Source of the DNA: a virus
IMG/VR virus record: IMGVR_UViG_3300042879_000409
Location: 1-31,574 of that record
Reading direction: 5' to 3' (one strand)
DNA: 31,574 nucleotides
Part shown: positions 1 to 31,574 of the stretch, piece after piece
Numbering within the stretch: the first letter of the stretch is position 1
Layout: the number at the start of each line of letters is the position of its first letter
Made by a program: the position numbers and the translations under genes
The notes under the pieces: generated by a model
Seen by the model: the letters and a program-made list of their open reading frames with translations, nothing else
What the model was told of the DNA's origin: nothing
The model's database searches: none

Positions 1-88
1 GGCGCCATGGTGCCACCTGAGGAAAAACGGTTGGGGGGCGCGGTTGTCGTTGCCTGCGCGTTTGTGGAGAGTCTGGAGAGGCTCTGGG
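1..88. other. Left edge, no gene seen
   Basis: Contains a near-palindrome GGCGCCATGGTGCC at 1-14 and a direct repeat of CAACCG around a C-run (minus strand). An ATG at 8-6 with AGGTGG upstream could open a gene beyond the window, but only two codons are visible. Confidence 0.3.
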
Positions 89-406
89 CTAACTCTTCCC
101 GTGCGGGTGAGGTCGGTTCCCTCTGCTGCTGTTACAGGATCGGTGAGCGGGCAGGAGCGGGGAGTCGGGATCGCCCGCGATGACGTGGTCGGCTGTCCAT
201 GGGTCGTCGTGCTTGGCGGTCTTACCGCACAGCCAGCAGACTTCGGCGTTCAGGCATACCTGTCGTGCGCGTCTCTTGTAGTCGCCTGTGTAGTGCGGTC
301 GTTTCGGTTTCTGATGTGTCTGGTTGTAGATCCGTTGGCAGCGGTCGCATCGACTACCTATTGTGGTCAGGTTGCCACAGTTCAGGCATGGCTTACTTAT
401 TGGCAT
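89..406 (-). CDS. HNH endonuclease
   Basis: 105 residues. An N-terminal zinc knuckle (C7-x2-C10, C20-x2-C23) is followed by the HNH core: CWLCGKTA, WTADHVIAGDPDSPLL with D73-H74, then AHRSCNSSRGNR with N92. HNH proteins of this size usually sit beside the small terminase in HK97-type phages and aid packaging by nicking or cleaving DNA. Here it ends the minus-strand gene series. Confidence 0.9.
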   Translation of the reverse strand: MPISKPCLNCGNLTTIGSRCDRCQRIYNQTHQKPKRPHYTGDYKRRARQVCLNAEVCWLCGKTAKHDDPWTADHVIAGDPDSPLLPAHRSCNSSRGNRPHPHGKS

Positions 407-578
407 CGTTATCCGTTTCGGTAAGAGTTCTCCACTTGGCGTTACTCAATCCACGTATCCGACCGTCGCGTTCTACCCATACCCATGTCGGTGCGTCAGG
501 GTCACAGTTGCAGCCGTTGAGGTGGCGAACGTCGTGATCGACGAACGCTTGGCAGGTCAGGCATTGGGCGACGATCAT
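393..578 (-). CDS. Small zinc-binding protein after the glycosyltransferase
   Basis: 61 residues (MIVAQCLTCQAF). C6-x2-C9, H15, H19 and C23-x-C25 could bind one zinc. WVWVERDGRIRGL follows as a likely beta hairpin. It starts in the ATGA overlap with the glycosyltransferase, so it belongs to the same unit. Function unknown; a partner for DNA binding is possible. Confidence 0.72.
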   Translation of the reverse strand: MIVAQCLTCQAFVDHDVRHLNGCNCDPDAPTWVWVERDGRIRGLSNAKWRTLTETDNDANK

Positions 579-1396
579 CGGCGACCCATCAAGTGCTTCG
601 GCTTGTTGCGTTGCCGTATCGCGATGTGTGATCCGTAGGGATGCCCGGGCTTGTCGCGGTATGCGACGATGTCGGGGAAGTTGTCCACAAGGTACTTGGC
701 ATCCGCCATCTTCTGTTCCATCCGTTCGTTCAGGGAGCCGTATCCGCCTTCCGAGTATCGGCGACAGTCGGGCAGTACCCATTGGTTCACGACGACCACC
801 CCGAAGGTGCGAATGTTGAGAGCCGTGAAGCCGTAGTCGTCAATCGTTTGGACGACGGGATCAAACCGTAGGTGCGTCTTGCGGATGACGAGGGCGCGAC
901 CATCGGCGAGGACGTTAAACGTCCAATGCTTCGCTCGGAACAGCGGATTGTCGATCGCGGCGAATCCGCCGAGGTTAGAGCCAGAAGCTTCACACTTCTT
1001 AGCCAATTGTTCAGCACGGAGGACGAAGCGTTCCATGGTGATCGGATTCTTAAACCGTTCGGCGTAATGCCCTTGGTTCTTGGTTGTGATCGGGATTGAT
1101 GGTTCGGTCACCCGGTCGTAGTTCCGTAGTTCGGTCACGTCCTTCAGGTCATCGACGAGGAACAGGGCCCATTCCCCATCCGCCATCATGTCTATGGCTG
1201 TGTTCCGTTGGATACCGAGACCGCGAGGATTGTTGGTGACCAGAAGCCGGCTCTCCTTGACTGTTCCATGTTTCAGGAACTGTTCCTTCGCCTCTTCGGT
1301 GTGAATCAGAACCGTATGGTCAATATCTTCCGCCTCCAGCATCAGCGAGGTGGTCATGGAGTCGTAGCGGTTGTATCCGAAGACGAAGACTCTCAT
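575..1396 (-). CDS. TET-associated-type glycosyltransferase
   Basis: 273 residues from MRVFVFGYNRYDS; the open frame before this ATG is a shadow. A GT-A-like fold is suggested by the N-terminal strand, GLGIQRNTAIDMM (59-71) and the metal-binding D82-D83 (LFLVDDLKDVTE). This resembles the TET-associated glycosyltransferase group. It is expected to add a sugar to 5-hydroxymethylcytosine. Sugar and linkage cannot be told from sequence. Overlaps both neighbours by 4 nt, so it is translated with the dioxygenase. Confidence 0.75.
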   Translation of the reverse strand: MRVFVFGYNRYDSMTTSLMLEAEDIDHTVLIHTEEAKEQFLKHGTVKESRLLVTNNPRGLGIQRNTAIDMMADGEWALFLVDDLKDVTELRNYDRVTEPSIPITTKNQGHYAERFKNPITMERFVLRAEQLAKKCEASGSNLGGFAAIDNPLFRAKHWTFNVLADGRALVIRKTHLRFDPVVQTIDDYGFTALNIRTFGVVVVNQWVLPDCRRYSEGGYGSLNERMEQKMADAKYLVDNFPDIVAYRDKPGHPYGSHIAIRQRNKPKHLMGRR

Positions 1397-2220
1397 TGGG
1401 CGTACTCGTCGTGGATCGTGGTGGCAGCATTGCTGGCACGTCGCGGTTCGTCGGCTCGGCAGCCACAGTCGGCGATCAGTCGTTTCACATACCAGACCAG
1501 CGTGAAGCGGTAGGCATCCTTCGTGCGCATGATCAACGGAGTCACGCCATGCCACGTCAGCGCACCGTCAAAGATCGTGAGCGAGCCGTTCGGGATACCG
1601 AGCGTCAGGTCATAGTTCGGCATATCAAGAGCACCGCCATCGACACCGAACCGCACAGACAGCATCATTGACCATGTTCCGTGGATGTTGCCAGAGTCCT
1701 TGTGGTACGGGAGCGCGCTCTTGTCGTTGATGATTCCCGATGTGTATGGCGTGCCGGCTATCAACCAGTCAGGGTGGATGTTTGCTTGCACGATCTCCTT
1801 GTGCGCTTGCGCTTGCGCTGGCAAGAGATTCTGGAACGCTGTCCATGCCTGAACGCTGATCGGCTCCAAGATTGACCGCATCTCCGCGCTCTGTGCCCAA
1901 AGCCTTCCGTCACGGCAGGCGTAACGCTTCCGAGTCGGATTCGGGGGAACCGTGCCGAAGTATTCGTTCGCAGCCTTGATGCCCGACATACGGGAACGGT
2001 TGTTGTTCTTACCCTGAAACTTCACGGTGAAGCGCAAGAACCGAGACAGCGAGCGCAACAATTCTTCGTCGCATCCCCAGTCGGTCGTCTGAATCAAGAA
2101 CGGTTCGCCATCCTTCAGACCGAGAACGTCCTCATCGACGATGTGACTGCTGGGTATGTTCGGTGCGCACTCACGCACCTGCGGTTCCCACTCTTTATGC
2201 GTCAGATCCAAGTTGCGCAT
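1393..2220 (-). CDS. TET/JBP-type 2-oxoglutarate/Fe(II) dioxygenase
   Basis: 275 residues. The double-stranded beta-helix core shows Fe ligands H173-x-D175 (PYHKDSGN) and H224 (LTWHGVTPL), with R238 (YRFTLVWY) placed to bind 2-oxoglutarate. Between them GGALDMPNYDLTLGIPNGSL and IFDGAL match the TET/JBP pattern. Known relatives in phages oxidise 5-methylcytosine to 5-hydroxymethylcytosine and beyond. Here it follows a cytosine methyltransferase and precedes a glycosyltransferase, so it likely works on 5mC in phage DNA. Its stop overlaps the next start as ATGA. Confidence 0.88.
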   Translation of the reverse strand: MRNLDLTHKEWEPQVRECAPNIPSSHIVDEDVLGLKDGEPFLIQTTDWGCDEELLRSLSRFLRFTVKFQGKNNNRSRMSGIKAANEYFGTVPPNPTRKRYACRDGRLWAQSAEMRSILEPISVQAWTAFQNLLPAQAQAHKEIVQANIHPDWLIAGTPYTSGIINDKSALPYHKDSGNIHGTWSMMLSVRFGVDGGALDMPNYDLTLGIPNGSLTIFDGALTWHGVTPLIMRTKDAYRFTLVWYVKRLIADCGCRADEPRRASNAATTIHDEYAQ

Positions 2221-2830
2221 ACGCTTCTTCCACGAGACGGATCAAGGTAACGGAGTTGTTCTCTTCGCCGGCTTCCTCGCGCAGTTCTTTCAGTTTGCGG
2301 GAAACGTCCTCGTATTCGGCGACCGTCATCGGGAACAGCAGGGTGCGAGTGTCCTTCGCGAAGTAGTCATCCATGCCTTCGCCCCATGTCTTGCCTGCTT
2401 CGGCGTTGCCCATCGTTCCTTCCAGACGGTAGAGCAGGTCATCAAGGTCGTCGCCAGAGAACAGCGATCCGTCCAAGCCTGCTTCTGTCGCTGCGAGTTC
2501 CTTCAGCAGATCGGCAAGAGCGCGGTCGTCGTACATCGCGAGGTCGTTCGCGCGGTTGTCCACCAACAGGATCTTCATTGCTTGTTCGTTGTCGCAATCG
2601 ACGTAGGTAACAGCGACCTGTTTCCACCCGAGGCTCTTCGCTGCCATGAACGTATGGTTGCCTGCGAGAACGTAGCCGGTGCTTCGCTGAACAACGATCG
2701 GGCGATACTGTCCGTGCGACTTCAGGGATTCGCTGATCGCGCCAACGTCGCCTTGACGAACGTTTCGCGGATGCGTGTGGAACTGGTCAATGGGCTGAGC
2801 CAGCGACGCGATCTCTTCTCTGATGTTCAT
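2195..2830 (-). CDS. ParB/Srx-fold protein
   Basis: 211 residues. ParB N-terminal pattern: HPRNVRQGD (20-28), AISESLKSHGQYRPIVV, VLAGNHTFMAAKSLGW with GNH at 57-59, and DNRANDLAMYDD at 91-102. The family binds DNA and CTP or acts as nuclease or ATPase in different forms; phages often place it beside DNA methyltransferases and modification enzymes. The C-terminal part is acidic with a helical region. It may guide modification to particular sites (inference). Confidence 0.88.
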   Translation of the reverse strand: MNIREEIASLAQPIDQFHTHPRNVRQGDVGAISESLKSHGQYRPIVVQRSTGYVLAGNHTFMAAKSLGWKQVAVTYVDCDNEQAMKILLVDNRANDLAMYDDRALADLLKELAATEAGLDGSLFSGDDLDDLLYRLEGTMGNAEAGKTWGEGMDDYFAKDTRTLLFPMTVAEYEDVSRKLKELREEAGEENNSVTLIRLVEEAYAQLGSDA

Positions 2831-2842
2831 TGTCCCTCCGTG

Positions 2843-3004
2843 CTATTCGGTCTCGCCATCCACCATAGCGCGTTCCATCTTCACGATCTTGGTGCTGTGC
2901 TTGTCGGGATTCTGGCAGGTCGGTGCTGCGCTTGCCCGAACGAATAAGACCAGTCGTCGATCACACTCGGGACAGAACCAGCGTTCTTTCACCGAGGGTC
3001 GCAT
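2843..3004 (-). CDS. Small zinc-binding protein in the modification cassette
   Basis: 53 residues from MRPSVKERWFC; overlaps the methyltransferase end by 16 nt. C11-x2-C14 and C30-x5-H36 suggest a zinc ribbon; the remainder is basic then acidic. It is placed between methyltransferase and ParB-like genes. Function unknown. Confidence 0.7.
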   Translation of the reverse strand: MRPSVKERWFCPECDRRLVLFVRASAAPTCQNPDKHSTKIVKMERAMVDGETE

Positions 3005-4191
3005 GAGACTTCCATAATACGTTCCCCGACCCATTGGGCTACGGGTGAGGCGACTCCGTTACCGCATTGACGGTATCGCTGCGTATCCGTCTGTCCAGCC
3101 GTCCAGTCGTCTGGCCACCCCATGAGCCGTTCGCACTCAACTGGCGTAAGGCGACGAACCGCCAATCCCGTCAACTCTTCCGACTCGTAGGCAACGGAAG
3201 GCGACTGCTGCGATGCCTTGATCGGTGGTGCGAGATCCGCATACACATGGGCATTGCTACCGAACTGTGTATCAAATGCGACCAGCGCGGTTGCGCGTGT
3301 TCCGCGAACGTCAAACGCATTGAGCGTTGGCGCAAGCTTCCCCTCAACCCATGTCTCGTTGTCGTACTTGTTCTGTGCTCGCTTGGACTTTGTGAACGTT
3401 GCCACCGCATGAGGACCTCTTGCCACCAGCGAAGGAACAACAGGATGTTCCGTGATGACCGGGTCAAACCTTGCGTTCTCGCCTTGGTTAAACGCAGCGC
3501 GGTCAATCAGGATCGGCTTGCCACCATCTTCTCCAATGCTTCCCGCAGCCTTGTCGGTAGACGCTTGCCCCTGCGGTTCGCTCTGCGCAGGATTCCCTCG
3601 CAAGCCTTCGGCGACAGAAAGTAACGGCTCTGGACAACGCTCGGCGGTTGCAGGATCAAAGACAGAGACGAGGAACACTCTTCTACGTCGCTGGGGGACT
3701 CCGAAGTATTGTGCATCCAAGACGCGCCACTCCGAGAAACTCGCCCCTGATTCATCCAGTTCATGGAGTACCTCCCCGAAGTCGGAACCTCTGTTGGACG
3801 ATAAGGCTCCTGGGACGTTCTCCCAAATAGAGATTCTTGGATACCTTCCATCACTTAGCCTCCTCAGTTCGTTGATGATTCTTATTCCTTCGTAGAACAA
3901 TCCTGAACGTTCTCCGCTCAAGCCGGCACGTCTGCCAGCAACCGACAGATCTTGGCATGGGCTTCCCCATGCGACCACATCGACGACTGGCGCATGACGC
4001 AGGATGTGTTCTCCCGTGAGTGTGCTTATGTCTCCCCATCGGGGGACGTTCGGCCAATGCCGTTCTAGAACCTTTGTTGCGTGCTTATCCCATTCGCATT
4101 GGAACACGGTTTCCATGCCTGCGCGTTCTAGACCTAGATCAAATCCGCCGACTCCCGAGAAGAGGGAGAGAACCTTCGGCTTCTCAGTCAT
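2989..4191 (-). CDS. DNA (cytosine-5) methyltransferase
   Basis: 400 residues. All core motifs are in order: I (LFSGVGGFDLG, 10-20), IV with catalytic C79 (GSPCQDLS), VI (WENVPGA, 123-129), VIII (QRRRRVFLV, 167-175), then a variable target region (about 180-345), IX (RLTPVECERLMGWP) and X (YRQCGNGVASPV). It transfers methyl from AdoMet to cytosine C5. In the target region segments around 235-300 are shared in style with other phage methyltransferases. Standing beside a TET-type dioxygenase, it probably makes the substrate for further modification rather than serving restriction; no restriction gene is present. Confidence 0.95.
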   Translation of the reverse strand: MTEKPKVLSLFSGVGGFDLGLERAGMETVFQCEWDKHATKVLERHWPNVPRWGDISTLTGEHILRHAPVVDVVAWGSPCQDLSVAGRRAGLSGERSGLFYEGIRIINELRRLSDGRYPRISIWENVPGALSSNRGSDFGEVLHELDESGASFSEWRVLDAQYFGVPQRRRRVFLVSVFDPATAERCPEPLLSVAEGLRGNPAQSEPQGQASTDKAAGSIGEDGGKPILIDRAAFNQGENARFDPVITEHPVVPSLVARGPHAVATFTKSKRAQNKYDNETWVEGKLAPTLNAFDVRGTRATALVAFDTQFGSNAHVYADLAPPIKASQQSPSVAYESEELTGLAVRRLTPVECERLMGWPDDWTAGQTDTQRYRQCGNGVASPVAQWVGERIMEVSCDPR

Positions 4192-4270
4192 CCATGAACC
4201 TCCGCAGCACCAGCCCCAAGGCGATGCCGACGAACGCGACCCATCCCACGATCATTGCCCCCTCAATCAT
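4184..4270 (-). CDS. Tiny membrane peptide before the methyltransferase
   Basis: A 28-residue ORF (MIEGAMIVGWVAFVGIALGL onward, ending LVLRRFMDD) forming one membrane helix. It overlaps the upstream stop by 8 nt and the methyltransferase start by 8 nt, filling the gap exactly. An internal ATG at codon 6 with GAGGGGGCA upstream is an alternative start. Confidence 0.5.
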   Translation of the reverse strand: MIEGAMIVGWVAFVGIALGLVLRRFMDD

Positions 4271-4466
4271 CCCAAATGTCCTCCAACTCCTTGATTCGCT
4301 GCATAATGTCCAGCATTAGGTGATTCGTGAGAACGATACCCCAATGCATGGGGATAGGTTCTCCGATCAACTGTTCCCACGCGATGACCGCTTCCACCGA
4401 GCGAATCGCCTCATCGACGTTCTTCGGAGCGGTATCCCAAGACGGAAACGAGTGTTCCCTCGTCAC
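4263..4466 (-). CDS. Unknown 67-residue acidic protein
   Basis: Starts at a GTG overlapping the previous stop as GTGA. Pattern NVDEAIRSVEAVIAWEQLIG then MHWGIVLTNHLMLDIMQRI is helical, ending in an acidic patch (ELEDIWDD). No motif is recognised. Confidence 0.65.
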   Translation of the reverse strand: MTREHSFPSWDTAPKNVDEAIRSVEAVIAWEQLIGEPIPMHWGIVLTNHLMLDIMQRIKELEDIWDD

Positions 4467-4693
4467 AACTCCACGCCTTGTTGTATGTGTAGTTGCAGCC
4501 GATCGACGCGAGCGAGTAGGTCATGGGTCAAGTGCTCATATTCCTTGATCATTGCTTCCTTCTCAGCGCAAGCGTTCTCCAAGAGAACAGCGGTGCTGCG
4601 CGCAGCATCTCTCTCTTCTCGCACCCGGTCAAGGGAGTTCTGAAGATCGGCGACTCGCGCCTGCAACTCAATGATTTCTGCCGTGTGATCCAT
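4463..4693 (-). CDS. Coiled-coil protein, unknown
   Basis: 76 residues from MDHTAEIIELQ; the GGGAGAAGCAAG ribosome site favours this ATG over one 21 nt upstream. Nearly the whole protein shows a heptad pattern (ELQARVADLQNSLDRVREER, later LLARVDRLQLHI), so a dimeric coiled coil is likely. No function is recognised. Confidence 0.75.
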   Translation of the reverse strand: MDHTAEIIELQARVADLQNSLDRVREERDAARSTAVLLENACAEKEAMIKEYEHLTHDLLARVDRLQLHIQQGVEL

Positions 4694-4823
4694 CTTGCTT
4701 CTCCCTCTCCGCAATCTCCCTGCGGAACTGTGCGATCGTGAAGAACAGAACTTCCTCGTCTGCCTTCCCGACCCAAACCTTCTCTAGAAACCGTAGTGCA
4801 TTCTTTAAGTCTTGTGTTCTCAT
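4668..4823 (-). CDS. Small helical protein, unknown
   Basis: A 51-residue ORF (MRTQDLKNALRFLEKVWVGK) with AGGGAGAGCC before the ATG. It is amphipathic and charged, without Cys. It overlaps the next gene by 26 nt, whose ribosome site it contains. Confidence 0.7.
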   Translation of the reverse strand: MRTQDLKNALRFLEKVWVGKADEEVLFFTIAQFRREIAEREKQDGSHGRNH

Positions 4824-4842
4824 GGCTCTCCCTATGGGTAAT

Positions 4843-4875
4843 CCCCCGCACCGCCAGAGGGCGACGGTGCAGGGG
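4843..4875 (-). terminator. Stem-loop after DUF932 gene
   Basis: CCCCTGCACCG pairs with CGGTGCGGGGG (one mismatch in 11 bp, 11-nt loop), starting 9 nt past the stop. No U-run follows, so attenuation or message stabilisation is as likely as full termination. Confidence 0.5.
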
Positions 4876-4884
4876 ATCGTGACG

Positions 4885-5892
4885 TTACTTGCAGATAGTC
4901 AGCAACTTGCCGTATGCCTCCCTGTCGCTGAGTTCGGTGACTCCCGTGAGCGTATCCATCATGTTGCGCTCCACCCGCATCGTGCCACCGCGAGTAGGGC
5001 GGAAGTGATGACGGTAGGTATTGACCGCTTGGATAACGCCGAAGCCTGTGTTCTTCCACGGTGCGACCCGAGGATCTGATGACCACAGCGTGAGATAGTT
5101 CACTCTGTCCCGATCGACCTTCGTTTCTGCGTGCTTGGATCCGTTCACAGGACGGGGAACGATCACGTCAAGGAAACGGTTGTAATCCTCGTCCGAGACC
5201 TTCAGTTTGAGCATCTGCTCAATCTCCTTGGTGAATGACTCGCCGAGGTTGAAGACGACCTGTAGGGCCGATCGTGCTTCGCCGAGGATCATCTGCGAAT
5301 TCGCGGTATGGCGTACTCGGTAATCCTGACCTTCCTCTGCCAATGCCATCGCCCGGGTATTGTCGCAGACAACTACGGTCACCGTCCTCTTGTATGTGGT
5401 CGCGATGGAGCCATTGAATGAGGTGGTCGCGAGAAGGTGAGGGCGGAACTCAACGTCCGAAACCTTCACGTTCTCTGGCATCTCAATCTGTACCCAAGCA
5501 ACCGCTCCACCCTTCAGCAGACCTGCCGATCCGATCGCGAGATCCGAGTCGTCGATGACCTGCGAAACCTTCTCTAGCAGCGCGTCTTCGTACTGGTGCG
5601 GTTCGTAAGACGACGACGGAACGCCGAGCACCTCGTAAGTGTCGTCGCGAACGATCGCCTTCTTGTTCGGAACCTCGCTCAGTTCGCCGTTGGGCAACTG
5701 GATGTAGGTAGGCATGGTGATCGCCTTCCATGAGAACAGGCGACGACGAACATCATCAATCGGGATTGCCCCGGCGTAATGATTCGTTTCTCCGCCTTGC
5801 TCGCTTGCGCGATAATGCCAAGCTTCTCCTCGCTTCTCCGTGAACCCAACCAGCACGTTGCGGTTGAGCCATTCCATAGTTTCCGTGGACAT
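4885..5892 (-). CDS. DUF932 phage/plasmid-like protein
   Basis: 335 residues. The N-terminal GEAWHYRASEQGGETNHY and VRRRLFSWKAI, the middle YEVLGVPSSSYEPHQYEDAL, and VFNLGESFTKEIEQML with a C-terminal GFGVIQAVNTYRHHF match the DUF932 family found in phages and plasmids of many bacteria. Its role is not established; links to DNA replication or repair have been suggested. A hairpin lies just past the stop. Confidence 0.88.
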   Translation of the reverse strand: MSTETMEWLNRNVLVGFTEKRGEAWHYRASEQGGETNHYAGAIPIDDVRRRLFSWKAITMPTYIQLPNGELSEVPNKKAIVRDDTYEVLGVPSSSYEPHQYEDALLEKVSQVIDDSDLAIGSAGLLKGGAVAWVQIEMPENVKVSDVEFRPHLLATTSFNGSIATTYKRTVTVVVCDNTRAMALAEEGQDYRVRHTANSQMILGEARSALQVVFNLGESFTKEIEQMLKLKVSDEDYNRFLDVIVPRPVNGSKHAETKVDRDRVNYLTLWSSDPRVAPWKNTGFGVIQAVNTYRHHFRPTRGGTMRVERNMMDTLTGVTELSDREAYGKLLTICK

Positions 5893-6065
5893 TACTTATT
5901 GCCTCCTGTTGTGTTGTTGGACATTCTCGGGGTAATCCACTTGTCATAAGCCATTGCCGCGAAGCAACCATCACATAGACGACATTGCACCTCGTCATAC
6001 GGATAGGTCTCTCCGCACAATAGGCACGTCTCCGAAGATTCGTGCTCTACCGTCATTGCGCTCAT
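5892..6065 (-). CDS. Small zinc-ribbon-like protein
   Basis: 57 residues. Cys at 14, 17, 28, 31 and 34 (C-x2-C-x10-C-x2-C-x2-C) make a rubredoxin- or zinc-ribbon-like knuckle. It ends NTTGGNK, encoding the next ribosome site (AACAGGAGGCAATAAG). Stop and start codons overlap with both neighbours as TAATG. Confidence 0.75.
   Translation of the reverse strand: MSAMTVEHESSETCLLCGETYPYDEVQCRLCDGCFAAMAYDKWITPRMSNNTTGGNK
5893..5920 (-). promoter_or_regulatory. A/C-rich leader with strong ribosome site (copy 4)
   Basis: CCAACAACACAACAGGAGGC followed by AATAAGTA before the ATG at 5892, close in sequence to copy 3. Confidence 0.65.
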
Positions 6066-6250
6066 TACTTGTTGCCTCCTTGTTGGTTTGTGTTTCGTGC
6101 TGCTTGTCGCAGCGCGATCTGGTTACGACGACGGATCGCTGCACGCGCCTCGTCCTCGTCTCTCTGGTTGTACGTTCCCATCATGTAACCGCAGGCGAAT
6201 ACCGCGATCGTTCCGAGCACGATGATCAGATCGGTAACAGCACCGTTCAT
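6065..6250 (-). CDS. Small membrane protein
   Basis: 61 residues from the ATG at MNGAVTDL (GAGGTG 5 nt upstream; a GTG codon just before is possible). One membrane helix (LIIVLGTIAVFACGYMMG) precedes a charged helix RDEDEARAAIRRRNQIA. It ends NQQGGNK, the codons of the next ribosome site. Superinfection exclusion or host membrane targeting are possible roles (inference). Confidence 0.72.
   Translation of the reverse strand: MNGAVTDLIIVLGTIAVFACGYMMGTYNQRDEDEARAAIRRRNQIALRQAARNTNQQGGNK
6066..6096 (-). promoter_or_regulatory. A/C-rich leader with strong ribosome site (copy 3)
   Basis: ACACAAACCAACAAGGAGGC followed by AACAAGTA before the ATG at 6065. The GGAGGCAAyAAGTAATG segment is shared with the copy before the DUF932 gene. 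Confidence 0.65.
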
Positions 6251-6480
6251 CACTTCACCTCGCTTCGCAGACGAGCGAACACATCAACCATTGGATCGCC
6301 CTTCGTGGTGAGGATGAGTTCCTTCTCGGTAAGGGCGAGAAGGTAATCATCACCATCGCTGATCATCTGAACAGCGTCGATGCCCGTCCGAGTCGCGCCC
6401 TTGTGCGTGTCGCACAGATCCACGTCCTCGTATTGCTCAACCGCTACGAGCGCGGTCACCTTGTAGAAACGGTAAGTCAT
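6250..6480 (-). CDS. Unknown 76-residue protein
   Basis: Starts MTYRFYKVTALVAVEQYEDV with AAGGAGGCAACAGT before the ATG. It is acidic with two Cys-free hydrophobic strands apart from C23; EKELILTTKGDPMVDVF near the end. No family is recognised. Its stop overlaps the next start. Confidence 0.72.
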   Translation of the reverse strand: MTYRFYKVTALVAVEQYEDVDLCDTHKGATRTGIDAVQMISDGDDYLLALTEKELILTTKGDPMVDVFARLRSEVK

Positions 6481-6653
6481 ACTGTTGCCTCCTTGATGAA
6501 TGTGATCGGGAATCGGCAGATCGTCGTATCTTCCATCACGACCAATACCGATGCGCAGAGATCTCTCTCCGCCGGTGTGACCGAGAGAACGATCCCCGTC
6601 TCCGTTCCGCTTTCGTGCTCAATGAGCACTTCCGCGCCCTTGTGAATGTTCAC
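6477..6653 (-). CDS. Small beta-rich protein, unknown
   Basis: A 58-residue ORF from a GTG (VNIHKGAEVLIEHESG), overlapping the previous stop as GTGA and the next start as ATGA. The ribosome site is AACAGGAGGAAGGCAA. Strands TGIVLSVTPAE and ASVLVVMEDTT suggest a compact barrel like that of the preceding gene. Function unknown. Confidence 0.72.
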   Translation of the reverse strand: MNIHKGAEVLIEHESGTETGIVLSVTPAERDLCASVLVVMEDTTICRFPITFIKEATV

Positions 6654-6838
6654 TTGCCTTCCTCCTGTTGTTTGATGTGAATGTCGGTATGACTGATCGC
6701 TACGTCTCTGCCGAAGTTGTCTCGGTAGAAGTAGACAGATCGACCTTGGTTATCAAAGGACAAATACGAGATCGTGATCAACGTTCCGTAATCTTTATGG
6801 GAACGATTGGTGATGATCGCCTTGTCACCTTTCTTCAC
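6650..6838 (-). CDS. Small beta-rich protein, unknown
   Basis: 62 residues from a GTG (VKKGDKAIITNRSHKDYG) with AAGGAGGAAGGCAA upstream, overlapping the previous stop by 4 nt. The pattern of short strands (TLITISYLSFD, RSVYFYRDN) suggests an SH3-like barrel. It ends QQEEGK, again encoding the next ribosome site. Confidence 0.72.
   Translation of the reverse strand: MKKGDKAIITNRSHKDYGTLITISYLSFDNQGRSVYFYRDNFGRDVAISHTDIHIKQQEEGK
6654..6680 (-). promoter_or_regulatory. A/C-rich leader with strong ribosome site (copy 2)
   Basis: CACATCAAACAACAGGAGGA followed by AGGCAA before the GTG at 6653. The GGAGGAAGGCAAGTGAA segment is identical to copy 1. Confidence 0.65.
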
Positions 6839-7065
6839 TTGCCTTCCTCCTTGTTGTTGGTTGTTGCGTACGGGTGGATCCACCCGCAAGAGCATTGGCT
6901 TTCGCCTCTGGGGATATCACCGTTGCACGACCAGCAAGCGGTAGAACGTCGTGTGCGCAGATCGCGGTGAACGAACCCGCGATCGTGCGCAGCGACGAAA
7001 TGACTCATCTTGTCGGTTGCCTTGACGAACGTTGCGTCGCAACGATCACAGACGTACTTGGCCAT
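6835..7065 (-). CDS. C2H2-type plus Cys4 zinc-finger protein
   Basis: 76 residues from MAKYVCDRC. Residues 6-27 give C-x2-C-x12-H-x4-H, the exact spacing of a classical C2H2 finger, with hydrophobic residues placed as in that fold (F13, F23). A second site follows: C44-x2-C47 and C58-x-C60. The protein ends NNKEEGK because its last codons encode the AAGGAGGAAGG ribosome site of the next gene. Likely nucleic-acid or protein binding. Confidence 0.75.
   Translation of the reverse strand: MAKYVCDRCDATFVKATDKMSHFVAAHDRGFVHRDLRTRRSTACWSCNGDIPRGESQCSCGWIHPYATTNNKEEGK
6839..6868 (-). promoter_or_regulatory. A/C-rich leader with strong ribosome site (copy 1)
   Basis: AACAACCAACAACAAGGAGGAAGGCAA before the GTG at 6838. 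It lies inside the coding end of the upstream gene. Confidence 0.65.
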
Positions 7066-7072
7066 CGTTCGG

Positions 7073-7300
7073 TCAGAATCCGTTGCGGTTGTAGATCGCA
7101 TCGGTGCATACAGATTGCACGAACTTCTCAATGAAGATCGCGAGTTGCCCAATGCGAGTTCCGTCGTCGATGAGCGTTCTCACCACGTCACGGTTCCTAT
7201 GACCGCTACCCAGTTCACCATCTGGGAACATCTCCCAGATGATCTTGGTAGCGAGATAGCCAGCGAGGTCAAGATTGTCTACTGCTGTGTTCGTCTTCAC
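7073..7300 (-). CDS. Unknown 75-residue early protein
   Basis: Start is the GTG (VKTNTAVDN) overlapping the previous stop by 4 nt; the open frame further upstream is a shadow of the previous gene. It has a helical pattern: LAGYLATKIIWEMFPDGE, then DVVRTLIDDGTRIGQLAIFI. No motif is recognised. Confidence 0.7.
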   Translation of the reverse strand: MKTNTAVDNLDLAGYLATKIIWEMFPDGELGSGHRNRDVVRTLIDDGTRIGQLAIFIEKFVQSVCTDAIYNRNGF

Positions 7301-7770
7301 TTGGGAGCCACCCAATCGCGAACGATGTACTCCATGCCGTGAGGCTTGTAGCCCGCCAACCGCTGCACCACATCGCGAGTGATCTGCCACATCCGACCGT
7401 CTTCGGTCATGCCGATGAACGGAGTCTTCTGCTTGCGCGGTGCGAAACCAGCGAGGTAAACCTTCTGACCAGAGATCAACTTGCCAGGAATCTCCTGACC
7501 GAGGTGCTTCTTCGCTTGCTCTTGCGAGAAACCGAACTCCCAAGCATTGACGATCCAGTCCTTCGCGTGGATGCTTTCCACATTCACGCCATTGACCAAC
7601 TCAACCGCCGAAGCCTTGATCGTGTATTGGTACAGGTCTCCGAACTTCGTGGAAACTTGCTCGCTGCTGAGACCGTGCTTCTGCAAGATTGCTTGCACAG
7701 CAGCGTCGATCTCCGCTGTTACCTTCTTAGCCAGTTCTTTACTGACTGAGTGATTCGTCTTCGTGGACAT
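7297..7770 (-). CDS. Unknown 157-residue early protein
   Basis: Start MSTKTNHSVSKELAKKVTAE. The first 60 residues are helical and charged; the middle has DWIVNAWEFGFSQEQAKKH and a beta-rich end (KVYLAGFAPRKQ, PFIGMTEDGRMWQI). No known motif. It heads a run of tiny genes and its stop overlaps the next GTG (GTGA). Confidence 0.75.
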   Translation of the reverse strand: MSTKTNHSVSKELAKKVTAEIDAAVQAILQKHGLSSEQVSTKFGDLYQYTIKASAVELVNGVNVESIHAKDWIVNAWEFGFSQEQAKKHLGQEIPGKLISGQKVYLAGFAPRKQKTPFIGMTEDGRMWQITRDVVQRLAGYKPHGMEYIVRDWVAPK

Positions 7771-7813
7771 TACCCTTCTTCCCTTCTCGGTCCCCCTTCG
7801 GAACCGAACGTTC
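7771..7813 (-). promoter_or_regulatory. Gap with stem-loop
   Basis: On the minus strand TTCGGTTCC-GAAGG-GGGACCGAG can form a 9-bp stem with two G-T pairs, followed by AAGGGAAGAAGGGTA as ribosome site for the next gene. It may be a weak terminator or a leader structure. No clear promoter was found. Confidence 0.4.
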
Positions 7814-7996
7814 TCATCCTACCCGAACCAAGCGGTTCTTAGTGGTTTCGTTAAGACCGAGTAATGGCTCGGGTTCCCGCAGAAACCACTCGTAGGGAGC
7901 CACAGGAGGATTCGGCTCGGTCTTCCCCCGACCGGCGCGGTTGCGCTTTACCTGACGCATCTGGAGAGGACTGGCTGCAAGCCTCAGATTCCCCAT
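7814..7996 (-). CDS. Possible small Pro-rich protein
   Basis: An open frame of 60 residues (MGNLRLAASPLQMRQ), basic at first and then PNPPVAPYEWFLREPEPL. It overlaps the transglycosylase end by 13 nt. No good ribosome site is visible before this ATG. It fills an otherwise empty 200-nt stretch and looks protein-like, but may be chance. Confidence 0.35.
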   Translation of the reverse strand: MGNLRLAASPLQMRQVKRNRAGRGKTEPNPPVAPYEWFLREPEPLLGLNETTKNRLVRVG

Positions 7997-8472
7997 GGTG
8001 ACCACGAATCACCATACTCGTAGATCGCCAAAGCAGAACGCAGATTCACTACGGGATCGTAGAGGTCGTCGCACGAAGTCAGAAGTTGCAGATGTTGCAG
8101 ATAACCGTTCTCGTGGTACATCGACGGCTGGCACCAGAATCCGTTAACTTGCGTAAGCCCATGCGATCCACCGTTCGGATCGCCAGCGAAGTGCTGGTGC
8201 GGTTGGCAACGCGATTCCTTCCACATGACTCGCTCAAGGGTCGGAAGCTTGGACTCAATCCAACCTACGGAGACCGCAAGGTTCAGATACGGAACGCACT
8301 CGGGATGCTGCGCTGCGTAGGTGACCGGGGGCAACGTGCTAGTTGTCGTGCTGCTAGTCGTACTGGTCGTCGATGCGACCGTTACTGGCGGTGCGGTTGC
8401 TTCCGTCTTGGCGACCGCGAATACCCCGATCGCGATAAGTGCGCTCAGTAGTCCTGCTTTGATCAGTTTCAC
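7984..8472 (-). CDS. Secreted lytic transglycosylase-like protein
   Basis: 162 residues from a GTG that overlaps the replication gene stop. A signal peptide (MKLIKAGLLSALIAIGVFAV) leads to a short Thr/Ser linker (33-47) and an SLT/lysozyme-like domain: catalytic E86 in MWKESRC, GLTQVNGFWC at 105-114, and the closing NLRSALAIYEYGDSWSPWG. Four Cys (59, 89, 114, 134) could form two disulfides outside the membrane. It would cleave glycan strands of the wall. It lies outside the lysis cassette, in the replication block, so a role in envelope remodelling or lysis help is possible. Confidence 0.85.
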   Translation of the reverse strand: MKLIKAGLLSALIAIGVFAVAKTEATAPPVTVASTTSTTSSTTTSTLPPVTYAAQHPECVPYLNLAVSVGWIESKLPTLERVMWKESRCQPHQHFAGDPNGGSHGLTQVNGFWCQPSMYHENGYLQHLQLLTSCDDLYDPVVNLRSALAIYEYGDSWSPWGI

Positions 8473-9233
8473 TTGGTGCTCCGATACTCGTCTAGGGCAA
8501 CCTTCTGCGCGTCCAGTTCGTAACCTGCGATCGCGTCCAACAGTTGTGCTTCGGTCTTCCTCGTGAGTCGGAAGGCTGCTCCCAACGACCGTGCTTGTTG
8601 CACCCTCGGGCTTTCTACAATCTTAGCCGATTGCGTAACCTCTCCGTCTAGCCAGCGATCTCCGTTCAGCCATGTCGCTGGGTAAGCGATGAACTTCGGA
8701 TCGGTGATCGACTTCGCATACCGCTCTGCGCCAGCGATAAGTTCCGCAACGGTCAGCCCGTCGTGACGAGCGAACGCCTTGGCAAATGCCTTCATGGCGG
8801 TCGCCCTCGCGACCTTCTTCGGGTATGCCTTCCAGAACAAATCAAACTCTTGACTTAATGACGGTTCATGACGGTTCTTATTAATAGGTGTGGAATCATC
8901 GGAGTAGCGGTTTTCTGGCGACGTAGAAACGGCTTTCTCCGTAACCCGTTTCCCTGTGACGGTTTCTGGCGTGCCATACGCGAGTCGATACTCAAATGTG
9001 TTACCTCTGCCAGAGGCTTCGGTCACGATCTCTAGGAAGCCGTCCTTCACCATCTGCTTGATGACTGCCCGGACGTAGCCTTCCGAGGTTCGCGCCTTCT
9101 TCGCGATGGTGCGCTGCGACGGGAAACAGAATCCGTCATCGTTCGCGAAGTCTGCCAACGCCATATGGATAAGAAGCTTGTCGCCTTTGTATGGTGAGGT
9201 TCGCCAGACATACGAGATCCATCGGACGCTCAC
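8469..9233 (-). CDS. Replication initiator-like DNA-binding protein
   Basis: 254 residues. The N-terminal winged helix (residues 10-75, PSQRTIAKKARTSEGYVRAV at 38-57) is the type found in phage O-like/DnaD-related initiators. The linker is Ser/Thr-rich. Residues 128-200 carry the pattern EFDLFWKAYPKKVARATA and FIAYPATWLNGDRWLD, a domain shared by many phage replication proteins. No DNA polymerase or helicase gene is present, so host enzymes are probably recruited. Neighbouring genes overlap by 4 nt. Confidence 0.82.
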   Translation of the reverse strand: MSVRWISYVWRTSPYKGDKLLIHMALADFANDDGFCFPSQRTIAKKARTSEGYVRAVIKQMVKDGFLEIVTEASGRGNTFEYRLAYGTPETVTGKRVTEKAVSTSPENRYSDDSTPINKNRHEPSLSQEFDLFWKAYPKKVARATAMKAFAKAFARHDGLTVAELIAGAERYAKSITDPKFIAYPATWLNGDRWLDGEVTQSAKIVESPRVQQARSLGAAFRLTRKTEAQLLDAIAGYELDAQKVALDEYRSTK

Positions 9234-9676
9234 TCGTTACCTCCGAACAGGAGACCGAACTCCGAGAGACGCATCAGGACGATGCCATCGGTCATGTCGT
9301 CTGGCATTGCCACCATCACGAAAGGTCGTATGTCGCCGATCGCCTTACTGTTCGTCGATTGCGCTTCGGCTGCGAGGAACCTCGTCGCGATCGGCTGTAT
9401 CTGTGCTCCTGACTTGACTTCCACCCTGAGGTGACCTCCCCAATGTTCTTCATGCCTTGTGTTGCTTCCCGTGATGCCGAGTTTCTTCCGTGCTCGTCGC
9501 GCCTTACTGTCGCCTTTCGCACGGTTCCGCTTGCCACGCGCCCGAGGATCACCGCACCCGCGAACTCTGCGCTTCCCGTCGCGCCCGGGCTTTCCGAGCA
9601 ATCCGAATAGCGGGCAACGCTCCTTCAGGGTGCATCGACCTTGATCGCCTTGGCACTCTCCCTTCCGCTCATCCAC
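9230..9676 (-). CDS. PD-(D/E)XK-like nuclease, putative resolvase
   Basis: 148 residues from a GTG (VDERKGECQG) with GGAGG 7 nt upstream; an upstream ATG lacks spacing to a ribosome site. Four Cys in CQGDQGRCTLKERC and RGCGDP suggest an N-terminal zinc site. A basic stretch (RARGKRNRAKGDSKARRAR) is followed by EEHWGGHLRVEVKSG, with an E-x-K pair typical of PD-(D/E)XK enzymes, then PFVMVAMP. Similar actinophage proteins are often left as hypothetical or called Holliday-junction resolvase. Nuclease activity is inference. Confidence 0.6.
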   Translation of the reverse strand: MDERKGECQGDQGRCTLKERCPLFGLLGKPGRDGKRRVRGCGDPRARGKRNRAKGDSKARRARKKLGITGSNTRHEEHWGGHLRVEVKSGAQIQPIATRFLAAEAQSTNSKAIGDIRPFVMVAMPDDMTDGIVLMRLSEFGLLFGGNE

Positions 9677-9821
9677 GTTCCACCTCCCCATCCTCGTAGT
9701 GGAATGCGTCGTAACCGCTGTCTTGATACCTCGCGACGATGCGTTCCGCTTGTGCCAAAGAAACCTGACTCATAACCTCGCGGTCGTTCACTACGACCGT
9801 GTACAGCATTTCCTTCACCAC
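9669..9821 (-). CDS. Small protein, unknown
   Basis: A 50-residue ORF between the WhiB gene and the PD-(D/E)XK-like gene. Start GTG with GGGAG upstream, overlapping the WhiB stop; a second GTG three bases on is an alternative. The pattern MLYTVVVNDREVMSQVS then ERIVARYQDSGYDAF suggests a small alpha/beta fold. The next gene's ribosome site (GGGGAGG) lies in its last codons. Confidence 0.68.
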   Translation of the reverse strand: MVKEMLYTVVVNDREVMSQVSLAQAERIVARYQDSGYDAFHYEDGEVERG

Positions 9822-10093
9822 GTATCTCCCTTCCAGATCACGTTGTTGATGTTTACCCTACGGGCGATACGACGTTCGGCAGGCGTTAGGCCACCGAATA
9901 AGCCGTACTTATCTCCCGTCGATAGGAACTCTTCTGCCAGATCCGCGCACTCTTTCTTGACGGAACAGGTTGCGCAGACTTCTTTACCCTTCTTGTACGG
10001 TTGTGTACCTTGCGAACGTTCGGGGAAGAACCATGTCGCCGGCTTGCCTACGCAAGCAGCGCGATCCCTCCACTCTTCCCGTCTACGACTCAC
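9815..10093 (-). CDS. WhiB-family iron-sulfur regulator
   Basis: 92 residues with four conserved Cys at 14, 40, 43 and 49 (C-x25-C-x2-C-x5-C), which bind a [4Fe-4S] cluster, followed by GLFGGLTPAERR (family form G-V/I-W-G-G) and a basic end. WhiB proteins occur in Actinobacteria and their phages, where they partner the sigma factor or alter host transcription. The aromatic turn is Phe here rather than the usual Trp. Confidence 0.93.
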   Translation of the reverse strand: MSRRREEWRDRAACVGKPATWFFPERSQGTQPYKKGKEVCATCSVKKECADLAEEFLSTGDKYGLFGGLTPAERRIARRVNINNVIWKGDTW

Positions 10094-10589
10094 CGAGACA
10101 CTCCTTGACGTACAGAGCCTCCTTGCGAATGAAGTTGATCACCGCTTCCACCTCAAACTCGCTCACGTCCTCCCTAAACAGATCCGTCATAACGAGGATC
10201 TGGTCGATGGAATCACGGATCTCCGACAGGTCGTGATTACTCCGCTTGCGTGTACGAACCGAAACGTCGTAACGCTGCTCAGGTAACCAAGCCTCCCGAT
10301 ACACCTCATGAACGTAAGGGTGGCAACGGTTCCGCTTCTGACGTAACTGGAACACAGAGCCGGCTTTATGGAGAACAGACAGAGAAGCCGAAACCTTGCC
10401 GTGATGCTCACCGATCTCTTCCGCGACCTCTACCCATGTCGCACCGAACTTTCCGCGTTCCAGCAGGAACGCGATAATGCGTTCCTGCCGGTCGCCAGCG
10501 GATCCGTCTTGTGCTTCACGTTCGGCACGTTCGCGGGATGCCTCCCGATCGACGAAGCCTTCCGTTCCGCGATATGGCAATGTGGTCAC
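10083..10589 (-). CDS. Winged-helix DNA-binding protein
   Basis: 168 residues. After a charged start (PYRGTEGFVDREASRERAER) comes a winged-helix region about 34-95 (RIIAFLLERGKFGATWVEVA, then HHGKVSASLSVLHKAG and HPYVHEV). This protein type recurs in actinophages, usually labelled helix-turn-helix. The C-terminal part is helical and acidic. It could regulate early genes or aid replication. Its stop overlaps the WhiB start by 11 nt. Confidence 0.75.
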   Translation of the reverse strand: MTTLPYRGTEGFVDREASRERAEREAQDGSAGDRQERIIAFLLERGKFGATWVEVAEEIGEHHGKVSASLSVLHKAGSVFQLRQKRNRCHPYVHEVYREAWLPEQRYDVSVRTRKRSNHDLSEIRDSIDQILVMTDLFREDVSEFEVEAVINFIRKEALYVKECLGES

Positions 10590-11272
10590 TTCTTTGCCCC
10601 GTTCATCAGGTGAGTGATCAGGTCCGAAGCCTGCTTCTTGTTCAGGTGGTCAAGCGAACTCACGTCGTGATCACCGAGCACCTCGCGTGCGGTCGCAACC
10701 ACATCCGAGATGTTTCGTTCACGGGCAAGCTTCTTGATCAGCCCAACCTGCGAAGCCGTAATACCGACCTGCGCGTTCTTCACACGCATCGCATCCGACT
10801 TCGCGTTCGCATCCGCGATCATCTCTTCACGGCTCCGACTGTTCTTGGACAGGTGGGCGGAAGGGTGACGATCCTCGTCGTCGACTGGGCGAATCTTCGG
10901 GAAGGGGATTGGTCCAGCGTCTTCCGACCGAGCACGAACCTCGTCTGCTGACGCGATGCGCTTCGTATCGGCGACGAGACACGCGACGATGGCGCGACCC
11001 CAAGCCGAAGTCTCGGCGTTCATCAGTTCCGAATCCCTTGTGTAGGGAGTACGACCCGGAATCGGCTCCCATGCTGTTCCTACGCCCGGACATGGATCTG
11101 TCGGGTTGCGGTAAGCAGCAGCCGTGAACGCGATGAACGTGCGGTCACCAACCTGAAGCACCTCGTATGGGCGTTCTGGGTTCAGCGGTCGCAACGACCC
11201 TTCTGGATACTTCTTCGCGAATATGCGGATACGTTCCGCAACATCCACGTAGTCACTCATATCAATAGCCAT
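10586..11272 (-). CDS. Possible single-strand annealing or ssDNA-binding partner
   Basis: 228 residues. The N-terminal half has the pattern MSDYVDVAERIRIF, YRNPTDPCPGVGTAWE and ELMNAETSAWGRAIVA; the last resembles the A-x-T-S-A-x-GRA signature of phage Erf/Rad52-like annealing proteins. The rest is charged and helical, with ITASQVGLIKKLARERN near 170-186 as a possible DNA-binding element. Pairing with a YqaJ exonuclease supports an annealing role, but this is inference. A long A/C-rich leader and AAGGAGG precede its ATG. Confidence 0.6.
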   Translation of the reverse strand: MAIDMSDYVDVAERIRIFAKKYPEGSLRPLNPERPYEVLQVGDRTFIAFTAAAYRNPTDPCPGVGTAWEPIPGRTPYTRDSELMNAETSAWGRAIVACLVADTKRIASADEVRARSEDAGPIPFPKIRPVDDEDRHPSAHLSKNSRSREEMIADANAKSDAMRVKNAQVGITASQVGLIKKLARERNISDVVATAREVLGDHDVSSLDHLNKKQASDLITHLMNGAKK

Positions 11273-11305
11273 TACCTATTTCCTCCTTGTTGTTGTTTTG
11301 TGTTA
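11273..11305 (-). promoter_or_regulatory. A/C-rich leader with strong ribosome site (copy 5)
   Basis: ACACAAAACAACAACAAGGAGG then AAATAGGTA before the ATG at 11272. Unlike the others it lies in a non-coding gap, so it is not kept only by coding. Confidence 0.65.
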
Positions 11306-11314
11306 CGAACCACG

Positions 11315-12271
11315 TCAGATACGTGGTGCGATCTTGCTGATCCGCATAGTGCGGAACGGTTTGCCCTTGACGAGATATGACTCGTACAGGTCGGGCTGCT
11401 CGGCCTTCAGACGCTTGCTGTCTAGCGAGGTTCGTCCCTCGGTTTCCTTCCAAGTGACGACCTTCTGACCGTTGTAGGTTCCCTCAGAAGCGTGCTTCAG
11501 GATTCGTGCGATCATGTCCTCGGCTTGTGTCTTCAGGGTCTCGCCTTCGGAGATCATGTCCTTGGCTTCCTGAAACTGCTGTAGCCAGAACATCTCGTCA
11601 GCGGGTATCTCTACCGACTCGCCGCGATCTTCGTAGAGCGAAGCAATGATCTTCGCCGATAGCAGTTCGTCATCGTCCTCGGGAATCCGACCCTCATCGA
11701 CCGCCGAACCGAAGCGTTCCGACTCGCGCAGCAGGCTCTCAATAGCAGACTCGTTGCGACCCAGTTCCACAATCCGAATGTCTTGATGCTGGTCAAGAAC
11801 CACGAAGAATACTTTGGCGCCGGTCACAGCCATTTGTGCCCAACCTTGATAACGCCATTCGTAAGGCAGGTCATCAGCGTCGCGCACCGTGTAGCGCGTG
11901 GTCGTCTTCGCCTCAACGACAACGTTCGGCTCGGTCACGTCATCCACTCCGTCCAACGTCACCGTGAACCGACCGTCCCGATACATCAGGTCAGGCGTTA
12001 CTATCGGCAACGACAACAGGCGAGCAGCCTCCCCGATAAGCACAGGCTCTAGCAAGTTTCCGCGACGAAACGCCGAAGTCTCCGTAGACGGCTGTGGCTC
12101 GTTCCGCTTGTTCAGGTACAACTCTGAGCGAGTGGTGTAAGGCGACAAGCCCATCAGCGCGGGAGCATCGGACGCACCGAACGTGCATCGACCTTGTTCG
12201 TCACGCCAACGCAACCGCAGCCATTCTCGGCTGCCGTGTGCCGGCTTCTCAATCGTGGTGAATGTGGGCAT
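11315..12271 (-). CDS. YqaJ/lambda-type exonuclease
   Basis: 318 residues. N-terminal pattern SDAPALMGLSPYTTRSELY and the nuclease core E75 (LLEPVLIGE), D107 (TLDGV), E120-x-K122 (VVEAKTT) and YQGWAQMA at 141-148 match YqaJ-like viral recombinases of the PD-(D/E)XK superfamily. These 5'-3' exonucleases make single-stranded tails for annealing recombination. The C-terminal third is helical. The neighbour downstream is a candidate annealing or ssDNA-binding partner. Confidence 0.9.
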   Translation of the reverse strand: MPTFTTIEKPAHGSREWLRLRWRDEQGRCTFGASDAPALMGLSPYTTRSELYLNKRNEPQPSTETSAFRRGNLLEPVLIGEAARLLSLPIVTPDLMYRDGRFTVTLDGVDDVTEPNVVVEAKTTTRYTVRDADDLPYEWRYQGWAQMAVTGAKVFFVVLDQHQDIRIVELGRNESAIESLLRESERFGSAVDEGRIPEDDDELLSAKIIASLYEDRGESVEIPADEMFWLQQFQEAKDMISEGETLKTQAEDMIARILKHASEGTYNGQKVVTWKETEGRTSLDSKRLKAEQPDLYESYLVKGKPFRTMRISKIAPRI

Positions 12272-12367
12272 ACTTCCTCCTAGTCGATGTGCGGTTTCGC
12301 ACTCGGTAAGTTTGCCCGAAGGGTGTAACGATGTGGTGGTTCGTTTCTACTGGAACCAGTAACGGAG
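12272..12367 (-). promoter_or_regulatory. Gap before the recombination genes
   Basis: A 96-nt gap between the hairpin and the exonuclease gene. It contains the TACTGGAACCAGTA palindrome and, just before the ATG, CTAGGAGGAAGT as ribosome site. A promoter is expected here after a terminator, but I see no convincing -35/-10 pair. Confidence 0.4.
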
Positions 12368-12404
12368 AGCGATCCCCTGCCCAGGAGGCAGGCAGGGGAT
12401 CGCT
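12368..12404 (-). terminator. Perfect 14-bp hairpin
   Basis: AGCGATCCCCTGCC pairs with GGCAGGGGATCGCT around a 9-nt loop, beginning at the last base of the upstream stop. No U-run follows, but its stability and its place between two gene blocks fit a terminator. A short palindrome TACTGGAACCAGTA lies next to it at 12348-12361. Confidence 0.75.
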
Positions 12405-12679
12405 CAATCCGACGTAGCGGAGAAGGGAACGCTACGCATATCAGAAACTACTCGCAGATTAGCCACCATGCCAACAGGAATAAACAAGAGACCGTCGTAG
12501 GCATCCTCTTGGTTATCGGTTTGCGCGAGGACAACGTAGCCGTCCTTGGCGTTCGGGATAAGGATTCCAACAGATCTGTTTACAACCGCGCCGAGGTCGG
12601 TTTCTTCGTAATCCACCCATTGCTCGTTGTAGGAATAGGCATCGTACCAATCGACGCAGACGAAGGTTCTGTCCTCCAT
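12404..12679 (-). CDS. Unknown 91-residue protein
   Basis: Starts MEDRTFVCVDWYDAYSYNEQ. It is acidic and aromatic, with strands GILIPNAKDGYVVLAQTD and GLLFIPVGMVANLRVVS. A compact beta domain is likely; there is no known motif. Its start overlaps the metallophosphoesterase stop by 1 nt, so the two are translated together. The stop codon abuts a strong hairpin that closes this transcription unit. Confidence 0.7.
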   Translation of the reverse strand: MEDRTFVCVDWYDAYSYNEQWVDYEETDLGAVVNRSVGILIPNAKDGYVVLAQTDNQEDAYDGLLFIPVGMVANLRVVSDMRSVPFSATSD

Positions 12680-13728
12680 CACCAGCCTTCTTTCTTCCTG
12701 TTCATGGAGAAGATCGGAGCCTGCACCGTGATCCCGTGTTCGGGTGTAACGATCGCCATTGCCTGCTGGGGAACCTCGTGACCGAAGTTGTTGATGAACG
12801 CATACTCGTCCAGTCCCTTCAGGCTGCCGTTTACGACCAGCGAAGGCGACGGCAGGTATTGGTGCCAATGTCCCATCCATAGTGTGCTGAAGTTCTGCCC
12901 GGTCGCGAGATAACGCTGAGCCTTACGTGCGCGCAGTCGCATGATCGGCGGATAAATGCCACCGATGCCACCACCGCCATGCGCTTGATCTCCGTGCGTG
13001 AGCAGTTGTCCGTGACCGTACACATCAAAGAACGCATCCGACCCTTCAGGGATTAGGAACGTGATTCGTCGATCCTTCGCGAAATGCCGTTCCACCATCT
13101 TGCCCAACAGCCAGTCGTAGTTCGTCTTGGCGCGAAGCTTCATCCTCGGCTTACGTGTGGTGCGACCGTGGTTGCCGACAACGACGGGAACGTGAACCTT
13201 GCCGAACTCGTCAGCGAGTAGCCCGATCACGGCAGCGACCTTCTCCGACCAGAACAGCAACGACGACAGCAAGGTATCTGCGTTGGTCTCCGACAGTTCT
13301 TCGTGAATGTCGCCCGAGAACATATCCCCACCGAGCATGAGAACGCATCCGTCGTACTTGATGCCAGCGAGATAGTGCCGGGTCATCTTGATGAGGTTCT
13401 GCGACCAAGCTTCCAAACGAAGCACAGCGATCTCGCGGTTGTATGCGTTCAGCCCATCGACTTCCTGAGGCTGTACCACCTCGTCAAAGTGTGTATCGGA
13501 CAGCATCGCGATCACGGTCGCAGCCTTCGCCTTCGGCTTCTCTGGTGATAACCAAGCCGGCGGTTCTAGGATCGCGTTCGTCGTCGCGTCGATGACGGTG
13601 AGCGCTCGGTGCGCGAGTTCTAACTGTTCCTTCAGGTTCGCAGCCAAGTGAACAGCGGAGTCACGTTCACGACGTAAGCGAAGCAGGTCGCTGGAGTCTT
13701 CTTGACGGATCTCGTCAGACAGCCCCAT
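12679..13728 (-). CDS. Metallophosphoesterase
   Basis: 349 residues from MGLSDEIRQE; AAGGAGCAACC stands directly before this ATG, so the nine codons upstream are excluded. Calcineurin-like motifs are in order: D78-x-H80 (SDTHFDE), G134-D135 (GGDMFSGD), G185-N-H187 (VVGNHGR), H245 (LLTHGDQ) and G286-H-W-H289. These bind two metal ions. Residues 10-45 form a charged helix. It could act on DNA ends, nucleotides or a signalling nucleotide; Mre11/SbcD-like nuclease activity cannot be settled here. The gene ends where the next begins (TGATG). Confidence 0.88.
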   Translation of the reverse strand: MGLSDEIRQEDSSDLLRLRRERDSAVHLAANLKEQLELAHRALTVIDATTNAILEPPAWLSPEKPKAKAATVIAMLSDTHFDEVVQPQEVDGLNAYNREIAVLRLEAWSQNLIKMTRHYLAGIKYDGCVLMLGGDMFSGDIHEELSETNADTLLSSLLFWSEKVAAVIGLLADEFGKVHVPVVVGNHGRTTRKPRMKLRAKTNYDWLLGKMVERHFAKDRRITFLIPEGSDAFFDVYGHGQLLTHGDQAHGGGGIGGIYPPIMRLRARKAQRYLATGQNFSTLWMGHWHQYLPSPSLVVNGSLKGLDEYAFINNFGHEVPQQAMAIVTPEHGITVQAPIFSMNRKKEGW

Positions 13729-13948
13729 GGTTGCTCCTTGCGTGACGGATCGCACCCTCCGAGATCTGGATACCGCGCTTCTGTAACGCTGCGACTATCG
13801 CCCTCGGCACAATCCGAACATCTTGGATCGCGTCCAAGAGATCCTTCTTATCCGCATCGGATAGTTCGTCAAGAACTTCCTCTACCCGTGTGCGTCTAGC
13901 CTTGCGGTTTGCTGCTTCCTGACCGATCTCGTCCTTCAGTATCCCCAT
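13715..13948 (-). CDS. Small HTH-like protein
   Basis: 77 residues with a strong AGGGAGGAACAG before the ATG. A charged helical N-terminus (MGILKDEIGQEAANRKARR) is followed by LDELSDADKKDLLDAI and a likely helix-turn-helix (VPRAIVAALQKRGIQISEGA) near 47-66. Such proteins occur in many actinophages near lysis or terminase genes. DNA binding is probable, the target unknown. Confidence 0.72.
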   Translation of the reverse strand: MGILKDEIGQEAANRKARRTRVEEVLDELSDADKKDLLDAIQDVRIVPRAIVAALQKRGIQISEGAIRHARSNHGAV

Positions 13949-14171
13949 CTGTTCCTCCCTGATGCCAGCGTAGGTGGTCGTTTACTTCCTTTCCCACCTT
14001 AGCGACCTTGTCCTCCGTCCTGAGGGCAATCCGAAACAGATGCCCCAACTGGCGTGTAACTAGATCGTGGTCTTGCCGGTTCTCTTTACGCATCGCCTGA
14101 ATGAGTGCCACCACGATGCCACCGACCGCTGCGACCAGCGCAGCAAGAACCATAGCCAATCCATTATCCAC
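13896..14171 (-). CDS. Single-pass membrane protein of the lysis region
   Basis: Start taken as the GTG overlapping the endolysin stop (GGAAGAAGAG upstream), giving 91 residues; ATG at 14153 is an alternative. One N-terminal membrane helix (MVLAALVAAVGGIVVALIQA) is followed by a charged soluble part and a hydrophilic Gly/Ser/Asp tail. It might be an auxiliary holin or another lysis-associated membrane protein. Its 3' end overlaps the next gene by 53 nt. Confidence 0.65.
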   Translation of the reverse strand: MDNGLAMVLAALVAAVGGIVVALIQAMRKENRQDHDLVTRQLGHLFRIALRTEDKVAKVGKEVNDHLRWHQGGTDGDTEGRDRSGSSKPQG

Positions 14172-14709
14172 GGCTCTTCTTCCACTTCGCAACCGCTTCG
14201 GGAACGTCGTCACCCGCGACGTAGCGCAGATGCCACGGTTCGGACTGCACCTCCCAAGAGAAACCGTACAGATGCGCGTTCTTCAGCAGCCAATCCAACC
14301 GCTTCCCCGAGGCGTTCGCGACATCGACCGCGATCCCGAGGTTGTGGTTACTGGTCCCCGGAACAGCCATCGGAGCCATCTTCGGCTTCAGGTACCAAGC
14401 CTTCCCCTTGTAAATACGGGGAGTCTGCTTCATCCACTTCGGCTTCGGCTTGTCGGTGTAACGCTGATAGAACCCGTATTCCTGTGTCGCCAACGAACGA
14501 TAAGTATCTGCCTGAGAAGTCGGAGACAGGTCAATACCTTCGGCATTCGCAGCCTCGTCCATCGCCTCGTATGCGTCGGCTGCACAATGATGCAACTTTC
14601 CCTTGTGCTCAATCGTGCGGAGCAGATCATCGGGCAGTTCACCCGGCTTCGCGTCCTTCAGGTGCGAGCAGAGTTTGACCTTGACGACGGGATACGGAGT
14701 CTTAGCCAT
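14164..14709 (-). CDS. Endolysin, M15 (VanY-type) peptidase
   Basis: 181 residues. A helical N-terminal region is followed by the zinc peptidase core: S120-x-H122-x-x-G-x-A-x-D129 (GTSNHNLGIAVDVA) and E157-P-W-H160 near the end. These are the D-Ala-D-Ala/L-Ala-D-Glu peptidase residues (H122, D129 and H160 bind zinc; E157 is catalytic). It would cleave peptide stems of the cell wall. No signal peptide is visible, fitting holin-dependent release. No separate wall-binding domain is seen, though residues 1-90 may serve. Confidence 0.93.
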   Translation of the reverse strand: MAKTPYPVVKVKLCSHLKDAKPGELPDDLLRTIEHKGKLHHCAADAYEAMDEAANAEGIDLSPTSQADTYRSLATQEYGFYQRYTDKPKPKWMKQTPRIYKGKAWYLKPKMAPMAVPGTSNHNLGIAVDVANASGKRLDWLLKNAHLYGFSWEVQSEPWHLRYVAGDDVPEAVAKWKKSRG

Positions 14710-14715
14710 TTAGTT

Positions 14716-14970
14716 TCACTTCTTCCCGAATGCTTCGGAGATCTCTTCGGCGGTCAGTTCCCCGTCAGTCGATGCAGCGGCAAGCTTCTGGATGACCTGA
14801 ACGATCGCCATGAAGCCGGCGAGAAGCGCAGACTTCGCGACCGAGACACCGATGACCGCGCCACCCGTAACAGCAGGAAGAGCGTTCGCAAGGAACAGGG
14901 AGAACAAACGCTGCCCGAGATCAAGGAACTTAGCAACGGTGGCATTGGCTTTGAGGTTCATATCAGTCAT
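14716..14970 (-). CDS. Holin-like membrane protein
   Basis: 84 residues (MTDMNLKANATV). AGGAGGT lies 7 nt before this ATG; an ATG directly upstream is also possible. The protein has a Phe/Leu/Val-rich region about 15-60 with one or two membrane helices (LFSLFLANALPAVTGGAVIG, then ALLAGFMAIVQVI) and an acidic C-terminus (TDGELTAEEISEAF). Directly upstream of the endolysin, it probably forms the lesions that release it, or regulates timing with the preceding protein. Confidence 0.72.
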   Translation of the reverse strand: MTDMNLKANATVAKFLDLGQRLFSLFLANALPAVTGGAVIGVSVAKSALLAGFMAIVQVIQKLAAASTDGELTAEEISEAFGKK

Positions 14971-15133
14971 CATCCTTACCTCCTGCTCGTATGGATAACA
15001 GCAAGTGTAGCAACGTCGCACCACAGGTAATCCATAAGGCTTGCGACAGGGTGCTACCCGTCAGCGTCAAGAGGACGAGCGCGGTTCCCGCCCAGACCCA
15101 GACGTTCTCAACTAGATAATCTTTCCACTTCAC
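14963..15133 (-). CDS. Two-helix membrane protein, possible holin
   Basis: A 56-residue protein from a GTG that overlaps the previous stop (GTGA). It has two hydrophobic segments, about 11-25 (VWVWAGTALVLLTL) and 31-47 (QALWITCGATLLHLLLS), and a charged tail (RAGGKDDD). Size, two helices and position just before the endolysin fit a class II-like holin or an antiholin. The ribosome site of the following gene lies in its last codons. Confidence 0.7.
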   Translation of the reverse strand: MKWKDYLVENVWVWAGTALVLLTLTGSTLSQALWITCGATLLHLLLSIRAGGKDDD

Positions 15134-16035
15134 GGCTTGCTCCGAGGTGCTGGTACGACGAACAACATCGTACTAGCAGCGACAATCACCCTTCGCGTTT
15201 GCACGTCAATGTTTGACCCCAGCGGAACGTAATCGTCAAAGGTTCCCGAGAACAGATCGACAGTTGCCTCAAACTCTGCGCGGATCTCTACTGGTGCTTC
15301 CTGTACGGCTGCGATCAGTTCCTCGACTTCCTCTTCAGACAGTTCAGAAATGTCGGTGCTGAGTAGTTGTTGGGCTGCGATCTCGCCGGTCAAGGCGATC
15401 TGCGGAACCATTGTGGTGGTCATAGGAATGCTGGTCGTAGTGGTCGTGGTCTCGGGAACGGTCGTCGTGGTCGTTGTTGTGGAAGTGGTTTCGGGAACGG
15501 TCGTGGTGGTTGTGGTCAATTCTGTGGTCGTCGTAGACGGCTCAACAGTCGTGGTCGTTTCGGGAACGGTCGTCGTGGTGGTCGTGGTGGTCGTGGTGGT
15601 GGTCTCTGGAGGCGGAGGCGGAGGTGGGGGAGGTGGCGGAGCCTGCGTCGTCGTAGTGCTAGTAGTAGTTGTCTGTTCCGTCGTGGTCGTCTCGGGAACC
15701 GTCGTAGTACTACTACTTGTGGTGGTCTCAGGGACGGTGCTACTACTGGTAGTGGTTTCTGGCAACGTCGTCGATGAGGTCGTAGTCGCCACCGAAGCAC
15801 CATAAGACCAGACATACTCTTCGCCCGGGTCGCCATTCCGCCAAGCTTCACAATCCTGCCAAGACGGATACTTGCCAGCCTGATAGTCGGCTATCGGCTG
15901 AAACATCTGCCAAGACGTATCCGATTGGCACGTCCAAGCAATAGTCGATTCCGCCGAGGCTGGCGCGAACCAAGCCAGAACAGCAACAGGCGCGAAGATT
16001 AGGTAGCGAAGCCTTCTCTGGTTTCGCTTAGACAC
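15130..16035 (-). CDS. Secreted mucin-like Thr-rich protein
   Basis: 301 residues. A signal peptide (basic MSKRNQRRLR, hydrophobic core, ASA before E29) is followed by a small Trp-rich domain with two Cys at 36 and 62. Residues about 83-214 are nearly all Thr/Ser with repeated VPETTTT units and an 11-Pro run; the C-terminal 85 residues are helical and acidic (SELSEEEVEELIAAV) and end in a strand motif (FDDYVPLGSNIDVQTRR). Such Thr-rich linkers are typical of secreted actinobacterial, notably acidimicrobial, proteins. It precedes the lysis cassette and might act at the cell envelope or as a virion fibre; function unknown. Confidence 0.75.
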   Translation of the reverse strand: MSKRNQRRLRYLIFAPVAVLAWFAPASAESTIAWTCQSDTSWQMFQPIADYQAGKYPSWQDCEAWRNGDPGEEYVWSYGASVATTTSSTTLPETTTSSSTVPETTTSSSTTTVPETTTTEQTTTTSTTTTQAPPPPPPPPPPPETTTTTTTTTTTTVPETTTTVEPSTTTTELTTTTTTVPETTSTTTTTTTVPETTTTTTSIPMTTTMVPQIALTGEIAAQQLLSTDISELSEEEVEELIAAVQEAPVEIRAEFEATVDLFSGTFDDYVPLGSNIDVQTRRVIVAASTMLFVVPAPRSKP

Positions 16036-16285
16036 CTTCTGGCAACGGTGGTGCTACGAACTCATCAAGTTCAGCATCATACGTATCTTGGATACCAGCA
16101 TACTTACCTCGGAAGTTCGCGTGATACGAAGTCTGCAACCACGTTCCTGCAAGACCCAGCGAAGCGATGAACGCCTGACCGACAGGCTCACTCTCAGGAA
16201 AATCACCGCCACCACAGTCATCGTTACTCACGACGATGACCTGCTGAACGATGTTGTCGTCGTTTACTTGTGCGAAGTGTGCCAT
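16028..16285 (-). CDS. Conserved aquatic-phage small protein, unknown
   Basis: 85 residues, MAHFAQVNDDNIVQQVIVV onward, then FIASLGLAGTWLQTSYHA, FRGKYAGIQDTYD and a Pro-rich end. This pattern is widespread in cyanophages and other marine or freshwater phages, often near tail-fibre genes, with no assigned function. Its presence suggests an aquatic source. The stop overlaps the next gene by 8 nt. Confidence 0.75.
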   Translation of the reverse strand: MAHFAQVNDDNIVQQVIVVSNDDCGGGDFPESEPVGQAFIASLGLAGTWLQTSYHANFRGKYAGIQDTYDAELDEFVAPPLPEGV

Positions 16286-16297
16286 GTAAATCTTCCT

Positions 16298-17131
16298 TTA
16301 CGCTAGTACAAGAGTTCCGCTTGCGTCCCAAGCGTAATAAGTGTACGAACCATCTGTTCCTGTTGTCGGTGAACCTGTAGTTGAGATGGTGAAACCAGAT
16401 GCGTCAGCAGTTAGCCAACGCACTACAACTCGTCCTGACCCACCTGAACCGCCAGCCGCACTTGCCGCACTGCCACCGCCACCACCGCCACGGTTCGCGG
16501 TTGCATTTGAACCACCGCCACCAGACCCGCCGTTGCCAGCGTTCGTTCCAGCAGTGCCGCCAGTTGTTGAACCGCCACCACCTCCGCCACCAGCGTAAGA
16601 AATAGACGAACCCGTGTAGTTATTCGTTGACGCAGCGCCACCAGCGCCGCCCGTAGCACTGCTTCCGTTACCGCCAGTACCGCCCTTGCCACCACCACCG
16701 CCACCATTGGTGGTAGCACCAGAAGAACCGCCAGCGCTTCCTTGACCGCTCACCCCATCGCCACCACCTCCGACGCGACCGCCACCGCCACCAGAGCCAC
16801 CGTTACCACCAGTGGCACCACCATCGAAGGAAGATGCACCGCCACCACCGCCCATCGCACTCTGAAGGAAAGAACTTGGCGTTCCACTGCGCCCCACCTG
16901 ACCAGTAGCGGCACCGCCACCGCCAACAGTTACCGTGTATGTAGAACGACCGATAAGACCACTACCAGTAATCATCCCGCCACCGCCTCCACCACCACCA
17001 GCGACGTTCGTGCTTCCGTTCCCACCTCCACCACCAGCGACAATGAAGTATTCAACACTTAGCGTTTGTGGCGAAACGGGTGTCGTATTTTCAGTCAGTG
17101 ACGATACATAGCCCATGTAACTGCGAGTCAT
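16298..17131 (-). CDS. Polyglycine-rich tail adhesin-like protein (copy 2)
   Basis: 277 residues, overlapping the previous gene by 4 nt. It opens with MGYVSSLTENT, has a strand EYFIVAGGGGG, then long GGGGG-rich repeats with Ala, Asn and Thr, and the typical closing GGSGRVVVRWL, followed by an extra 40-residue C-terminal piece (TTGTDGSYTYYAWD). The shared GYVS start and GGSG-x-V-x-VR end suggest tandem duplication with copy 1. It probably forms the receptor-binding tip. Confidence 0.78.
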   Translation of the reverse strand: MTRSYMGYVSSLTENTTPVSPQTLSVEYFIVAGGGGGNGSTNVAGGGGGGGGMITGSGLIGRSTYTVTVGGGGAATGQVGRSGTPSSFLQSAMGGGGGASSFDGGATGGNGGSGGGGGRVGGGGDGVSGQGSAGGSSGATTNGGGGGGKGGTGGNGSSATGGAGGAASTNNYTGSSISYAGGGGGGGSTTGGTAGTNAGNGGSGGGGSNATANRGGGGGGSAASAAGGSGGSGRVVVRWLTADASGFTISTTGSPTTGTDGSYTYYAWDASGTLVLA

Positions 17132-18006
17132 ACCTTGAACCTCACATAAACGATTCCACTACCGCCATTGCCAGAAGCGTATGTAGCAAACCCGCCGCCT
17201 CCGCCACTGGCAGTATTAGCCGACGCAGATGTCGCATTGGCTGAGTTGTTAGCACCATTGCCACCGATGGATGAACCACCAGTTCCGCCGCTGGAAGACC
17301 CTGCGCCACCGCCTCCGCCGCCCTTGAATAAAGCAGACCCAGCAATAAATGTTGATACATCAACACCGGCGCCACCGTTTGCCCCTGTGTTTAGGGCTGA
17401 GTTGGCGCCAACAGCCCCAGCACCTCCGCCGCCACCGCCCGAAATCTGGGTAAATGTTCCTGACGCAAAACCTGTCCCGCCGCGATACCCATAGTCGTTA
17501 GTGAACTCAATGTCTAGGGCTGCGGCGCCGTTGATACCGCCACCAGTAGACGGACCAGTTGACGCTGTACCAATACCGCGTGAACCTCCGCCGCCACCAC
17601 TCATAACCCCGAGCGATCCAATAATCGTCGCAGACCCATTGGTGCCGTCAGTGTCGCTACCACCGCCAGCGCCACCTGCGCCGATAGTGATAGTCACGTT
17701 TGATGAGATGTACAGGGTCGTCAACAATCTGCCACCTGCGCCGCCGCCGCCAGCACCGAAACCACCAGCGGCTCGACCACCGCCCCCGCCTGCACCGCCC
17801 GACCAGGCATAGAGATCAAACAGCCCAGCCTTCGTGACAGTTAGTGTGCCCGTGCTGGTGAACGTCAGAAGCGTGTAGTTCACACCACCAACAGTGATAG
17901 ACGAACTGGTGCCGCCAGTCGCAATACCATCCGCATAACCACTGATTACAGGATTCTGCGAAATCTCGGTAGAGACGTAGCCGATCTGCCTTCTAGCAGT
18001 AGCCAT
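17128..18006 (-). CDS. Polyglycine-rich tail adhesin-like protein (copy 1)
   Basis: 292 residues. After an N-terminal segment with IGYVSTEIS and a beta domain ending TVTKAGLFDLYAWSGGAG, the protein is dominated by GGGGG blocks separated by short hydrophobic strands, and ends GGSGIVYVRF. This is the known glycine-rich tail-fibre domain (polyglycine-II-like sandwiches in receptor-binding tips such as T-even gp38 adhesins are an analogy). It shares N- and C-terminal motifs with the next gene. A host-surface binding role is likely. Confidence 0.78.
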   Translation of the reverse strand: MATARRQIGYVSTEISQNPVISGYADGIATGGTSSSITVGGVNYTLLTFTSTGTLTVTKAGLFDLYAWSGGAGGGGGRAAGGFGAGGGGAGGRLLTTLYISSNVTITIGAGGAGGGSDTDGTNGSATIIGSLGVMSGGGGGSRGIGTASTGPSTGGGINGAAALDIEFTNDYGYRGGTGFASGTFTQISGGGGGGAGAVGANSALNTGANGGAGVDVSTFIAGSALFKGGGGGGAGSSSGGTGGSSIGGNGANNSANATSASANTASGGGGGFATYASGNGGSGIVYVRFKV

Positions 18007-18008
18007 GA

Positions 18009-18371
18009 CTAAGCCTCAATACGGTTGACGAATCCGTGGATAGTGATGACGTTTGCGGAAGCAGCGAAAGCACGGACAATCAGCGGAGTCGCATTACCCT
18101 TGATTGGGAATCCGGGAACAATCGTGACCAAACCAGCCTCGGGCTGAATCGTCACCTCAATCAAGTCATCGGGCGAACTCACGCCACCCCACTCAACGGT
18201 GAGTTTCCGTGCCGTCGTATCCGTGTTCATGGCGTAAATCCAGATCTCGTCATACGTGGTCGCGGTCGCAGAACCAGTATGGATCGTGGTTCCCGGGGTC
18301 GCGGTAGCAGCGACCTTGATCGGACGACCATCCGTAGAACCAGAGAGCGTGAGTTTGCTGAACGTTGCCAC
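18009..18371 (-). CDS. Beta-rich tail/virion protein, unknown
   Basis: 120 residues, GTG start with AGGAG upstream. It is Thr/Ala/Ile-rich with repeated short strands (KLTVEWGGVSS, VTIQPEAGLVTIVPG). This is typical of small virion proteins found beside tail-tip and fibre genes. There is no Cys, signal peptide or membrane helix. No family is recognised. Confidence 0.65.
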   Translation of the reverse strand: MATFSKLTLSGSTDGRPIKVAATATPGTTIHTGSATATTYDEIWIYAMNTDTTARKLTVEWGGVSSPDDLIEVTIQPEAGLVTIVPGFPIKGNATPLIVRAFAASANVITIHGFVNRIEA

Positions 18372-18380
18372 TATCGACTC

Positions 18381-18647
18381 CTAACTGAATACCTGAACTT
18401 GGAGAACGTCTGCGCCAGCCGAGAACGGTTGCCAAGCGGAACCATCATAGTAGTAGAGGCTGTCGTCAGCGTCGATGTAGCAGAACATACCCTCAGCCAA
18501 TGTCGGCTCCCCTACACCACCGAACGCTGCGTCCCGAGCGGTCGTCGTGGCGAACCGCATGATCGTCTGATCCATCAGGTATGTGTTGACCTGAAGCGCG
18601 GTCAAGATCTGACCTGCGGTAAAGAGTTTCGCGCCTGCGCCAGCCAT
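18381..18647 (-). CDS. Small tail-associated protein
   Basis: 88 residues with the pattern GQILTALQVNTYLMDQT, FATTTARDAAF and DDSLYYYDGSAWQPF. This domain is familiar from tail-fibre and tail-tip regions of many phages, where it occurs alone or at the head of fibre proteins. AGGAGAACC precedes the ATG. Its exact role is unknown. Confidence 0.7.
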   Translation of the reverse strand: MAGAGAKLFTAGQILTALQVNTYLMDQTIMRFATTTARDAAFGGVGEPTLAEGMFCYIDADDSLYYYDGSAWQPFSAGADVLQVQVFS

Positions 18648-18664
18648 GGTTCTCCTATCTTATC

Positions 18665-19930
18665 TCAGGTGACTGCGTTGTTGCTGTCCAGAACACCGAA
18701 CACGGAGTCGTCCAGCGTAAACGGATTCAGAATGTAGGCATCCGACATGGCAACTTCTAGTCGATGGAAGTTCGGGGTTAGCAGTCTGGTCATGCGTTCC
18801 ACCGTCTGGAACCTGCTGACCGTAGCCGGAGTTCCGCCCTGATAGTTCCGTTCTACTGTGATCGTATCGCCCAACTCCAACTGGTTCATGGTGATGCGGT
18901 CGCCAGATGACTGGGCAGAAACCAGAACCACCATGTTGTCGAACCGATACGTTGGTTCCTTGTAGAGGGCGAGCAGGTCGTTTGCGAGGGTTAGGGCAGC
19001 AGCGTCCGAAGACAGCAGCAGATCCGACAAGGACAACGTAGAAATCCCGTATTCGGTCTGACTGGCTACGTCGTCTGCCACCTGCGGGATACCACCCTGA
19101 ACGGTGGTCACGATCTTGTTGTACAAGAACTCTTGACCGTAGAGAACGCTGAGTGCCTGATACTTGATACCAGAACCGTTATCGTCCGAGAAGTCTGCGA
19201 CTGAAGAGGCGAACGCTGCCGATACCCGGTCGGTGAACGTGAGCGTTCCATCACGAGCGATGAAGAACAAGCCTTGTTCCGCTTCCGCGATATCTTGCGC
19301 ATACGACAGGACGTTGCTGTTCTCGGGGATGACGTAGTTCCCGAGGGTCGCGGTTCCTGCGTCGATGTTCGTTGGATCGGAATAGTTCACCTCTGGCAGC
19401 GCCAGCAAGTAGTTCAGACGCGCACCAGACAGTTCTGTAGCCGGCGTGAGATCTGCCTCAGTAGCCGTGTTCGCCAGAAGCACGAAGTCATCCGCGCTGT
19501 TGATCACCACATCAGAAAGGTCGGTCGTCTTACCCGTGGCATACGATAGGTCAATATCGGTGATCCGTCCCTGAAAGATCGTTGCGGTGCCAAGCTTCAC
19601 GGTGACCTTACGGCGAGGCGTAACACCTGACTTATTGGTTATCGGATTCCAGTACGGGGAGGACTCGTTGATCGGGTCGAACCGTCGATCATTGTTGTTC
19701 AGGACAATAGAGCAGGTTCCCGCAGCGAACTGCTGCAACTGGTCGCTACGTCCTCTCGTGATGCTGATGCTCTTGACCAGCGCGGAAACGTCGTCACCGA
19801 GCAGAGTGCCATCCAGATAGTCATCGTCAAGAACGCCGAGGGTCGGGGAATCCAGCGTGAACTCGTTCACGGGGAAGCCCAACTCCATGAGCACCGTGAG
19901 AGTTTCCCCCCATGGCAAGGTTGTGGACAT
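18665..19930 (-). CDS. Minor tail protein (tail tip/hub-like)
   Basis: 421 residues directly after the tape measure, the usual place of distal tail or hub proteins. It has beta-rich segments such as ISITRGRSDQLQQFAAGTC and the CSIVLNNNDRRFDP motif common in actinophage minor tail proteins; a tail-hub-like middle (IFQGRITDIDLSYA) follows. A short motif occurs at both ends: FTLDSPTLGVLDD at 24-36 and FTLDDSVFGVLDS at 404-416. No enzymatic motif is seen. Confidence 0.82.
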   Translation of the reverse strand: MSTTLPWGETLTVLMELGFPVNEFTLDSPTLGVLDDDYLDGTLLGDDVSALVKSISITRGRSDQLQQFAAGTCSIVLNNNDRRFDPINESSPYWNPITNKSGVTPRRKVTVKLGTATIFQGRITDIDLSYATGKTTDLSDVVINSADDFVLLANTATEADLTPATELSGARLNYLLALPEVNYSDPTNIDAGTATLGNYVIPENSNVLSYAQDIAEAEQGLFFIARDGTLTFTDRVSAAFASSVADFSDDNGSGIKYQALSVLYGQEFLYNKIVTTVQGGIPQVADDVASQTEYGISTLSLSDLLLSSDAAALTLANDLLALYKEPTYRFDNMVVLVSAQSSGDRITMNQLELGDTITVERNYQGGTPATVSRFQTVERMTRLLTPNFHRLEVAMSDAYILNPFTLDDSVFGVLDSNNAVT

Positions 19931-22092
19931 TACGCCACCACTCCCTCAACCGTGATCGGAATGTAGCCGTTGATGCGTTCGTACTGCTTCAGGTAATCGA
20001 CGAACTCTCGGGCAACGGTCGCACCATCCGCCCCCATGCCAGCATTGATCGTCACATTAAACTCGTTCGCCACCCCAGCACCGCCAACAACGTCAAAGAA
20101 CGAAGTTGGGTCAATCGCCCCAACCATTCCCGCACCGACATAGGCAGGCAACTGACTGAGCGGAACAGGTGCAGCACCAGCACCACCACCCGCGCCCGTA
20201 GTGGTCGTGGTGACCGGCTTGCCGAACGCGCTCTCCCCGCGACGGATCGCCTCCTTGCTGAGACTCTTACGTAGAGCGTCCAACTCGCGCTCGGCTTCCG
20301 CCACCTGCAAGATGGCATCACGCTCACGCTCCAGCGCAGCGGTAACGCTGTCCGTCGCATCGACCTGACGCTTCTTCGCTTCATTGACCGCATCCAACGC
20401 CTCCTTGTAGGCATCGGATCCTTCCTTCGCACCGTTCACAATCTCGTCAAGTTGCTGTTCCGCGGTGGCGAGGTTACGGGTGGATTGACGCTGGCGGTCG
20501 GTTGCGTCCTTCACCCCCAACTTCGCTTCAGCCAACGCGATCTCACCCTTGCGGATCTCTGTAGCGTCTGCGTCTGGGGTCGCACGGAGTTCAGCCAGTT
20601 TCTTCTCCGCGTCACGAACCGCGAAGACAGCCTGCTCCACGTCGTAAGCAGAACGCTCAACGTCACGCTGGGCACGGTCAATCTCTTCCTGCTTGTCGGC
20701 AGCCCGGGCCGAATCACGACCATAACCTTGCGTAACGCGACGGAACTCTTCCTGCGCTCGGATCAGGTCATCATTCGCGCTGCGTAGTTCGGTCTGAGCC
20801 TGCGTGACTCCCTTCTGCGCATCACGGAAAGAACGGGAAGCAGACTCGTTCGCCTTCAGCGCGGAAGTGTATTCCTTGATCTGCTCCGCCACCGTCTTGA
20901 CTGCTTCACCACCACTCTTCTGCTCACGGCTGAACTGTCCGACCCGAAACGACGTAACACCGTATTGCGCAGCCAAACCTTGCAGACGACGGTTCTGCGT
21001 ATCGACTTGGTTCGTTGTGGTAGCCAGACGACTGTTCAGTTTCAGCACAGAGTTGGTGAGGTTGATGAAACGATCGCCAGCAGCGGTGAACACATCACCA
21101 TTGTTCAGCGCGCCATAGTACTTCTTGACCGCTTCTTCGCCCTGCCTGAACTTGGTGGTCAGGAACGCGACCCCAGCAGCCAACGCAGCGACTCCACCGA
21201 TAATCAAGCCGATCTTGCCTGCACTAATAGAAACCTCAAACGCTTTGGTTGCCGCTGCCGCGATAGCGGTCAACGTGGCATAGATCTTCATGGCGGCAGC
21301 AGCACCGAGGATCAACGTCGACAACGTTGCGACGGCAGCACCGAGCGCGACGATGGCTTCCGTGTTCCGACCGGCGAAAGAAGCGAATGACTGCAACGGC
21401 TTCAGCAGCGAGTTCACCGCAGGCAACAGCGCAGCACCGACAGTATCGGCAGCGTCTTCCAGCGTGTTCCGCAGGATCGCGAACTGACCAGAAACGGTTT
21501 GCGACGCAGCAGCGGTAGCACCACCGAACGTAGCGTTCAGTTCCGTGAAGATCTCGTCGAGCGACTGACCTTGCTTGATGTTGTCTGCCAACGCTGGCGA
21601 CAATGCGCGCAGACTCTTGAAGTTGTCGTTGTATGCCTTACCCAACGCATCGGTTACGGCGACCAGCGGAATACCTGTCGCAACCGATATGTCCATCGCC
21701 AAACGCAGATCACGCTGCGACTTGGACAGATCACCATTAGCCTGAACCAAACTCGCCAACGCCGGTCGCATTTCCTTGTTGTTAAACAAGGTGGTCATTT
21801 CTAGGCTGCGGAGATAGTCCTCGTTCGCCTTGATCTGATCTTCGGTCGCACCCGTGACGTTCCGTAACGAGTTGGCAAGCTTCTCGGATTCTTGCTGATC
21901 CTCAATGGCACCCTTGACAGCGAGACCAGCAGCAGCAGCCAAACCAGCCAACGCAGCAGCAGCAGGTATCGCAGCCTTCTGGATAGCGAACTGAACCTTG
22001 TCGGAGGTTGTCTTCAGCCTCTCAAACTCTTTGATCGCCTTCTCAATACCGCGAGGGTCAAAGACCGAGAAGATATTTACGCCAAGAGCCAT
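19930..22092 (-). CDS. Tape measure protein
   Basis: 720 residues; sets tail length and is expelled at infection. The N-terminal third carries the TMP-type helical domain (VTGATEDQIKANEDYLRSL, then MDISVATGIPLVAVTDALG). Hydrophobic Ala-rich stretches around residues 245-310 could insert into the host membrane. Residues about 395-610 form a long charged coiled coil (for example DAQKGVTQAQTELRSANDD). The end is Gly/Thr-rich. At roughly 0.15 nm per residue a tail near 100 nm is expected (inference from the known rule). Confidence 0.95.
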   Translation of the reverse strand: MALGVNIFSVFDPRGIEKAIKEFERLKTTSDKVQFAIQKAAIPAAAALAGLAAAAGLAVKGAIEDQQESEKLANSLRNVTGATEDQIKANEDYLRSLEMTTLFNNKEMRPALASLVQANGDLSKSQRDLRLAMDISVATGIPLVAVTDALGKAYNDNFKSLRALSPALADNIKQGQSLDEIFTELNATFGGATAAASQTVSGQFAILRNTLEDAADTVGAALLPAVNSLLKPLQSFASFAGRNTEAIVALGAAVATLSTLILGAAAAMKIYATLTAIAAAATKAFEVSISAGKIGLIIGGVAALAAGVAFLTTKFRQGEEAVKKYYGALNNGDVFTAAGDRFINLTNSVLKLNSRLATTTNQVDTQNRRLQGLAAQYGVTSFRVGQFSREQKSGGEAVKTVAEQIKEYTSALKANESASRSFRDAQKGVTQAQTELRSANDDLIRAQEEFRRVTQGYGRDSARAADKQEEIDRAQRDVERSAYDVEQAVFAVRDAEKKLAELRATPDADATEIRKGEIALAEAKLGVKDATDRQRQSTRNLATAEQQLDEIVNGAKEGSDAYKEALDAVNEAKKRQVDATDSVTAALERERDAILQVAEAERELDALRKSLSKEAIRRGESAFGKPVTTTTTGAGGGAGAAPVPLSQLPAYVGAGMVGAIDPTSFFDVVGGAGVANEFNVTINAGMGADGATVAREFVDYLKQYERINGYIPITVEGVVA

Positions 22093-22634
22093 TAGTTACC
22101 AGACCTAATGCGCTTCTCAACCAGCGCGTCTGCCGAGTCTATCGCCTTCGCTATTTCATCCTCAATGGCAGGCAGGATCTCCTTCGTGCGCGGGAACAGC
22201 ACGCGAGAACGATATCGACCCTGCACACTCTTACGAGCACGGTGCTTATCAAGGTTCTTCACGAACCTGTTGTTCGGACCAGCCACAGAACCAGCCGAGT
22301 CGTAGACCTGACCAGCACCATCCATCTGCTGGATACGCACCAATCCGACCATGCCATCCTTCATGGGCTTGGTTCCTACGACAGCCTTGACGCTTTTCAT
22401 AGCCTTCGCTGGTCGCCATCCCGGGAAGCGTGACTCACCCTTGCGTTCGTTGGTGGTATGCCACCGCTGGAGCGGAGGTTCCTTCCCGAAGTAGTATCCG
22501 ACTTCCCGAGCAAGCGGATCCGCCGAAGACTTCAGGCGAGCGACGATCTGCTTGTACATTTCCTTATCGTATTGACGTAACTGGCGCAAGGTTTCCACGA
22601 AACCTACGCTCTCCATCGTCACCTCAACAGTCAT
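22092..22634 (-). CDS. HK97 gp10-like tail component
   Basis: 180 residues. The N-terminal part (MESVGFVETLRQLRQYDKE) and following helix with ARLKSSADPLAREV resemble the HK97 gp10-like tail component family; the middle is basic and rich in aromatic residues, and the C-terminus is helical. In other phages this family usually precedes the tail tube gene; here it sits between chaperones and tape measure, so a tail-assembly role is likely but its exact part is uncertain. Stop and tape-measure start overlap as TAATG. Confidence 0.6.
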   Translation of the reverse strand: MTVEVTMESVGFVETLRQLRQYDKEMYKQIVARLKSSADPLAREVGYYFGKEPPLQRWHTTNERKGESRFPGWRPAKAMKSVKAVVGTKPMKDGMVGLVRIQQMDGAGQVYDSAGSVAGPNNRFVKNLDKHRARKSVQGRYRSRVLFPRTKEILPAIEDEIAKAIDSADALVEKRIRSGN

Positions 22635-22646
22635 GCGGTGATTGTA

Positions 22647-23065
22647 CTAGCGACGTTGCTTACGTTTCTCGTTGCGCCATTTAAGGTAATCGACAATGAC
22701 GTTCATCATTTCCTCGCCCGAAGCAATCAGTTCGCGCGGGGAGATGCCCGTTTCTACCGCCAGAGCAGCGACACGCCAATGCAGCGAATCCTGCCCTAAC
22801 TGCCCAAAGGGACGTTCGCCTCTTCCTCTCGGGCGGAAACCATCTCAACCGTCGCGATCCAGTCAGGCTCAAACTTCAGCGCAGTCTTACCCTCGCGCTT
22901 CATCGCGGTCCAAGCCAGCCACGCCAGATCCGTGAGTTGCATATCAATCTCAAACCTGACGACGCTCTTCTTGCGCTCCTTCTCAAACATGATGAAGTCA
23001 GCGAAGATCGCCTCGGTATCGTGCGACGTGCCATCGACGAACTTAACGGTCAGCGGGATTCTCAT
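22647..23065 (-). CDS. Tail assembly chaperone, frameshifted form (gpGT-like)
   Basis: A -1 shift on C-CCT-TTG at codons 86-87 would join the short form to a 52-residue extension starting GQLGQDSLHWRVAALAVE and ending in a basic tail (RNEKRKQRR), total 139 residues. The extension has no ribosome site or good start of its own, reads open to a TAG at 22647-22649 and contains the helical ETGISPRELIASGEEM pattern seen in the T part of these chaperones. It lies directly upstream of the gp10-like and tape measure genes. Confidence 0.8.
22796..23065 (-). CDS. Tail assembly chaperone, short form (gpG-like)
   Basis: 89 residues, MRIPLTVKFVDG onward, with a helix (DLAWLAWTAMKREGK) typical of tail assembly chaperones that hold the tape measure protein before tube formation. 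The ribosome site is GAAGGGAA. The frame stops just after the slippery CCCTTTGGGC, and the -1 frame continues as a chaperone-like extension, the classical gpG/gpGT organisation. Confidence 0.85.
   Translation of the reverse strand: MRIPLTVKFVDGTSHDTEAIFADFIMFEKERKKSVVRFEIDMQLTDLAWLAWTAMKREGKTALKFEPDWIATVEMVSAREEEANVPLGS
22802..22811 (-). other. Programmed -1 frameshift site
   Basis: The decamer CCCTTTGGGC holds two overlapping X-XXY-YYZ heptamers in the gpG frame, C-CCT-TTG and T-TTG-GGC, four codons before the gpG stop. Both permit re-pairing after a -1 slip. Confidence 0.8.
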
Positions 23066-23096
23066 AGCCGTTCCCTTCTAGTTGTTGATTACTTGA

Positions 23097-23504
23097 TCAG
23101 GCGGTCGTCTTGACCAGAGTGCCACCAGTGAAGGTGAGCGTCACAGGCGAAGTTGCACCAACATCGGTTGCATTGATCGGCGTATGCGAAGCAAGGTACG
23201 CGCCAGTGATCGTGTAGAGCGGATTCGTGGAAGAAGTTGCTTGCGCGCCGGGGCGAACCGTAACAGTCGTCGTCTGTCCGACGAGCGGGAAGATCGTAGC
23301 CTCAACTTCGTTCGCATCAAAGTCCTGATAGAGAGTGACTTCCAGCGTGTTGTTCTGGATGCCACCGACGAATGCGCGGTTGCCGCCCATGACCGTCGCA
23401 TCCTGCTGCTCAACCTCGTAGGTGAGAACAACGGAGTTCATACGGTCACTCAGGTTCACACCGTTGACCGTGAAATCGACATTCTTAAATGCGATGATTG
23501 CCAT
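23097..23504 (-). CDS. Major tail protein (tail tube)
   Basis: 135 residues, almost wholly beta-strand in character: FKNVDFTVNGVNLS, then MNSVVLTYEVEQQDAT, LEVTLYQDFDANEV and SPVTLTFTGG. This is the pattern of small siphophage tail-tube subunits that stack as hexamer rings around the tape measure. It lies directly before the tail assembly chaperones, the expected place. No additional Ig-like domain is present. Confidence 0.85.
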   Translation of the reverse strand: MAIIAFKNVDFTVNGVNLSDRMNSVVLTYEVEQQDATVMGGNRAFVGGIQNNTLEVTLYQDFDANEVEATIFPLVGQTTTVTVRPGAQATSSTNPLYTITGAYLASHTPINATDVGATSPVTLTFTGGTLVKTTA

Positions 23505-23506
23505 GA

Positions 23507-23677
23507 TTAGTTGTCCTCTGCTTTCGCTTCGTCTTTCTTAGAGGTCTTGGAGACCGGCGTGAGGTGACCACCTTCCACCAGCGCGTCAATGTTAGCACCA
23601 TCAAGTTCGCTATCGCTCACGACGGTTCCGAACGCTTTATCAGCAAGTCTGTGGGAAGTCACTTGATACTTAGCCAT
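23507..23677 (-). CDS. Short protein between neck and tail-tube genes
   Basis: A 56-residue ORF (start MAKYQVTSHR, end KDEAKAEDN) with a Lys/Glu-rich tail. It lies between the neck-like and major tail protein genes and fills an otherwise empty gap. The upstream ribosome site is weak (AAGATG). Proteins of this size and charge are common here in actinophages, but no function is recognised. Confidence 0.72.
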   Translation of the reverse strand: MAKYQVTSHRLADKAFGTVVSDSELDGANIDALVEGGHLTPVSKTSKKDEAKAEDN

Positions 23678-23686
23678 AGTCACATC

Positions 23687-24094
23687 TTAGCCGTTCACGG
23701 TGACGGAAACAGCGATCTGGAGAAACTCTGCGTCTGCTTGGTTCACGCTGGAAATGTTCACGGAAGAGGCGACAGTCAAGGACTGGCAGGTTCCGCCCAA
23801 CGTTTCGTCACCTTCTAGGATCTGCCTAATGCTCTTGTTGCCAGAGTACGCCAAGTATTCGTCAAGGGCAGCGAAGGCTCGGTCATCCGTGTATCGACCG
23901 ACGATCACGTAGCAGGTTACGTCGTATTCCACATAACCGCCAGCCATGGCACGGTGGTAGCGGATGTTGTTGATTACGGGGAAGGCTTGTGGCGGATTGA
24001 TCTGCGGAGGCTGATACGAGAAGGTACGCAGCCCAGAGATCAACGCGAGCCTGTTCTTCAGACCAGTAACGACCTGCGTAGGAGTCGCGGGCAT
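23687..24094 (-). CDS. Neck/tail completion-like protein
   Basis: 135 residues. A helical start (TPTQVVTGLKNRLALISGLR) is followed by Pro-rich PPQINPPQAFPVI and a beta-rich domain with the pattern YDVTCYVIVGRYTDDRAF and a C-terminal LQIAVSVTV strand. This is the layout of siphophage neck or tail-terminator proteins placed between connector and tail-tube genes. The assignment rests on fold-like pattern and gene order. It overlaps the previous stop by 1 nt. Confidence 0.65.
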   Translation of the reverse strand: MPATPTQVVTGLKNRLALISGLRTFSYQPPQINPPQAFPVINNIRYHRAMAGGYVEYDVTCYVIVGRYTDDRAFAALDEYLAYSGNKSIRQILEGDETLGGTCQSLTVASSVNISSVNQADAEFLQIAVSVTVNG

Positions 24095-24690
24095 CAGGCG
24101 ATCGCGACCTTGCGGTAAGGGTCAAGAAAGTCACGAACGTCAGGATCGACCGCACGAACCTGTATCGCCATGTCGGCGAAACCGACTACGCCGAGCGCAG
24201 CGTTGTACCGTGCGAAACCACGAATGCTGAGCAGAACACAAGCTTCACGAATGTCGTGAGGAACGGCAGGGTATCCCCATACACCAGTGATCTGCACGCC
24301 GGGGATGGCGGGATACGTGAAGATTGGGAACGTCTTGGCACCGACAGCCGTAACACGCCAATACGGGATCCCTTGCAGGTTCGCGTCGTAAGGCTCTAGG
24401 GCGTAATCCTGTCCAGCCGTCCAAGTCGTAACAAACGTCTGGTCACCGTCATCGTCAGTCTTCAGGGTCGTCACCGAAACGAGGTCATCCTGAAGGAACA
24501 AGGTGTCGATGTACCGTGCGAAGAACTTGACCGTCGCGCTCTTCTGATAGAAGAACCGACCACAGTAACCGTCAATACGACGCGACGCACCCTCGATCAC
24601 CCGTTCCAGTTTCGCGTCATCCGCGTTATCGGTGATCATGAGGGCAGACTTCACCTCAGCCAACGAGCAGTAACCATTGACGATTGGCAC
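24094..24690 (-). CDS. Head-tail connector protein (gp6-like)
   Basis: 198 residues beginning at a GTG directly after the previous TAA, with GAGG upstream. The N-terminal part (YCSLAEVKSALMI, then ERVIEGASRRIDGYCGRFF) matches the helical DNA-packaging/head-tail connector family of HK97 gp6 type: a short helix pair followed by the SRRIDGYCGR pattern. The middle is beta-rich with several aromatic residues. It would sit under the portal as the adaptor ring. Position right after the capsid supports this. Confidence 0.82.
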   Translation of the reverse strand: MPIVNGYCSLAEVKSALMITDNADDAKLERVIEGASRRIDGYCGRFFYQKSATVKFFARYIDTLFLQDDLVSVTTLKTDDDGDQTFVTTWTAGQDYALEPYDANLQGIPYWRVTAVGAKTFPIFTYPAIPGVQITGVWGYPAVPHDIREACVLLSIRGFARYNAALGVVGFADMAIQVRAVDPDVRDFLDPYRKVAIA

Positions 24691-24900
24691 TTAGACCTCG
24701 CGTTTCTTGCGCTTCGCCTTCGGTGCCACCGCTCGCTCTGATTCAACTTCCAGAACGGCAGCCTCAACCTCTACGGGCGCGGTCACAGCATAGCGTTTCA
24801 GCACCTCGTCGATCTGCTTGACGCGATCTTGACGACCACGTTGCGCGTAGCCGAGACGCTCGTTGAGGAGTGATGCGATCAGAATGTCTTGCTTCTTCAT
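24691..24900 (-). CDS. Small basic-tailed protein after capsid, unknown
   Basis: 69 residues from MKKQDILIASLL. An ATG four codons upstream is part of the ATGGAGACAACT ribosome site, so the second ATG is preferred. The N-terminal half is helical (SLLNERLGYAQRGRQ), then an acidic/Val-rich part and a very basic end (PKAKRKKREV). It sits between capsid and connector genes, where small head-associated proteins are common. Function unknown. Confidence 0.75.
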   Translation of the reverse strand: MKKQDILIASLLNERLGYAQRGRQDRVKQIDEVLKRYAVTAPVEVEAAVLEVESERAVAPKAKRKKREV

Positions 24901-24922
24901 AGTTGTCTCCATAAATGATTAT

Positions 24923-24952
24923 GGGGAGTGTCCGGCGGATCGGACACTCCCC
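24923..24952 (-). terminator. Hairpin after the major capsid gene
   Basis: A perfect 12-bp inverted repeat (GGGGAGTGTCCG with CGGACACTCCCC, 6-nt loop) sits 24 nt past the capsid stop. No clear U-run follows on the minus strand, so it may be a partial terminator or an mRNA 3'-end stabiliser that raises capsid message over downstream connector genes. Confidence 0.65.
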
Positions 24953-24975
24953 ACATCGTTGCTACTTTAGGTTAC

Positions 24976-26289
24976 TCAGAAGGTGGGAGTAACCAATCCC
25001 GTTCCGCCGATGAGGGCGAAAGCGTTGGGGTAGCGGTTAGCGGTGAACGCAGAGTAACCATAAACGATCATGGTCACGTCAAGTTCGGCTGCCTTCGGCT
25101 GCTCAAAGCGGAGCATCATCGGCTCACCAGCACCGTCTTCCCACAGGTGTGCTTCCTGCGTGTTGCCGATGATGATGACGTCCTCGTTACTGCCCGTGCC
25201 GTTCGTCGTGATGACGTTGGCATCGGTGATAACGGGGAGTCCAGCGATCGTGTAACCGCTGTTGCCGTAGACGACGCTGCCCTGACCGACCGCGACTGCG
25301 TTGAACGCACCGTTGCCGACCGGCACTGCCAGAGGACGGTTGCTCTGGTCAAGCGAGGACAGGATCCACGCGAGACGGCGAGGGTGCATCAGGATGAAGT
25401 TCGGACCACCGAAGTAGTTGGTCTGGATGCGCTGAACGCCATCCAACAGTTTCGGATACAGTTCCGCAACGGTCGGCGATCCATCGGTGTAGGTCACGAC
25501 CTGCGTAATGACGTTCGTCATCGACGCAGCGTTCGTGGTAACCCAGTTCGCATCAAGGTTCGTGTGGTAAGCCGAAACGAGGTCAGCCATGACCAGCGAA
25601 TCCACGTTCGTGCCACGCTCAAGAGCCTGACGCGAGACGTTCTGCTGACCAGCAATCGTGATCACCGACAGGTCCAACTTGGTATCGTCCATGTTGGTTT
25701 CCTGAACGGCTGCGCCTTCCGTCTGGACGGCAGTTGCCGAACCAGTCGTCACCTTGCTGATGGAGATCGTGAGACCCTCAGCAGGGAGTTGATGCTTACG
25801 TGCCACGTCAAGGAACGGACGACCGGCGCGAGCAAACGGTGCTGCGAGGTCAGTGAGGAACTGCGGAACAATCAAGCCAGCGAAGTTCGCGCTGGTAACG
25901 TCACGACGCTCCACGCGCTCTTCGTTCATGTGACGGGAGAGACGCTGCTGTGCCTCGTAGTCACCGAGAACCTGCGCACGGAACGCATCGGCAACGAACG
26001 AGTGGTCACCGCGCTCGCGGTAGGTGCGAGGCTCGCTCTTCACCTTGCTGGTCGCCTCGACGATCTTCGTCTCGCTGCGAACTTCGGCAGCCTTGGCGGA
26101 ACGTGCTTCCAGTTCCTCATGACGCTTGATCTGCTCGTCAAGAGCGCGCACCTCTTCCAACTTCGCGGCAATCGCCACGTCTTCGTCGGAGGTCAGGTCG
26201 CGGCTCTCGGTCTGGGCGATAGCCACAAACTGATCGGCTTCGGCAAGAAGCGCAGAACGCTTCTCTTTGAGTGTGTCTGAATACTTCAT
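24976..26289 (-). CDS. Major capsid protein (HK97 fold) with N-terminal delta domain
   Basis: Main shell protein, 437 residues from MKYSDTLKEK. This ATG has GGGAGCA just upstream; the open frame extends further 5' but that part is not protein-like. Residues 1-110 are charged and helical, matching the HK97 scaffolding delta domain that the protease removes. The rest shows HK97-fold segments: LIVPQFLTDL, LPAEGLTISI, a region with NVSRQALER (E-loop/spine side), FILMHPRRLAWIL, and a C-terminal ENVIIIG-like strand followed by VYGYSAFTANRYP. A strong hairpin lies just after the stop. Confidence 0.95.
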   Translation of the reverse strand: MKYSDTLKEKRSALLAEADQFVAIAQTESRDLTSDEDVAIAAKLEEVRALDEQIKRHEELEARSAKAAEVRSETKIVEATSKVKSEPRTYRERGDHSFVADAFRAQVLGDYEAQQRLSRHMNEERVERRDVTSANFAGLIVPQFLTDLAAPFARAGRPFLDVARKHQLPAEGLTISISKVTTGSATAVQTEGAAVQETNMDDTKLDLSVITIAGQQNVSRQALERGTNVDSLVMADLVSAYHTNLDANWVTTNAASMTNVITQVVTYTDGSPTVAELYPKLLDGVQRIQTNYFGGPNFILMHPRRLAWILSSLDQSNRPLAVPVGNGAFNAVAVGQGSVVYGNSGYTIAGLPVITDANVITTNGTGSNEDVIIIGNTQEAHLWEDGAGEPMMLRFEQPKAAELDVTMIVYGYSAFTANRYPNAFALIGGTGLVTPTF

Positions 26290-26350
26290 TTCTGCTCCCA
26301 ATGTGAGGATGGTTGGTTGAGCAGTGGTTCGCTGAAGTGATACCTCGGCT

Positions 26351-26956
26351 TCAGTCCGGCTGCTTATGACGTGCGATCGCCAACTGATTCTTACGAAGCA
26401 GCAGGTTACTCGCACTCTTTACGATAGCCTCATCGGACTTCTTGCGCAACTCCGCAACGGTTTCCTCGTACGCAGGGAACGTCACGATGGAAACATCGTA
26501 CAACTGGACTTCCTTCAGTTCGCGAACCGAACGATCCTTGTTCCACGAATCCTTGATGGTGCGGAACGCGAAACTCATCTGGGTCATATCACCACGACGC
26601 ATAGCCGACAGCACGCGCTGGGCATCAGGATTCGTCGGGTCAAGGTCGGCTTCCACGCGGAGACCGCGCTCGTCCTCCATCATCTTCAGCGTTCCCGACT
26701 TGGAGCGCGCCAGAGGGATGCCTTCGTGGTCGATGAGCAACCGCACATCGGCACCATCGTTCAGGGTCTTGGTGAAGGCTCCGCGACGCACGTATTCTGT
26801 CCACGGTAACGGTTCCGAGGGGGAATCGAAGACGGCTGCGTAACCGATAAGTTTCGTGGAATCCTCCATCGCACGAACTTCCAGATTGCTGTACGCAACG
26901 GAACGACGCTCATCCTTCGGGACGGTTACCCACGCAATAGTTGCCGTATCGGTCAT
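26351..26956 (-). CDS. Candidate internally initiated prohead protease (nested)
   Basis: Within the fusion gene, codon 330 is an ATG (MTDTATIAW) preceded by AAGGATAACACG, an AAGGA ribosome site at normal distance. Initiation here would give a 201-residue protein containing the whole serine protease domain with H77 and S128 of the short form, about the size of stand-alone HK97-type prohead proteases. Whether both forms are made is inference. Confidence 0.5.
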   Translation of the reverse strand: MTDTATIAWVTVPKDERRSVAYSNLEVRAMEDSTKLIGYAAVFDSPSEPLPWTEYVRRGAFTKTLNDGADVRLLIDHEGIPLARSKSGTLKMMEDERGLRVEADLDPTNPDAQRVLSAMRRGDMTQMSFAFRTIKDSWNKDRSVRELKEVQLYDVSIVTFPAYEETVAELRKKSDEAIVKSASNLLLRKNQLAIARHKQPD

Positions 26957-27943
26957 CGTGTTATCCTTGTGTGCGCTGCGCTTATCATAGCCGATTCGTT
27001 TGCGCTCTTCGTCCATCTGACGCACGATGCCCTCCGCATAGTTCTGTGCGCGACGCGCCGACTCCCTCGTACTGCCACCACCCCACAGCAGCATCGCGAC
27101 CAGACCGGGCGTAATCTCGTCACCATCAACAGCATCCAGATCGACGATGTGACGGGCGATCCACGGGCCGATCTTCCTCCACTTCGCTTCGCTCAGGATC
27201 TCACCGTTCGCCATCTTGCGAGCATCTTCCACGGTCTGCGGTCGTAGACCTTCGCCAGATTCGCCGGCTTCGTGAAGGTCCAAACCGCGACGAGCCGATT
27301 CCGCCATGAAGTCAGGGGCAACCATCTTGATCGCCCGAGACTCGTATTCCATGCCGTCTTCCATCGGCTCTTCCATCTCGTCAGCCATCTCTTCGGCTAC
27401 GAACTCGTCAGGCGAATACACATCCACCCCGAGGGACTCCACCGCTGCACGGTTCATCTCCGAGTTATCCACGAAGGCATCAATCTCGTAGCCTTCGTCC
27501 AGCAACATACGGATAACGTTTTGCTTATACGTTGCGACCGCTTCAGGTTCCGTCGATCCTTCGTTCATAATCAAACGGACATACGCAATACCAGCGTCAG
27601 AAAGTTGCTGCACGGTCTCTTCACGTGAAGCTTCTTCCCGTCCAGTCAGCAACACGACGGGATATTCGCTGGCATTCACGGCAGCGATCACGTCTTCCAT
27701 CGGTCGCGAACCTCCAGCCAGCAGCGTTCCGTCAATATCGACGACGAGGATCTCTTCCTCCTGACGAACCTCGCGACTGGTTTCACCACCCGGCTCAATG
27801 CCTTCTGCGATAGAGACGGCAACCATCTGGTCAATGGCTGCCTGCTTCGTGGTATGGCATCCGAGGACTTCGCCATCGGCTTTCTCCACAGCCCAGCCAG
27901 AACAGTTCGGGTTCTGATCGCTAATGAAGTAAGGCATGGTCAA
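26351..27943 (-). CDS. HAD-like phosphatase fused to HK97-type prohead protease
   Basis: A 530-residue fusion. Residues 1-56 form a conserved module found before actinophage proteases (NCSGWAV, GCHTT). Residues 64-180 look like a HAD hydrolase: D69-I-D71-G-T, LLTGR at 98-102, possible Lys 140, and FVDN with D159. An acidic linker follows (181-200), then a helical module (about 205-315) with KWRKIGPWIARHI and LLWGGGSTRESAR. The C-terminal half (about 345-500) is a serine prohead protease: DHEG with H406, MSFAF with S457, LYDVSIVTFPAY at the end. The protease matures the capsid by cleaving the scaffold part. The HAD part would hydrolyse a phosphate, substrate unknown. An internal start at codon 330 may yield the protease alone. 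Confidence 0.88.
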   Translation of the reverse strand: MTMPYFISDQNPNCSGWAVEKADGEVLGCHTTKQAAIDQMVAVSIAEGIEPGGETSREVRQEEEILVVDIDGTLLAGGSRPMEDVIAAVNASEYPVVLLTGREEASREETVQQLSDAGIAYVRLIMNEGSTEPEAVATYKQNVIRMLLDEGYEIDAFVDNSEMNRAAVESLGVDVYSPDEFVAEEMADEMEEPMEDGMEYESRAIKMVAPDFMAESARRGLDLHEAGESGEGLRPQTVEDARKMANGEILSEAKWRKIGPWIARHIVDLDAVDGDEITPGLVAMLLWGGGSTRESARRAQNYAEGIVRQMDEERKRIGYDKRSAHKDNTMTDTATIAWVTVPKDERRSVAYSNLEVRAMEDSTKLIGYAAVFDSPSEPLPWTEYVRRGAFTKTLNDGADVRLLIDHEGIPLARSKSGTLKMMEDERGLRVEADLDPTNPDAQRVLSAMRRGDMTQMSFAFRTIKDSWNKDRSVRELKEVQLYDVSIVTFPAYEETVAELRKKSDEAIVKSASNLLLRKNQLAIARHKQPD

Positions 27944-28206
27944 TCAACGTCCGGGGTCATAACGCGAAGATCCGCTGTTCCAACTTGTGAAGTCACCACC
28001 GCATACATGGTTTGCTTCAGCGGTAGGAAGAACTGGTGAGGAGCAGTGTGCTTCTCCAATGGCAAACCATTTGACGTAGTTACAGTGCTATCACCGATGT
28101 AGATGGTGGCACTCGTGACGATTTGGACGTAGACATAACGGTTCTGGTCATCTGGCTGAACCACCAACGTCGGAGTAGTACCAACGGTTACAACTGAAGA
28201 CTTCAT
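27940..28206 (-). CDS. Small beta-rich structural protein, unknown
   Basis: An 88-residue protein rich in Val, Thr and Ile with alternating hydrophobic residues, suggesting a small beta-sandwich. It has no Cys, no signal peptide and no membrane helix. Its gene overlaps the portal stop and the next start by 4 nt each, so it is translated within the head operon. A capsid decoration or portal-associated role is possible from position only; I do not recognise the family. Confidence 0.75.
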   Translation of the reverse strand: MKSSVVTVGTTPTLVVQPDDQNRYVYVQIVTSATIYIGDSTVTTSNGLPLEKHTAPHQFFLPLKQTMYAVVTSQVGTADLRVMTPDVD

Positions 28207-29381
28207 CTCGGAGGCTCCTCGTCTTGTCCTATTTCTGTATCGGCAGTCGACCCACCGCTCGGCGTGACTGGCGTGAAGAACACATCTCCACCTTCATACG
28301 GTTCACGGTTCTCCATCTGACGCGCCTCGTTCGGCGAAAGCGTACCGCTGAGGATCTGAACGCGCTGGGCATTGACTCGGGTGGTCAGGTCGGCGCGCAT
28401 GAACTCGTCAGCGTTGAACCGCACGAACTGGGTCAACGGGAGCATCTCGGAGATCGCATCCTCAATGCGTCGCATCCACGGAAGCAGCGTGTAACGCACG
28501 AAGTTAATACCAGCCTGCTCAACATTCTGGTAGGTCTGGCTATCACCACCGCTGCCACCGATCATGTGAACGGGGATACGGTAAGCACGGGCGATATCAC
28601 GGATGACCGACTCGCGATGCTCCAACATCTGCATATCCGCTGCGCTGGTGGTGATCGGTCGCCATTTCATGCCTTGCGTTAGCACGGCAGGCTTGCGACG
28701 CTTGTTGTGAGTGTCCGACCACGTTTCGCGCAAGAGGCGAGCCTGATCGGGCGTAAGTTTCTGATCCGTTTCCAGAACCGATGACGGAGTTCCGCCCTCG
28801 CCGTAGAACTGCGACAGGAACCGATCCATCGCGATGCCCATACCGATTGTGTTGCGCTGTGCCTCTAGCGGAGAGAGACCGCGAACGCGACCGGGGAAGA
28901 TAATCCAATGGATCGCACGAATAACCTCTGGCGAGAACTGCTGCTTGCCGATCGTGTAGACAAGCGTTCCCTCTTCCACGTCCTCCGCACCCTTCACCTG
29001 ACTGGGGTGAATGTTGATCATCTCGGGGGGCAGTTCCCCCGGGATCCTCGGTGCGTAGATGTAGGCAGTTCCGTGCAACGCCATCATCAGCACCGTCTGG
29101 TGGATGAACTCAAACATGGTTTGTTTGTCGTTCGGCTTGTACAGAACCGATGGGGTCGGAAGCTTCACCTCTCGACCACCGCGCTCTTCCAGTAGTTCTA
29201 ACGGCATGACCGAGATAGCATCCGCCAGCAGCGTGACCGCAGCCATGAGTGCCGAGTGCGCGAACGCAGTCGTTTCCGTAATGATCTCACCCGAATAGTT
29301 CGGGAAGTACGGGCGAGCGGTGATCTGGTACGGGTCGATGTTCTCGGGCAGTGCGCGTGTCTCACGCTTAAAGATGCTCAT
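28203..29381 (-). CDS. Portal protein (HK97 family)
   Basis: Forms the dodecameric ring at one capsid vertex through which DNA passes. The 392 residues show the HK97-type portal pattern: an Ala-rich helix with LLADAISVMP near 51-60, a region containing IHPSQV, then SPLEAQRNTIG and the C-terminal IARAYRIPVHMIGG motif, ending in an acidic tail. Length is normal for this family. It lies between the terminase and the protease/capsid genes, and its stop overlaps the start of the next gene by 4 nt. Confidence 0.95.
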   Translation of the reverse strand: MSIFKRETRALPENIDPYQITARPYFPNYSGEIITETTAFAHSALMAAVTLLADAISVMPLELLEERGGREVKLPTPSVLYKPNDKQTMFEFIHQTVLMMALHGTAYIYAPRIPGELPPEMINIHPSQVKGAEDVEEGTLVYTIGKQQFSPEVIRAIHWIIFPGRVRGLSPLEAQRNTIGMGIAMDRFLSQFYGEGGTPSSVLETDQKLTPDQARLLRETWSDTHNKRRKPAVLTQGMKWRPITTSAADMQMLEHRESVIRDIARAYRIPVHMIGGSGGDSQTYQNVEQAGINFVRYTLLPWMRRIEDAISEMLPLTQFVRFNADEFMRADLTTRVNAQRVQILSGTLSPNEARQMENREPYEGGDVFFTPVTPSGGSTADTEIGQDEEPPR

Positions 29382-29536
29382 GCCAAGAAGTACCCGATCG
29401 CGATAAGGGAAAGACCAGCGGCAATGATACCAGCAGGGATCGCCAAAGTCCCGATGCCAGCGACAACCATAATGAGACCGAGCACCTCACAAGTCGTCGT
29501 GATGACTCCACGCGAGAACCGCTTTCTGACTTCCAT
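29378..29536 (-). CDS. Small membrane protein between terminase and portal
   Basis: A 52-residue ORF with a basic start (MEVRKRFSRG) and then a long hydrophobic, Gly/Ala/Ile-rich stretch from about residue 17 to 51 that could form one or two membrane helices. AAGGAGGACGTT stands directly before the ATG, a strong ribosome site. The stop overlaps the portal start as ATGA. No function is recognised; position and signals argue that it is a true gene. Confidence 0.8.
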   Translation of the reverse strand: MEVRKRFSRGVITTTCEVLGLIMVVAGIGTLAIPAGIIAAGLSLIAIGYFLA

Positions 29537-29547
29537 AACGTCCTCCT

Positions 29548-31053
29548 TCAGTCCCATACGTTCACCACACTAGGAGAACTGTCTGGCTCTTGCCTACGAG
29601 TAGCGCGATCTAGTGCCATCACCAGTGCGATGCAAGCGTCGATCTTCCGTTTGCTCTTGCCCTTGGACAGTCGCCAACCGTTGTCGGTCATGCGTTGCGC
29701 TGCGCTGAGCACCTGATCGGTGAAGGTCGGTGATGCGTCGTGCGCGACCTTTCCTTGCACGATCAACTCGTAAGCCTGACCGCAGGCTGGGATCATTCGC
29801 GCGCCGGTCTGCGGAAACTCCACCATCGGCAGCCCATCGTCGGCGAGAACCTCCGCGGAACGCTGGAAGTAGGCAGGGTCAAACGCGAACTCTCGTACCT
29901 CGTAGGCACGGTGCAGGGTGCGCAGATAGGTCTCTATCTCTGCCACGTCAATGCCTTCGTCTTTCGGAAACCAGATCTGTGCTCTCACCACCACGGTTTC
30001 GCCTTGCGGTTGGGCGATTACCACCGCGATGCTGTCGTGCTTCAGGGCCATGTCGATCCCGACCCAGACGGGCAAGGACTCGTCCAGTTCCCGTTCCGAC
30101 ACGCAACGCTCCCATGTGCCAACGGGTAGCCACGATTCCTGCGTTCGTACCCATTGGTTCAGTCGCCATCGACGGAAGGCGGATTCGGTCGTCTGCTTAG
30201 TTGCGGTCGCCATGTCCTCGGGGTCCATGAGACCTTCGGGCAGGTTCGGATTGGCTCGCGCCCATTCCTTGCGGTCGTTGATATCGCAGTCTGGCTTTCC
30301 TTCCCACCACCAGAAGCCGAACGATTCGTCATCAACCTCGCCGGCTGCGCAGGACTTTCCGTAGTCGTAGAGACCGCCAGCCAGAGAGTCGCGGTCGTAG
30401 CCAGCGGTCGTAATGGAGATGATCTGTGGTTCCAGTCGCGCACCCGAACCGAGCGTCATCTGGTCGTACAGTTCCCCGTTGGCTTGGTTCCACAACTCGT
30501 CAAAGAGAACGGTCGATGGGTTGAGACCTGCCTGAGACCTGAACTCTGACGACAGCACACGGAACACCGAGCCGAAGGTCGGGATCTCCAGTGCGTCGCG
30601 GTAGACCTTCGTGATCTCGGACAGCATCGGCGAGTTCTGAACCTGCTGCTTGGCTTCGTTGAAGATGATGCGCGCCTGCTGGCGGTCGCCAGCCACCGCA
30701 TACACTTCCGCACCCGGCTCGCCAGCGATCATGGAATACACAGCGATAGCCGACCCCATCAGGGACTTGCCGTTCTTGCGTGGTAGTCCGATCAGCGCGC
30801 GTCGATACCGCAGCCGTCCCTCGGCGTTCCGTTCGTACAGGCAGCGCAGCAGCCATTTCTGCCAGTCGGTGAATACAAGCGGTTCGCCGGCACGGAATCC
30901 TTTGAGGACACGGAAATGAGCCTCCGCGAACTGGATGATCTCATCACCATCGGTGGTCGGATACCTACGTTCCGTGAAGAACGAAGGCGACCACTCAGCC
31001 CGAGGTGCTGTTCCTCTTGGCTTGGATCCTGGCGCGGATTTCGTGGAACTCAT
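29548..31053 (-). CDS. terL: Terminase large subunit (ATPase/nuclease)
   Basis: DNA-packaging motor that translocates DNA into the prohead and cuts it. The 501 residues carry a Walker A motif GLPRKNGKS at 89-97, Walker B TVLFDE at 181-186, a coupling region ISITTAGY near 212-219, and a C-terminal RNase H-like nuclease with acidic residues at D334 (VGIDMA), D392 (FDPAY) and D472 (KIDAC). Length and motif order fit a complete HK97-type (Terminase_1-like) enzyme. It is followed at once by a small membrane-protein gene and the portal. Confidence 0.97.
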   Translation of the reverse strand: MSSTKSAPGSKPRGTAPRAEWSPSFFTERRYPTTDGDEIIQFAEAHFRVLKGFRAGEPLVFTDWQKWLLRCLYERNAEGRLRYRRALIGLPRKNGKSLMGSAIAVYSMIAGEPGAEVYAVAGDRQQARIIFNEAKQQVQNSPMLSEITKVYRDALEIPTFGSVFRVLSSEFRSQAGLNPSTVLFDELWNQANGELYDQMTLGSGARLEPQIISITTAGYDRDSLAGGLYDYGKSCAAGEVDDESFGFWWWEGKPDCDINDRKEWARANPNLPEGLMDPEDMATATKQTTESAFRRWRLNQWVRTQESWLPVGTWERCVSERELDESLPVWVGIDMALKHDSIAVVIAQPQGETVVVRAQIWFPKDEGIDVAEIETYLRTLHRAYEVREFAFDPAYFQRSAEVLADDGLPMVEFPQTGARMIPACGQAYELIVQGKVAHDASPTFTDQVLSAAQRMTDNGWRLSKGKSKRKIDACIALVMALDRATRRQEPDSSPSVVNVWD

Positions 31054-31471
31054 GGTGCTTGGTTTCTCCTAGTCCTAGGTTGGCACGATCCGTAGGGGAG
31101 AAACCGATCTGACCGAGCAGCGAAGAAATCTGCTTGTCCAACTCGCGCAATCCCCTTCGCTCGCGCCAAGCGTTTGGGTTCAGCATAACCTGATTACGCA
31201 ACTGCACGCGCTCGTCAATCGCCTCGCAAGCCATGAGCACGATCTCGGCATCCATGTTTGGCTTCAGCCATGCCGCGCCCGCTGTCCACACGGCATCCCA
31301 CATCCTGCGTCCGAACGCAGTCGCGATCGGTCGATGCGGTTCGGGGATTTCCCTGAACGGAAGAACATGAACTTCTGCGACCGGCGGAGGAAGCTTGCGC
31401 TTTCCAGGATTGCCGATTCTGCGTTTCTGTTCCACAGGCTTCGGACGTTTGCCCGAACCTTTACCTCCCAC
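30995..31471 (-). CDS. terS: Terminase small subunit (P27-like)
   Basis: Likely recognises phage DNA and recruits the large subunit for headful packaging. The 158-residue protein starts with a basic Gly/Lys-rich stretch (MGGKGSGKRPKP) and continues with a conserved Pro-rich segment and a mostly helical body, as in P27-family small terminases. The start is GTG, with GGAG about 7 nt upstream. The 3' end overlaps the large terminase by 59 nt, a usual arrangement. Its place as first gene of the head module supports the call more than any single motif does. Confidence 0.85.
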   Translation of the reverse strand: MGGKGSGKRPKPVEQKRRIGNPGKRKLPPPVAEVHVLPFREIPEPHRPIATAFGRRMWDAVWTAGAAWLKPNMDAEIVLMACEAIDERVQLRNQVMLNPNAWRERRGLRELDKQISSLLGQIGFSPTDRANLGLGETKHHEFHEIRARIQAKRNSTSG

Positions 31472-31574
31472 GTCGATCTCCGTTCACAACACGCACCAAC
31501 ATACAGCAAGAGCGGTAACCGCGACGACTCACGAAACCAGAAAAGTGGTTTCACCGCGGGTGCCTACCTGAGCG
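31472..31574. promoter_or_regulatory. Right edge, region before small terminase
   Basis: About 100 nt without a convincing gene. It holds two inverted repeats: GCGGTAACCGC (31512-31522) and GAAACCA-GAAAAG-TGGTTTC (31533-31552). These could serve as operator, terminator or packaging recognition sites for the adjacent terminase genes. No clear promoter was found. Confidence 0.4.

Follow-up and report, generated by a model that had tools for sequence, protein, structure and literature searches.

A ParB–TET/JBP dioxygenase–glycosyltransferase cassette beside a C5 methyltransferase gene in phage DNA, with thymine as its most likely target

The locus described here raises the question of which base is modified when genes for a TET/JBP dioxygenase and a glycosyltransferase (GT) stand next to a gene for a C5-cytosine DNA methyltransferase, and whether the methyltransferase takes part in the same pathway. 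A preliminary description of the locus proposed that the methyltransferase supplies 5-methylcytosine (5mC), which is then hydroxylated and glycosylated. The window, i.e. the whole stretch of phage DNA analysed (31,574 nucleotides), covers positions 1–31,574 of the IMG/VR virus record IMGVR_UViG_3300042879_000409.

Gene layout of the locus

The methyltransferase gene and all genes of the cassette are located on the minus strand of the window. The C5 methyltransferase (2989–4191, 400 aa) is followed by a small Cys-rich, zinc-ribbon-like protein (2843–3034, 63 aa), a ParB/Srx-fold domain protein (2195–2830, 211 aa; PF02195, 6e-7; PHROG 723, 1.6e-40), the TET/JBP 2-oxoglutarate/Fe(II) dioxygenase (1393–2220, 275 aa) and a GT-A-fold, TAGT-like GT (575–1396, 273 aa). 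The methyltransferase, ParB-like protein, dioxygenase and GT which had been noticed previously were all found to be present. Their arrangement as one overlapping unit was confirmed for the methyltransferase and zinc-ribbon genes (46-nt overlap), the ParB and dioxygenase genes (26 nt) and the dioxygenase stop and GT start (4 nt, ATGA), but the zinc-ribbon and ParB genes are separated by a 12-nt gap. Position 393, given as the boundary of the unit, belongs to a small Cys-rich ORF (393–578, about 61 aa) which comes after the GT gene and whose ATG overlaps the GT stop. A longer ORF at 393–782 had no Pfam match. A megablast search of the first 12 kb of the window against isolate phages gave no match. 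The gene set is not a product of chance, since homologues of the same genes, including the zinc-ribbon-like one, are present in a collinear related phage (G084).

The next gene (89–406) encodes an HNH endonuclease (PHROG 338, 8.2e-7). HNH homologues were also observed in relatives (L016/L017, L063 and L085), where they lie before or after the cassette, by the terminase genes.

Families and folds of the three enzymes

The dioxygenase as a single protein matched PF12851 (Tet_JBP) with E = 2.2e-5 and 24.2 bits, against a curated cut-off of 34.9 bits, and all 35 members of the dioxygenase alignment matched this family (best 1.4e-12). The iron ligands H173, D175 and H224 (HxD...H) and the 2-oxoglutarate Arg R238, which had already been picked out in the window protein, are invariant in the alignments. 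Neither the dioxygenase nor the GT had a real match among PDB sequences in phmmer, and a single-protein scan of IMG/VR with the dioxygenase gave no match; a profile search weakly recovered TET2, NgTet1 and CcTet. A wider alignment (A1) could not serve as a search query because its members diverge too much. When the AlphaFold2 model of the dioxygenase (pLDDT 90.5) was compared with the PDB by Foldseek, the top 26 matches were all TET2, NgTet1, CcTet or CMD1 (E 1.8e-11 to 6.4e-9), followed by AlkB/FTO. The modelled fold is that of TET/JBP rather than of other 2OG oxygenases, and the structural search, which the preliminary description had suggested as a check, groups the enzyme with TET and not with protein or small-molecule hydroxylases. 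The active-site strand reads WSMMLS in the window protein versus WSAMPV in the main family, a difference which could mean a different substrate. Residue N178 stands at what we take to be the position of NgTet1 D234 and TET2 N1387. Asn at this position is invariant across the ParB-linked dioxygenase family; it was considered as a mark of specificity and rejected as deciding nothing, because Asn is also present in TET2.

The GT matched PF20691 (TAGT) with E = 0.006 (long ORF) or 0.0044 (trimmed ORF), and its 17.4 bits are under the curated cut-off of 27.5, so we refer to it as TAGT-like and do not file it as a TAGT member. PF20691 was matched by 5 of 12 members of the GT family (best 1e-4). A tblastn search of isolate phages with the GT as query gave no match. 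The DD motif reported before (D82-D83, DD/DxD) proved invariant in the family alignment. The AlphaFold2 model (pLDDT 90.0) has a GT-A fold; it matched viral models named TET-Associated Glycosyltransferase in BFVD (TM-score 0.66–0.69) and GT-A enzymes in the PDB. The structural neighbours of the two enzymes support the assignment of the dioxygenase and GT to a phage DNA-hypermodification cassette in the preliminary description.

The methyltransferase motifs, previously described as complete, are so: FSGVGGF, GSPCQ, ENV, QRRRR and CGNG are in register with M.HhaI, and PF00145 was matched with 4.9e-57. The CmoX carboxymethyltransferases are marked by an SPPC motif and an Arg replacing HhaI Asn304 (PMC12783734). 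This assignment was rejected because the window protein has GSPCQ and an Asn at the N304 position; judged by these residues, it is a methyltransferase of the SAM type.

Genomic partners and the target base

The dioxygenase belongs to a large phage family whose members have ParB as a near-invariant upstream partner. Of 71 non-redundant relatives, 62 carry ParB immediately before the dioxygenase. Six of the other nine are truncated, MED4-117 carries a ParB_N gene two genes upstream, and only the distant Nonlabens and Cr30 phages are then left without ParB. We propose from this pairing that the ParB-like protein may be a DNA-targeting or activating factor for the dioxygenase. Downstream of the dioxygenase, a TAGT-type GT was found in 39 of the 71 relatives and ADDT in 15, never both (0/71), with neither nearby in the remaining 17; at least nine changes of the downstream enzyme occurred on the tree. 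ADDT, 'Amino acid:DNA transferase', is related to aGPT-Pplase and belongs to thymidine-hypermodification chemistry (PMC11955845). Across the family, a constant ParB–TET/JBP front end is combined with interchangeable finishers, for a sugar or an amino acid. A P-loop kinase gene near the cassettes was also considered as a thymidine marker and rejected because it adjoins TerL and is annotated as the terminase small subunit in some phages.

The methyltransferase showed no such constancy. Of about 107 records with a dioxygenase relative, 4 also carry a C5-methyltransferase (PF00145); the 15 isolate phage genomes with such a relative all lack it. The IMG/VR records are mostly fragments, so absences there are weak and the isolate genomes form the strong part of this comparison. 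In the reciprocal test, 79 of the 80 records with the closest methyltransferase relatives were without TET/JBP and one had it. The front end thus appears to work without a phage source of 5mC, and the earlier proposal of the methyltransferase as substrate supplier was not borne out. Nor was cytosine as the target base: the missing association in both directions, the constant ParB and the alternative ADDT make thymine the better-supported target. Thymine is most likely the substrate, as suggested by the absence of the methyltransferase and the presence of ADDT, and the product is most likely a glycosylated 5-hydroxymethyl pyrimidine, a base-J-like glycosyl-5-hydroxymethyluracil (5hmU) being favoured. 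No biochemistry of the ParB-linked dioxygenase family was found in the literature searched.

The best reading, to which we assign a probability of roughly 0.6, builds on the observed genes, their families, the TET/JBP fold and the family-wide gene associations. The functional unit would be a trio of the ParB-like protein, the dioxygenase and the TAGT-like GT. Once the phage has replicated its DNA, the dioxygenase would hydroxylate a pyrimidine in it at the 5-methyl group, most likely converting thymine to 5hmU, and the GT-A enzyme would transfer a sugar from an NDP-sugar onto that hydroxyl, so that a glycosylated 5hmU resembling base J results. The near-obligatory partner, the ParB-like protein, probably attaches to DNA and chooses the sites or loads them, and the modified DNA may be shielded from host nucleases. 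The neighbouring methyltransferase probably protects other sites independently.

Several other explanations have to be weighed against this reading. The cytosine route, in which the methyltransferase makes 5mC, the dioxygenase converts it to 5hmC and the GT adds the sugar, would make the adjacency functional in the window phage. In its favour, the methyltransferase gene is directly upstream, on the same strand and nearly contiguous with the cassette, and phage TETs that oxidise 5mC and have methyltransferases and glycosyltransferases as partners are established (Burke 2021, cited in PMC12730594). Moreover, both closest phages with enough sequence, the window and G084, hold a C5-methyltransferase (orthologues with 60% identity in the MAFFT alignment, 48% by blastp), so that a change to 5mC within this small clade is conceivable. 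However, the orthologue in G084 is 6.3 kb from the cassette in a different gene context, and its target-recognition region differs from that of the window enzyme while the cassette genes are kept. The close relatives L016 and L017 keep ParB, TET and GT with no methyltransferase within an upstream flank of about 650 nt, and none was found in deeper members of the window's supported clade, i.e. L107 (a 156-kb record) and L021 (56 kb, like L018). Together with the missing genomic association, this makes the cytosine route doubtful, and the methyltransferase is probably an independent neighbour gene adjacent to the cassette. A more elaborate scheme, which we regard as rather speculative, is that ParB directs the hydroxylase and a divergent GT to chosen thymines to give site-specific base-J-like DNA while the adjoining methyltransferase adds 5mC, as two layers in one operon, or else that the cassette switched from thymine to 5mC after the methyltransferase was gained.

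It is improbable that the dioxygenase modifies thymine and the GT acts elsewhere, capping another acceptor or leaving plain 5hmU as the final product. In sequence, the GT resembles TAGT no more than distantly, and the relatives with neither GT nor ADDT nearby suggest that hydroxylation alone may sometimes suffice; but the ATGA overlap with the dioxygenase gene, the order dioxygenase–GT kept in L016, L098, L099, L100, L103 and L107 and the structural matches to TAGT speak against this reading. The least credible reading is a non-DNA target (RNA, tRNA or a surface glycan). The name 'queuine tRNA-ribosyltransferase', carried by dioxygenase relatives in RefSeq and in PHROG 6059, would fit it, but the TET/JBP fold, the constant pairing with ParB and the exchange with ADDT indicate that this database name misleads for the family.

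Comparison with known systems

Cassettes of this kind were already predicted in 2013, and the window adds another case. Thymine rather than cytosine is the base to examine first, the family layout offers a direct way to test whether ParB chooses or loads the sites, and the cassette could yield enzymes for writing glycosylated 5hmU at DNA sites. The enzyme kinds in the window are the same as in the phage cytosine hypermodification by TET, C5-methyltransferase and GT, for which a protective role was proposed (Burke et al. 2021); in contrast to that system, the methyltransferase does not co-occur with the TET family of the window. Rhodococcus phage Tonitrus, Gordonia phage LittleMunchkin and Microbacterium phage MO526 share the ParB–TET/JBP front end, but their thymidine-hypermodification cassettes finish with ADDT, whereas that of the window finishes with a GT. 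The actinophages Acadian, Serendipitous, Lilmac1015 and Altadena carry ParB–TET/JBP–TAGT (plus PIG-L) cassettes, Acadian with the same ParB–TET–GT–deacetylase layout as Serendipitous. As in the window, the ParB-like gene precedes TET/JBP, in some cases separated from it by one small gene, and a TAGT-type GT follows. The window differs in its adjacent C5-methyltransferase, which is missing from the actinophage genomes, Acadian included, in having no PIG-L deacetylase, in its divergent GT subfamily and in a dioxygenase only about 30–32% identical. For Acadian, GlcNAc-5hmU was predicted (Iyer 2013, as cited in PMC4111573). Synthesis of kinetoplastid base J by JBP1/2 and the J glucosyltransferase relies on different accessory proteins, but the likeness proposed here would lie in the same two steps, the hydroxylation of thymine within DNA and its subsequent glycosylation.

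Organization of the cassette and its enzymes

The window, a virus record of 31,574 bases from IMG/VR, carries five intact and almost abutting genes on the minus strand, which encode a C5 methyltransferase (2989-4191), a zinc-ribbon-like protein (2843-3034), a ParB-like protein (2195-2830), a TET/JBP dioxygenase (1393-2220) and a glycosyltransferase (575-1396). They overlap by 46, 26 and 4 nt, with a single gap of 12 nt. ORF and profile evidence confirmed the cassette genes named in the preliminary description as real and intact, and alignments showed that the residues claimed for the enzymes are present and invariant among the relatives.

The predicted model of the dioxygenase (pLDDT 90.5, pTM 0.89) matched CMD1, TET2, CcTet and NgTet1 in its first 26 PDB hits, followed by AlkB/FTO. 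This comparison of model with PDB, which the preliminary description had proposed as its own refutation test, came out for TET/JBP. Such a model-based fold match cannot discriminate between 5mC and thymine as the substrate. The glycosyltransferase model (pLDDT 90.0) showed a GT-A fold; its PDB matches (TarP, chondroitin polymerase and GalNAc-T2) were weak, and its matches to viral models were strong, several of them bearing the name TET-associated glycosyltransferase (TAGT). The sequence scores under the TAGT cut-off. The enzyme is TAGT-like and belongs to a divergent subfamily also found at the related loci L016, L098, L099, L100, L103, L059, L063 and L107.

The methyltransferase is alignable to M.HhaI. 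CmoX carboxymethyltransferases are marked by the SPPC motif and Arg at the HhaI N304 position (PMC12783734). Since the window enzyme has Asn at this position and GSPCQ in place of SPPC, the CmoX type was ruled out and the enzyme is an ordinary SAM methyltransferase.

Elsewhere in the window, the prohead protease gene (26351-27943, minus strand) encodes Peptidase_S78 (residues 353-505) and an N-terminal HAD acid-phosphatase-like domain (PF03767, 85-158, E 7.6e-9), which is an unusual fusion.

Distribution of the methyltransferase gene

The profile of C5 methyltransferases, PF00145, found no match in the 15 isolate phage genomes having a dioxygenase relative, and control genomes gave a normal signal. 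Among all of the approximately 107 dioxygenase-relative records, four were positive for such phage-encoded genes (G035, G036, G082 and G084), none of them with the gene adjoining the dioxygenase. Conversely, among the 80 IMG/VR records whose methyltransferases are closest to that of the window, G084 alone contained TET/JBP, and a ParB-like gene lay within 1 kb of the methyltransferase in 1/80. Many records are fragments and single absences are of little weight; what counts is the result for isolates with complete genomes and the agreement of the two search directions. The methyltransferase is outside the ParB-TET/JBP association.

The window dioxygenase forms a clade (SH-aLRT 99) with L098, L099, L016, L107 and L018. 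The genome G084, from which L099 originates, is collinear with the window across almost its entire length and carries ParB, dioxygenase and glycosyltransferase genes at the same place (69, 52 and 64% identity, respectively). Its methyltransferase orthologue is located 6.3 kb upstream of the cassette, between genes which are direct neighbours in the window. The two methyltransferases are alike in their catalytic parts but differ in the target-recognition region, which, together with the differing map position, suggests a mobile gene with changing specificity. Cytosine as the modified base is still a live alternative, as the window and G084, the two phages of the innermost clade with enough sequence to judge, do carry the methyltransferase. 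This reading is countered by the position of the gene in G084 and by L107 (a 156-kb record) and L021 (56 kb, from the group of L018), in which no C5 methyltransferase was found; on these grounds the methyltransferase is probably a mobile companion gene and not an obligatory step of the pathway.

L107 (IMGVR_UViG_3300027848_000009; 155,887 bases) represents a far larger phage with the same ParB-TET-glycosyltransferase trio, which suggests transfer between unlike phages. The HNH gene at one end of the window (1-406) and the terminase genes at the other (30995-31554) adjoin in G084 (1-1162). On this basis the window is possibly a circularly permuted genome that is close to complete.

Partners of the dioxygenase in related phages

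The relatives comprised 91 isolate-phage records (E<=1e-3) and the best 80 of 260 IMG/VR records, supplemented with records found via the glycosyltransferase. A ParB-like gene lies directly upstream of the dioxygenase in 62 of the 71 non-redundant relatives; six others end before this position and three distant ones scored as lacking it, although one of these, cyanophage MED4-117, has a ParB_N gene two genes upstream. Downstream, a TAGT-type glycosyltransferase was found in 39 and an amino acid:DNA transferase (ADDT) in 15 of the 71, never both, and this state changed at least nine times on the tree.

In MED4-117 (3383-5504), the gene matching ParB_N is annotated 'DNA methylase', and an FkbM-type methyltransferase, possibly another enzyme capping a hydroxymethyl base, is encoded between it and the TET/JBP gene. 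A gene immediately preceding the large terminase gene (L014, 3088-3651; L115, 3022-3588) encodes a P-loop nucleotide kinase (PF18751) named 'adenylate kinase' in phage Serendipitous; its positional counterpart in phage Acadian is named 'terminase small subunit'. The TET/JBP proteins of loci L005, L013 and L115 and other mycobacteriophage gp2 are named 'queuine tRNA-ribosyltransferase' in RefSeq and PHROG 6059, probably a misannotation, since sequence relationship and the fold of their window relative are those of TET/JBP.

Proposed pathway and known systems

The ParB-like protein, whose domain is frequent alongside other phage base-modifying enzymes (PMC12783734), may bind DNA and position the dioxygenase. 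The latter would hydroxylate thymine in DNA at its methyl group, and the glycosyltransferase would attach a sugar cap to the resulting hydroxymethyl. Cleavage sites in such DNA would be hidden from host nucleases, an expectation drawn from known phage hypermodifications. The methyltransferase would add 5mC independently. The preliminary description proposed a cassette converting cytosine through methyl and hydroxymethyl to a sugar-bearing base; its observation is sound and the general idea of DNA hypermodification stands, but the base and the first step are probably wrong.

ADDT and aGPT-Pplase are reportedly thymidine-hypermodification enzymes, according to Lee et al. (cited in PMC11955845). 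Phage Tonitrus, one of the ParB/TET relatives of the dioxygenase, possibly has a five-gene thymidine hypermodification system including ParB and a TET-like protein (PMC11955845). For Acadian, another relative, PMC4111573 attributes a prediction of GlcNAc-5hmU to Iyer et al. 2013. Acadian shares the ParB-TET-glycosyltransferase-deacetylase layout of its sister phage Serendipitous, on which the TAGT and PIG-L families were read.
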